From: Candidatus Cloacimonadota bacterium
GTDB lineage: Bacteria; Cloacimonadota; Cloacimonadia; JGIOTU-2
Reading direction: 5' to 3'
DNA length: 50,867 nt
NCBI GenBank assembly: GCA_030613025.1
Contig: JAUWMT010000017.1
Span: 1 to 50,867 of the forward strand
The position numbers and the translations under genes were made by a program. Every line of letters begins with the position of its first letter. Within the stretch, counting starts at the first letter, position 1. The notes under the pieces are model-generated. The model did no database searches, was not told where the DNA came from, and saw nothing but the letters and a program-made list of their open reading frames with translations. Shown here piece after piece: positions 1-50,867 of this stretch.

Positions 1-25
1 CGTTAAATGCGAAGCAAATTTAACT

Positions 26-117
26 GTTCCCACTTTGGGAACGCAATGTCTTATCGTCTTCCGTTACCAAGCCAGTCTTCATTGCATTACGTCTTGGTAG
101 ACAGGGGCTTGGTAACG
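26..117. repeat. REP-like hairpin cluster
   Basis: Two inverted repeats lie side by side. The first is a 7-bp stem at 26-32/36-42 with a 3-nt loop. The second is a perfect 12-bp stem, CGTTACCAAGCC at 62-73 and its complement at 106-117. The sequence at 29-47 is the exact reverse complement of 12352-12370, so the first hairpin belongs to a dispersed family. The loop of the second hairpin holds a cassette (72-105) that recurs at 33866-33895. No coding sequence is evident in 1-253 apart from these elements. Confidence 0.75.
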
Positions 118-253
118 AGAGTAGAAGTTGGTGGTTAATGAAACAAAAAAATGCATTAACCGTTTTATTTATTCCGTGAAATGGCTTTTATCTTTTTTAT
201 TTCATCGGGAACGGTTTCTCGGTTTATTAAATTTCCCTTTTTAGAAGTTTAGT

Positions 254-1078
254 ATGAAGAAATGTAAAATTGTCTTTACCGACCTTGACGGCACATTGTT
301 AAGGCACGATTATACTATAAGTGGCGAGGACCTTGCCGTTCTCAAAGAATTGGGTAAAAAGAAGATCGTTCGAGTTCTTGCTACAGGCAGATCACTTTAT
401 TCTCTGAGCAGAATATTTGAAGACGATTTTCCACATTTTGATTATATAATTTTTTCCTGCGGAGTGGGCATCATGAACTGGAACACAAAAGAAATTCTCT
501 GTTCGCATTTTCTTTCAAAGTATGAGATCAAGCGTGTTCGGAAAGTTCTTGAGCTTCACAATATTGATTATATGATCCACAAGCCCGTACCGGATAATCA
601 TAAGTTCCATTATCAGAAATTTGGTGCAGAGAATCACGATTTTGATCGTAGATTTTCATATTATAAAGATTGCGGATCGCGCATTCCGGAAGAAGGGATC
701 GCTCTAGAAAAAGCATCTCAGGTAATTGCTGTTATTCCGGAGGATGTTGAGATATATGAGATCGTAAGAAAGTTGTTGCCTGACCTGAAGGTTATAAGAA
801 CTACATCTCCGATTGACCATAAATCTCTTTGGATTGAGATATTCCCGAAAAATGTCTCAAAAGGGCATGCTGCGGAATGGTTATGTGCGCATCTCGATAT
901 CTCAAGAGAAGAAACTTTTGGCATTGGAAATGATTATAATGACATCGATCTGCTGGACTGGACTGCGCATAGTTATGTAGTGGAAAATGCTCCCGATGAA
1001 CTGAGAAATAGATTCAAGACCACGGCATCAAATCAGTGCAGTGGATTTTCAAAAGTGATAAGAGAGAGTTTTTTATAA
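254..1078 (+). CDS. Cof-type HAD-IIB family hydrolase
   Basis: A 274-residue HAD-superfamily phosphatase. Motif I is FTDLDGTLL near residues 8-16, with nucleophile D10 and general acid/base D12. Motif IV is GIGNDYNDIDLL near residue 225. The large insert between them fits the C2 cap of the Cof/IIB subfamily, whose members dephosphorylate sugar phosphates, nucleotides or pyridoxal phosphate. The substrate cannot be told from sequence. The length is normal for the family. No strong Shine-Dalgarno precedes the ATG, but the next in-frame ATG would remove motif I. The stop overlaps the ATG of a 27-codon ORF. Confidence 0.9.
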   Translation: MKKCKIVFTDLDGTLLRHDYTISGEDLAVLKELGKKKIVRVLATGRSLYSLSRIFEDDFPHFDYIIFSCGVGIMNWNTKEILCSHFLSKYEIKRVRKVLELHNIDYMIHKPVPDNHKFHYQKFGAENHDFDRRFSYYKDCGSRIPEEGIALEKASQVIAVIPEDVEIYEIVRKLLPDLKVIRTTSPIDHKSLWIEIFPKNVSKGHAAEWLCAHLDISREETFGIGNDYNDIDLLDWTAHSYVVENAPDELRNRFKTTASNQCSGFSKVIRESFL

Positions 1079-1161
1079 TGAAAGACAGTAAAGAACAAAA
1101 TGAGCGAGCAAAAGAACTTGAAGTGTTGGAAGAGCACAATTCTGAAAACCATTGGAAGTGA
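1078..1161 (+). CDS. possible small charged peptide
   Basis: A 27-codon ORF starts on an ATG that overlaps the upstream stop codon (taATG), the arrangement used for translational coupling. The product (MKDSKEQNERAKELEVLEE, then eight more residues) is rich in Lys and Glu and would form an amphipathic helix. There is no independent ribosome binding site and no family match that I recognise. It could be a chance ORF in the 130-bp gap before the next gene. Confidence 0.25.
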   Translation: MKDSKEQNERAKELEVLEEHNSENHWK

Positions 1162-1209
1162 CGCATGAACATGGCCAAAGCAAAAAGACTTATTTTATAA
1201 AGGTTTAGT

Positions 1210-3681
1210 ATGAAGAAAATCATAGTAATTTTTATCCTGACTTGCATTGCATTTACTCTTAATGCAGAAGTTTTGAAAGATACAGAGATCGAGCTGATGG
1301 AAACGCTTCTTCAGCAAAACGATATGTCTCTTCAATCTTTGAATTTTTTGAAAGACTGGGCGAGGGATACGAAATTCAAGCTTCCGATTGTCGTAGAGAT
1401 TCTCAATAATCCGCTCCAATTCCCAAAATTTGTGGATCAAACTGAAGCTCTTTGCGAGGAGCATGATCCGTCTGAAATGATCTGCGAGTATGCAGATATC
1501 CTGTTTCAGGCAAAATGGATCGACTCTTTTGATGAAACCGTTTTTAAAGAATATTTCTCTCAAAACGTAAAAACTTCGAAGGATATTTTCAGATATGTCG
1601 AATATGTGTGGGAATTTGTAGATCATTTTTATCAGAAAGCATGGCAGCAATTATCTCAGGAAGATAAAGATATGCTTCAGTATCTCTCTTATTCACTCTG
1701 GGAGGAATCGGAAGATTCACTTCGTTACGATGAGTTTTATCAACTCCAAGGAATAACTGTGTATGACACTCTGAGCATTGAAGACGATGTAATTCCTGTC
1801 ATTGAAAAAATTGATTTTGCTTCATTGATGTATGCGGCAAATATCTCACAAAAGGGCTTTGATATACTTCAACAGAATTTGCCGCTCATTGGTTTTCGGA
1901 ATGATAAAAAATTGATACAGGATTCTCATTTTGGTTTGATGTGTATTGGCAGCCCCCGGGCGGACAGATATGATAAACAATTTTCTTTTATTCTTGATCC
2001 TTCCGGAAATGATATGTATGCAGCTCCGATAAAGACCGACTGGGAGCATCCTTTTTACTGGATTGTCGATATGCAGGGAGATGACACCTATCGGAATGAT
2101 ATGATCGGAAATCTGTTCCACGTTTTTGCAGGCATAGGAATTTTCTGTGATATGATGGGTGATGATGTGTATGCGGGAGATGACTACACACTTAGTTCTT
2201 TTTTGGGCTATCTTCTTGCCTATGATATGGATGGAAATGATATTTATAATGGTGGCTTGAACAGCATAGCAGCAGCGACCTTCGGCTTGAATCTGCTTAT
2301 TGATGAAAAGGGTTGTGATCACTATTCCACAACTGAGCTTGGAGAAGGATTTGCAGGTCCGCTCGCAGCAGGATTTCTCATTGATACTGATGGAAGCGAT
2401 ATGTATTATGCAGGCGGGAAGTATCTGCACGTTCCCCTTGCACCATTTGATCATCGGGCGCTATCGCAGGGCTTCGGTTTTGGGGTACGCCCTTATCTTG
2501 GAGGTGGCATAGGAGTGCTGTATGACGAAACAGGAAATGATGTCTACCAGGGAGGTGTGTACAGTCAGGCGGTGGCGTATTGGTATGCACTTGGCATCAT
2601 CATAGATAAAACGGGCAACGATTTTTATATTGCGGTGTATTATCCGCAGGGAAGCGGCATCCATCTTGCAGGCGGATTTCTGTATGATGAAGAGGGCGAG
2701 GATCATTACTATTCGAAGCACGGACCGGGTCAGGGAGCAGCACACGATTATGCGGTTGGGTACCTGATCGACAGAAAAGGAAATGATATTTATTCAGTTG
2801 AAGGTGGGAACGGATTGGGATTGACTAATTCCGTTGCTTTTTTTCTCGATGCTTCCGGAAATGACAGATACGAAAGGAATGTTTCCAGCAACTACGGCTA
2901 TGCTAATACTGCTCGAAATACCGGAAGTATAGGCATTTTCCTTGATACCGGAGGAACGGATATATACCCAATTTCGTCAGACACAAGCGGGTATCATGAA
3001 AAATATAAGAATGATACGAAGTGGTCTTACGGCACTTATGGCGTTGGATGGGATACGCTCATGATTTTCGAGGAGAAACCTGCGATGGAAGAGAAAGCAG
3101 AGGAAGATGCTGCAACGGTGGATTCCCTTGCTTCAATAAAAGAGATATTCTCCATTGCTTCGGAATGGGGCGTGGGAAGCAGCACGAAACGGGTGGCAAA
3201 AGCTGCTGAAATTCTGTTGAAAAGAGATGCTGAATCATCGGAATATATCTTCGAGAACAAGCTTGATACAAAAGGTTCGCTGGAATACAGGGCAATATTG
3301 AATTTTGCAAAAAAATCTGCCGAGTTTGGCTTATATCTTCCACGTGCTCTTGCCAATGAGGATAGTATTGTTGTGAAGAATGCACTCGCACTGATCGGAG
3401 AAATTCGAGATTCGAGTCTTATCGATACTCTGTCACTAATGCTGGATCAGAAAAAGTATGTGCCCAGTGTACTTTCTTCCCTTGGAAAAATGAAAACGGA
3501 CAGTGCAGTTCAGCTCCTTGAGAATTACATGAACTCACCTTCGGAGCGTATAAGGGTTATTGTTGCACGAGGATTTCTGCTCACAGATACACCACGAAGT
3601 ATAGACCTTCTCCAGCAGATGAAGGATGACTCCTCCTTTTTGATCAGGACGATGTATAAGTTAAAGAATAGCAAATTATAA
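1210..3681 (+). CDS. exported D-x-x-G-x-D-x-Y repeat protein with HEAT-like C-terminus
   Basis: An 823-residue protein with a Sec signal peptide (residues 1 to about 19, cleavage after LNA). Residues 20-250 are mostly helical and acidic. Residues 261-586 carry twelve copies of a ten-residue motif, hydrophobic-x-D-x-x-G-x-D-x-Y, for example ILDPSGNDMY, AYDMDGNDIY and LIDRKGNDIY. Starts are near 261, 285, 312, 337, 363, 390, 437, 464, 491, 519, 546 and 577. The spacing of about 27 residues suggests a beta-solenoid or stacked hairpins, and the Asp/Asn-Gly clusters could bind calcium (inference). Residues 640-823 look like HEAT-type helical repeats. No lipobox or T9SS domain is visible, so it is probably periplasmic or secreted. 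Function unknown. Confidence 0.8.
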   Translation: MKKIIVIFILTCIAFTLNAEVLKDTEIELMETLLQQNDMSLQSLNFLKDWARDTKFKLPIVVEILNNPLQFPKFVDQTEALCEEHDPSEMICEYADILFQAKWIDSFDETVFKEYFSQNVKTSKDIFRYVEYVWEFVDHFYQKAWQQLSQEDKDMLQYLSYSLWEESEDSLRYDEFYQLQGITVYDTLSIEDDVIPVIEKIDFASLMYAANISQKGFDILQQNLPLIGFRNDKKLIQDSHFGLMCIGSPRADRYDKQFSFILDPSGNDMYAAPIKTDWEHPFYWIVDMQGDDTYRNDMIGNLFHVFAGIGIFCDMMGDDVYAGDDYTLSSFLGYLLAYDMDGNDIYNGGLNSIAAATFGLNLLIDEKGCDHYSTTELGEGFAGPLAAGFLIDTDGSDMYYAGGKYLHVPLAPFDHRALSQGFGFGVRPYLGGGIGVLYDETGNDVYQGGVYSQAVAYWYALGIIIDKTGNDFYIAVYYPQGSGIHLAGGFLYDEEGEDHYYSKHGPGQGAAHDYAVGYLIDRKGNDIYSVEGGNGLGLTNSVAFFLDASGNDRYERNVSSNYGYANTARNTGSIGIFLDTGGTDIYPISSDTSGYHEKYKNDTKWSYGTYGVGWDTLMIFEEKPAMEEKAEEDAATVDSLASIKEIFSIASEWGVGSSTKRVAKAAEILLKRDAESSEYIFENKLDTKGSLEYRAILNFAKKSAEFGLYLPRALANEDSIVVKNALALIGEIRDSSLIDTLSLMLDQKKYVPSVLSSLGKMKTDSAVQLLENYMNSPSERIRVIVARGFLLTDTPRSIDLLQQMKDDSSFLIRTMYKLKNSKL

Positions 3682-3688
3682 TCTAATA

Positions 3689-3871
3689 ATAAGTCAATTG
3701 TGAAATGACGTAAATTGAATTTTAACAAAGTTTGAAACCTCATCCCCCAGTGAAATATTCAGCAAGCTGATTTCACGGGGTAAACTAACCTTCTCCTATT
3801 TGAGGAGAAGGCAATATTAAGGAATGTCAAAATTCAATTACCGCTTCCAATCTAAGCTTGACTTGACACTA
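3689..3871. repeat. dispersed MITE-like repeat, copy 1
   Basis: This 183-bp stretch matches 50578-50719 with only a few substitutions, apart from a 40-bp insertion after position 3744. The element has internal inverted repeats: AATTGAATTTT near its left end is complementary to AAAATTCAATT near its right end, and CCTTCTCCT/AGGAGAAGG forms a 9-bp hairpin. The extra 40 bp in this copy is itself an imperfect palindrome (CCCAGTGAAAT ... ATTTCACGGGG). There is no coding capacity. Confidence 0.85.
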
Positions 3872-4205
3872 ATATTCACCACAGAGAGCGCAGAGAAGAA
3901 TATTAACCCGACTCATCTTTGTAAGCTGAGTCGTTTATTGTAGAATCACGAGTCGGTCACAGGGGGAACGACTCGGGATGAAAAAAGATGGTTTTATTAT
4001 ACTTGATAAATGAAATAAGAGAGATTCTTCATTTTCAATTTTCTATTTTTAATTTTTCATTTTATATTATCAGCGTCCATCAGCAACATCTGTGAAAAAC
4101 TTGTTCGCCCACTGGCGAATCTGCGTTCTATTAATTAATATTGTATTTACTTAGTGTATTTTAGAGACTTTGTGTCTTCGTGGCTATAAGTTTAATATTA
4201 AAAAA
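3872..4205. repeat. repeat-rich spacer
   Basis: No gene is visible. At 3877-3898 there is a CACCACAGAGAGCGCAGAGA-type sequence that recurs at 11439-11470 and around 33847-33907. A hairpin with arms CGACTCA/TGAGTCG lies at about 3909-3933. A 6-bp hairpin TTCGCC/GGCGAA at 4104-4119 resembles the 20-bp palindrome at 7106-7125. The remainder is AT-rich, unassigned sequence. Confidence 0.55.
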
Positions 4206-4282
4206 TGGTACCCCGGAGAGGATTCGAACCTCCGGCCAACGGTTTAGGAAACCGCTGCTCTATCCATCTGAGCTACCGGGGC
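4206..4282 (-). tRNA. tRNA-Arg(CCT)
   Basis: The reverse complement folds as a complete tRNA. The acceptor stem is GCCCCGG/CCGGGGT, the D-arm starts TAGCTCAGATGG, the anticodon loop is TTCCTAA (anticodon CCT, reading AGG) and the T-arm contains GGTTCGAATCC. The 3' CCA is encoded at 4208-4206. It lies 21 bp downstream of the biotin ligase gene on the same strand and is followed by a run of T. Confidence 0.96.
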
Positions 4283-4303
4283 ATGTGTGTACAAACAGAA
4301 AAC

Positions 4304-5029
4304 CTACTCTACAATGTCAATCTTATCAGCCGATAGGATGTTCTGCAAACCGGTCGCCGTTTCGAGCTTCAGCGCACCATCTTCAGTGACGGCTTTGACA
4401 ATTCCCTCAATTTGATTCTCACCTGAATAAACGAGCACTCTTTTATATGCAAGGTAATGATGATTATTGAAATATTCAACAAAATGAGAAAATCCTTTTT
4501 CATTAAACAGGTAAAAATCCCTTTCGAAGGATTTCAAGATTATTTTCAGGAGTTTTTTCAAAGAGATTTTCTGTCCTGTTTCAATAAGAAGCGAGGTCGC
4601 AATCTCTTTGAGATGATCGGGAATTTTTTCGATATTACAGTCTATGCCAATACCGATCACTGTGCCGTTTTTATTGGATGAAGTAAGTATTCCGCCAAGT
4701 TTTTTCCCATTTGAAAATATATCATTTGGCCACTTGATCGAGAAAGTGAGTTCCTGAAAAATCGAGCTAAGAACCTTGTGAATGACCACTCCTGTAAAAA
4801 GTGTTATGGGTGGAGGAAAAATTTGATCGGGAAATGAAAGAGTGAAATACAGCCCCCCGACCGGCGAATACCAGTTTCTCTCAAGTCTTCCCTTCCCGTT
4901 TGTTTGCTCCCCAGCGCAAATAACAAAGTTACTTTGGAAGGTAGTATCTTCCAAATATTGGTGTGCCAGCGCATTTGTTGATTCTATTTTTTTATAGAAT
5001 TTTATAACAGGAAAGAGCTCGATTTTCAT
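4304..5029 (-). CDS. birA: biotin--[acetyl-CoA-carboxylase] ligase
   Basis: Biotin protein ligase, which makes biotinyl-AMP and transfers biotin to the lysine of a BCCP domain. Visible motifs are the biotin/ATP loop GKGRLERNWYSPVGGLYFT and IKWPNDI followed by KKLGGIL. The C-terminal part matches the small SH3-like domain of BirA. There is no N-terminal winged helix, so it should be an enzyme only and not the biotin-operon repressor. The ORF is open up to 5077, but MKIELFPVIKFYKKIESTN at 5029 matches the usual family N-terminus and is preferred. It is divergent from the GtrA gene and upstream of tRNA-Arg. Confidence 0.92.
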   Translation of the reverse strand: MKIELFPVIKFYKKIESTNALAHQYLEDTTFQSNFVICAGEQTNGKGRLERNWYSPVGGLYFTLSFPDQIFPPPITLFTGVVIHKVLSSIFQELTFSIKWPNDIFSNGKKLGGILTSSNKNGTVIGIGIDCNIEKIPDHLKEIATSLLIETGQKISLKKLLKIILKSFERDFYLFNEKGFSHFVEYFNNHHYLAYKRVLVYSGENQIEGIVKAVTEDGALKLETATGLQNILSADKIDIVE

Positions 5030-5099
5030 GGCACATTTATTACATGTTATTCTTTTCTGGACAAGAAAAATCTGCATCGTGCTTTAAGAAACCATAACT

Positions 5100-5534
5100 A
5101 TGGCAGATTCATTTGTTCAAAGATTGTTCAGAAATCATTTCAAGCGATTTGTAAAATTCGGCATCGTGGGCGGAAGCGGCACAGTTGTGAACCTTGGTGT
5201 GCAGTATCTTCTCACTCTTGCAGGGTTGCATTATATTTTTGCCGGAGTAGTCGCTACGGAAATTTCGATCATCAATAATTTCCTGCTCAATAATTTCTGG
5301 ACATGGCGGGATAATCCTGCTAAGACAAAACGCAGCTTTATAGCACGGCTTCTCAAATATAACTCTTCCATGATCGTTACAGGCATTGCCCAGAACCTGA
5401 TGATGATCTTCCTTACCGAGTTGTTTAAAATCAACGATCTGATATCCAAATTCATTGCGATCGTTATCATTACTTTTGTGAATTATATAATACACTATTT
5501 CTGGACATTCAAAGGTGAACCAGATGAAAAATAG
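5100..5534 (+). CDS. GtrA family membrane protein
   Basis: A 144-residue protein with four predicted membrane helices and the GtrA-like signature: a basic N-terminus, FVKFGIVGGSGTVVNLGVQY, then NNFLLNNFWTWRD and a final YIIHYFWTFK. Family members are thought to help move polyprenyl-linked sugars across the inner membrane or to anchor glycosyltransferases. The next gene, an integral membrane glycosyltransferase, starts 11 bp before this stop, so the two are probably made together and act on the same lipid-linked glycan. The sugar is unknown. Confidence 0.9.
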   Translation: MADSFVQRLFRNHFKRFVKFGIVGGSGTVVNLGVQYLLTLAGLHYIFAGVVATEISIINNFLLNNFWTWRDNPAKTKRSFIARLLKYNSSMIVTGIAQNLMMIFLTELFKINDLISKFIAIVIITFVNYIIHYFWTFKGEPDEK

Positions 5535-6969
5535 ATTGAGTTACGACGAGAAAGCGTTCATTCTTGTCGGTGCACTGACTATCTTCAAGCTTATCTACAC
5601 GATCGGGCTTAATGTCATTCCCGATGAAGCATATTACTATCTCTGGGGTAAGAATCTTGCACTTTCATATTTTGATCATCCTCCTATGATCGGATGGATC
5701 TTCGGCTTCCTGTCATTATTTTTCCGAAGCGCTGAATTTGTAGTGCATCTGCAGCCGATCCTTCTTGGAGCTGGCACCTCTTTGTATGCTTATTATCTCG
5801 GCAAAGAAATGTTCAACGAGAAGATAGGATTTACTTTTTTGGTGATGAGCAATATGACACTGCTCCTTTTTGCAGGGACCATCATTGCCACACCGGACAC
5901 GCCTATGATATTCTTCCTGATCGCGGGCATCTTTCATTTTCACAGAGCGTACAGAAATGGAAAATGGCTTCAATGGATACTTGCAGGAATATTTTTCGGA
6001 TGTGCTTTGCTCTCAAAATACGTGGCGGTTTTGATCTTCCCTGCAATTTTACTTTTCTTGATATTCACACGCGAACGTACGTGGTTGAAGAGCATTAAAC
6101 CCTATATTACATTGGTGATTTCCTTTATTGTATTTCTCCCTGTGGTGATCTGGAATGCACAGCATGAGTGGCTCTCATTCTCATTTCAGTTACAGCATGG
6201 AATTGGTGGCAGCTTTCCAAACTGGCAAAAATTCGGAGACTTTCTCGGAGGGCAGGCAGGAATATTGGGTCCGCTTTTATTTGTCATTTTTGTTATTGCG
6301 ATGATAAAAATTATTGTTGAATGGAAGTATCATTCAAAAGAAGTAAAACTACTTTTCTTTATGGCGCTGGTGTTTTTTGGTTTTTTCCTTATCTCGTCCA
6401 TGCAGAAGAAGGTGGAAGCGAACTGGGCTGCCTTTGCATACATTCCGGGAATGCTGCTCATTACCTATCTGTATTTGCAGGACTTGCAGATGCGCACGGG
6501 CTGGAGGATCACCTGGGTCATAAACTGGTTTCTGCTTATCATTATACTTCTAATTGTGCTGGTTCAGGTCTATGTGCCGATTTTCCCGATTAAGTATGAT
6601 CCCACTGACCAATTTTACGGCTGGAAGCAACTTGGACAGGATGCTGCGCTTATTATTGGTGATTATCCCGATTTGATCCCTGCAGCAAACCGGCACCAGA
6701 TCGCAAGCGAGCTTATTATATATTCCAAACACGATTTTGTATGCTTTGATCTCGGAAATCGAATTCATCAATTTACTTTGTGGAGACATGATGAGGAATT
6801 ACTTGGTAAAGATTTTCTGCTTTTTGATAAGTCAAAGAGATTGAGTAAGGCGATTATTAACAGTTTTAAAAATATTGAATATATAACTTCAATACCGCGT
6901 TTTCGTGGAATGAAATTATTGCAAGTAGTGATGGTATATAGAGCTGAGAATTTTCTGGGGGAGAAGTAG
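5524..6969 (+). CDS. GT39-type (ArnT/PMT-like) membrane glycosyltransferase
   Basis: A 481-residue integral membrane protein with ten or more hydrophobic helices. Near the N-terminus is PDEAYYYLWGKNLALSYFDHPP, quoted here only in part: the Asp-Glu pair followed by Tyr-Tyr and the later DHPP are hallmarks of the PMT_2/ArnT family, whose acidic loop residue is catalytic. Such enzymes transfer a sugar from a polyprenyl phosphate to lipid A, protein or glycan outside the inner membrane. ATG at 5524 is preferred over the GTG at 5515 because AAAGGTG lies just upstream. It overlaps the GtrA gene by 11 bp. The acceptor is unknown. Confidence 0.88.
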   Translation: MKNRLSYDEKAFILVGALTIFKLIYTIGLNVIPDEAYYYLWGKNLALSYFDHPPMIGWIFGFLSLFFRSAEFVVHLQPILLGAGTSLYAYYLGKEMFNEKIGFTFLVMSNMTLLLFAGTIIATPDTPMIFFLIAGIFHFHRAYRNGKWLQWILAGIFFGCALLSKYVAVLIFPAILLFLIFTRERTWLKSIKPYITLVISFIVFLPVVIWNAQHEWLSFSFQLQHGIGGSFPNWQKFGDFLGGQAGILGPLLFVIFVIAMIKIIVEWKYHSKEVKLLFFMALVFFGFFLISSMQKKVEANWAAFAYIPGMLLITYLYLQDLQMRTGWRITWVINWFLLIIILLIVLVQVYVPIFPIKYDPTDQFYGWKQLGQDAALIIGDYPDLIPAANRHQIASELIIYSKHDFVCFDLGNRIHQFTLWRHDEELLGKDFLLFDKSKRLSKAIINSFKNIEYITSIPRFRGMKLLQVVMVYRAENFLGEK

Positions 6970-7401
6970 CAGATCGAAGAACGATCCGCCTTCATTGCAC
7001 TACGGCGTGATAAAGAAGCGTGGAGCGAACCAACTTTTCAGACTTTCTTGAGCAGTCAAGGACCATTCCATGACTGTACTAAACGGTGCAGGGTGAACCT
7101 GCACCTATCCGCCAGCTGGCGGATAACGACGGGTTTATCCCATCGGGGAGGAAACAAACAATTTGACAAAGATAAAAGGAAATGAAATAAACGATTTTAA
7201 AATTGAGAAGAATGCTGTTTTTACTATTGAAATTGGGCGGAAAGAGACGTGGATTTAATTTAAAATGTTAATTTTATTTAGATTAGGAATTATTGGTGTT
7301 AATAATTAATGATTTTAGAAAATATGAGTTGTTAAAAGTATAATAATGTATGTTTGCTATTTCACCTCCAGATATTATCAATAAAAAAAAGTGAATTAAA
7401 T
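6970..7401. repeat. 432-bp spacer with stacked palindromes
   Basis: No gene is evident. In order: a sequence at 6984-7007 sharing the core CTTCATTGCACTACG with the cassette at 72-105; a perfect 7-bp hairpin at 7086-7104 (GTGCAGG, 5-nt loop, CCTGCAC); a perfect 20-bp palindrome at 7106-7125 (TATCCGCCAG and its complement); and GACGGGTTTATCC at 7128-7140, repeated exactly at 11314-11326. From about 7190 the DNA becomes very AT-rich and shows nothing recognisable. Confidence 0.7.
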
Positions 7402-8169
7402 ATGAAAAAATATAGAATACCCTTACCGGGAAGAAAATGCTCTTATTTAATAGGAGAATCAGAAGATGTTGAATATGTTAATCCGATTGATAACTATAAA
7501 GATTTATTTTTTAATTTTAAAACGTTTATTTATAAAGAAATAATTTTAAAAATTCATACTTTTAACTCTGAGATTTTTATTGATAATTATGTAAGAAAAA
7601 GGATAGAAACAGAATGGGAAAAAAGGTTTAATGAATTAATAAATACAGCGTTTCCAAATGAACTTATGACAGTTTTAAAAGCAGATACTAAAGAACAGCA
7701 AGGTAGTGCTTTAAAAAATATCTCATTAACAGGTGATGAATTTATAGCATTTACTTTTAAAGCTTGGGAAAATTTCGGTTACAGTTTCAGTCAATATTCT
7801 GCTTTCCATCATCATAAAGGTGTTGATTTAAACAATCTTCCTAAATTCATTGAGCTTGATAATGATGGAACAGTATTAACCGTAGGTAAAACAACATTAT
7901 CTGAGGGTGAGCAAAAACAAGTAGTTAAACATAGAAAAGTAATTATTTCCAAAATACTTGATCTAAAAGATTCTTGGCATTGCTTCTTTTGGACATATAA
8001 AAGCTTGGGAGGTGAAGAAAGATATAAATGTGGTCAATCCCACATACATTATATTTCTGATAGATGGGGTATTCCTAGAGATAATGTTTTGGAGCAACTA
8101 AGAAGTCCAAAATACAGCTTACCATCTTTACCTCATATTGATTTTTACACTTATAGAAATCCAAAATAA
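7402..8169 (+). CDS. hypothetical protein, AT-rich
   Basis: A protein of 255 residues from the ATG at 7402; the frame is open from 7354. I do not recognise it. It is soluble, with no signal peptide or membrane segment. It has aromatic- and lysine-rich sequence, a His cluster (SAFHHHKGVD) near residue 145 and a C-terminal segment KCGQSHIHYISDRWGIPRD containing Cys and two close His. Codons are much more AT-rich than in the housekeeping genes, suggesting recent acquisition. It ends 13 bp before the serpin start, so the two may be cotranscribed. The start is uncertain because neither candidate has a good ribosome binding site. Confidence 0.6.
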   Translation: MKKYRIPLPGRKCSYLIGESEDVEYVNPIDNYKDLFFNFKTFIYKEIILKIHTFNSEIFIDNYVRKRIETEWEKRFNELINTAFPNELMTVLKADTKEQQGSALKNISLTGDEFIAFTFKAWENFGYSFSQYSAFHHHKGVDLNNLPKFIELDNDGTVLTVGKTTLSEGEQKQVVKHRKVIISKILDLKDSWHCFFWTYKSLGGEERYKCGQSHIHYISDRWGIPRDNVLEQLRSPKYSLPSLPHIDFYTYRNPK

Positions 8170-8182
8170 TATTAGGAGAAAA

Positions 8183-9403
8183 ATGAAAACTAAATTAATT
8201 TGCATTTCAGCAATTATGATAGCAATTTACATGTTCTCTTCTTCTGCCTTTGCAAATACAAATGAAAATTTACAAACAGTCGTAAAAGGCAATAACAGCT
8301 TCTGTTTTGACTTGTATCAGGAACTCAAGGGAGAAGAGGGTAACTTGTTTTTTTCACCCTACAGTATCTCCACTGCCCTCGCCATGACTTATGCAGGCGC
8401 AAGAGGGCAAACCGAAAAACAAATGGCACAGGTCTTGCATTTTTCTTTAACGCAAGAACTTCTGCATCCCGCGTTTTCTAAACTCCAGTCAGATTTGAAT
8501 AGGATTCAGAAAAAAGGAGACGTGCAACTCAATATAGCAAACTCATTGTGGGCTCAAAAAAGTTTTCAATTTCTGGACACCTTCATCGATCTGAACAAAA
8601 AATACTATGGCGCCGGTTTGTATTTTGTTGATTTTATCACAAAGAGAGAAGCTGCACGAAAGAAAATAAATGACTGGGTGGAAAAGAAAACTCATGATAA
8701 GATCAAAGAATTGATAAAACCGCCAATGCTCGATTCGTTAACACGATTGGTTCTGTGCAATGCGATCTATTTCAAGGGTAACTGGCTCAGCCAATTCGAC
8801 TCAACAAAAACTACGAAAACAGATTTTTATGTTTCCCCTGACAAAACCATCAAAGTTCCCATGATGAGCCAAAGATCAGATTTCAGATATAAAGATTTTG
8901 ATAAGTTTTGTGCTTTAGAATTGCCCTATGACGGTAATGATCTATCAATGATCATATTTTTGCCCAATGAAATTGATGGCTTAGATGAATTTGAAAAAGA
9001 TTTAACAAACGATACGGTAAAAATCTGGATTGATGAACTTATGGGAAGCCATGAATCAGAAGTTTTAGTCAGTATTCCTAAATTTAAAACTACCTGTGAA
9101 TTTGAGTTATCTAACACACTTTATGGTATGGGAATGCCGAGTGCTTTTTCACTTCCTCCGGCTGATTTTTCCGGAATGACCGGAACAAAAGATCTTTTTA
9201 TAAGCAAGGTAATTCACAAAGCTTATGTTGATGTAAATGAAGAAGGCACGGAAGCTGCTGCAGCAACGGCAGTAGTTATGATGAAAAGTGTAGCTGTAAA
9301 GCCGTTGATTTTTCGGGCAGATCACCCCTTTGTATTTTTGATCCGGGAAAACCAAACAGGGAGTATTTTATTTATCGGCAGAATTATTGATCCGACAGAG
9401 TAA
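8183..9403 (+). CDS. exported serpin (serine protease inhibitor)
   Basis: A 406-residue serpin. It starts at the ATG at 8183, which has AGGAG upstream, and begins with a signal peptide (hydrophobic to about residue 22, AFA-NT). The serpin fold is clear: NLFFSPYSISTALAMTYAGA, then LCNAIYFKGNW, then FRADHPFVFLIRE and a final FIGRIIDPTE. The reactive-centre hinge VNEEGTEAAAATAV has the small residues needed for loop insertion, so it should be inhibitory. The scissile bond lies in or near the stretch MMKSVA; the loop length makes the exact P1 uncertain. It probably protects the cell from proteases in its surroundings. Not obviously linked to the adjacent toxin-antitoxin genes. Confidence 0.95.
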   Translation: MKTKLICISAIMIAIYMFSSSAFANTNENLQTVVKGNNSFCFDLYQELKGEEGNLFFSPYSISTALAMTYAGARGQTEKQMAQVLHFSLTQELLHPAFSKLQSDLNRIQKKGDVQLNIANSLWAQKSFQFLDTFIDLNKKYYGAGLYFVDFITKREAARKKINDWVEKKTHDKIKELIKPPMLDSLTRLVLCNAIYFKGNWLSQFDSTKTTKTDFYVSPDKTIKVPMMSQRSDFRYKDFDKFCALELPYDGNDLSMIIFLPNEIDGLDEFEKDLTNDTVKIWIDELMGSHESEVLVSIPKFKTTCEFELSNTLYGMGMPSAFSLPPADFSGMTGTKDLFISKVIHKAYVDVNEEGTEAAAATAVVMMKSVAVKPLIFRADHPFVFLIRENQTGSILFIGRIIDPTE

Positions 9404-9474
9404 ACTTGACATGAAGATCCTGCTTCAAACAATTGACACCAAAGGCAATAAAGTGTCAAACGTTGGAGGCAGGT

Positions 9475-10239
9475 TTGAATAATGAAAAAAAGATAATAAC
9501 AAGGGAAATAAAGAAGAAATATTCATCTTCAGAAATTATTACTCGTAAGGATTTATATGATTTTCTGGAGCAGAACTTTTTTCCCGATCTTAAAGAAACG
9601 ACCTTTCGTTGGCGTGTATATGAACTAAAAAAAAGGAACGTCATTGTATCTGTGAAGCGGGGAGTGTATAAGTTATCAGATCATAAAAATGTTTATTGTC
9701 CAAATCTAAACTCAAACATTATAAAGATGAATCGTTTGCTGTTAAGACAATATAATGATCTTACATACTGCATCTGGGAATCAAATTGGTTGAACGAGTT
9801 CGCAAGACACCAAGCCGCAAGGAAGATTATATTTGTGGAAGTAGAAAAGGATTTGGTAAAATCTATATTTAACCTTTTGCTCGACAGCTCATATAAAAAT
9901 GTGTTTATAGAACCGGACAGATTTATTTCTCAAACCTATGTGTCGGAAAATCAAACCTCGATTATCGTAAAATCTTTAATTTCAAAATCACCGGTTCACT
10001 CTGTTACAAATGTCAAGGTCCCCAAGTTGGAAAAAATGTTGGTCGATCTCTTCTCTGATGATATATATCTGGTTGCCTACAAAGGACATGAACAAACAGT
10101 TATTTTTGAAAATGCGTTCGATGAGTATCAGATTAATTTATCTAACCTTATCAACTATAGCCGTAGAAGAAAAAGAGATAAACAACTCACGGACTTCCTG
10201 ATAAAGAATTTGAATTTTGTGAAGGAATTGATGAGATGA
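9475..10239 (+). CDS. AbiEi-like antitoxin (DUF6577-type)
   Basis: A 254-residue protein with an N-terminal winged-helix region (TFRWRVYELKKRNVIVSVKR, then GVYKL) and a longer C-terminal domain, as in AbiEi-type antitoxins and the DUF6577 group. The frame is open to a TTG at 9433, but the TTG at 9475 has GGAGG at 9465-9469, five bases upstream, and is preferred. Its TGA overlaps the toxin ATG in an ATGA junction, which ensures coupled translation. Family members repress their own operon and neutralise the downstream nucleotidyltransferase without binding it. The assignment rests mainly on the pairing with the toxin gene. Confidence 0.75.
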   Translation: MNNEKKIITREIKKKYSSSEIITRKDLYDFLEQNFFPDLKETTFRWRVYELKKRNVIVSVKRGVYKLSDHKNVYCPNLNSNIIKMNRLLLRQYNDLTYCIWESNWLNEFARHQAARKIIFVEVEKDLVKSIFNLLLDSSYKNVFIEPDRFISQTYVSENQTSIIVKSLISKSPVHSVTNVKVPKLEKMLVDLFSDDIYLVAYKGHEQTVIFENAFDEYQINLSNLINYSRRRKRDKQLTDFLIKNLNFVKELMR

Positions 10240-11312
10240 TTAAACCAAATTCATTTAGTAGAGAGTGGATAGATAATTTAAGAAACAAAAAGAAGAAAAT
10301 AGATCCCACGCTTTGTGAAAAAATGATCAGAGCGTTAGGTCTTTTAGAGCAATTGATTGTAAATAAACTGGAATTTGTTTTCAAAGGTGGAACTTCCCTT
10401 ATTTTGCTTATTGAAGAACCGCAAAGATTTTCAATCGATATTGATATTAATGTACAAGAATCGAAGGAAAACCTGATTGAAATTTTAGATCAAATAAATT
10501 CAACAAATCTATTCAAATACTATAAAGAAAAAAAGAGAAAAGATAGAGGAGTTCCTAAAGCTCATTTTTACTTTTACTATGACTCGGTTGTGAACAATAG
10601 GGAAAATTACATAATGCTTGATATTCTCTTCGATGAGCATTCATATCCTGAAATAGTTAAAACTCCCATCCAGTCATTTTGGATTGATACTGATGATGAT
10701 ATTCAATACGTTAAAACACCAAGCATTGATTCGATCCTTGGCGACAAGCTCACTGTCTTTGCTCCTCATACTACCGGAATAAAATATGGGATTGGTAAAT
10801 CGATGGAAATGATAAAACAACTTTTTGATATTTGGAGATTATTCGATCATATTGAGAATATGAAGGTTGTATCCACTTCTTTTAAAAATACTGCCGATAA
10901 AGAATTGAGCTATAGGAATTCAGGTAAGACCTATAGGGATGTTTTACAGGATATTGTTGATACAACCTTAATCGTCTCCAAATTCCCAGGCGGGAAAGAA
11001 ACTGATCCTCCCGAACTTGAGGAACTTTGGAGCGGAATGGATCGTTTTAAAGGATTCCCAATCGACATACGCTTCAGGATGGATGATGCCATACTTGCCG
11101 GGGCAAGAGCAGCTTACCTCGCTGTAAAAATATTGAATGAAGATTATAGCAAGATTGAAAGGTTTGCGGGGAAGATACGATATGAAGAAGCGGATTTCCC
11201 TGAAAACTATCAACATTTGAAAAAAATTCAACGCAGATTGCCGGAAGCATATTTTTATTGGCGCAAAACTTTTGAACAATTACATAATAGGTCTCAAAGT
11301 TTATTTGGATAG
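10236..11312 (+). CDS. AbiEii/AbiGii-family nucleotidyltransferase toxin
   Basis: A 358-residue toxin of type IV toxin-antitoxin systems. The nucleotidyltransferase signature is complete: FKGGTSLILLI near residue 48, then RFSIDIDINV near residue 67 with the metal-binding Asp pair. A further LDILFDE lies near residue 128 and LGDKLTVFAPHTTG near residue 168. AbiEii proteins transfer nucleotides to RNA (tRNA in studied homologues) and arrest growth, often in phage defence. It is coupled to the preceding gene by an ATGA overlap. AT-rich codon use and flanking repeats suggest mobility. Confidence 0.88.
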   Translation: MIKPNSFSREWIDNLRNKKKKIDPTLCEKMIRALGLLEQLIVNKLEFVFKGGTSLILLIEEPQRFSIDIDINVQESKENLIEILDQINSTNLFKYYKEKKRKDRGVPKAHFYFYYDSVVNNRENYIMLDILFDEHSYPEIVKTPIQSFWIDTDDDIQYVKTPSIDSILGDKLTVFAPHTTGIKYGIGKSMEMIKQLFDIWRLFDHIENMKVVSTSFKNTADKELSYRNSGKTYRDVLQDIVDTTLIVSKFPGGKETDPPELEELWSGMDRFKGFPIDIRFRMDDAILAGARAAYLAVKILNEDYSKIERFAGKIRYEEADFPENYQHLKKIQRRLPEAYFYWRKTFEQLHNRSQSLFG

Positions 11313-11508
11313 AGACGGGTTTATCCTGTCGGGATATGAGTTGTTTTGAGTAAATAAACCCTTCGACTGGTCTACGTTAAGCTCTGCTTCGACAAGCAAT
11401 CTCGGGGTGCCAATTGCTTTCTTTATTTTTTGTATAATCTTCTCTGTAGTCTCAGTGCTCTCTGTGGTTGGATTCTTTTTTTTTCACTCAGCTAGCATTG
11501 GTAAAATA
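11313..11508. repeat. spacer with dispersed repeats
   Basis: GACGGGTTTATCC at 11314-11326, followed by TCGGG, repeats 7128-7140 in the same orientation. An inverted repeat AAGCAAT/ATTGCTT surrounds about 11389-11421. CTTCGAC occurs twice near 11360-11385. At 11439-11470 lies the reverse complement of the CCACAGAGAGC-type sequence seen at 3877-3898. No gene is present. Confidence 0.6.
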
Positions 11509-12315
11509 CTAAAATGTAAAAGAAATTGAAAATCCCAGAGGTAGTGGATTTATTGTCAGATTGTTTTGATCCTTTTCAGCATGAAGAGAAACGATCTTTT
11601 TCGTAATAACATGGCTTAGTATAGCACCAACAAACACATCAGAAACCCAGTGTTTGTTCTTATACACTCTTGAAAAAGCCGTACCTGCAGCGAGTGTGTA
11701 AGATATGATGCCGACAATAGGTTTGTCCGAAAATTCTTCGGCAAGAACAGTCGCCCAGCTAAAGGCAACAGCAGCATGTCCCGAAGGAAAAGCAATGTTG
11801 TGAGAGGAAAAAGATACTCCATCCCAGATGTCGGGAGAGTCCGAAGCTGAAGGGCGATGCCGGTGTGTGAGAAATTTTAATCCGGTAACTGTTACTCCCA
11901 CAACTGCAAAACTTTCGAGCATTTCAAGAGCAATTCTCCGCGCTTTCTCATCATTTGCAATGTGTCCGTAACAATATAATACCGCTTCTGCAGGAAGTAC
12001 AAAATACCCGTTGCCAAGGTAGTTAGTTGCATCGGTCAAAGAGGTGAGAAAATCTGTTTTATGCTCCTGCACAAAATCGTGCGTCTGCCGATCATAGGCA
12101 TAGAGCAAAATAGCCGATCCGGTGAAGATGCCGGCTTTCAGCCAATCTCCCGATTCCCAGTGCAAAGGAGATTTGAATACTTCAATGGTATTATCGAAGG
12201 CATCAGAAACGAATGTCGGATTTAAATAATAGTCATGCTCTTGTGCTTGAAGCATCGAGGAGGAGAGAAAAATGAGTGTCGAAAGGATCATTATAACTAC
12301 TATCAAATCAAGCAT
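11509..12315 (-). CDS. PAP2 family membrane phosphatase
   Basis: A type 2 phosphatidic acid phosphatase with all three motifs: KFLTHRHRP (KX6RP), FPSGHAAVAFS (PSGH) and SRVYKNKHWVSDV (SRX5HX3D). Such enzymes remove phosphate from lipid phosphates, for example undecaprenyl pyrophosphate or phosphatidate, at the membrane. The frame stays open to 12417, but that extension reads through the REP hairpin at 12352-12381. I choose the ATG at 12315, which gives a 268-residue protein beginning with a hydrophobic signal segment (MLDLIVVIMILSTLIFLSS). A C-terminal FSISFTF resembles an outer-membrane strand, but this is weak. Confidence 0.9.
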   Translation of the reverse strand: MLDLIVVIMILSTLIFLSSSMLQAQEHDYYLNPTFVSDAFDNTIEVFKSPLHWESGDWLKAGIFTGSAILLYAYDRQTHDFVQEHKTDFLTSLTDATNYLGNGYFVLPAEAVLYCYGHIANDEKARRIALEMLESFAVVGVTVTGLKFLTHRHRPSASDSPDIWDGVSFSSHNIAFPSGHAAVAFSWATVLAEEFSDKPIVGIISYTLAAGTAFSRVYKNKHWVSDVFVGAILSHVITKKIVSLHAEKDQNNLTINPLPLGFSISFTF

Positions 12316-12351
12316 CGAATGGTGCAACACACAAATAGGATTTGGCTTATT

Positions 12352-12381
12352 ATTGCGTTCCCAAAGTGGGCTTTGGGAACG
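12352..12381. repeat. REP-like hairpin
   Basis: Perfect 11-bp stem CGTTCCCAAAG (12356-12366) and CTTTGGGAACG (12371-12381) with loop TGGG. The segment 12352-12370 is the exact reverse complement of 29-47. It sits between queA and the chosen start of the PAP2 gene. Confidence 0.85.
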
Positions 12382-12419
12382 AGAATACATTTGATTTAAA
12401 ACTATACTTCTTTTCATAA

Positions 12420-13451
12420 CTATAAAATCAGCATTGCATCGCCGTAGCTGTAAAATCTGAAATTATCTTCGATCGCTCTTTGATATGCTTTCATGATAAG
12501 TTCGTACCCTGCAAAAGCAGATACAAGCATCAAAAGGGTCGACCTTGGCAAATGAAAATTCGTTATCAATTTATCTACTATTTGAAAAGAATATCCCGGG
12601 TAAATAAAGATATCCGTATGCTTATTCCCGGATACAATATGCCTTCCTTCTGCAAAACTTTCAAGCGTACGCACGCTGGTAGTGCCGACGGCTACAATGT
12701 TTTTCTTGTTTGCAAGAGCATCATTAATTTTTTCTGCTTCTATATCTGTGATCGAGCAGTACTCGGTATGCATTGTATGATCTTCGATGTGCTCAACCAT
12801 GACCGGACGGAAAGTGTCAAGCCCAATACGCAGGTTGACTTTTGCAGAGGAAATTCCATTTGATTCCAAAGCATTAAGTAATTGCGGTGTGAAGTGCAAA
12901 CCCGCAGTGGGAGCTGCGACCGATCCCTGCTTATATGCAAAAACAGTCTGATAACGCTCGGCATCCAGCTCGGTTGCTTCTCTTTTTATGTATGGCGGAA
13001 GGGGAACCTTGCCGATCTTATCAATGATCTGAAAAAAATCTCCATCATAAGAAAACCGGATTAGCCGCTCGCCCTTGTCTCCCCATTCAATAATTTTGCC
13101 TTTCAGGATTTCGCCAAGGATCATCTCCGAACCGATCTTCAGGCGTCGTCCGGGTTTCACAAGACATTTCCACGTAAGGTCATCAACCTGCTCAAGAAGC
13201 AGGACTTCGATCTTACCTCCGGTAGGTTTTTTGCCGACAAGCCGCGCAGGAATGACTTTCGTTTCATTCACAACAAGAAGATCATTCGAATCCAGATAAT
13301 TTAATATATTTTTAAAAACATCGATCGAGATCGAATTTTCTTTTCTTTTCACGATCATCAGTTTGGATTCTTCCCTCTTTTTCGAAGGATATTGCGCAAT
13401 CATTCCCTCGGGAAGTACATAGTCAAAATCAGAAACAGTATAATTTCCCAT
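12420..13451 (-). CDS. queA: S-adenosylmethionine:tRNA ribosyltransferase-isomerase
   Basis: QueA transfers and isomerises the ribosyl part of SAM onto 7-aminomethyl-7-deazaguanine in tRNA, giving epoxyqueuosine. The 343-residue length is standard. Recognised signatures are the N-terminal SDFDYVLPEGMIAQYP, the basic segment around LVVNETKVIPARL, AAPTAGLHFT in the middle and FHLPRSTLLMLVSAFAG near the end. It lies 3 bp downstream of the DUF3108 gene and forms a minus-strand run with it and the DinG-like helicase. Confidence 0.97.
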   Translation of the reverse strand: MGNYTVSDFDYVLPEGMIAQYPSKKREESKLMIVKRKENSISIDVFKNILNYLDSNDLLVVNETKVIPARLVGKKPTGGKIEVLLLEQVDDLTWKCLVKPGRRLKIGSEMILGEILKGKIIEWGDKGERLIRFSYDGDFFQIIDKIGKVPLPPYIKREATELDAERYQTVFAYKQGSVAAPTAGLHFTPQLLNALESNGISSAKVNLRIGLDTFRPVMVEHIEDHTMHTEYCSITDIEAEKINDALANKKNIVAVGTTSVRTLESFAEGRHIVSGNKHTDIFIYPGYSFQIVDKLITNFHLPRSTLLMLVSAFAGYELIMKAYQRAIEDNFRFYSYGDAMLIL

Positions 13452-13454
13452 GAA

Positions 13455-14231
13455 CTAATTATTAGTGCTCAATCCTGTATTCTCAGCATCTTTCAAGGAC
13501 AAAGTAAAATTTCCATATTTTATTTTTATGACCAGTTTTGCCGGTATTTTGTATTCATCATCAGTAACCCAGATGTCCATCACTATCGAGGTTCTTTTCT
13601 GTGACACTTCAGGAATGATCGGAATGATCTTGAAGCATTCCTTTTCGCCGAAAATCGTATTCAGTATTTCTTTCTTCTCTACGAGCAGTTTTACGGGATG
13701 ATTATCTCCATCGAGACTGATATTTAAATGAAGAGTGTCGCCGACGACAAGTTCCTGCAAACGTACCCAGTATATGATGGTATAGGTATCCTGAGGATCG
13801 ACAAGCGAAGTGCTCTGTTTTTTTATTTGTTCGCCTTTTTTGTACGTTACATAATAGTAGGTCGTATCTTCAGGAAAGTAGTAATGAATGCGGTATTGTT
13901 TCCAGCTTCCTTCTGAGATCCTTTTGATGAATTTGCGAACAACAAATTGCTCTTTATCCCAGTAGGATTCTGTTTCATCACGTATCTTATACACAAGATC
14001 AAAGACAGAATTTGTTCTCGATAATGTCTTGATAAGGTAGCAGGGATGACCCATAATTTCACCGCCATCTTTAAGAGACATGGTAAAAGTACCGGCGTTT
14101 ATGATACCGAAGTTCGTACTGTAAATGAGCTTCTCGTCGATCTTAAAGGGTGATTTATCTTGAGCGTGAAGTAAGCTGAAAGACAGCAATATTAATAAGA
14201 AAATAGGGATGAGTATTTTTGTGATCTTCAA
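13455..14231 (-). CDS. DUF3108 domain-containing exported protein
   Basis: A 258-residue exported protein with a signal peptide (MKITKILIPIFLLILLSFS, cleavage after LHAQ). The mature part fits DUF3108: FKIDEKLIYSTNFGIINAGT at the start, then a beta-rich domain with WDKEQFVVRKF and a late VWVTDD-like segment (IWVTDDEYKIPAKL). The family has no established biochemical role; the fold resembles outer-envelope lipid-binding beta structures. TTG at 14231 is preferred over the TTG at 14246 because AGGAG at 14243-14239 is correctly spaced for it and the signal peptide then starts directly. Confidence 0.85.
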   Translation of the reverse strand: MKITKILIPIFLLILLSFSLLHAQDKSPFKIDEKLIYSTNFGIINAGTFTMSLKDGGEIMGHPCYLIKTLSRTNSVFDLVYKIRDETESYWDKEQFVVRKFIKRISEGSWKQYRIHYYFPEDTTYYYVTYKKGEQIKKQSTSLVDPQDTYTIIYWVRLQELVVGDTLHLNISLDGDNHPVKLLVEKKEILNTIFGEKECFKIIPIIPEVSQKRTSIVMDIWVTDDEYKIPAKLVIKIKYGNFTLSLKDAENTGLSTNN

Positions 14232-14257
14232 AATATATCTCCTCAATTTTTATGAGT

Positions 14258-17119
14258 TTATCTAAACCAGTTTGTAATATGATCTGTTATTTCCAGAGGA
14301 CTGGATACTCTATTTGGATGCAGAGGCATAACATTAATAAAATAACGACCGTAGTTTTTTTTAAAGATCCGTGAATCAAGTATGATAACAACGCCTTTAT
14401 CGGTTTTGTTCCTGATCAGGCGTCCGAAGCCCTGCTTGAAATGAAGCAATGAAATTGGCAGAGTGTAATGCAGAAATGAATTTTTTCCTTCCGCAGTGAG
14501 TTTGTCCAGATGTGCTTCCACAAGGGGTTCTGTCGGAACCAGGAATGGAAGCCGGAACAGGACGAGTATTTCCAGAGATTTACCCTGAACATCGACCCCT
14601 TCCCAAAAGCTTTTTGTGCCGAGCAAGACGGAATTCTCATCATTGCGAAAGATGTCGAGGATGGTTGTTCTGGAACCGCTTTTCCCCTGTGCGAGGAGAG
14701 TCATCTCACTCTTTATTGTCGAAGTAGAAAGCTCTGTATATGCAGCATCGAGGTCTTTGTAAGAGGTAAAAAGAACAAGCGTTCCCTTTTTGTGTGCGCT
14801 GAGAATTTCCTCTACCAATGAGATCGCCTGAGGTGTGAAGAAAGGGTCTTTGGGATTTGGAAGAAAGTCAGGAATGAGCACTTTCATCTGCTTGGGATAA
14901 TCAAAAGGAGAAGAGGCAATGTATTCCATAAGCCGGCTCTGCTCGACTTCTTCAAGACCGGTAAGATGCTTGTAGAATTTGAATTCCTGCCGTATTGCAA
15001 GGGTGGCGGAGGTTAGGATAGCTGTTTCAAGTCTATCCCAGAAATATTTAAAAAGCGGCTCTCTCACCTCGATGGGTGCACACACGATCGCCGAGCGAGG
15101 CATAAAATCCGGCTTGAAGGAATTGTCCGATGTCTCAAGCCAGAATGCATAGTTCTCGAAATCCGGATTGAATACATGCTCAAAGCAAACAATGAGTTCC
15201 ACGATCTGATTGATGCAGCCCTCGAGATCAGACATGTTCTGATCGTATTTGGGAAAGGTCTGGGGTTTCACATCGAGAAGAGCGGTATGCAATCTGGTAA
15301 GTTTTTTGTTTATCTCAGAAAGAGCACTGGAGATGTCTTCGAGGGGCACTTGTGCCGGTTTGAATACATCCAGATTTTGGAAACGAAGTTTCTTGTAACT
15401 TCCTCTTGTTAGTATGATCTGTGTCATGTATTGGAAAAAATCTTTGCCCTGAGACTCGATAGTATCTATTGGATCTTCGCATTCATCAAGAATGCTTTTA
15501 TATGTTTTCTTTTTCTCCTCATGCAATGTACTTTTTGTGAAACCGATCCGAAGGTTGTTTATGATACCATATTGAAATTCTCCCTTGGTGAGAAGCTTGC
15601 GTGTGATATTAAGAAGATCAGGCATTGTGATGGAAAATCCGAAATATATAGCAGCAGCATTAGGAAGATTGTGCGCCTCATCGATCACGAGATTGGTGTA
15701 ATTACCAAGTACGGAAAAATCATTTGTTGCATCTGAAAGAAGAAGTGCGTGATTGATTATCACGAGGTTCGCATTCTCTGCAAATTTACGGATCTTCATG
15801 ACAAAGCAATCTGCGTGATAGGGACATTTCCTACCGTGGCAAGAGGTGCCATCTGACGCAACCTTCGACCACAACCCACTTTGATAAGGTATGAAGGCGT
15901 GATTTTCTTCTACATCTCCGGTTTTGGTCATCGATGCCCAGATAATAAGATTGAGCAGGAATTTCATCTCATATTGCGTGAGGTATCCGTTTATGTCGGA
16001 AAGTACATTATACCATTTTCTCATGCAGAGGTAGTTTGATCTGCCTTTCATAAGCACTGCAGAGAACGTGAGTTCTGTGGTTTCCTGAATTGCAGGAATA
16101 TCTTTGAAAAAGAGCTGCTCCTGAAGGTTTTTTGTATTTGTCGAAATGATTATTCTCTGTTTGGAAAATTTTGAATAATAAATAGAGGGAATAAGATAGG
16201 CAAGTGATTTGCCGACGCCTGTCCCTGCTTCGATGAGAAGAATATTTCCTTCTTGATATGCTTCGGTAACCCAGGCAACCATATCAATCTGCCCTTTGCG
16301 ATATTCATACTTTCCGAAATTTTCTGCGAGTGAGCCGCCTTCTTCAAAAAGCTGCAAAATTTTGTTTTCATCAATAACCGCACCGGGAGGTTCACCCTTC
16401 TCGATATTTGAGATATAGTTCGGACTGGTGAAGAAGGGAATTTCCGGAATGCTCTGTGTTTGTCTTTGCAGATACATCTTTGTCAGATAGCCGAGTATCT
16501 TTTTTATATAATTCAGCATTGCATTTTGCTGAAATGCAAAGGATGCTATTTCCTCGACCTGCTTAACCAGCTTCAGGTCGATGTAGTTGATAATGAAATC
16601 TGTGATCGAGTGAAAAATTTCACCTGTTGCCTGCGCATCATTCTGTGCCCTGTGTGCCTGCTGATTGATGATGTCGAAATATTCCGCCACAGAGCCGAGA
16701 GAATGGGATTTCAGATGAGGGAGAAATATTCTGGAAAGATCAAGCGTGTCATAATATTTATTTTTGATTGGAGAAAGATTGCATTTGCCAAGAGATTCGT
16801 TCAAGAATCCGAGATCGAATCCGGCATTGTGAAAACAAAGCGTAGTGCTGCCGATGAATTCAATGAAATCCTGCATTGCCATCTTAAGGGAAGGTGCATT
16901 CACGAGGTCTTTATCAGCAATATGTGTGAGTACTTTTATCGCATCGGGCAGAGATTTGTTAATATGGATAAATGACTGAAAAGACCCGATCTTCTCGCCA
17001 TCTTTGAAATGGACAGCACCGATCTCGATCAAATCCTCTTTTGTCGCATCCAGACCGGTGGTTTCAGTGTCCACTGCGATGAATTCAAAAGTAGGATATC
17101 CTTTGTCTTTTTTTGCCAT
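14258..17119 (-). CDS. dinG: DnaQ-like exonuclease fused to DinG-family helicase
   Basis: A 953-residue two-part enzyme. Residues 1-180 are a DEDD 3'-5' exonuclease: FIAVDTETTGLD (Exo I), CFHNAGFDLGFL (Exo II) and AHRAQNDAQAT (Exo III, DEDDh type). Residues 250-953 are an XPD/DinG superfamily 2 helicase: Walker A EAGTGVGKSLAYLIP, DEAH box VIDEAHNLP, and motif VI QGFGRLIRNKTDKG. Cysteines in CMRKWYN and SCHGRKCPYHADCF are placed like the iron-sulphur ligands of DinG. The fusion resembles Firmicutes DinG, whose helicase activity is debated. Probable role in repair of damaged or RNA-containing DNA. Confidence 0.93.
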   Translation of the reverse strand: MAKKDKGYPTFEFIAVDTETTGLDATKEDLIEIGAVHFKDGEKIGSFQSFIHINKSLPDAIKVLTHIADKDLVNAPSLKMAMQDFIEFIGSTTLCFHNAGFDLGFLNESLGKCNLSPIKNKYYDTLDLSRIFLPHLKSHSLGSVAEYFDIINQQAHRAQNDAQATGEIFHSITDFIINYIDLKLVKQVEEIASFAFQQNAMLNYIKKILGYLTKMYLQRQTQSIPEIPFFTSPNYISNIEKGEPPGAVIDENKILQLFEEGGSLAENFGKYEYRKGQIDMVAWVTEAYQEGNILLIEAGTGVGKSLAYLIPSIYYSKFSKQRIIISTNTKNLQEQLFFKDIPAIQETTELTFSAVLMKGRSNYLCMRKWYNVLSDINGYLTQYEMKFLLNLIIWASMTKTGDVEENHAFIPYQSGLWSKVASDGTSCHGRKCPYHADCFVMKIRKFAENANLVIINHALLLSDATNDFSVLGNYTNLVIDEAHNLPNAAAIYFGFSITMPDLLNITRKLLTKGEFQYGIINNLRIGFTKSTLHEEKKKTYKSILDECEDPIDTIESQGKDFFQYMTQIILTRGSYKKLRFQNLDVFKPAQVPLEDISSALSEINKKLTRLHTALLDVKPQTFPKYDQNMSDLEGCINQIVELIVCFEHVFNPDFENYAFWLETSDNSFKPDFMPRSAIVCAPIEVREPLFKYFWDRLETAILTSATLAIRQEFKFYKHLTGLEEVEQSRLMEYIASSPFDYPKQMKVLIPDFLPNPKDPFFTPQAISLVEEILSAHKKGTLVLFTSYKDLDAAYTELSTSTIKSEMTLLAQGKSGSRTTILDIFRNDENSVLLGTKSFWEGVDVQGKSLEILVLFRLPFLVPTEPLVEAHLDKLTAEGKNSFLHYTLPISLLHFKQGFGRLIRNKTDKGVVIILDSRIFKKNYGRYFINVMPLHPNRVSSPLEITDHITNWFR

Positions 17120-17241
17120 ATTTTATTAACCTCGTGTGTGTAGAGAACCGAATATGGCGTGATCACGTCAAGCTAATTATGGAAAGTATCTTGTGCTATA
17201 ATTGTATTTCTGTGGATTGTTGTAATAATTTGAAATTGTAT

Positions 17242-18141
17242 TTATTGCGATTTATTTTTTATATGAAACAATGCTATCTCAATTTTTATTCTATCAATAA
17301 AGGTGGGAAGAATAATATTCATTATTTTCGAGATAGCATGGGAGTCGTATGTTGGACATAATTGGTTTTTGTATGTGATTATATTTAGTACAGCAGGATA
17401 TTCAATTTTCTTCAAGCTAATATTCTTGCTAATAATTGAACCCGTACAACCATACTTATCGTCTTTATCACTTTTAAAATATTTTAATTCATCTATACCG
17501 TCAATTTTATTAGGAAAAAATATTATGTCATCTTTTCCTTTGAGAATTTGATGAGCAGAGGTTTCAGGATTATCTATAACTTCATTCAGATTTAAACCGT
17601 CCTCTATTGCTGATTTTTTGATCCACATCCATTCGTCATTTTTTTCGTTTTTAAAAATAATACTCATGCCAATTAATTTATCATCAATTCCAAATATCGT
17701 TGAGAAAGTGTTTACCATTTTCTTTAAAATAAATACAAGTTGTTTTATAGGATCATTATAAGTATCGAATTCCTTTGCTTTCAACTTCACGGGATTTTCA
17801 AGGATTTTAAGTAAAGAGTCAAATTTATAATTTTCAATAGAATCTGTTTCTTTTAATAATTTCAATAAGACAAAATTGCCATTATTTATTACAATGTCGT
17901 TATAAAAGTCTCCAAATGATTTTAGGAAAACAAATATAATTGAAATTGCAACGGATACAAAATATATTATAAGTACCGTGCGGGGTATAACAAAGACACT
18001 GCTAGATGAAATAACATTGTTTTTGTAGATAATAATATAAACAAATAGAATTACTGAATTCAAAAAGATGATAAGTATAAATAGAGGAAATTTTTTAAGG
18101 CAAAAATTATAAATATTTCTTAGAAAGTTTGATTTTTCCAT
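17242..18141 (-). CDS. unknown membrane protein, possible GAF-like sensor domain
   Basis: A 299-residue protein with two membrane helices (about 16-38 and 53-75) and a cytoplasmic region of about 220 residues. The segment from about 150 to 290 (IGMSIIF..., GSIISKNISLKK, then AVLNIITYKNQLC, then a long final helix) has the alternation expected of a GAF-like sensor domain. This is inference from pattern only. It is the last gene of a three-gene operon and overlaps the preceding gene by 35 bp. Codon use is AT-rich relative to flanking genes. I do not recognise a named family. Confidence 0.65.
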   Translation of the reverse strand: MEKSNFLRNIYNFCLKKFPLFILIIFLNSVILFVYIIIYKNNVISSSSVFVIPRTVLIIYFVSVAISIIFVFLKSFGDFYNDIVINNGNFVLLKLLKETDSIENYKFDSLLKILENPVKLKAKEFDTYNDPIKQLVFILKKMVNTFSTIFGIDDKLIGMSIIFKNEKNDEWMWIKKSAIEDGLNLNEVIDNPETSAHQILKGKDDIIFFPNKIDGIDELKYFKSDKDDKYGCTGSIISKNISLKKIEYPAVLNIITYKNQLCPTYDSHAISKIMNIILPTFIDRIKIEIALFHIKNKSQ

Positions 18142-18472
18142 GGATAGGTTCCCACATTTTTTTTAAAGAAATTCGGTTTGTCAAAAAATTTTTGTCCCAT
18201 GACTCAATCTCGATATTTGCGATATAGGAAATAAATATTTTGTTCTCCTTATCAATATTTTGGAAACTTGAAAAATTAAATAATGAGTTTATCATATGTA
18301 TTGCTAAGATTAATCTACTGAAAATTAGTAATTTATCTTCATTTAATATTTTCTCAAAAAAAAGATAAATTTTTTTTTTCTTTCCTGGAATAGTTTTTAA
18401 TATTCCCGTAATAATAATGTAGGCTAAATTTATTAGAGATATACATAATAACAGTTTGATAATATTAATCAT
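18107..18472 (-). CDS. small unknown membrane protein
   Basis: A 121-residue protein. One strong membrane helix lies at about residues 3-25 and a second hydrophobic segment at about 46-66. The C-terminal 50 residues are soluble and basic at the end (KIKLSKKYL). It starts in an ATGA overlap (18469-18472) with the upstream gene, and its last 35 bp overlap the next gene, so all three are likely translated together. No family recognised. The strongly AT-rich composition resembles its two partners. Confidence 0.6.
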   Translation of the reverse strand: MINIIKLLLCISLINLAYIIITGILKTIPGKKKKIYLFFEKILNEDKLLIFSRLILAIHMINSLFNFSSFQNIDKENKIFISYIANIEIESWDKNFLTNRISLKKMWEPIHGKIKLSKKYL

Positions 18473-18897
18473 GTCTTCTTCTTTACCTTAGGCTTGTGCC
18501 AAAAAAATATTGCAAAAAGAGAAAATCTCATTACAAAAGCGATAATTAATAATAAAATTGTCCAGTCAAAATATTTGTCTGGAAAATCCGCATTTCTTAT
18601 AATTATGTAACAAATAATGCATAAAGTGAAACATACGAAGGAAACACAAAGAGTGCTTTTGGCTCCAACTACATTTTTCTTTGTGAAAAACAAATCTCCA
18701 AGTACAATACCATATATTGGTATTATAACCAAAAAAAGTTCGCCATTCCTGACCACTTCTTTGAAGTTATTAATTAGAGTTATTGAACTAACATTTCCCC
18801 ACTTAAGAATATGATGTGCAATAATTGGAATTATTGAAATAAAAAAAACAAAAACCAACCATTTCCATAGATCATTCAAATGTTCTTTTTTTCTCAT
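18469..18897 (-). CDS. small four-helix membrane protein
   Basis: A 142-residue protein with a charged N-terminus (MRKKEHLNDLWKW) and four predicted membrane helices at about 11-28, 51-70, 80-100 and 112-132, ending in a basic tail KPKVKKKT. It is the first gene of the three-gene minus-strand operon. The second helix includes GELFLVIIPIYGIVLGDLFF. No family recognised. A compact multi-helix protein followed by a putative sensor is reminiscent of membrane-effector defence operons, but this is speculation from layout. Confidence 0.6.
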   Translation of the reverse strand: MRKKEHLNDLWKWLVFVFFISIIPIIAHHILKWGNVSSITLINNFKEVVRNGELFLVIIPIYGIVLGDLFFTKKNVVGAKSTLCVSFVCFTLCIICYIIIRNADFPDKYFDWTILLLIIAFVMRFSLFAIFFWHKPKVKKKT

Positions 18898-18976
18898 ATC
18901 AATTTTATTAAGCCTCTATCGTCAAAAGTTGATTTGATTCTTATATATGTCAAATTATTTTAATAACCACAATTGC

Positions 18977-19951
18977 TTATAGATGAACAATTTTATAATA
19001 AATAGTTGTGTCTCCTGATTTTAATTCCAATAATAGTATTTGAGGAGGGATATCTATGGAATTTAACTCAAAATAATAAATATCAGGTACAAGAATATCA
19101 GAAAAGATTGTTTTTAATTTCTTCCCCCTAATATCATATAAGAATCCAGATACATAAGAATGATCTTCTAATAAAAATGATATACTGAGCTTATTGAAGC
19201 AAGGATTAGGTGATACTATTATATTAGTAATATAATCTAATGGAAGATTATCCGTCGAAACTGGCAGTTCAAGTTTGCACACACCAAAACCGACCCATGC
19301 AGGAGCTAAAATTTGATCAATAACCTGTCCGGAATAGTCGAATTGATAGATATATCCCAAACTGCCGTCCAGTCCTTCGGTTGACCAAAAATAAGTGCCG
19401 TCGAACCAAAGACCCCTGCAGGAATCAGATGGTGGTGAAAAAGCATTTGCGGTTATTTCAATGAGATTGGGCCAAAGTGCTACATCCCAGCATTTGATCT
19501 GAGCTTCATCATTCAGCATCCAGAGATACACTCCATCCCATGCACTGCCAAAGACATCTTCACTGAATGATACTGTTCCTTCATAGTTGCCATTGACATC
19601 GTAACGATTCAAGTCCCATTCGGTGACGTAAAAATAAGTTCCATCAAAGGCGATATCATAGAAATAGAAGAGCGACCAATCATCGATGATAACTTCGAGA
19701 TCGCCTGTATCGATATCAATCTTATATACTCTTGGTGCAAATGCTTCGGCTGCATAGAGTTCATTATTTACCACTTCCATATCACAGAAGTGATAGTTAT
19801 CATAGGAAAAATAGTTCTGCACAGTTCCATTAGTGGAAAGAGTGTATATCCGTGACATGAAGTATTGATTTGCAGTGAACATCATTAATTCCTCGGCTGG
19901 AAGTGATGCAGAAAATAAAAGAAGTATAATGACGAATAAGACTTTTTTCAT
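18977..19951 (-). CDS. secreted beta-propeller-like protein with T9SS sorting domain
   Basis: A 324-residue exported protein with a signal peptide (MKKVLFVIILLLFSASLPA). Residues 25-230 contain repeated aromatic segments of the kind FDGTYFYVTEW, WDGVYLWML and FDGTYFWSTEG, consistent with a small propeller. The last 80 residues match the type A C-terminal sorting domain of type IX secretion: VSPNPCFNKLSISF, then GFLYDIRGKKL, and final SGDTTIYYKIVHL. It should therefore be moved across the outer membrane by the Por system. GTG at 19960 overlaps the upstream stop, but the ATG at 19951 begins the signal peptide and is preferred. Confidence 0.87.
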   Translation of the reverse strand: MKKVLFVIILLLFSASLPAEELMMFTANQYFMSRIYTLSTNGTVQNYFSYDNYHFCDMEVVNNELYAAEAFAPRVYKIDIDTGDLEVIIDDWSLFYFYDIAFDGTYFYVTEWDLNRYDVNGNYEGTVSFSEDVFGSAWDGVYLWMLNDEAQIKCWDVALWPNLIEITANAFSPPSDSCRGLWFDGTYFWSTEGLDGSLGYIYQFDYSGQVIDQILAPAWVGFGVCKLELPVSTDNLPLDYITNIIVSPNPCFNKLSISFLLEDHSYVSGFLYDIRGKKLKTIFSDILVPDIYYFELNSIDIPPQILLLELKSGDTTIYYKIVHL

Positions 19952-19956
19952 TATAT

Positions 19957-20619
19957 TCACTCAGAAACATCCAGCTTATTCAGAATGCTGAAGAAATCAG
20001 CAGCATAGAAATCCGCTTTTTCGCAGATATCGACTTTATCTTTTAAAGAATAGTTATCTTCAATAGCATATACCTGCATGCCTGCATTTTTTGCTGCATT
20101 TACGCCGGCAATAACATCTTCAATGACAAGGCATTCCTCGGGCAGAACTCCAAGCTTTTCTGCAACTTTCAGGAAAATGTCGGGATAGGGCTTGCCCCGC
20201 AGGTTTTCCTGACCATCGACCACAGCGTCGAAATAATGCCATACATCATGGGCTGATAAAACCTTCTCGGTAAGATGGTGAATGTTGCTGGTGCCGACTC
20301 CGAGTTTTATATTATGTGAGCGCAGAAATTCAATAAATTCCTTTGCGCCGGGTTTGAGAGAAATGTCATTTTCATAGTGCCATGCAACCATGTCCGTCCA
20401 CTCATCCATGATCTCTTGCGCACTCTCGGGCAGGTTAAATTTTTGCTTAAAATGCTCTGCTACTTCCACATAGCTATTTCCAACCTCAATACCTTCAAAA
20501 AGGTCATCGGGAACAGGTATATTGCGCTTCCCAAGGAATTCAAGATCTACACGCGCCCATAAATCCATGGAATCGATGAGCGTACCATCGAGGTCGAAGA
20601 TAACTGCTTTGAAATTCAT
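19957..20619 (-). CDS. HAD-IA family phosphatase (beta-phosphoglucomutase-like)
   Basis: A 220-residue HAD hydrolase. Motif I is AVIFDLDGTLIDS (D9, D11), motif II is VGTSN near residue 112, motif III is GKPYPDIF near residue 140 and motif IV is VIEDVIAGVNAAKNAGM near residue 162. The helical cap between I and II fits the C1 type of beta-phosphoglucomutase and related phosphatases. It lies 9 bp after the phosphonate-type transporter genes. A role on a phosphorylated product of that pathway is possible but unproven. Confidence 0.88.
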   Translation of the reverse strand: MNFKAVIFDLDGTLIDSMDLWARVDLEFLGKRNIPVPDDLFEGIEVGNSYVEVAEHFKQKFNLPESAQEIMDEWTDMVAWHYENDISLKPGAKEFIEFLRSHNIKLGVGTSNIHHLTEKVLSAHDVWHYFDAVVDGQENLRGKPYPDIFLKVAEKLGVLPEECLVIEDVIAGVNAAKNAGMQVYAIEDNYSLKDKVDICEKADFYAADFFSILNKLDVSE

Positions 20620-20628
20620 TAATAGGAT

Positions 20629-21840
20629 TTAAATCCCGATCAGCTTTTCACGAACTCTTGCACTGACCATATCCATTACCCAGACAACGAACGCGATGAG
20701 CCATATCAACAAGCCGACATTATGCCAGCGGAGGAGCTGCTGCTGTTGAAGAAGGAGCAGACCGATACCGCCGCCACCTACAAAACCGACGATCGTTGCC
20801 ATACGGACATTGATGTCCCAGCGGTAAATAGTAAATGCCAGGAAAGGTGAGACTATCTGCGGAATGACCGCGTAAATCCAGGTTTGAAGAGTGCTCGCAC
20901 CGGTTGCTTTTATCGCTTCAACCGGACCGGTATCAATATTCTCGATCTGTTCGGAATAAAGCTTCGTAAGTGCTGCAACTGAATGGACCATAAGCGCCAG
21001 CATTCCCGCGAAAGGACCGATACCGACCCACACACTGAAAATGATCGCCCACACGATTGCCTCGATAGAGCGGAAAATAGTTGCGATCGTTCGTATAACG
21101 AGATACACTATATTCCCGAGCCATGTTCGCGGCATCAAATTTCTTGCTGCAAAGAAGCTGAGCACAAAGGCAAATGGGATAGCAAATACCGTTGCCAGCA
21201 GCGCCAGGAAGATGGTCTCGGCAAGGGCGGAAAGGGCTATATTGAGAAGCTTGGTATTCTTTTCAGCACTCTTTAATATAGTTGATTTGTATTCTTGTAA
21301 GGTCGATTCGCCAAGTCTTTTTTGAAGGTCATTAAGAAAAACTTTCCTGGTTGAATATTTCCTGTTCTGAATTCCCTTAAGTGTATTGATAACATCCGGA
21401 GGCAGGTCATCTTTCTCCAATTCATTGATGGATTCAGCGGAGAGAGAGTATCCCGTTACACTCGGATCAAAAATACCAGACGCTATGCCGCCTGCATTCT
21501 GGAATTTGGTGAAAAATTTATAAAAGTCAACCTCTACAATATTCAAGCCAACCACAAAAGTGACGACCAGTGATAGAAGGATAAGATAGCCCCACAAAGA
21601 TTTGAGCACACTTCTTTTCGGCTTTCCGGAAGATAAAAATAATTTTACTCCAATAGATCCTCGAATGAGCTGAAAGATGATCGTGGCGAGAAGTGCTGCA
21701 ATTCCAATAAAGGTTAACTTTGCAGTAAAGCCGGTCCACTTATGCATAAGATAATACAGGCAACCGAAGATATATATCCAGAAAAGAAGGTCGGTGGCGA
21801 TTGCTTGAATAAATTCTAATGTTCTATTTTTTTTCTTCAT
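20629..21840 (-). CDS. phnE: phosphonate-type ABC transporter permease PhnE
   Basis: A 403-residue inner-membrane permease, longer than typical PhnE because of an N-terminal stretch with two to three membrane helices and a soluble segment (about 115-190). The permease core follows: FRSIEAIVWAIIFSVWVG, the EAA loop EAIKATGASTLQTWIYAVIP contacting the ATPase, and FVGGGGIGLLL. It overlaps phnC by 4 bp (ATGA). With PhnC and PhnD it forms an importer for phosphonate, phosphite or phosphate. No C-P lyase genes are present nearby. Confidence 0.93.
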   Translation of the reverse strand: MKKKNRTLEFIQAIATDLLFWIYIFGCLYYLMHKWTGFTAKLTFIGIAALLATIIFQLIRGSIGVKLFLSSGKPKRSVLKSLWGYLILLSLVVTFVVGLNIVEVDFYKFFTKFQNAGGIASGIFDPSVTGYSLSAESINELEKDDLPPDVINTLKGIQNRKYSTRKVFLNDLQKRLGESTLQEYKSTILKSAEKNTKLLNIALSALAETIFLALLATVFAIPFAFVLSFFAARNLMPRTWLGNIVYLVIRTIATIFRSIEAIVWAIIFSVWVGIGPFAGMLALMVHSVAALTKLYSEQIENIDTGPVEAIKATGASTLQTWIYAVIPQIVSPFLAFTIYRWDINVRMATIVGFVGGGGIGLLLLQQQQLLRWHNVGLLIWLIAFVVWVMDMVSARVREKLIGI

Positions 21841-22604
21841 CTTATTTCAACCTCCTCCGCGTCTTCTCCGTAAATATCTTTGAATTTTTGTTCGTCGATT
21901 TCTTTTGGCGTACCGTCAAAAACAATATTTCCATCTTTCAGGGCGACAACCCGTGTGCCGTATTTTCTGGCAAGACTGAGAAAATGAAGAGAACAGAGAA
22001 TTGTGATGTTGTCATTTTTATTGAGTTCACCCAGGTATCTCATTACGGAATCTGCAGTTGCCGGATCCAGACTGGCGACAGGTTCGTCCGCAAAGATAAC
22101 TCGTGGATTCTGCATAAGTGCTCTTGCGATTGCCACACGCTGCTGCTGTCCGCCACTCAGGTTTCTGGCTTTGTTCTTTGCAAACTGTTCCAGCCCGACG
22201 CGCTGCAGGTTACTCATTGCAATGGCTACATCGTTTTTGTGCATGGAAAAGGTGACTGAATGCCAGAGTGAGACATAGCCAAGCTTTCCGGAAAGTACAT
22301 TTGTCAGGGCGCTCAGGTTTTTGAGAAGATTGAACTGCTGAAATATCATGCCGATGTGGCGACGGATCTTACGAAGCCGTTTTCCTTTTGCAGTAATGAC
22401 ATTTTCTTCATCGATCTCAATTTCTCCTGAGGTAGGTTCAATAAGCCGGTTCATACATCTGAGGAGTGTGGATTTGCCGGATCCCGAAAGACCGAGAAGA
22501 ATAAGGAATTCCCCCTCTTTTACTTCAAGATTGACACCCTTAAGTGCATGGGTACCTCCCTCGTAGATCTTATGTAAGTCGGTAAGTTTTATTATATTTT
22601 TCAT
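21837..22604 (-). CDS. phnC: phosphonate-type ABC transporter ATP-binding protein PhnC
   Basis: A 255-residue ATPase. Walker A is [15 protein letters not shown] near residue 38, the Q-loop MIFQQFNLL is near 86, the signature [15 protein letters not shown] is near 149, and Walker [14 protein letters not shown] is near 169, followed by the switch His in SLHFL. The QRVGLEQFA-type linker and RTLxxLxGxxLxxW-like LGYVSLWHS segment are typical of PhnC. It has 4-bp overlaps with phnD upstream and phnE downstream, indicating one transcript. Confidence 0.95.
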
Positions 22605-23509
22605 TTGATAAATTGGAATGCGTCTGTACCAAGTGCCTGAAGCGTCTCTCGGACGACATCATAATCTGAATCTTTGGCGCGGACAAAGTTATCAATATCA
22701 AGAAGATCAAGTAGTATCTGGTGACCTTCTTCTGTGTTTGCAAATTCTACAAGTGTATTTACAATCTTAATTTTCATATCTTCAGGAAATCCTTTTCGGA
22801 AGGTAACAGTATCATTTGGTATCCATTCAGTATAGCCGACTATTACTATCTTGTCTACAATATCAGGATAGGTATCAATAACAGCTCTTCGCGCATCACG
22901 AATGTCGCCATTTTTGTCCGGAGGAGACCAGAATGTGCATCCTACGTCAGCAGTTCCCTGATAGACTGAAAGGATCGCTTGTGGGTGACCACCTGCGAAG
23001 AGTGAACGAGCTGGCTTGATGCCTTTTTTTGAAAGTAATGCAGAAGGATAGATATATCCGGAAGCAGAAGCCGCATCAGTATATGCGATCACTTTACCTT
23101 CAATATCATCGATGTCTTCGATGCCACTTCCTGCCAGGGCGACAAATTGTCCCTTGTATTTTTCCAGTCCATTTCTCACGGTTGTAAGCGCTACTTCTGC
23201 ACCAAATTTTTCATTCGCAAGAATGTATGCAAAAGTGGCAAGCCACGCAATATCAGTTTCTTCAGTACCGATCGCTTCTATGACCGAGGCATAGCTTGTT
23301 GGTACGGCGACCTTGAAGTAATAACCTGTTTTCACGTGCAGGGTATCAGCAATTTCCTGACCGCTGGTGACGATCTTTCCTGCTTCCATGGAAGGAACAA
23401 AGTACATCTTTATCGGATTTTTCTTTGTTCCAAGTGGAGCATTCCGGCTGCATCCTATCAGCAGAACAACAACCAACAAAGCAACGAGCGCAATTTTGTA
23501 AACTTTCAT
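22601..23509 (-). CDS. phnD: phosphate/phosphonate substrate-binding lipoprotein PhnD
   Basis: A 302-residue periplasmic binding protein. It carries a lipoprotein signal peptide (VVVLLIGCSRN; lipidated Cys at about residue 20). The PhnD family is indicated by IKMYFVPSMEA near the start, VAVPTSYASVIEAI, then DIAWLATFAYILANEK and SGYIYPSALL. It has a clear ribosome binding site (AAGGAG) and starts 8 bp after the M29 peptidase stop. The ligand, phosphonate, phosphite or phosphate, cannot be decided here. Confidence 0.94.
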   Translation of the reverse strand: MKVYKIALVALLVVVLLIGCSRNAPLGTKKNPIKMYFVPSMEAGKIVTSGQEIADTLHVKTGYYFKVAVPTSYASVIEAIGTEETDIAWLATFAYILANEKFGAEVALTTVRNGLEKYKGQFVALAGSGIEDIDDIEGKVIAYTDAASASGYIYPSALLSKKGIKPARSLFAGGHPQAILSVYQGTADVGCTFWSPPDKNGDIRDARRAVIDTYPDIVDKIVIVGYTEWIPNDTVTFRKGFPEDMKIKIVNTLVEFANTEEGHQILLDLLDIDNFVRAKDSDYDVVRETLQALGTDAFQFIK

Positions 23510-23517
23510 TAAACTCC

Positions 23518-25572
23518 TTATTTATAGTATTCGTCTAAAGGTTCATTTAGATTTTCGGTACCTTTCAAAACAAATCTTTCATCTCTAAGAATGTCAATTT
23601 TTGTTCCATTTTTACTTACTGCTGTTATATGTCCGATAGATTCGTAAGGAAGTGTTATGTCGATATGGGTGAATGTATAAGCTTTACTCATATCTTCTTT
23701 TCTTTGAATTGTTTTTTCATTATCACGTGCAATGATCTCCTTGCCATCAGGATTGTAAACTTGCTTATCCTCTTCAAAGGTGAAGCATGTGTCGCCGACA
23801 GCAAAATGAGGTCCCATTTTTTCGATTATAAGAACAGGAAGCAGATGTAAGATATTAAATTTCTGAGCTACAATATAAGCCAATGTGTTGGTACCGATTG
23901 CAAATTCACCCATTGGAAGAGTTTTGTGAGGGAAAAGAATATTCTCTTCAATATATTTCTTGTTCTCTTCATCGGTATCAAAATTTAAACAGGAATAATC
24001 TGTTACAAAGCCGTCTTCAAAAGTGAGCTTCAGATCCTTAAATCTCAAACCTTTCAGATAAGTATTTTTTATATGTAGAATTCCATTTGTGCCTTTCAAT
24101 TGAGGAGTAGTGAAAACCTCGCCGAGTGGAATATTCACATCAGCAGTGCAGTTTACGAAATTAGTTTGTTTTTCGGGATTTGATATTTTTGGTAGCTGGA
24201 CTTTCAGATCAGTTTCATTGTTACCCTTTCCTTTTATGTGAGCATAGTCAGCAGTATCGAGGGCATCGATGATTTTTTGTTGGATCGGCTCATAGACTTC
24301 ATTCTTCAGCATGTTGATCGCATAGGTGTCATCAAAGATCTCTTCAAACTTGTCGCCAATCTCCGGCGTGGGAAAAGAAATAATACTGAAACTGGTTTCC
24401 TCACGAGGGATGTAGGTATAGGTAATTTGACTGGCTATGTGCTGTATCTGTTGAACCAGTTTTTGCTGATCTTCATTAAGCTTGAGACATTCTTTTTTTG
24501 TTTTAGGGCTGAAGGGTTCTTCTCCGAATGTCTCAAAATATATCAAACCTGAATATTCATCTGTATAATCTTTGCAGAGTTCATAAGCTTTTGCAAGGTT
24601 TTTCTTAATCCTATTGACAAGTCCTTCATCAAGATAAAGCGCCCTGTCAAATCTATGATCATAGGGATATTGTTTATTTGTAGTAGCTCCGGTTACTCTA
24701 CTCACTATAGCTTTAAGTCCTTTGCTCTGAAGTGCCCGTAAAAGATATTTAATAATTCTTTCGAATCCGGCAGGATAGATCAGCTTGATTGTTGATTTTT
24801 TGGACATATCTTTGTCAGAAGCGACAAAACCACGTTCATAGGCATCAGCCATGAAATCTGCAAGATTCTTGATCTTCTTCTCGGGTAGAGAATGCAGATG
24901 TTTTGCAATTCGGATAGTATTTTCAGTAATATAGCAACCAAAACGGAAAAGGTACCTTTCATCCGCAAGATCAGAATTTTCGATAATATTTTTATAATAA
25001 TCGAAATCGGGATCATAGGTTTCCATCAAGCGGATTTGCTGATCTTTTACATTGTAGAGAGAATCAATCTTTGTTATTACTTTTTTAAGCTTTTCTAAGT
25101 TCGGCATATTATTATCTATAAGATGAAATGCTTCGATAAATACTTCATTCCATTCCGCCATGGCAAATCGCTTATGAAGGAAAGCGTAGGTGATATAATG
25201 TCTGGTGTGTATATAAAAATATGAAAAAAGCTGGCCAAAATTGTCGCCAAGCTTTTGTACTGTATAGGTTGGATTAGCCCAGCTTGTGTCATAGCTTTCG
25301 GGAAGTATGTCCGAAAAAAATGACTTATTTTCCTCCATGAGCTCGAGCGTTGAGTGGGCAGAAAAGTATTCCAGACTATTCAGCTTTTCAAATTCATACA
25401 TTTGTAAAATGAACACGCCGAGATCATAGAAAAATTCAACGAATTCTTTTTTGTCCGGGTAAGCTTCGAAATTCTGAGTTTTGTTTACTATTTTTTTGAT
25501 AGATTCTATCGATTTTTCGTACTTTTTTTGAGAATTTTCATTCTCGGTCTTATACAAATTTCTTATAGTCAT
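23518..25572 (-). CDS. M29 family (AmpT-like) aminopeptidase
   Basis: A 684-residue protein, longer than the 400-residue classical M29 enzymes because of a helical N-terminal region of about 220 residues. The C-terminal part carries the metal-site motifs in order: IPLGEVFTTP (Glu), MGEFAIGTN (Glu), EKMGPHFAVGD (His) and FTHIDITL (His, Asp). Members are cobalt- or zinc-dependent aminopeptidases acting in the cytoplasm on peptide N-termini. The start has AAGGA upstream. It is followed after 8 bp by phnD and preceded by the zinc-ribbon gene. The extra N-terminal domain is not one I can name. Confidence 0.87.
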   Translation of the reverse strand: MTIRNLYKTENENSQKKYEKSIESIKKIVNKTQNFEAYPDKKEFVEFFYDLGVFILQMYEFEKLNSLEYFSAHSTLELMEENKSFFSDILPESYDTSWANPTYTVQKLGDNFGQLFSYFYIHTRHYITYAFLHKRFAMAEWNEVFIEAFHLIDNNMPNLEKLKKVITKIDSLYNVKDQQIRLMETYDPDFDYYKNIIENSDLADERYLFRFGCYITENTIRIAKHLHSLPEKKIKNLADFMADAYERGFVASDKDMSKKSTIKLIYPAGFERIIKYLLRALQSKGLKAIVSRVTGATTNKQYPYDHRFDRALYLDEGLVNRIKKNLAKAYELCKDYTDEYSGLIYFETFGEEPFSPKTKKECLKLNEDQQKLVQQIQHIASQITYTYIPREETSFSIISFPTPEIGDKFEEIFDDTYAINMLKNEVYEPIQQKIIDALDTADYAHIKGKGNNETDLKVQLPKISNPEKQTNFVNCTADVNIPLGEVFTTPQLKGTNGILHIKNTYLKGLRFKDLKLTFEDGFVTDYSCLNFDTDEENKKYIEENILFPHKTLPMGEFAIGTNTLAYIVAQKFNILHLLPVLIIEKMGPHFAVGDTCFTFEEDKQVYNPDGKEIIARDNEKTIQRKEDMSKAYTFTHIDITLPYESIGHITAVSKNGTKIDILRDERFVLKGTENLNEPLDEYYK

Positions 25573-25660
25573 ATTATTCCTTATTTACTTACTTTTATAT
25601 TAATTATTATTTTTTCAATAAATAGATTTCTATAAATTCATGGTATTTTCTATAAGAATA

Positions 25661-25798
25661 TTATATGCAACGATCTAAAGTTTGAGACATTCCGCAAAAG
25701 GGGCAAAATTCTATTTCGGGTTCAGTTGCTTTCTCGGATTTCTTGATAATTATATAATTTATAGTTGCCTGACAAAATTTACATTTTAACGTATCCAT
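25661..25798 (-). CDS. 45-residue zinc-ribbon protein
   Basis: A short ORF starting ATG at 25798 with AAGGA eight bases upstream. The product has two CxxC knuckles, KCKFCQ near residue 6 and FCPFCG near residue 32, separated by a lysine- and glutamate-rich stretch, which is the pattern of a zinc ribbon. It lies between lysS and the M29 peptidase on the same strand. Cognate function is unknown; such proteins can bind nucleic acid or serve as assembly factors. The good ribosome binding site and paired knuckles make a chance ORF unlikely. Confidence 0.75.
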   Translation of the reverse strand: MDTLKCKFCQATINYIIIKKSEKATEPEIEFCPFCGMSQTLDRCI

Positions 25799-25843
25799 AA
25801 GTTATTCCTTATAACATTTTCGTTGGCTTAATTTTCATTCTAA

Positions 25844-27346
25844 TTAATCTTGATGACTTTCGGGTCGCATTTGCGGGAATAAAATTACATCTTTTATATT
25901 ATGAGAATTTGTGAAAAGCATAACGATCCTGTCTATACCAAGCCCGAGTCCACCAGTAGGGGGCATTCCGTATTCCATTGCTTCGAGGAAATCCTCATCG
26001 ACTTCATTTGCTTCGACATCGCCAAGCTCACGCTGCTTTGCCTGGTTTTCAAGACGTTCTCTTTGATCGATCGGATCGTTCAATTCACTAAAACAGTTCC
26101 CAAGTTCCAGTCCACCGATAAATATCTCGAAGCGCTCAACAAGTTGAGGATTTTCTGGTTTGGATTTTGCAAGTGGTGATATCTCTTTCGGGTAATCTAT
26201 CACAAAAGTAGGTTGGATGAGATTGTCTTCCACAAAGCGTTTGAAAATCTCATCAATGATCTTTCCAAGATTCTTCACATCGAGCTCGATCTCATGTTCT
26301 TTGCAAAAAGCAAGAAGTTCTTCCATACTTGAATTTTCAATATCGATGCCTGCATATTCTTTGATAAGTTCCAGCATTGGCTTGCGTTGCCATGGTTTTG
26401 TGAGATCAATTGTATGCGCATCATATGGAATTTTTACAGTGTCGCATACTTCCTGTGCAATGCCTGTTAACATATCTTCGACAAGATCCATAATGTCATT
26501 GTAATCTGCATAAGCTTCATACAATTCTATCTGCGTGAATTCCGGATTGTGGGTTCTATCCATACCTTCGTTGCGAAAGTCCTTACACACTTCATACACC
26601 TTTTCAAACCCGCCGATGATCAGCCGTTTTAGATAGAGTTCATCCGCAATTCTGAGATAAAGTTCCATATCGAGTTTGTTGTGCTGGGTTACAAAGGGCT
26701 GAGCCGCTGCTCCGCCGTAAAGCGGCTGGAGGATCGGGGTTTCCACTTCGATGTATCCTCTTGCATCAAGAAATTCTCTCATCATTTTGATGATCTTGCT
26801 GCGCGTTTTGAAGATTTCTTTCACCTCCGGATTGAGGAGAAGATCAAGATAGCGTTTGCGGTAGCGCAGTTCTTTATCAGCGAATTGGTCATATAGAATT
26901 TTTTTACCATCCTCGATCTTTTCTTTCACTACAGGAAGCGGGCGGATCGCTTTGGCAAGGAAGGTAAATTCCTCTGCATGAATTGAAAGCTCGTTGGTTT
27001 GGGTATAGAAAACAAAGCCCTTAACGTGCACGAAGTCGCCAAGATCACATTGTTTGAATATCTTATATTTTTCCTGCCCGATATCATCACGTTTAATATA
27101 TATTTGAATTTTTCCTGTCTCATCTTCGATATGGCAGAAACTTGCTTTCCCCATTTTCCTGAGAGAGCGAATTCTGCCGACAACATCTAAAGTAGTTTTA
27201 TTATCAATAAATGACTCGGTATTGTCAAAAATCTCTCTGATTTTATGAGTACGTTCTGCTTTTGTGGGGAATGGATTTGCCCCCATTTCGAGCAGGCGTC
27301 CAAGTTTTTCTTTTCTCGCATGAATGAGTTGATTTTCATTATCCAT
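25844..27346 (-). CDS. lysS: lysyl-tRNA synthetase, class II
   Basis: A 500-residue class II LysRS that charges tRNA-Lys. The N-terminal OB-fold anticodon-binding domain covers about residues 55-160 (VVGRIRSLRKMGKASFCHIE). Motif 2 is the EVCKDFRNEGMDRTHNPEFT region near residue 250, and motif 3 is GGLGLGIDRIVMLF near residue 465. The catalytic segment GGLELGNCFSELNDP is also present. The length is normal. It follows prfB by 7 bp, as the two neighbour each other in many bacteria, with GAGG before the start. Confidence 0.98.
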   Translation of the reverse strand: MDNENQLIHARKEKLGRLLEMGANPFPTKAERTHKIREIFDNTESFIDNKTTLDVVGRIRSLRKMGKASFCHIEDETGKIQIYIKRDDIGQEKYKIFKQCDLGDFVHVKGFVFYTQTNELSIHAEEFTFLAKAIRPLPVVKEKIEDGKKILYDQFADKELRYRKRYLDLLLNPEVKEIFKTRSKIIKMMREFLDARGYIEVETPILQPLYGGAAAQPFVTQHNKLDMELYLRIADELYLKRLIIGGFEKVYEVCKDFRNEGMDRTHNPEFTQIELYEAYADYNDIMDLVEDMLTGIAQEVCDTVKIPYDAHTIDLTKPWQRKPMLELIKEYAGIDIENSSMEELLAFCKEHEIELDVKNLGKIIDEIFKRFVEDNLIQPTFVIDYPKEISPLAKSKPENPQLVERFEIFIGGLELGNCFSELNDPIDQRERLENQAKQRELGDVEANEVDEDFLEAMEYGMPPTGGLGLGIDRIVMLFTNSHNIKDVILFPQMRPESHQD

Positions 27347-27353
27347 GAGAACC

Positions 27354-28461
27354 TCAATTATTCAATGATTTATTTTTTAAAAAAGCATCGATGAATTGGT
27401 CAATATTTCCGTCCATGACAGCTTGAACATTTCCTGTTTGCTCATCGGTACGATGGTCTTTGACCATTGAGTATGGCTGAAAAACGTAGGAACGGATCTG
27501 GTTGCCCCACTCGATACTTTTTTTCTCGTTTTCAATTTTTTGGCGCTTTTTATCCTGCTCTTCTTTATACATTTGATAAAGACGGGATTTGAGAACCTTC
27601 ATTGCATTATCTTTATTATTGAGCTGCGATCGCTCGGACTGACATTGTGCCACAATACCTGTGGGAATATGTGTAATACGAACTGCGCTGCTCACCTTGT
27701 TGACATGTTGTCCACCTGCTCCACTCGCGCGAAATGTGTCAATTCTTAGATCATTTTCATTTATTTCAATTTCTATCGTATCGTCAGCTTCCGGATATAC
27801 AAATACAGAAGCAAAAGAAGTGTGCCTTCGCTTATTGGCATCAAAAGGAGAGATGCGGACAAGCCGATGAACACCGATCTCCGATTTTAAATAACCATAG
27901 GCATATTTGCCTTTTATCTCCAAAGTTGCGGAACTGATGCCGGCAACGTCTCCGGGTTGCTTATCCATAAGCTCAACTTGAAAATTCTGGTTTTCTGCCC
28001 AGCGAACATACATTCGAAGAAGCATCTCTGCCCAATCATGGGATTCTGTTCCACCGGCTCCGGGATGAATCTCCAGAATGGCATTCTTTTTATCGTATGG
28101 GTCACTGAGAATCAGTTGTGTTTCTAATTTATCGAGGAAATTTTTGGTTTGTGCCAGTTTTCTCTCTGCCTCTGCTTCTAATTCTAAATCTTTTTCTTCC
28201 TGCAGAATGTCAAGGAAAGCTTCAAGTTCTTCCTGAGATTGTGTTATCTTCTCCGAAGTTTCAATATCTTCTCTCAGACTGCTCAGGTTTTCTGATATTT
28301 TTCGTGCACGCTCCTGATCATTCCAAAAATCAGGGCTGCTCATTTCTTTTTCGAGCTGGGATATCTTTGCGTTTTTGGTCTCTACGTCAAAGATACCTCC
28401 GCAATTCAAGTATTTTTCCTTTTAGATTTTCAACGTCTTTTGCGAATACATTTACATCCAT
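27354..28461 (-). CDS. prfB: peptide chain release factor 2, programmed +1 frameshift
   Basis: RF2 recognises UGA and UAA stop codons. The reading frame starts at the ATG at 28461, runs 24 codons to CTT (28392-28390), meets an in-frame TGA (28389-28387) and continues in the +1 frame from GAC (28388). The full product is about 368 residues. The conserved parts are clear: SPF tripeptide in RISPFDANKRRH, and the GGQ catalytic loop in RASGAGGQHVNKV. The slippery CTT TGA C is preceded by GGAGG, which acts as an internal Shine-Dalgarno, so synthesis is autoregulated by RF2 levels. The frame without the shift would begin at a poor TTG at 28409. Confidence 0.96.
28382..28398 (-). promoter_or_regulatory. 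prfB programmed frameshift site
   Basis: Reading on the minus strand the site is GCGGAGG TAT CTT TGA C. GGAGG is the internal Shine-Dalgarno-like stimulator, CTT the slippery codon and TGA C the poor termination context, as in the known bacterial prfB site. Confidence 0.93.
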
Positions 28462-28489
28462 TGGAATCCTATATTAGTTGATTTGGTTA

Positions 28490-29650
28490 TTAAATTGCTT
28501 TTCCCGGAAGAATATAATCTTCGAGCTCCTGGTTAAAATAGCGATCTGTCATTGTGGCGATAAAATCGCGTACTTTTTCTACATCATTCGTATCTTTGAG
28601 ATACTGTTCACTTTTATGATTAAGAAAGTGATTAAAAATTTTTGAGTCAACATGTTTTTTTTCAAGATCGACCATGTACTTATCAAAAAGAATTATCATA
28701 CCGCGTCGAATAGTAAATTTCTCTTTTTTTATCCACGGGTGATTGTAGATTTTTTCATAATTGAATCGCTTCAATTCATACAAAGCATCAGAGGTTTCTT
28801 TGTCAAAAGCAACATAGTCTTTATCAAAGCTGTTATAAACAACATTTGTAATGAGGGTGCTCAGGATTTCATCATTTGTCGAGCCCAGTTTGTGAACCGC
28901 ATCTATGGGAAGTTCATCTCTATTAAGAAACCCCATTCGTATCGCATCCTCGATGTCCTGACCGATGTAAGCGATAGTATCTGAGATGCGCACGACGCAC
29001 GCTTCCAGAGTGGCTGGGGGGCTTGTTGTGTCCTCAGTTTTCATCACCTTGATAAATTCTTCCAGATCTTTTTCTGTTTTATCTCTTTTTGGATGAAGCT
29101 GTTCATTATGAACTTCTCCATCATGAGATACGATACCATCACGAACCTGGAATGTGAGATTCAATCCCTTTCCGTGGTTAGTGATCTGGTCAACAATAAA
29201 AAGACTTTCAATATTATGATGAAACCGCCCGATGCCATATTTCACACAGCAGTCATTCAGTATCTCCTCACCATCATGACCAAAGGGAGGATGCCCAAGA
29301 TCATGCCCCAGTGCGATTGCTTCTATCAAGTCGAGATTGAGGTGCAGCAATTTGCCAATGCTGCGGGATACCTGCGCAACATATGTCGTGTGCAGACTGC
29401 GGTTTGACATCTCCTCATCAAAGAGATTGGAAAAGTACACGACCTGTGTTTTTCCCTGATATCTGCGATATGCACCGGTGTAGATTATTCGGTCTCGATC
29501 GATAGCAAAGGGACCACGAAGACGTTTCTCATGCTCGCCAACTTTCCTGTATGCTTCAGTGTTTTTGGTCGCATATCTGGAGAGATACTCCTCTTCATGA
29601 AGATTGGTTTCTTTATAAAGCTTATCTAAGAAATTTTCTTTATTATGCAT
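28490..29650 (-). CDS. dGTPase-like HD-domain triphosphohydrolase
   Basis: A 386-residue HD-superfamily protein of the dGTP triphosphohydrolase group, which cleaves dNTPs to nucleoside and triphosphate. The N-terminal RDRIIYTGAYRRYQGKTQVV corresponds to the family signature with RRLxxKTQV. The HD metal site is GHDLGHPPFGHDGEEIL near residue 114, with further ligands in DGIVSHDG. The start has no clear ribosome binding site. The gene follows the cold shock gene closely. Substrate (dGTP against other dNTPs) is undetermined. Confidence 0.9.
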   Translation of the reverse strand: MHNKENFLDKLYKETNLHEEEYLSRYATKNTEAYRKVGEHEKRLRGPFAIDRDRIIYTGAYRRYQGKTQVVYFSNLFDEEMSNRSLHTTYVAQVSRSIGKLLHLNLDLIEAIALGHDLGHPPFGHDGEEILNDCCVKYGIGRFHHNIESLFIVDQITNHGKGLNLTFQVRDGIVSHDGEVHNEQLHPKRDKTEKDLEEFIKVMKTEDTTSPPATLEACVVRISDTIAYIGQDIEDAIRMGFLNRDELPIDAVHKLGSTNDEILSTLITNVVYNSFDKDYVAFDKETSDALYELKRFNYEKIYNHPWIKKEKFTIRRGMIILFDKYMVDLEKKHVDSKIFNHFLNHKSEQYLKDTNDVEKVRDFIATMTDRYFNQELEDYILPGKAI

Positions 29651-29664
29651 ATGTGTTATTGCAA

Positions 29665-29871
29665 TTACAATTCATGCGTTCTTCTTACGTTTGTTGCCTG
29701 AACTCCCTTCTCAGTTTCGGTAGCTTCAAATTCGACTTCTTCATCTTCTACAAGGGTTCTGTAGCCGCCACTTTCAATGGAACGCCAATGAACAAAATAC
29801 TCTTTGCCGTCATCACCGGTAATGAATCCATATCCCTTGTTTTTACTAAACCACTTAGTTTTTCCTTTCAT
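29665..29871 (-). CDS. cold shock domain protein
   Basis: A 68-residue single cold-shock domain that binds single-stranded RNA or DNA. RNP1 is NKGYGFIT and RNP2 is YFVHW, where most homologues have an I or L-FVHxS; the Trp after His is slightly unusual. It begins [19 protein letters not shown] like the CspA family. AAGGAG precedes the ATG, and this site lies within the end of the upstream DUF523 gene, which it overlaps by 17 bp. Confidence 0.95.
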
Positions 29872-30313
29872 CTGGTCTCCTTATATCATTTTCCGACATA
29901 ACACGTATGCCATTGAATTTAAGTATTGTAGCAGTCACTCCCATGCCTTTTGTCAATTTTTCTTTTAAATAAATTTGATGAGTACCGCAGGAGGGGCTAT
30001 TTTCTTTGAGGATCGCAGTTTTAATATTGAAAAGCCGACAAATTTTAAGGGCTTCTTCAGACCCCTTTCGGAAGTGTGAAGAAACATTTTCATTCCTGTC
30101 GTTTATGAGATTATCAATTCCCTCAAGTGTCTGTGAACCGTCACCTTTAATAAAGAAGGAAGGGGGGCGAGGTGTTTGCATGCCACCCAATTGCTCCGGA
30201 CATACCGGAATAAGGATATATTTTTCTCTCAGATCTAAAACAAGTTGTTCGGTGTTATTACATTCATTATAACGACAACGCAATCCAAGAAGACATGCAC
30301 TGACAAGAATCAT
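29855..30313 (-). CDS. DUF523 domain-containing protein
   Basis: A 152-residue protein. DUF523 proteins begin with a conserved I-L-V-S-A-C-L-L-G segment; here [20 protein letters not shown] starts at 30313 and gives the family-standard N-terminus. The frame is open to 30391, but that start would lie 7 bp from a divergent gene and leave no promoter space. Other conserved parts are [19 protein letters not shown] and [12 protein letters not shown], with Cys in both. The Cys residues suggest metal or iron-sulphur binding. No biochemical role is established. Confidence 0.88.
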
Positions 30314-30398
30314 TTCTTTCACGGTTGTAACCCATCCTGACAGTAAAATAATGTCAACAAATATTGACAAAAACTCTGCATAATTTATCAAAACAAAA

Positions 30399-30974
30399 AT
30401 GGTAGAGCAGTATAAGACAATAAAGGATTCTCAGTGGATCAAATTGAACATAAAAAATTCAAAGTTCCATGGAAGAATCTATCATGTTACCTCATTGGCT
30501 GACGTGAATACAATTCTCAAACAAGTTGAAGTTGAATTCAAGAAAACTACACATATTGTTTATGCATACAGATTGATTGACGGGGAGTTTACAAGAGAAT
30601 ATGCAACTGATGCAGGAGAACCGACACATTCTTCGGGACCTCCAATCTTAAGAGTGCTTGCAGGAGATGAGTTATTGAATGTTCTACTGGTTGTTGTTCG
30701 ATATTTTGGCGGAACCAAGCTCGGTATTGGTGGTTTGATAAAATCTTATACTGAAGCAGCGCAGGAAGCAGTAAAAAAGTCACGAATAGTGACAAGAACG
30801 AACAAAAAAATAATGCTTATTGAAACGAATTACAGAGAACTTGGCGAGATGTTATACAAAATTGATCAGGTGCAGGGAAAGGTAATTGAAATAATTCATG
30901 GTGAGAATGTGAAGATCAAAGCTCTCATCCCGATTTCATTTTACAAAAAATTTGAAACCAAGCAATTGGATTAA
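30399..30974 (+). CDS. YigZ/IMPACT family protein (UPF0029)
   Basis: A 191-residue protein with the UPF0029 signature: HIVYAYRLIDG, then ATDAGEPTHSSGPPILRVL and VVRYFGGTKLGIGGLIKSYT. Eukaryotic IMPACT regulates translation; bacterial YigZ is structurally related to the C-terminal parts of EF-G and may act on RNA or ribosomes. It is divergent from the DUF523 gene, with about 85 bp between starts. Confidence 0.92.
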   Translation: MVEQYKTIKDSQWIKLNIKNSKFHGRIYHVTSLADVNTILKQVEVEFKKTTHIVYAYRLIDGEFTREYATDAGEPTHSSGPPILRVLAGDELLNVLLVVVRYFGGTKLGIGGLIKSYTEAAQEAVKKSRIVTRTNKKIMLIETNYRELGEMLYKIDQVQGKVIEIIHGENVKIKALIPISFYKKFETKQLD

Positions 30975-31030
30975 AAACTTGACTGAACAGAGCAATGATA
31001 TTCATTTCAACAAAATTTTAGGAGTTAATA

Positions 31031-31390
31031 ATGCTCAGAAATAGTAAAGGATTTTCAATTTATACAGTGATAAGCATTATAGCGATAATTGCCCTCGCGA
31101 TCATTCTTCTTGTTCCCCAGTTCTATAATGTGAAATCGCAGGAGAAAACAGACCAGTGTATTGAGAACATGAAAAAGATAAGAGATGCTGTTGATAATTA
31201 TATGTTTGAGAGAAAGCAATCCTTTTCAGGTGATCTTGTAGAACTGGTTCGTACCGGTTATCTGCGCCATGCTTATGAGTGCCCTGAAAATGGACATGGT
31301 GATAAATATATTGTAAGCGGTGATTTTGAAACCGGTGAAATCATAGTTACATGTCCCAACGAAGCCGATTTCCCGGACCATAAATTATAG
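31031..31390 (+). CDS. type IV pilin-like protein lacking Glu5
   Basis: A 119-residue protein with an N-terminal prepilin-like leader MLRNSKG followed by FSIYTVISIIAIIALAIILLVPQF, a single hydrophobic helix. Leader and helix fit processing by a prepilin peptidase. The mature residue 5, usually Glu in GF-TLIE pilins, is Thr here. The rest has two Cys (YECPENG and TCPNEAD) and looks like the beta domain of a minor pseudopilin. It could be a substrate of a type II or IV system, or simply a tail-helix envelope protein. No pilus genes are nearby. Confidence 0.65.
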   Translation: MLRNSKGFSIYTVISIIAIIALAIILLVPQFYNVKSQEKTDQCIENMKKIRDAVDNYMFERKQSFSGDLVELVRTGYLRHAYECPENGHGDKYIVSGDFETGEIIVTCPNEADFPDHKL

Positions 31391-31418
31391 AAATATTATC
31401 ATTTTGGAAAAAACAAAA

Positions 31419-31447
31419 GGACGAAATTTCTTTCGCCCTATTTTTAT
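31419..31447. terminator. bidirectional intrinsic terminator
   Basis: Stem GGACGAAA (31419-31426) and CTTTCGCCC-side arm (31431-31438) with one mismatch and a 4-nt loop, followed by TATTTTTATA. It sits between the pilin-like gene and the convergent ppiD-like gene, with an A-run on the other side. Confidence 0.7.
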
Positions 31448-31462
31448 ATAATGATATTCTGA

Positions 31463-33256
31463 TTAAAGCCGGAAGAACTTACTGCGCCAGTCTTTAACTT
31501 TTGCATCTTCTTTTATTTTGGCATACCATTGATTATAATTTTGGTTGAAGAGCTGATTCTCTACCTGAATTCTCTGAGCTTCTTTCTGTTCCTCGAGCTT
31601 AGCCATATCAGGAGCTTGGAATTCAACGATCTTTGCAATAAAGTACGCTTTGTTTCCTCTTATAACATCCGTGATCGATCCGGGTGTTTTCAGCTCTATC
31701 ATTTTTTGAACGAGTTTGACTTCACGCCCCACATCGGGAATATAACTGGTTTCTGAGATAAAATCCGTACTAACAACTTTTAAATCATTGTCTTTAACTA
31801 TTTCCGTAAAATTTTCCGCAGTAAGAATTGGAACGATCGCTTCGGTTTCCTCTTTTTTCAACTTCATCTTTTTTTTCATTGCTATCTTATTGTAGATTTC
31901 CTGTTTCACATTTTCAAGGGGTTTATAATGTTTTCCGACTTCATAAGAGATCTGGGCAATGAAATATTCACCCTTGTCGCCTCGATAGGGAGGTGCCACA
32001 TCTCCTACTTTATTTTTGAAAGCAAAATCTATAAGCATCTGTGCTCTGCCAAGCCCCGGAATATAGTGCGCATCTTCTGCAAAAGGTTCTGATTCCTTCA
32101 TTTCCAGTCCATGATCCTCGGCAATGACAGTAAAACTATCTGCTTGAGCATTTTCATAAAAACCTTGAGCAACAGTTTCAATATCTCTTCGTGCGTCTGC
32201 ACCGGGTTCAACCTTAATAAGAATGTGGCTTGCTCTCATCTCTTCTTCACCATTCTCATTGGTTCGCAAATCTACAGCTTTGATGATATGCCAGCCAAAT
32301 TGGGTTTTCACGGGCTCACTGATCCCATTAATTTTCAGTGCAAAGGCGGCATCTTCGAATTCTTTTACCATTTTTCCTTTGGTGAAATAACCAAGATCTC
32401 CACCATTGGGACCTGATGGACCTTCTGAATATTCTCGTGCGAGTTCAGCAAAATCTTCACCTGAAATAGCAAAATTATAGATCTTATTGATTTTATCTTC
32501 TACTGTTTTTATGTCTTCCGGACTGGGTACTAAAGGAAGTGTGACATAGCGAAATTTTCGTTGAGGATTTTCTTGGTAGCTTTCAAGATTTTTATCGTAA
32601 TATTCTGCAATCTCTTCATCGGAAATATACACAGAATCGATCTGATCTGCAGCAAATATGATGATATCAGCTTTCACCTTTGTTTCTTTTTTTATGAAAT
32701 CTTCCAGAACCATTTGATCTGTGATAATGACATCTGCGTTCACAAAATTTCTCAGCTTCTCATATTGCAGGATCTTTTCATAGTATCCGGAAAGCCAAGT
32801 CCAGTCTATTTGAGGATTCTGCAATGCCTGTAAATACTTGTTTTTGTCAAATTGCCCATCAGTCTGAAAAGCTTCATATGTAGTGATCATTTCAGGCGGT
32901 TCGTTGATCATCTTCGTAGCAACTTCCTTAGGAGAAACATGAATATCAAATCGTGCAATTGCCTTATCGAGAACGATCCTCTGAACTAACTGCTCCCATG
33001 TCTGGTCATTCAACCGTTGATATGTTGCATCATCGATCTCTTTGCCCTGGTTGGCTGGATCCTGAATGTAATTTGTATAGGTGTTCTGTAATAATTTATA
33101 ATATTCATCATATTTTATTTTCTCACCTGCAATTTGCCCCACATAAGGTTTTTCCTGAAAAACGCTGCTGATACCCATTGTTGCCATGCCGCCGATGAAC
33201 ACGATCGCAACGATCCAGATAACAGGGCGAGAAATACCACGCATTTTATCTAACAT
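31463..33256 (-). CDS. PpiD/SurA-type peptidylprolyl isomerase
   Basis: A 597-residue envelope foldase. It has an N-terminal membrane anchor (about residues 10-32) like PpiD and a SurA-like N-domain. The parvulin domain covers about 235-330, with signatures FAELAREYSEGPSGPNGGDLG, quoted only in part, and FGWHIIKAVD. A second parvulin-like region follows from about 345 (ASHILIKVEPGA). It assists folding of proteins crossing the inner membrane. The start has AAGGAG upstream. It is convergent with the pilin-like gene and divergent from a small membrane protein. Confidence 0.92.
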   Translation of the reverse strand: MLDKMRGISRPVIWIVAIVFIGGMATMGISSVFQEKPYVGQIAGEKIKYDEYYKLLQNTYTNYIQDPANQGKEIDDATYQRLNDQTWEQLVQRIVLDKAIARFDIHVSPKEVATKMINEPPEMITTYEAFQTDGQFDKNKYLQALQNPQIDWTWLSGYYEKILQYEKLRNFVNADVIITDQMVLEDFIKKETKVKADIIIFAADQIDSVYISDEEIAEYYDKNLESYQENPQRKFRYVTLPLVPSPEDIKTVEDKINKIYNFAISGEDFAELAREYSEGPSGPNGGDLGYFTKGKMVKEFEDAAFALKINGISEPVKTQFGWHIIKAVDLRTNENGEEEMRASHILIKVEPGADARRDIETVAQGFYENAQADSFTVIAEDHGLEMKESEPFAEDAHYIPGLGRAQMLIDFAFKNKVGDVAPPYRGDKGEYFIAQISYEVGKHYKPLENVKQEIYNKIAMKKKMKLKKEETEAIVPILTAENFTEIVKDNDLKVVSTDFISETSYIPDVGREVKLVQKMIELKTPGSITDVIRGNKAYFIAKIVEFQAPDMAKLEEQKEAQRIQVENQLFNQNYNQWYAKIKEDAKVKDWRSKFFRL

Positions 33257-33332
33257 AAAGATAGACTCCTTAAAGAATGTATTAGTGGATAAAATTTTTT
33301 AGGTTGTAAAATTAATGCAAGTTTTTTAACTA

Positions 33333-33731
33333 ATGAGTTTTATGGGAGCTAATTTTATTGACACAAATATAAGATTTGAACTTACAAAACACTCTATGAG
33401 TACAAATAATGAAATTCTATACAGAGTATTTAGAGATGATGCCGAACGCTCCGGCATGGACATGAAGGATTTCTATCATAAGAGAAGAAATGGGTTGTAT
33501 CCATTCAGAGATCATAATGGAAATGTTGAGTGGTTGAGCAAAAGCCAGTTCCGTATCATGTCTGCGAAAAAGCGGTCTCATGTCAAGCATTCTCGAAGCC
33601 ATAAAGATAAAGGTTCTGAGGGTAAGTCTTTTTTCACTCCGGAAATGGTGAGAGTGTTTATTATAACAGGAAGCGGAATTATTATACTATTTTTTTTAGT
33701 AAAACTCCTACAGGTATTACAGATTTTTTAG
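33333..33731 (+). CDS. small C-terminally anchored hypothetical protein
   Basis: A 132-residue protein with one membrane helix at the C-terminus (about 106-128, VFIITGSGIIILFFLVKLL) and a basic soluble N-terminal region containing LYPFRDHNGNVEWLSKSQF and a Lys/His/Arg-rich linker. The soluble part could bind nucleic acid, but I do not recognise a family. The true start may be the ATG at 33396 (MSTNNEILYRVF). Divergent from the PpiD-like gene. Confidence 0.6.
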   Translation: MSFMGANFIDTNIRFELTKHSMSTNNEILYRVFRDDAERSGMDMKDFYHKRRNGLYPFRDHNGNVEWLSKSQFRIMSAKKRSHVKHSRSHKDKGSEGKSFFTPEMVRVFIITGSGIIILFFLVKLLQVLQIF

Positions 33732-33846
33732 TATCTTAAAATTCAATTCCTATGATTTTTGGCTAAAGCAACTTCAAGCATTACATGGAAGCCCTTTTGA
33801 TAGACCTTTGCGCCATTTTTCCCAACTTAATTGATGATATTTACAA

Positions 33847-33907
33847 TATTTCTCTGTGTTCTCTGCCTGCCAAGGCGTAGTGCAACGGAGACTGGTGGTG
33901 AAATATT
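33847..33907. repeat. composite repeat with nested cassette
   Basis: TCTCTGTGTTCTCTG (33851-33865) and TGGTGAAATATT (33896-33907) are continuous in the related copy at 3877-3898 (reverse strand), but here are split by a 30-bp cassette at 33866-33895. That cassette matches 72-105 in reverse orientation (shared core CGTARTGCAA and ends CCTG ... ACTGG). Confidence 0.75.
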
Positions 33908-33916
33908 ATGAGTTTA

Positions 33917-34525
33917 TTATATTCGAGTTAGAGCTTTCTGAAGTTCTTCTCTCTTTTCCGGTATTTCGGACTTTGATCTCACAAAGATTGGTTTCCCATA
34001 TATCATCTTCACTGGGGAAAATGGTTTGGGGATCATAAAATTATCCCAGCTATTAAGTTCCCACCTTGATTTCATAAGAAAAATTCCCGGTATTATGGGC
34101 TTGCCTGTCTTGTAAGCAAGATAGAGCACTCCGTCTTTGACGATTTCTTTCGGACCTGTAGGACCATCGGGTGTAATAGCTATATCATATTTTTTTGAGA
34201 TTGCGACTGCCTCTTTTAATGCCTTCATGCCGCCACGCTGCGAAGAGCCGCGAATGGTTCCAAAACCGAGCCCTATGATCACACGGGCAATAAATTCACC
34301 ATCCCTGTGCTGGGAAATGAGCACATGAATAAGCTGGTTTATATGTGTATAAGCAGGAATAAGCATCCTGTTATGCCAGAAGGCGTATATGACTGTTCCG
34401 TGAGTTTCTTTTGCAGATATAAGATTGTGTATATCATACTCCTTGATGCGCAAAGTGCCCATGAGAAGTTTGATTAGTGACGGTCCTAGTTTTTCAACCA
34501 GATTAAGAAGTATTTTATGTTTCAT
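33917..34525 (-). CDS. DUF374 lysophospholipid acyltransferase-like protein
   Basis: A 202-residue acyltransferase-like protein of the DUF374 group, related to lipid A lauroyl- and LPLAT-type enzymes. Key segments are VIYAFWHNRML (with the catalytic-type His), ISQHRDGEFIARVI, TIRGSSQRGGMKAL and ITPDGPTGPKEIV. It overlaps lpxB by 11 bp, supporting a role in lipid A or LPS core acylation; the acceptor is unproven. Confidence 0.9.
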   Translation of the reverse strand: MKHKILLNLVEKLGPSLIKLLMGTLRIKEYDIHNLISAKETHGTVIYAFWHNRMLIPAYTHINQLIHVLISQHRDGEFIARVIIGLGFGTIRGSSQRGGMKALKEAVAISKKYDIAITPDGPTGPKEIVKDGVLYLAYKTGKPIIPGIFLMKSRWELNSWDNFMIPKPFSPVKMIYGKPIFVRSKSEIPEKREELQKALTRI

Positions 34526-35651
34526 TGATCATTGAAAGTGCAATTAATGCAACTTTTTCTGAGGTGTTGAATTTCCCCAATTTTTCTTTTATGATACGCA
34601 GTTCATTTCTTGTTTTTTGATAGTAATTGTCATCTTCAAGAAATAAGCGGACTTCTTTAGTGATATTTTCGGCAGAAGCAGCATGTTGAATGAGTTCCGG
34701 CACCACTTTTTCCCCGATCACAATATTTGCAAGAGCGATCATATTTATCTTTATAAAAGCTCGTGCTATAAAATATGAAAGCGATGAAGTTTTATAGACG
34801 ACTACCATTGGAGTTCCCAGATAGCCGGTTTCCAGCGTGGAAGTGCCGGATTTGCACACTACAACCTTACTGTATTTCATGAGCGTGTGTGTGTCATGAA
34901 TGATCGTGACATTATTTTTAATAGGCGAGATGATTTTTTGGAATAACTCATCTGACACAGAGTCAGCTTGAGAAATGAGATATTCATAAGAATTATTATA
35001 GATTTTTTTTAAGTTTTTGATCGTTTCAACAATTTCAGGAAGAATCCTTTTGATTTCCACATTTCTACTTCCCGGGATAAATCCTACCCAATTTTTTTTA
35101 AGATTGAGGGAGTATTTTTCTGCGAATTCTTCTTTTGTACAAGATATGTTGATTTCTTCACTTATTGGATGTCCCACATATTCGACATCAGCGCCGATTT
35201 CTTCATAAAGCTCATTTTCAAACGGAAAAATCACTGCGATCTTGTCTGAGTATTCGGCAATTTTATGAATACGCTTTTTCTTCCATGCCCACACCTGCGG
35301 GCTGATATAATACAGCACCGGTATGTCAAATTCGTAGGTGATCTTTGCCACTCGAATATTCATGCCGGGATAGTCAACGAGTATAGCAAGATCAGGTTTC
35401 CGAGCAATGAATTCAGATTTGAGTTTTCGAAATACTTTTAGAATGAACCCAATATGACCGATTACTTCTGCAAAACCAATTATTGAAAATTTTGAAAAAG
35501 GGAATATAGATTCGAATCCATGCTTTTGCATCAACGGACCGCCAATTCCCCAAATATTAAGGGAAGGGTTTTTCTGTTTGAGCTGCTTAATTACTTCGGC
35601 AGCATGGACATCTGCAGAACGCTCGCCAACCAGCATGAAAATATTTTTCAT
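34515..35651 (-). CDS. lpxB: lipid-A-disaccharide synthase
   Basis: LpxB condenses UDP-2,3-diacylglucosamine with lipid X to form lipid A disaccharide at the inner membrane. The 378-residue protein starts MKNIFMLVGERSADVHAAEV and continues with the family segments IWGIGGPLMQKHGFE, PVLYYISPQVWAWKKKR and FPFENELYEEIGADVEYVGHP, quoted in part. The late CKSGTSTLETGYLGTPMVVVY is typical. It shows the organism makes LPS. Coupled to the DUF374 gene by overlap. Confidence 0.97.
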   Translation of the reverse strand: MKNIFMLVGERSADVHAAEVIKQLKQKNPSLNIWGIGGPLMQKHGFESIFPFSKFSIIGFAEVIGHIGFILKVFRKLKSEFIARKPDLAILVDYPGMNIRVAKITYEFDIPVLYYISPQVWAWKKKRIHKIAEYSDKIAVIFPFENELYEEIGADVEYVGHPISEEINISCTKEEFAEKYSLNLKKNWVGFIPGSRNVEIKRILPEIVETIKNLKKIYNNSYEYLISQADSVSDELFQKIISPIKNNVTIIHDTHTLMKYSKVVVCKSGTSTLETGYLGTPMVVVYKTSSLSYFIARAFIKINMIALANIVIGEKVVPELIQHAASAENITKEVRLFLEDDNYYQKTRNELRIIKEKLGKFNTSEKVALIALSMINET

Positions 35652-35773
35652 AGGTGCAAGACAATTGCTTGACTTTAATCGTCAAGAAAAAGAAATGTGA
35701 TGGAGCACGATAATCATCCCAAGTATAAAAACTTGACGCTCAAAATATGTGAAAAATAAGTAACACCATAAAA

Positions 35774-35874
35774 AGGAACTGCGAGTTCCTACCTTATGAC
35801 GCTAAAGCTGTTAATAAGGTATAAGAAATAATTTCAATAATATTGAAAGTGATCCGCAGTCGGTCACTTTTTTT
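35774..35874 (+). promoter_or_regulatory. infC operon leader with three hairpins and terminator-like end
   Basis: Three hairpins follow one another: 35774-35790 (AGGAACT/AGTTCCT), 35791-35820 (ACCTTAT/ATAAGGT), and 35846-35870 (AAAGTGA plus CCG, CAGT loop, CGG plus TCACTTT), the last followed by TTTTAT. The last is a textbook intrinsic terminator and ends five bases before the GGAGG of infC. The arrangement suggests transcription attenuation of infC-rpmI-rplT, whose homologues are controlled by L20 or IF3. The exact mechanism is inference. Confidence 0.65.
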
Positions 35875-35889
35875 ATTTGGAGGTATCTA

Positions 35890-36453
35890 ATCTCAATAAA
35901 TAGACGGTTTAAACCCTGGAAACAGCGGGAACGCTATAAAAACGAAAAAAGAATTAATGGAAAAATTACTGCTATAAATGTTCGTTTGATTGGTCCCGAT
36001 AAGGAAGCCCTGGGTATTGTATCGACTCAAGATGCTCTTCATAAAGCTCGCGAGTACGGACTTGATCTTGTGGAAATAGCACCAAAAGCGAATCCGCCGG
36101 TTTGCAAGATAATCGATTACAGCAAACTGATATTTGAAGAGTCCAAGAAAGCTCGTGAAGCAAAAAAGAAACAGCATTCGACACAGCTTAAGGAAGTCAA
36201 ATTCCGTCCCAGAACTGATGAGCATGACTATAATTTTAAGGTCAAGCACATCAAAGAATTCCTGGAAAAAGGAAATAAAGTCAAGGTCACTATTCAGTTC
36301 CGAGGAAGAGAAATGGCTCATAAAGAATTGGGCTGGGAGCTCATCAAAAGAATTCAAGAAGAACTTGAAGAGTGTGGTGATTTTGAACAGGATCCGAGAA
36401 TGGAAGGTCGCTTCCTGATCGGTTTCGTGTCACCTAAAAAGATTCAAAGCTAG
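35890..36453 (+). CDS. infC: translation initiation factor IF-3, non-ATG start
   Basis: IF3 binds the 30S subunit and proofreads initiation. The frame has no ATG at its beginning. GGAGG at 35879-35883 is six bases before ATC at 35890, which would begin a 187-residue protein; ATA at 35896 is the only alternative nearby. The conserved RINGKITAINVRLIGPDKEALG follows, and a start at the later TTG (35986) would delete part of it. AUC/AUU starts are known for infC and let IF3 repress its own translation. C-terminal EVKFRPRTDEHDYNFKVKH is typical. It leads an operon with rpmI and rplT. Confidence 0.92.
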   Translation: MSINRRFKPWKQRERYKNEKRINGKITAINVRLIGPDKEALGIVSTQDALHKAREYGLDLVEIAPKANPPVCKIIDYSKLIFEESKKAREAKKKQHSTQLKEVKFRPRTDEHDYNFKVKHIKEFLEKGNKVKVTIQFRGREMAHKELGWELIKRIQEELEECGDFEQDPRMEGRFLIGFVSPKKIQS

Positions 36454-36493
36454 CGAATCATAGCAAGGAAAGTCATAGTAAGGAGTTTTAATT

Positions 36494-36688
36494 ATGCCAA
36501 AGCTAAAAACAAGAAGAGCGGCAGCCAAACGTTTTAAGAAAACAGCGAGCGGTAAGATAAAAAGAAACAAAGCCAATCGCGGTCATTTTATGGAAAAGAA
36601 ATCATCCAAACAAAAATCCAACCTGCGCAAAGGTGGGTATGTTGCCAAAGCTGATGAAAAACGTGTGAAGAACATGTTAGCATCATAA
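36494..36688 (+). CDS. rpmI: 50S ribosomal protein L35
   Basis: 64-residue ribosomal protein bL35, beginning MPKLKTRRAAAKRFKKTASG and very basic throughout. Standard length. AAGGAG lies upstream of the ATG. Between infC and rplT as in most bacteria. Confidence 0.98.
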   Translation: MPKLKTRRAAAKRFKKTASGKIKRNKANRGHFMEKKSSKQKSNLRKGGYVAKADEKRVKNMLAS

Positions 36689-36713
36689 TATTACATTTTT
36701 ATAAGGAGTTGGT

Positions 36714-37070
36714 ATGGCTAGAGCAAAAAATAAAGTAGCTTCCAGAAAAAGAAGAAAGAAAATCCTCAAAGAGGCAAAAGGTTACAGAGGTGGCAGAAAG
36801 CTCTATCGGGCTGCACGTGAGGCAGTTGAGAAGGGCTGGCAATATGCCTATCGGGATAGAAGAACCCGCAAAAGAGAATTTAGAAGATTGTGGATCATCC
36901 GCATTAATGCCGCTGTGCATGAGCATGGATTGAGCTACAGCCAGTTTATGAACGGTCTCAAAGTATTGAAAATAGAGATCAATAGAAAAATGTTATCAGA
37001 ACTTGCGATAAACAATCCCGAAGCTTTTGAAAAAATTGTTAAGAATGTGAAAAAGAAATTGGGAAAATAA
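36714..37070 (+). CDS. rplT: 50S ribosomal protein L20
   Basis: 118-residue ribosomal protein bL20, with [20 protein letters not shown] at the N-terminus and the family motif [22 protein letters not shown]20 assembles early on 23S rRNA and in many bacteria represses its own infC-rpmI-rplT operon through an mRNA structure. AAGGAG precedes the ATG. Confidence 0.98.
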
Positions 37071-37076
37071 GCTATC

Positions 37077-38093
37077 GTGAAAGAACAAATACAAGAGATT
37101 TTAGAAGAAGCGAGAAGAAGTATTCCTTCATGCGTATCAGATAAAGATCTGGAAGAGCTTCGAATTAAATATCTTGGTAAGAAAAGTTCTCTTTCAGACC
37201 TCCTGAGTAAGATCGGGACGGTTTCCAAAGAAGAGCGTCCGCAGATGGGTGCACTTCTCAATAAGACAAAGAAAGAAATAGCTCAACTAATTGAACAGAA
37301 AAAGCTCGATCTTCATGAAAAAACAGATACTTCCAGAGCACGGGGCTTAGATGTCACAATGCCCGGAAGACCGCTTCCGATTGGTGCAAAACATCCTTTG
37401 TGTCAGATCTGGGAAGAGATCGAAGATATCTTTATCAATCTCGGATTTGAAGTTGCTGAAGGTCCGGAAATTGAAAGCGAATATTACAATTTCGATGCCC
37501 TGAACACACCGAGCGGGCATCCGGCGAGAAATCCTCAGGATACGTTTTATTTAAAGGGTGGTAAACTTCTACGCACACAAACATCACCTATGCAAATTCG
37601 TGTAATGGAGAAATTCAAACCTCCTATAAAGATCATTTCCACCGGTCGATGTTACCGCGTTGATAAAATGGATCCTTCGCATTTGCCGGTGTTCCACCAG
37701 GTTGAAGCACTTATGGTAGATGAGGGCATCACAATGTCGGATCTAAAAGGAGCGCTCGATTCATTTGTTAAGAGAATTTTCACCTCGGATACACGCTCCA
37801 GATTTCGTCCTCACTTCTTTCCTTTCACAGAACCCAGTGCAGAAATCGACATTCTTTGTATTAACTGTAAAGGAGCCGGTTGCAAACTCTGTAAAAAATC
37901 CGGGTGGCTCGAGATGGGCGGTGCCGGTATGGTAGATCCTGCAGTTCTCGAGGAAGTGGGCTATGATCCTGAAAAATATACCGGATATGCATTTGGTTTA
38001 GGAATTGAGCGTATAGCTATGCTTCGATACGGTATCTCAGATATCAGGAAATTAGTAACAAACGACCTGAGGATATTGAAGCAATTTCAATAA
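37077..38093 (+). CDS. pheS: phenylalanyl-tRNA synthetase, alpha subunit
   Basis: 338-residue catalytic subunit of PheRS. The N-terminal coiled coil is followed by a class II core: HPLCQIWEEIEDIFINLGFE, motif 2 STGRCYRVDKMDPSHLPVFHQ (partly quoted), and motif 3 GLGIERIAML. The segment CINCKGAGCKLCKKSGW has four Cys that could bind zinc, as in many bacterial PheS. It starts with GTG at 37077, six bases after rplT, and has no ATG in its first part. Confidence 0.97.
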   Translation: MKEQIQEILEEARRSIPSCVSDKDLEELRIKYLGKKSSLSDLLSKIGTVSKEERPQMGALLNKTKKEIAQLIEQKKLDLHEKTDTSRARGLDVTMPGRPLPIGAKHPLCQIWEEIEDIFINLGFEVAEGPEIESEYYNFDALNTPSGHPARNPQDTFYLKGGKLLRTQTSPMQIRVMEKFKPPIKIISTGRCYRVDKMDPSHLPVFHQVEALMVDEGITMSDLKGALDSFVKRIFTSDTRSRFRPHFFPFTEPSAEIDILCINCKGAGCKLCKKSGWLEMGGAGMVDPAVLEEVGYDPEKYTGYAFGLGIERIAMLRYGISDIRKLVTNDLRILKQFQ

Positions 38094-38120
38094 GTACATT
38101 TTTTACGTTAAGAGAGTATC

Positions 38121-40523
38121 ATGAAAATAAGTTATAATTGGCTGAATGAGTTAGTTCCGACACACTTAGATATTGATGAATTTTGTGAGAAGCTCACCAT
38201 GTTCGGTCTTGAAGTTGAAGAGGTTGTTCAGCCCGGAAAAGAACTTGATAATATAGTTGTCGGTAAAGTTATTTCTGTAGAAAAACATCCAAATGCAGAC
38301 AAACTGACTTTATGCCAGGTTGATGTCGGCAAGAGTGAACCACTTAGCATTATCTGCGGCGCTTCCAATGTAGTGAAAGATATCCTCGTTCCCGTAGCAA
38401 AGATCGGAGCAAAGCTTGGTGACTTCGAAATAAAGAAAGCAAAACTTCGCGGAGTAGAATCCTTTGGTATGATATGTTCGGAGAAAGAATTGGGTGTTTC
38501 TGATGAACATTCCGGTATTATGATCATAAAGCAGGACATCGAGCCGGGGACTCCTTTTGCTGATGCAATGGGAATGAATGATAGTATTATTGAAGTTGAG
38601 GTAACGCCAAACAGACCCGACCTTCTTGGCATGATCGGTGTGGCACGTGAAGTAGCGGTAATGCTCAACGCCGAATATGAGCATCCCGAAATTGCATTTG
38701 AAGAATCCGAAGTAAAAACCGAGGATGAGATTTCAGTTATTATAGAAGATTCAGAGAAATGTCCTCGTTATTGTGCGCGAATGGTAAAGGGAATTACAGT
38801 TCAGCCCTCTCCAGCGTGGATGCAGAAAAAACTGATCGCATCGGGTCTTCGTCCGATCAATAATATCGTAGATGTCACAAATTATGTACTTCTCGAATAT
38901 GGGCAACCACTGCATGCATTTGATTATACTAAAATCAAAGATAAGACTATCGTTGTCCGAATCGCAAAAGATAAAGAAAAAATGATGCTTTTGGACGATA
39001 CCGAGCTAAAACTTCATTCCGAAAACCTGCTCATTGCTGATGCAGAGCATCCACTTGCACTTGCAGGTATTATGGGTGGACTTGATAGTTCAATAAGTGA
39101 TAACACGAGAGATGTTGTTATCGAGTGTGCTTATTTTGACCCGAAAAATATTCGTGCATCCGCACTTGAATACGGATTGCAGACAGATTCATCTTATCGT
39201 TTTGAAAGAGGCATGGATCCCAACAGTTTGACCGAAGTTATCGACAGGGCTGCCCAGCTTATGCAGCTTACAGGCGGGGGAGAAATATCAAGCGGAGTTG
39301 TAGATTGCTATCCTCATAAGATCGAGCCAAAGATTTTACCGCTTCGTGTATCACGCACAAATGGTATCCTTAATGTAAAAATGACAGCCGATGAAGTTGA
39401 AAATTATCTTAATAAATTTGAATTTGGCACAAAAAAGGCGTCTGATGATTCCTTTGAAGTAACGATTCCAACCTTCCGTCCCGACATAGAGCGCGAGATA
39501 GATATTATTGAAGAACTCGCCCGATGCTATGGATATAATAATGTAGAATCCCATTTTTGGATCAACAGGATAGACAACAAACAGAAAAGAACAGTTGTAC
39601 GGCTCGCGAAAAATCATCTTATCTCTCTTGGTTTCTATGAAGTGAATAATATGAGCTTCGCAAGTACTGAAGATCTTAATGCGCTGAAAATTCCAGAGAA
39701 TGATTTTCGTCGAAATATCGTAGAACTTGCCAATCCAATAGGTGAGCAGTTCTCAATAATGAGGTCGACGCTCATTCCTGATCTTCTTAAAAATGCAGCT
39801 CTGAACCTCTCTTATAAATTTGAGAATTTTAAGCTGTTTGAACTCAACCGGATTTATCTTAAAGAGAGAGAAGATACTTATACGGAACCCACTTACTTAA
39901 CTGGTGTTATCGTTGGTGAATTTGATCCATTCTATTGGAAAGAGAAGCAAAGAGTAACATCCTTTTATGATGTAAAGGGCGTAGTAGAATCAGTTTTATC
40001 AAAAATACACTGCACAAAAAATGTCACTTACAAAGTATCAAATCAACCATATTATACTAATGATTCGGCAGCAGATATCTTTTTAGATGGAAAAACGATT
40101 GGATCCTGTGGTATTATAAAGGATGATGTTTTACAATCTTTTGAAATTGAAGCGTCTGTTATGCTTTTTGATATTGATCTTTCAAGAATTATTCCATTAT
40201 ATAATGAAAAAGCCATTCGTTTCAAGGAGATCGTAAAATATCCTCCAGTGCTTAGAGATATTGCAGTTATTGCTCCTTCTGATATCGTAATCGGAACGAG
40301 TGCGCAAACAATAAAATCTGTCGCCCCAAACATAATAAAAGACGTTCGGTTGTTCGATGTATATACAGGCAAACAGATAAAGCAGGGGTGCAGAAGTCTG
40401 GCGTTCAATATTACTTTCCAATCCGAGACTTTAACCCTGACAGATAAATATGTGGATAAATTATTTGACAAAATTGTAAAGAAATTATCACTTGTACATC
40501 AAATAGAATTGAGGCAGGAGTGA
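38121..40523 (+). CDS. pheT: phenylalanyl-tRNA synthetase, beta subunit
   Basis: 800-residue beta subunit, which carries the editing domain and tRNA-binding domains. Start MKISYNWLNELVPTH; EMAP/OB-type region IVVGKVISVEKHPNADKLTL; B3/B4 editing region (NNIVDVTNYVLLEYGQPLHAFD, quoted partly), and a C-terminal ferredoxin-like anticodon domain (VKYPPVLRDIAVIAP). It pairs with pheS. Its stop overlaps the ATG of the next gene. Confidence 0.98.
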   Translation: MKISYNWLNELVPTHLDIDEFCEKLTMFGLEVEEVVQPGKELDNIVVGKVISVEKHPNADKLTLCQVDVGKSEPLSIICGASNVVKDILVPVAKIGAKLGDFEIKKAKLRGVESFGMICSEKELGVSDEHSGIMIIKQDIEPGTPFADAMGMNDSIIEVEVTPNRPDLLGMIGVAREVAVMLNAEYEHPEIAFEESEVKTEDEISVIIEDSEKCPRYCARMVKGITVQPSPAWMQKKLIASGLRPINNIVDVTNYVLLEYGQPLHAFDYTKIKDKTIVVRIAKDKEKMMLLDDTELKLHSENLLIADAEHPLALAGIMGGLDSSISDNTRDVVIECAYFDPKNIRASALEYGLQTDSSYRFERGMDPNSLTEVIDRAAQLMQLTGGGEISSGVVDCYPHKIEPKILPLRVSRTNGILNVKMTADEVENYLNKFEFGTKKASDDSFEVTIPTFRPDIEREIDIIEELARCYGYNNVESHFWINRIDNKQKRTVVRLAKNHLISLGFYEVNNMSFASTEDLNALKIPENDFRRNIVELANPIGEQFSIMRSTLIPDLLKNAALNLSYKFENFKLFELNRIYLKEREDTYTEPTYLTGVIVGEFDPFYWKEKQRVTSFYDVKGVVESVLSKIHCTKNVTYKVSNQPYYTNDSAADIFLDGKTIGSCGIIKDDVLQSFEIEASVMLFDIDLSRIIPLYNEKAIRFKEIVKYPPVLRDIAVIAPSDIVIGTSAQTIKSVAPNIIKDVRLFDVYTGKQIKQGCRSLAFNITFQSETLTLTDKYVDKLFDKIVKKLSLVHQIELRQE

Positions 40524-40885
40524 TGGATACGCATGTGCTTGATCTGATTGAAGAGAAAATTAGGAATCTAATTTCGAGATATAAAATTTTACAAGATAAA
40601 TACATTCAGATTTTGAAAGAAAATGAAAATCTCAATAATAAATATAAAGATCTGTTCTACAATACGGAGAATTCGCAGGAAACATTAAGCGAACTCCAGA
40701 ACGCTGTGGAGCGCTACAAAGAGCAGAACCAAGATTTGCAGAACACATTAGCTCAAAAAGAAGAGCGAATAAGAACATTTACAGAACAGGCGAACGAAAT
40801 CGATTCGAGAGTGGGTTCGATGCTCCAGGAAATTGAAAGTATTATTGGAGAATCGGAAACACAGCCTGCTGGAAGCAATGATTAA
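40523..40885 (+). CDS. coiled-coil protein, ZapB-like position
   Basis: 120-residue protein that is almost entirely one predicted coiled coil (about residues 3-95), beginning MDTHVLDLIEEKIRNLI. It resembles short division-associated coiled-coil proteins (ZapB-type), but sequence alone does not prove it. The ATG at 40523 overlaps the pheT stop. It lies directly upstream of zapA, which supports a role in FtsZ-ring assembly. A GTG at 40520 is an alternative start. Confidence 0.7.
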   Translation: MDTHVLDLIEEKIRNLISRYKILQDKYIQILKENENLNNKYKDLFYNTENSQETLSELQNAVERYKEQNQDLQNTLAQKEERIRTFTEQANEIDSRVGSMLQEIESIIGESETQPAGSND

Positions 40886-40896
40886 GTTTTAAATAT

Positions 40897-41166
40897 ATGA
40901 ATAATATTTCTGTCGACATTTTGGGTGATACCTATTCAATCGCAGGTGATGTAGATCCTGATGAGATCCGAAAATATGCTCATTTTTTAGATAAAAAGCT
41001 TGTTGAGCTCTCGGAGGAGTATAATCCCCGCAAGAGATATGACCTCGCAATTTTGTGTGGTCTCAACATAGTCGAAGAAATGTTCAGAAAACAGAAGGAA
41101 CAAGAGAAATTAGAAAGTTTTGTGCAAAGGATTTCAAAATTATTGAATTCTTTGGACGAAGAGTGA
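40897..41166 (+). CDS. zapA: cell division protein ZapA
   Basis: 89-residue ZapA family protein that bundles FtsZ filaments. The N-terminal domain has VDILGDTYSIAGDVDPDEIRKYA (quoted in part) and the C-terminal coiled coil begins RYDLAILCGLNIVEEMF. The length is typical. It sits after the ZapB-like gene and before a candidate 6S RNA, which is a common chromosomal order. Confidence 0.93.
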   Translation: MNNISVDILGDTYSIAGDVDPDEIRKYAHFLDKKLVELSEEYNPRKRYDLAILCGLNIVEEMFRKQKEQEKLESFVQRISKLLNSLDEE

Positions 41167-41200
41167 TTTTGTTCTATACTTGTTGATATAAGTTATTGTT

Positions 41201-41396
41201 CTTTCCAGTAGGCCTGCCCTGTTCGTGATGGCAATCTTGTTTTGTGCTAAACAGGAACTATAGGGTGTTCAATTGTGTATGGCATGAATGCCTACATCGC
41301 AGTAGGACTCGTAAAGTACATATAGAATTCCCATCTTTTTGAAATAATAGTTCAAACCAGTTGTTACACGGCAAGGGCAGGTTTCATTATGGAAAG
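41201..41396 (+). ncRNA. ssrS: candidate 6S RNA
   Basis: A 196-nt rod-like structure. CTTTCCA (41201-41207) pairs with TGGAAAG (41390-41396). After a bulge, CCTGCCCT (41213-41220) pairs with AGGGCAGG (41374-41381), and TCGTG/CACGG-type pairs extend it. A long central part contains further hairpins (GGCA/TGCC and CCTAC/GTAGG). Its size and location between zapA and rny match the usual place of 6S RNA, the inhibitor of RNA polymerase holoenzyme. The 3' end overlaps the ribosome binding site of rny, so a regulatory leader is an alternative. Confidence 0.6.
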
Positions 41397-41404
41397 GAAT
41401 AAAG

Positions 41405-42958
41405 ATGAACGGTATATTGTTACCAATAGTTGGCGTAGTGGTAGGGGTGTTCGTCGGCTGGTTGTCATTCAGATTGCTCACAACCAAAAAGATCAAACAA
41501 GCTCATGTCGAATCAAAAAAGATCAAAGATGAAGCGAAGCTTGAAGCAAAAGTAATCAAAAAAGAAGCTGAAATTGAAGCAAAAGAGGATTGGTATAAAA
41601 GAAAAGCTAATTTAGAAAAAGAGATAGAGGGGAGGAAAAAGGAACTCCGAAAAATTGAGGGTAACTACAATCAGAGAATAAGCAATATCGATGAGCGGCT
41701 TAGCAAGTTAGACAGAAGAGAACAATCCATTTCCGACCGCGAGCGACATCTTCAAAATAAACAGGTAAAACTGGATGATGATGAAGCCAAATTGAAAGAT
41801 ATGCTCGAAAAAGAAACAAGAAAATTAATGGAGATTGCTAACCTTAGTAAGGATCAGGCAATTGAAATGCTTCTTAAGAAATATGAAAATGAAGCTCGTA
41901 TCGATGCAGCAAAGCTCAGAAAATCAATAGTGGATAAAGCAATATCTGAAGCTGAAGAGGAGTCATTAAAGATCATTGCAAATGCAATACAAAGAACCGC
42001 TGTTGATTATGTGACAGAGTCAACAGTCTCTGTAGTTGACCTGCCATCCGAAGAAATGAAGGGCAGGATTATTGGGCGAGAAGGTCGTAATATTCGCACT
42101 TTTGAAAATAGTTCAGGGGTAGAGATAATTGTTGATGATACTCCGGAAGCTGTTATTGTCTCCAGCTTTGATCCGGTTAGAAGAGAGATAGCAAAACGCT
42201 CTCTTGAAAAGCTTATTTCGGATGGAAGAATTCATCCTGGCAGAATCGAAGATGTGCTCGCAAAAACAGAAAAAGAAGTGAATAAGATCATTGAGGAGAC
42301 TGGTAAGAAAACACTCCTTGATCTTTCGATTCATGATCTTCCAGACAACCTGAGAAATATTATAGGGCGTCTCAAATACCGTACAAGCTATGGTCAGAAC
42401 ATACTCAAACACAGTATAGAAAGCGCATGGATTTGCGGTATGCTTGCAGCTGAATTAGGATTGGATCAGCCATTCGCACGAAAGATGGGACTTCTGCATG
42501 ATATTGGAAAAGCAGTTGACCATGAAATCGATGGCTCTCATGCTGCTATCGGAGCTGACATTGCGAGAAGAAATGGAATGCCACCTGTCATTGTTAATGC
42601 GATTGAGGCACATCACGAAGAAGTAGAACCCGAATCGGTTTATGCAATACTCGTTCAAGTTGCAGATGCAATCTCAGGTGCACGTCCCGGTGCAAGAAGG
42701 GAAACCCTCGAATCGTATCTCAAGCGATTGGAAAAATTGGAAGAAATTGCCTATTCCTTTGAAGGTGTTCATAAGTGTTTCGCAATCCAGGCAGGCAGGG
42801 AAATCCGTATTATGGTGGAGCATAATACTATTGATGATGCACAGTCAGAATTACTTGCTTCAGACGTGGCGAAAAAGATCGAGAATGAAATGCAGTATCC
42901 CGGACAGATAAAAGTAACTGTTATTCGAGAGGTGCGCAAAACAGTGCTGGCAAAATAA
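41405..42958 (+). CDS. rny: ribonuclease Y
   Basis: 517-residue endoribonuclease that starts mRNA decay at the membrane. Residues 3-24 form the membrane anchor (ILLPIVGVVVGVFVGWL), about 30-190 is a long coiled coil, then a KH domain (GRIIGREGRNIRTFENSSGV) and an HD domain with LLHDIGKAVDHEIDGSH. The length is normal. AAGGA is upstream. It is followed by ymdB with a 1-bp overlap, the common rny-ymdB pairing. Confidence 0.97.
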   Translation: MNGILLPIVGVVVGVFVGWLSFRLLTTKKIKQAHVESKKIKDEAKLEAKVIKKEAEIEAKEDWYKRKANLEKEIEGRKKELRKIEGNYNQRISNIDERLSKLDRREQSISDRERHLQNKQVKLDDDEAKLKDMLEKETRKLMEIANLSKDQAIEMLLKKYENEARIDAAKLRKSIVDKAISEAEEESLKIIANAIQRTAVDYVTESTVSVVDLPSEEMKGRIIGREGRNIRTFENSSGVEIIVDDTPEAVIVSSFDPVRREIAKRSLEKLISDGRIHPGRIEDVLAKTEKEVNKIIEETGKKTLLDLSIHDLPDNLRNIIGRLKYRTSYGQNILKHSIESAWICGMLAAELGLDQPFARKMGLLHDIGKAVDHEIDGSHAAIGADIARRNGMPPVIVNAIEAHHEEVEPESVYAILVQVADAISGARPGARRETLESYLKRLEKLEEIAYSFEGVHKCFAIQAGREIRIMVEHNTIDDAQSELLASDVAKKIENEMQYPGQIKVTVIREVRKTVLAK

Positions 42959-43743
42959 TGATCCGAATACTTTATATTGGTGATATTTTTGGCAAACCCG
43001 GCAGGAGAACGGTCAAGGAATTGCTTCCTGGTTTAAAAGAAGAATTTGCACTTGATCTGGTTATTGCAAATGGTGAAAATCTTGCCGGCGGACTTGGAAT
43101 GACACCTGATACGGCGAACGACATGTTCGAGCTTGGCATTGACGTACTCACATCCGGTAATCATCTGTGGGATAAGAAAGAAATAGTTGCACATCTCGCA
43201 AAAGAAGAACGCATATTGAAGCCCATAAATTATCCGCCTGAAGTGCCAGGTAACGATATTTATGAAATCGAAATTCACGGAAAAAAAGTTGTAGTGCTCT
43301 GCTTGATGGGCAGGGTTTTTACTGTGACTGTTGACTGTCCCTTCCGAATAATGGATGCTTACCTGGAAAAGCTTATGTCTGAACGACCGATCGTTTTGGT
43401 TGATTTTCATGCTGAAGCTACTGCCGAAAAGCAGGCAATGGCGTGGTATCTTGATGGTAGAATTTCAGCATTGATAGGATCTCACACTCATGTACAAACT
43501 GCCGATGAGAGGATACTTCCACAGGGCACTGCATATATTACAGATGCCGGTATGACGGGACCTCATGATTCTATAATAGGACTTCGAACAAAAGACGGGA
43601 TTGAAAGATTTCTCACTCAGATTCCAAACCGATTCAACCCGGCAAAGGAAAATTTGATGCTCAATGGAGTGCTAATTTCGGTTGACGAAAAAGGATCAGC
43701 TCTGGATATTCAGCGAATCAGGAGAAGCTATTTAATTGAATAG
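42958..43743 (+). CDS. ymdB: YmdB family metallophosphoesterase
   Basis: 261-residue TIGR00282-type phosphoesterase. Metal-site motifs are ILYIGDIFGKPG (Asp), IANGENLAGGLG (Asn/Glu), TSGNHLWD (Asn, His), DFHAEATAEKQAMAW and GSHTHVQTADERILP (His). Bacillus YmdB hydrolyses 2',3'-cyclic nucleotides and affects RNA turnover and biofilm choice. The start overlaps the rny stop by one base, so the two are coupled. Confidence 0.95.
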   Translation: MIRILYIGDIFGKPGRRTVKELLPGLKEEFALDLVIANGENLAGGLGMTPDTANDMFELGIDVLTSGNHLWDKKEIVAHLAKEERILKPINYPPEVPGNDIYEIEIHGKKVVVLCLMGRVFTVTVDCPFRIMDAYLEKLMSERPIVLVDFHAEATAEKQAMAWYLDGRISALIGSHTHVQTADERILPQGTAYITDAGMTGPHDSIIGLRTKDGIERFLTQIPNRFNPAKENLMLNGVLISVDEKGSALDIQRIRRSYLIE

Positions 43744-43752
43744 TGAAGATTT

Positions 43753-44619
43753 ATGGAAAAAATTTTAAGCGGAAAACCAGTCGCAAAAGCTATTTATCAG
43801 GAACTTAAGGGAAAAGTAGCTATCCTATATGATAAAGGAATAATTCCAAAACTCTGTGTCTTCAAGGTAGGAAGCGATCCTGCATCAGAATATTATGTTC
43901 AGAGTATTCAGAAACGGGCAAAGAAAATAGGAGTGTTCGTTGATGTGGCATTCTACGAAAACACTGCACCTCAAGAAGAACTCATTGATGGGATCCGGAA
44001 AGCGAATAAGAATCCTAAGATTCATGGCATCATGCTGCAACTGCCCTTACCGGAGCAATATGACCAAAACGAGGTCATCCTTCAAATCGATCCACACAAG
44101 GATATCGATGGTCTTAATCCCGTAAATGCCGGCAAACTGATCTTAGGTCAGAAATGTTTTGTGCCTTGTACCCCATCTGCTGTTATGGAGTTGCTCCATT
44201 ATTATCAAATTCCTACTGAGGGAGCACGTGTCGTTATCATTGGTAGAAGTACAATTGTGGGACTTCCCCTGTTTAATCTTCTTGTTCAAAAGAAAGCCGG
44301 CGCAAATGCCACAGTGACTTTGTGTCACTCACGATCAAAAAATATTCATGAAATTTCGAAAGAAGCGGATATTCTTATTGTCGCAATTGGAAAACCAAAA
44401 TTTGTTGATCATACATATATTTCGAGTAAATCAGTCGTTATTGATATCGGTATTAATGAGATCTATGATACTGATGCAAAAACGAACATTTTCGTTGGTG
44501 ATGTATTTTATCAGGACGTGTTTTCAATGGTTCAAGCGGTCACTCCTGTACCTGGAGGCATAGGTGCGATCACTACAGCTTCACTGCTGAAGAATGTAGT
44601 TGAAGCGAGCCGGAGTTGA
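43753..44619 (+). CDS. folD: bifunctional methylenetetrahydrofolate dehydrogenase/cyclohydrolase
   Basis: 288-residue FolD, which interconverts methylene-, methenyl- and formyl-tetrahydrofolate. Motifs are GSDPASEYYVQSIQKRAKK (with the catalytic Lys), GIMLQLPLPEQYD, DIDGLNPVNAGKL, the dinucleotide site GRSTIVGLPLFNLL and the end motif TPVPGGIGAITTASLL. The length is normal. It follows ymdB by 9 bp. Confidence 0.97.
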   Translation: MEKILSGKPVAKAIYQELKGKVAILYDKGIIPKLCVFKVGSDPASEYYVQSIQKRAKKIGVFVDVAFYENTAPQEELIDGIRKANKNPKIHGIMLQLPLPEQYDQNEVILQIDPHKDIDGLNPVNAGKLILGQKCFVPCTPSAVMELLHYYQIPTEGARVVIIGRSTIVGLPLFNLLVQKKAGANATVTLCHSRSKNIHEISKEADILIVAIGKPKFVDHTYISSKSVVIDIGINEIYDTDAKTNIFVGDVFYQDVFSMVQAVTPVPGGIGAITTASLLKNVVEASRS

Positions 44620-44721
44620 GGTTAAAGGGCGCGAAAGTGAAAAATATTTCAAAAATGAATTTTTTTATTGACTTATAAATATTCACTAAAGATTTTTTGT
44701 TCATAGACGGGAGGTTTATAG

Positions 44722-47217
44722 ATGTTAAAGAATAGGTATCTATTAATTTTAGTAGTTTTATTGCTAGTTGCAGTTTTAGCGGTTCTAAGCTGCGGTAGAA
44801 AGGGCTCGTTAAATCTTAATGTTGCTCCGTATATTGAAATCTCGGATTATAGCGGAATTGCTCGGCCTGACACTGTCTTGACTGACTCTGCTATGTCCCA
44901 TATGATTGGGAATCTCATTAATCCCGATGTTTACGATTCACTTTTTTTTCAAGAAATATATTGGAGAGCTTGGGATGTTGATGGTGTAGTGAAATCCTTT
45001 GCATACCGAATTGGAACTTGGGACAGCTTAAGTGAAAACTGGCATTATGACAAATCCTATGGCGTTCGTGTGAATGAAGATGGATGGATTTTACACCTGC
45101 AACCCAATGGTGAATATGGTATTTGGACTCCATTGAAACAACGATTCCCCAAAACCGCAGTATATTTCACTGCAACAGATACTTCCGATTATAAGAGAAA
45201 TTTCGGCAAGTTTGAAGTGAAATGTAAGGATAACTACGGAGAAGAATCAGAACTAGCTGCACGTTATTTCTGTAGTTGGTCCGATATTCCGGGAACAAGT
45301 GTCCAAACCTCGCAAGGTAGTATTGATTCATTAAGAGTTGGTTCTGCAATACTTTTCAAATTAAAAGTTCTTGAAGATAATGATCCATTCGGTCACGGTT
45401 CTGAAGCGGCGTATTTTACATATCGCTTTAAATACTACCGAACTACAGGAACTGATACTTTGAGAGTTGCTCCGTTGGGCGCAGTGCTGGACAGTACAGA
45501 ATGGTACTCCACAGAGGGTTATCCTAAAAGAGACGAAATGCTTCTCATGGCAGAGTATCACGACGGGAATCCCTTTGGAAAACCAACCCTGAAAATAAAT
45601 GAAAAATTCGCTGACGGAACCTATGAAGTAACAGAAATTCAAGTGAAAGCAGTGGACAAAGCAGGTATCGTTGATCCTGAATATGCCCGTATGATTTTCT
45701 TTGTTCGAGGATACTTCCATCCCGATACTGCACCATTTATGGCACAGTGGGCAGATTATCTTCCTGATTTCTTAAAGAATAGCTCGCTGAACATCCTACC
45801 GCACATTTTTGTCATCAGTGATTATACTTGGTTGAATTATTTATGTGAAAATGAAGATGTTCCCAAACGTGTTATTGAAGGTGAAAATCATTTTGCTAAC
45901 CAATTCTATATGTCGAAAGATACTACCTTGACAGCAATTTGGTCTGATAATGTAGAAATCTTCATGAAATGGGAATATCTTGGGGAATTTGAATACAGCA
46001 CTGAGCGTGGAAGAATCGCAGCAAATCATACATATTTCTACGATGCGAACCTTGATGATTACGTCCAGTATTTTTGTGATGTGGAATATATGGACATTCA
46101 ACTAAATGGAGGTACTAATGGATTACCTCCAGTTGGTACAGTTATCACAGATACTGATACTGGTGAAGAATGGATGCGTTTGCCGATCTATGAAGAGCAA
46201 AATTGCAAACTATTTGACTTGCAAACTGGAGAGCATATTTTCAGAGTTCGTTCCGTTGACTTCCAGGGAGCAGTTGACCCAACTCCTGCAGAACTCACCT
46301 TCAATTTATGTGCGCCAATTTTAGCTGATGAAAAAGAAGGTGTATTGATCGTTGATGATACTCAAAACCAGATAATCTTCGCAGTTGAAGATTCTGTTAA
46401 TCAATTTTATCAAAATCTAACTGAACATTGCACAGAAACCAAGGAGTGGTATGATTTACGCGACGCAAGTTTGACATCGATCTATGCCTTGAACAAAGAG
46501 CTAAGAAATGATGATATGGCTCCGAGTTTTGCTCCTTCTGATATTCAGCAATACAAGATGATTATCTGGTATGCCAATGATCCTAAGAGCTTCTATAGTG
46601 ATGTAACAAAAGTTCATCTGGTTCAACATTATGATCTTATGCGTTATTATATGATATCCGGTGGTTCCCTATTCTTTACAGGAACTGCTAAAATTTCCGA
46701 TCCTGTTGTTCCAACGACCAGAGATTTCCTTCAGTTATATGGAGGACTTGCAGATACACTTTCAGCTCTGACTCAAGAACTGGATACTAATAACTGGCTC
46801 TGGGGTAACCCAAATATTACAAACTCAATGTTTGTAGGAGCTACAGGTTTAGGGGATTTCATTGAATTTGATCAATTTGATGTTAAAATGAAATTAATTT
46901 GTTGGGCGGACATTAATCCCATTTTCCCAGATACTGTATATTTCCCACAATACTTTCCTTATACTATTCCTTTAGGTAAAATTAGTAATGTCACATTCCT
47001 CAATGTTGAAAATGCGGAAACAATATTCACAAGTGTGATAGACACTATGAGTATTCATCAGCAGTTTGTAGATGCACCTGTCGGAACGAAGTACACCCAT
47101 GAAACAGCAGAGAAACCGGTTTACTTACTCGGATTTCCTCTCTACTACATGATGCCGGATGATTCTAAGACTTTTATTGATATCATCTTTGACGAAGTGG
47201 GCGTTGCTTATAATTAG
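44722..47217 (+). CDS. large hypothetical lipoprotein
   Basis: 831-residue lipoprotein. The signal peptide ends in a lipobox (AVLAVLSCGRKG; Cys near residue 24). The N-terminal half has WRAWDVDGVVKSFAYRIG-like segments suggestive of Ig-like or FlgD-like beta domains. Residues about 540-650 begin EGVLIVDDTQNQII and continue to MIIWYANDPKSF and YYMISGGSLFFTG, resembling an inactive glutamine-amidotransferase-like fold seen in large FCB surface proteins (inference). GGGAGG is upstream and a strong terminator follows. Function unknown; likely cell surface. Confidence 0.8.
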   Translation: MLKNRYLLILVVLLLVAVLAVLSCGRKGSLNLNVAPYIEISDYSGIARPDTVLTDSAMSHMIGNLINPDVYDSLFFQEIYWRAWDVDGVVKSFAYRIGTWDSLSENWHYDKSYGVRVNEDGWILHLQPNGEYGIWTPLKQRFPKTAVYFTATDTSDYKRNFGKFEVKCKDNYGEESELAARYFCSWSDIPGTSVQTSQGSIDSLRVGSAILFKLKVLEDNDPFGHGSEAAYFTYRFKYYRTTGTDTLRVAPLGAVLDSTEWYSTEGYPKRDEMLLMAEYHDGNPFGKPTLKINEKFADGTYEVTEIQVKAVDKAGIVDPEYARMIFFVRGYFHPDTAPFMAQWADYLPDFLKNSSLNILPHIFVISDYTWLNYLCENEDVPKRVIEGENHFANQFYMSKDTTLTAIWSDNVEIFMKWEYLGEFEYSTERGRIAANHTYFYDANLDDYVQYFCDVEYMDIQLNGGTNGLPPVGTVITDTDTGEEWMRLPIYEEQNCKLFDLQTGEHIFRVRSVDFQGAVDPTPAELTFNLCAPILADEKEGVLIVDDTQNQIIFAVEDSVNQFYQNLTEHCTETKEWYDLRDASLTSIYALNKELRNDDMAPSFAPSDIQQYKMIIWYANDPKSFYSDVTKVHLVQHYDLMRYYMISGGSLFFTGTAKISDPVVPTTRDFLQLYGGLADTLSALTQELDTNNWLWGNPNITNSMFVGATGLGDFIEFDQFDVKMKLICWADINPIFPDTVYFPQYFPYTIPLGKISNVTFLNVENAETIFTSVIDTMSIHQQFVDAPVGTKYTHETAEKPVYLLGFPLYYMMPDDSKTFIDIIFDEVGVAYN

Positions 47218-47241
47218 TTAAATTTTACTATAGTAAATAAA

Positions 47242-47275
47242 AAGGCGAAATCGTAATGATCTCGCCTTATTTTTT
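47242..47275. terminator. bidirectional intrinsic terminator
   Basis: Stem AAGGCGA (47242-47248) and TCGCCTT (47262-47268), extended inside by ATC/GAT, followed by a T-run (TATTTTTTG). An A-run on the other side allows use by both the lipoprotein gene and the convergent LPP20-type gene. Confidence 0.85.
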
Positions 47276-47288
47276 GTTAAGAATTCAG

Positions 47289-48317
47289 TTAAGATAAATA
47301 CTTATCAGCAAAGAACTTGAAGAAATCCTTCTGAATGGTTTTCTTTACTGATCGGAGGGCACGGTTTTGTGCTTCAGTCAGATTAAGATGTCCTTCACGA
47401 TCACTCTTTGTATAGAGCACTGCCTCTGCGTTGCTGATCTTATCAATAATTGTAATAGTGAGTTCCCAGCGAACGAATTCTTCATCCCTTTCAAGATCGA
47501 TCTGCGAAATTGCCAGCGAGCTCTCGATCCTGAAATCAATATAATCCGCATCTGATGCTGTGGCATACACAGTAAAACCAAAGTTGTTGAACACCTCTTT
47601 AAGATAGTCTTCAAGATAATCTTTATAGTCCCCTGAACCTATCACCACCACATGGATAGTTTTTGCAAAAGTGTTTCTTTCTGCTGCAAGCTTCTCGAGC
47701 GGTTGTTTGAGTTGGACGCCGGCATTTGACGGAGAAATAATTCGAAGCTGTGCATTCAAAATTTCATTTTGTTCTGCAAGTTCGATTGCTTCGCTGAGAT
47801 ATTTCAATTTGTCGAGTTTGGAATAGCTGCGTTCGTATTGGGAATAAAATTGCTCGATCTTCTGTGTGTTTTGAATGATCTCATTATGATAAATATCCTC
47901 GGTTTCACTTCTGTTGAGATAGGCAATGACATAGTATTCACCGCTGTTCGGATCAAAATAGGAATCACCGATCTTCACATTTTTCAAAGTTTGTTCACTC
48001 TGTATCTGAGTAAGATTCCTCATTTTTTCTTCGGCAGTAAGTGAAGTTTTGTCTCCTACAGTGGTTTCTTCAAATTTCTGAGTAAGTGTTTCGTCGGATT
48101 TGATTTCTGCCTGAAATATCTTTGAGAGATTGGAGTAGGCATCTTTTTCTGCCGATTTTTTTGTGTCTCCGGAACCGACTGCAGAAAGGTAGTAGGCGTC
48201 TTTATATTCTGATTGAGGGTTCATGATCCATTTTGGTGCTTTGTTCTTTTTTGCTGTGACCATCGACGGTGCACAGGACATAAAGATCATTATGAATAAT
48301 AAAATAAATTTTCTCAT
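47289..48317 (-). CDS. LPP20-family lipoprotein
   Basis: 342-residue lipoprotein with a signal peptide and lipobox (FIMIFMSCAP). The LPP20-like part covers about 28-150: APKWIMNPQSEYKDAYYLSA, GSGDTKKSAEKDAYSNLSKIF and YYVIAYLNRSETEDIY. A second beta/alpha domain follows (HVVVIGSGDYKDYLEDYLKE). It is the last gene of the LpoB cluster, which suggests a linked envelope function. A good ribosome binding site (AGGAA) precedes the ATG. Confidence 0.87.
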   Translation of the reverse strand: MRKFILLFIMIFMSCAPSMVTAKKNKAPKWIMNPQSEYKDAYYLSAVGSGDTKKSAEKDAYSNLSKIFQAEIKSDETLTQKFEETTVGDKTSLTAEEKMRNLTQIQSEQTLKNVKIGDSYFDPNSGEYYVIAYLNRSETEDIYHNEIIQNTQKIEQFYSQYERSYSKLDKLKYLSEAIELAEQNEILNAQLRIISPSNAGVQLKQPLEKLAAERNTFAKTIHVVVIGSGDYKDYLEDYLKEVFNNFGFTVYATASDADYIDFRIESSLAISQIDLERDEEFVRWELTITIIDKISNAEAVLYTKSDREGHLNLTEAQNRALRSVKKTIQKDFFKFFADKYLS

Positions 48318-48325
48318 GTTAATTC

Positions 48326-49729
48326 CTAATCTAAATAATGTGATTCAATTATGTTAAGTTGATTTTTGCTGATTTCTTTCTGCTCGGTGAAATCTGAAAA
48401 CAAGAGCGAATTGTTCTGATCAAAATAATTAATCCTTATACTATGAATGCCGGGTTCGACTGCAACATTGCCAATATAAGCCATTGCGGGGAAGAAGCGG
48501 GAAATTCGAAGATCAGCATTTTCAGTAGCATCGACTGCGGCATCTGTTGCAAACATGGCAATTGATCCCAAAAGACCGCCACCAACCTGATTGGCCAATT
48601 CTTGTTTTCCCTGTTCTGCGAGTAATCCTTTTACAATTGTTCGGGTTATTGTTTTCAAATAGATCAGGGGCTCTTTGATCTTATAGGTCACAAAAGCTGC
48701 ATTCTCAAGACTTTCCAGCGGGTACATTTCATACGCAGGTTTATCATCTATCATAACCTCGATCCTGCAAATATCTGTACCTAACTTTTCCATATAGGGA
48801 AGAGGAAATTTGAAATGAAAGCCAGGTCCGATACCTTCCCATTCTATTAAATCAAAAGATTCCAGTTTTTGATAACCACCTTCAGGCAATTCCGATGCAG
48901 TGGCTATGATCAGTTTGTCTTTTTCAGTATGAATCCATAAAGTATTTGTCTTTTTTTCCGGTGAATTGCCAATGAATGTAAGAAAATAAAGTTGAGCTTT
49001 ATCTGTATCTGCGAGATATTTATCGAGTTCCGGCTGTGTGAAATCATAGACAATGGGTTGAAGCTTAAAAGCTTCTTCGATCTCAGCAAGGTCAATTCTG
49101 GCATCATCATATTTGCCATCAGCTTGGTATATGAGCATACTTAGATATCGAGCAAGTGCCGAGTTGTGAAATTTATTATCACCAATTTTGAATTCCTTTT
49201 TCTTGTCCTCGGATTCGTTATATTGTTTTGCGATTTCCTCGTACTTATCTTCAAGAACATTAAGCTTGTTGTTCACCCTTCTGATCTCAACAAAGGCATC
49301 TTCAGGTTTGTTTAGATGTATGTAGTTCAGCGCCTTGAAAATATTCAGATAGAGATCTTCATAATCTTCGCCAAAATAATCCAGTGCATTATCATTAAGC
49401 AAGAGAGATGCAGCAGCTTTTCCGACACTCTTTGTATAAAGGTCTTCAATAGCATATTCTGCTTCTGTAAGAAATTCATTGCTTAGCTCGTAATCTCCGC
49501 AATAGTGGTAGAGCATTCCCATATCGAGATAGAATAATACTTTTTCCTTTTCTTTATAGAATTTGTCCTTTGATTCCTCGATCTGAACCACGCAGGCATC
49601 ATAATCCTGTTGCCGGAGCTTCTCCATCACTCCAACGTATTGACCTTTTGATGTGCGCATGCTTGAACACCCGATGAAGGCAGCGATAAGAAGTGATGTA
49701 ATAAAAATCGAGAGTAATATATTTTTCAT
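48326..49729 (-). CDS. COG3014-family lipoprotein
   Basis: 467-residue lipoprotein with lipobox LLIAAFIGCSSM. The N-terminal half is TPR-like (residues about 25-190, AEYAIEDLYTKSVGKAAASL, then LNIFKALNYIHLNKPEDAFVEIRRVNNK). A beta-rich domain follows. It matches the COG3014 group commonly found between LpoB and LPP20 genes. The frame is open to 49792, but the ATG at 49729 starts the signal peptide and has GGTGA, which overlaps the lpoB stop. Confidence 0.85.
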   Translation of the reverse strand: MKNILLSIFITSLLIAAFIGCSSMRTSKGQYVGVMEKLRQQDYDACVVQIEESKDKFYKEKEKVLFYLDMGMLYHYCGDYELSNEFLTEAEYAIEDLYTKSVGKAAASLLLNDNALDYFGEDYEDLYLNIFKALNYIHLNKPEDAFVEIRRVNNKLNVLEDKYEEIAKQYNESEDKKKEFKIGDNKFHNSALARYLSMLIYQADGKYDDARIDLAEIEEAFKLQPIVYDFTQPELDKYLADTDKAQLYFLTFIGNSPEKKTNTLWIHTEKDKLIIATASELPEGGYQKLESFDLIEWEGIGPGFHFKFPLPYMEKLGTDICRIEVMIDDKPAYEMYPLESLENAAFVTYKIKEPLIYLKTITRTIVKGLLAEQGKQELANQVGGGLLGSIAMFATDAAVDATENADLRISRFFPAMAYIGNVAVEPGIHSIRINYFDQNNSLLFSDFTEQKEISKNQLNIIESHYLD

Positions 49730-49734
49730 TATTG

Positions 49735-50337
49735 TCACCATTTTAGTTTGGATTGTGCTACGAATTTTTTGATCTTCTTTGAGCCCATCCATACGATCTC
49801 ATTTGTTTCCAGATTTACAAGGTTCATATCTGCCTGGTAATACACCACTTTTTTTCCGTCAACTGCGTCTTCGATAGAAGATAGAGTACCTTGAAGCATA
49901 AAGTCTGCACCAAGCTCCTGAGCTAATCTCTTTGAGGTTTCTTCGGATGCCTGGCTTTGCTGATCAAGACGCTCGTCCCGGATCTCGTCACGCTGTTTTT
50001 TAGCAGCTACAAAACGCACTTTACCGGAATTGACAAGTTCTCTTTCAATATCTGTGGCAAAGGTTTCTGTGTTGATATGCTCGCTTGTCTTATTGCCGAT
50101 AGTGCCGACTATGACAATAGGTTTTTCCTCATTGTCACCCATCCAGTTGAAAAGCCAGTTCGCATCAAGCACGTCATCAACGATCTTTTCGGAGACCATA
50201 CGCGCGTCTGCATCATTCCAGCGACCGCTCAGATCGATCGTTGTATCCACACCTACGCGTGATACCTGCTTTGTGGGACCTCCACACGAAATGATGAGTA
50301 AAAGAACTGCGATAAGTAAAACACTCTTTTTTAACAT
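49735..50337 (-). CDS. lpoB: penicillin-binding protein activator LpoB-like lipoprotein
   Basis: 200-residue outer-membrane lipoprotein (lipobox LLIISCGGP). The LpoB fold is indicated by DLSGRWNDADARMVSEKIVDD, IVIVGTIGNKTSEHINTETF and LAQELGADFMLQGTLSSIED, quoted in part. In E. coli, LpoB stimulates the peptidoglycan synthase PBP1B. ATG at 50337 has AGGAGG upstream, better than the ATG at 50367. First gene of the three-gene cluster. Confidence 0.9.
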   Translation of the reverse strand: MLKKSVLLIAVLLLIISCGGPTKQVSRVGVDTTIDLSGRWNDADARMVSEKIVDDVLDANWLFNWMGDNEEKPIVIVGTIGNKTSEHINTETFATDIERELVNSGKVRFVAAKKQRDEIRDERLDQQSQASEETSKRLAQELGADFMLQGTLSSIEDAVDGKKVVYYQADMNLVNLETNEIVWMGSKKIKKFVAQSKLKW

Positions 50338-50577
50338 TGTATCCTCCTGATAATATTTCATGAACAATTTATTAATTTTTTAAAAAATTTTTGTCAACTA
50401 AAGATTGAAATATGATCCAGATATTTTTATAAGTACCTATATCTTGAGGTTACTTTAAAAGGTTTTTGATTAGAAATATGTAAAAAAAAATTTCGAATAC
50501 TTGGAAATTGTAAACCGATCCCAGTTAAATGAATATGGATTTCACGGGATAAATGAATCGGTTGATATTCACTACTG
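50338..50577. other. AT-rich spacer upstream of lpoB
   Basis: No gene is visible. It should hold the lpoB promoter on the minus strand, but I cannot place it. ATTTCACGGGATAAATGAAT at 50538-50557 resembles the palindrome arm inserted in copy 1 of the dispersed repeat (near 3770). Confidence 0.4.
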
Positions 50578-50719
50578 ATAAGTCAATAGTTAAATGACGT
50601 AAATTGAATTTTAACAAAGTTTGAAACCTCATCCTAACCTTCTCCTATCTGAGGAGAAGGCAATATAAGGAATGTCAAAATTCAATTACCATTTCCAATC
50701 GAAGCTTGACATGACACTA
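50578..50719. repeat. dispersed MITE-like repeat, copy 2
   Basis: A 142-bp stretch matching 3689-3871 without the 40-bp palindromic insertion. It keeps the internal inverted repeats AATTGAATTTT/AAAATTCAATT and the CCTTCTCCT/AGGAGAAGG hairpin. It ends 12 bp before the insertion sequence. Confidence 0.85.
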
Positions 50720-50731
50720 GCTTCTAATTAA

Positions 50732-50867
50732 GGGGCTGTCCCATAACCTCAATAATATTTACAATAAATATGGTATTAGTTATCTTTAGCACATGATAAA
50801 ATTTAGAGCTTACAGTCAGGATCAGGGATTGGCGTTGCCACCCTATTTGGATGAGTTAATAGAAAAG
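50732..50867 (+). mobile_element. left end of an insertion sequence (IS1182/IS5-like)
   Basis: GGGGCTGTCCCATAACCT at 50732 resembles the terminal inverted repeats of IS1182-type elements. A transposase ORF starts 61 bp inside. Only the left end lies in the window, so the other end and target duplication cannot be seen. Confidence 0.6.
50793..50867 (+). CDS. transposase, 5' part only
   Basis: 25 codons open to the end of the window: MIKFRAYSQDQGLALPPYLD and five more residues. This matches the start of IS1182-type DDE transposases, which begin with a short basic segment followed by Q-x-x-L-L-P-P-x-L-x-E-L-I. The catalytic domain lies beyond the window. Confidence 0.65.
   Translation, partial: MIKFRAYSQDQGLALPPYLDELIEK

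Follow-up and report, generated by a model that had tools for sequence, protein, structure and literature searches.

Organization of the gene and its protein product

The window, i.e., the whole stretch of 50,867 nucleotides of Candidatus Cloacimonadota DNA analyzed here, encodes near its beginning (positions 1210–3681, forward strand) a predicted exported protein of 823 amino acids, which has single-copy, full-length orthologues in the Cloacimonadota. All features of this gene are given below in window positions on the forward strand. From the N- to the C-terminus, the protein comprises a putative signal peptide, a helical N-terminal domain, a predicted solenoid of twelve coils and a tail of HEAT repeats. 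The signal-peptide-like segment (residues 1–19, MKKIIVIFILTCIAFTLNA; 1210–1266) was recognized from its sequence, and a hydrophobic N-terminus is retained in the orthologues, in keeping with the export proposed in the initial annotation. No lipobox was recognized within these 19 residues. The adjoining alpha-helical domain (residues 20–239; 1267–1926) was delimited by its conservation and by helices in a low-confidence AlphaFold model. It contains a conserved L..V...L.NPL..P stretch and a near-invariant P68, and it accompanies the solenoid domain across the family.

The C-terminal HEAT-repeat domain (residues 631–819; 3100–3666) was identified by the presence of HEAT_2 in orthologues, by matches to designed alphaRep proteins and by the AlphaFold model. 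In the present protein the HEAT_2 match (26.0 bits, E 1.1e-5) falls just below the Pfam cut-off of 27.7 bits, while 22 of the 23 orthologues are matched. The tail is also the only part of the full-length model that was predicted with confidence (pLDDT about 80 over most of its length), and it is helical; the HEAT-like repeats of the initial annotation are thus borne out. The likeness to HEAT_2 and alphaRep is limited to the C-terminal 190 residues, and many members of the domain family lack the tail altogether, as does the form of about 645 residues at L094. Some members thus have HEAT repeats behind the solenoid domain, and others end with it. In one further locus (L070:3016-5541), HEAT-like repeats, as read from the sequence, apparently precede the solenoid instead of following it. 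In longer proteins from other phyla (L089 and L090; L081; L086 and L088) the partners include an N-terminal PQQ-type propeller, a PDZ domain and a right-handed beta-helix, and in some members a true right-handed helix of PF13229 adjoins the twelve-coil domain.

No NCBIfam model of a T9SS sorting domain matched the 823-residue protein, whose C-terminus consists of the HEAT repeats, as the initial annotation had stated. The same annotation had placed such tails elsewhere in the window, a remark that could not be confirmed since none was found among the 18 other open reading frames scanned. On the reverse strand, opposite the repeats, there is an open frame of 202 amino acids (1846–2454), in all likelihood the shadow that the repeated codons cast on this strand.

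The twelve-unit domain

The central domain (residues 240–618; 1927–3063), defined by family alignment, profile search and covariation, contains exactly twelve matches to the motif D-x-x-G-x-D-x-Y, located between residues 263 and 586, and the twelvefold count of the initial annotation is therefore exact. When residues 250–620 were shuffled 20,000 times, between zero and two matches were obtained, and never more. The first six units carry the motifs DPSGNDMY (residues 263–270; 1996–2019), DMQGDDTY (287–294; 2068–2091), DMMGDDVY (314–321; 2149–2172), DMDGNDIY (339–346; 2224–2247), DEKGCDHY (365–372; 2302–2325) and DTDGSDMY (392–399; 2383–2406). They are followed by DETGNDVY (439–446; 2524–2547), DKTGNDFY (466–473; 2605–2628), DEEGEDHY (493–500; 2686–2709), DRKGNDIY (521–528; 2770–2793), DASGNDRY (547–554; 2848–2871) and DTGGTDIY (579–586; 2944–2967) in units 7 to 12. 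Successive motifs are 24–28 residues apart, with two exceptions: a spacing of 47 behind unit 6 and one of 32 behind unit 11. In the family alignment, the solenoid is closed by a C-terminal cap, W605..G..G.G.D615 (3022–3054).

The twelve motifs stay in register across the 45 diverged proteins, which derive from Cloacimonadota and other phyla, and 32 of these contain exactly twelve matches. At every unit, the two aspartates and the glycine of the motif are conserved in 84–100% of the sequences, and the wide spacing behind unit 6 recurs throughout the family. The domain is about 375 residues long (range 343–405), and matches in genomes typically span the whole of the 373-position domain model. 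The constant count and the coverage of the entire domain by the matches led us to reject an open-ended array in favour of a fixed, in-register domain of twelve units.

Nothing significant was detected for residues 240–618 in Pfam, NCBIfam, PHROGs, PADLOC or PDB sequences, and a profile built from the family, in response to the check proposed in the initial annotation, likewise matched no described family or PDB chain. The earlier failure to assign the repeat to a named family therefore holds, and the domain is undescribed in the sense that it has no relative in these five collections; in kind, as a predicted beta-solenoid, it would be ordinary. The Beta_helix and pectate lyase models were also unmatched in the Pfam and PDB sequence searches, the domain gave no PADLOC match to anti-phage defence systems, and no paper on the motif was found. 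Plasmid, phage and viral collections held no relative of the domain, the only match being to the HEAT repeats, which indicates that it is not a gene of the mobile elements in those sets.

Evidence for the fold was sought in covariation, calculated as mutual information between neighbouring units, with column effects corrected, for 94 domain sequences below 70% identity. The signal peaks at the same position within the two units (mean of 1.55, versus −0.19 where the two positions differ by more than three; p 4e-10), although phylogeny among these related sequences is corrected only in part. Counted from the first aspartate, positions −4, −2 and −6 are among those that covary most strongly, i.e., the alternating pattern of a strand. 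When the calculation was repeated with a new random seed, the same-position effect was 1.30, 0.45, 0.21 and 0.10 for units one, two, three and four apart, respectively, and the effect between adjacent units was still significant with the 36 sequences below 50% identity. Homogenization of the units was rejected as a cause, since the signal decays with unit distance. Such covariation is what a parallel, in-register beta-solenoid predicts, and parallel stacking of coils as in beta-helix or pectin-lyase-like proteins is consistent with it; similarity among units alone does not predict it.

Structure prediction was less informative. The AlphaFold models showed about two strands per unit at low confidence (pLDDT of 45 for the full-length protein and 52 for coils 7–12), and they were poor because only seven close sequences were used. 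Fold searches yielded no significant match (best E 0.39, with the model of pLDDT 52); the nearest folds, all insignificant (E ≥ 0.39), were solenoids such as the CAP C-terminal domain, pectate lyases, ice-binding proteins and RTX rolls, including RTX block V. At most, the models hint at agreement with a solenoid. The regular solenoid of the initial annotation is consequently upheld by the covariation between units, while the weak models add little to it.

Distribution and genomic context

Public relatives of the protein at 70–90% identity were found in metagenome-assembled genomes of Candidatus Cloacimonadota and Celaenobacter. A match was present in 109 of the 125 Cloacimonadota genomes (67 of the 71 of good quality), mostly as one full-length copy. 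Profile searching brought up strong matches outside the phylum as well. When 387 genomes were searched with a profile of the domain only (threshold E ≤ 1e-20), 150 were matched, namely 105 of the 125 Cloacimonadota and 45 of the 262 from other phyla, the latter 45 being spread over 37 families according to the profile-search table. In one other phylum the domain was detected in 16 of the 17 genomes searched, frequently with two or three copies per genome, and in a further phylum in all four. When 45 domains were placed in a tree, the Cloacimonadota fell into one group with their closest HEAT-tailed counterparts from other phyla (support 99/95), an old HEAT-tailed lineage. The domain is thus near-universal and single-copy in one uncultured phylum; at least two other phyla carry it in all or nearly all genomes searched, and it reaches 37 families beyond the Cloacimonadota. 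Such a wide distribution argues for an important role outside the cytoplasm, and an alignment of the family, of which 165 domain sequences were gathered, would allow annotators to label many proteins now listed as hypothetical.

The same genome encodes a second twelve-coil domain on contig 60 (37631–41029; L009:5632-9030), in a protein of 1133 amino acids with a HEAT and TPR-like tail. Close relatives of this paralogue were seen only within the genus, in most of the genomes searched. Genes resembling HD-GYP and TPR/cyclase signalling genes, named by eye, lie near it.

Within its own genus, the gene of the window is accompanied by a Cof-type HAD phosphatase-like gene and a BirA-like gene, both recognized by eye from their sequences. 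In one other Cloacimonadota family (L043-L052), it lies directly upstream of rsmG, parA and parB, a chromosome-partition cluster, an adjacency absent from the other families compared. The neighbourhood is not conserved beyond the genus or family and no operon was found; since the neighbours differ between families, gene context is uninformative on function. No catalytic domain or link to a substrate was found either.

Conserved residues and possible functions

The strongest constraint in the protein lies in residues 401–576 (2410–2937), a putative active or ligand site identified by codon differences and conservation. In comparison with six congeners, its codons differ by only 6–18 nonsynonymous as opposed to 49–77 synonymous changes, a mark of strong purifying selection. 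A conserved insertion of about 20 residues between coils 6 and 7 (within 400–431; 2407–2502), reflected in the 47-residue spacing that is common in the family, carries Q420-G421 and R427; Q420 and R427 are conserved in 96% and 98% of the 94 non-redundant sequences. Outside the motif and the glycines, only Q420, R427, Q453, Y457, Y478, H485 and D513 reach a conservation of 93% or more, followed at 84–91% by W458, H512, N540, R569, W605, Q480 and Q508. Three of these residues occupy one position, eight residues before the first aspartate of the next coil: W458 (2581–2583; 84 of 94 sequences), H485 in the next coil (2662–2664; 93 of 94) and D513 in the coil after that (2746–2748; 93 of 94), the last directly preceded by H512 (79 of 94). 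Coils 7, 8 and 9 thus have Trp, His and Asp here, respectively, and the remaining coils show variation; position −13 forms a ladder of glutamines. In a parallel solenoid, residues at the same position of consecutive coils would stack, an arrangement typical of one catalytic or ligand-binding site, which we infer here. The conserved His and Asp could also have a structural role.

The 45 domains are all acidic, with a mean net charge of −30 (range −46 to −20) and about 40 aspartates. Stacked ladders of aspartates need to be neutralized. The G-(N/D)-D turn of the present domain resembles, in miniature, the calcium turn of the RTX beta-roll, for which PMC3034196 gives the consensus X-(L/I/F)-X-G-G-X-G-(N/D)-D and the calcium geometry. 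RTX rolls bind calcium between successive turns through conserved aspartates, and the Asp ladder and charge of the present domain are suggestive of a similar arrangement. These two considerations make calcium binding plausible, and a cation is plausibly held by the Asp turns, as the initial annotation had guessed. The fixed count of twelve coils, the central site, and the status as a core gene of the phylum with a wider spread had escaped that annotation.

We somewhat favour the view, based on comparison of sequences, that the product is an exported solenoid of twelve coils with one conserved ligand-binding or catalytic site. The protein would leave the cytoplasm by the Sec route, with the periplasm as its probable destination, and its twelve D-x-x-G-x-D-x-Y units would form the coils of a fixed parallel beta-solenoid. 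Each D-x-x-G-[N/D]-D would make a tight turn, with cations stapling the stacked Asp ladder; in an extracytoplasmic setting these would most likely be Ca2+. A single site on one face of coils 6–11 would bind or chemically alter one specific ligand; its members would be Q420 and R427 of the inserted loop, Q453-Y457-W458, Y478-Q480-H485, Q508-H512-D513 and N540 from consecutive coils, and R569 and W605. The helical N-terminal domain and the HEAT tail would dock partners. Exported parallel solenoids with clusters of His, Asp, Arg and aromatic residues commonly act on sugars, and an envelope or environmental glycan is therefore the first choice of ligand, proposed by analogy and with clearly less confidence than the solenoid and its site. 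With coils stacked in parallel and a site to which successive coils contribute residues, the proteins would resemble right-handed parallel beta-helix enzymes of the pectate lyase type (PF13229); they differ in their strict D-x-x-G-x-D-x-Y repeat, which the beta-helix enzymes are not known to have, and in being unmatched by Beta_helix models.

The same conservation might instead reflect the packing of a long regular fold, the domain being a calcium-stapled rigid spacer or surface binder with no catalytic site. The dominance of Gly, Asp and Tyr ladders, the acidic character of the domain and its fusion to scaffold or binding modules (HEAT, PDZ, PQQ propeller and beta-helix) would all suit such a structural or adhesive role, which we nevertheless consider rather unlikely: conservation is not spread over the whole repeat but peaks in coils 6–11, on His, Asp, Arg, Trp and Tyr residues that do not recur from coil to coil, and a spacer would be expected to vary in its number of coils, whereas here twelve are fixed. 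An arrangement of one antiparallel beta-hairpin per unit, as in a YD/RHS-like shell or another hairpin repeat, appears very improbable. YD repeats also bear a D-x-x-G turn, and the weak models contain two strands per unit, but no hairpin covariation was seen within units among the 94 sequences, the same-position signal between units is strong, and none of the 45 domains matched the RHS models at E values up to 10.

Descent from an RTX beta-roll was considered as well, D-x-x-G-[N/D]-D-x-Y then representing the RTX turn G-G-x-G-[N/D]-D-x-[L/I/F], present once per 27-residue coil. Both have a Gly-(Asn/Asp)-Asp turn that leads into a strand bearing a bulky hydrophobic residue, in agreement with the RTX consensus (PMC3034196), and both are Asp-rich and acidic; a place outside the cytoplasm and parallel stacking of coils, as predicted for the present domain, would be further shared features. 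The serralysin C-terminal (RTX-like) model weakly matched 3 of the 45 domains (best E 0.0011; the present protein was not among them), and RTX block V appeared among the insignificant fold matches. On the other hand, the Pfam RTX repeat model matched none of the 45 at E values up to 10, a result to be read in light of the HMMER filters, which drop most very weak matches. The RTX roll uses two nonapeptides (GGxG(N/D)DxUx) per coil, with a period of 9, in contrast to one turn per 26–27 residues in the present domain, where Asp-x replaces the first two glycines and Tyr the Leu/Ile/Phe. Unlike RTX proteins, moreover, the family has a fixed count of twelve coils, a conserved putative site and a probable Sec-type signal peptide, which speaks somewhat against type I secretion by a C-terminal signal. 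A diverged RTX roll thus seems distinctly improbable, though less so than the hairpin repeat.

If the favoured solenoid with its single site is carried further, the family may constitute a new class of exported enzymes, in which twelve calcium-stapled coils present a Trp-His-Asp ladder and an Arg as the active site, core to the Cloacimonadota and several other phyla and directed at a shared substrate. This proposal is tentative and we hold it to be rather doubtful; if true, the enzyme would act on an envelope or environmental polymer common to these phyla. In any event, the near-invariant residues offer a short list for mutation and a starting point for a ligand hunt, in place of the label "unknown repeat protein".

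Two other loci on the reverse strand of the window may be recorded. Genes similar to phnC and phnE of a phosphonate ABC transporter (NCBIfam equivalog matches) are located at 20629–22604, and the open frame of prfB (release factor 2; 27354–28409) lacks the usual N-terminal codons at its start, possibly owing to the classical programmed frameshift.
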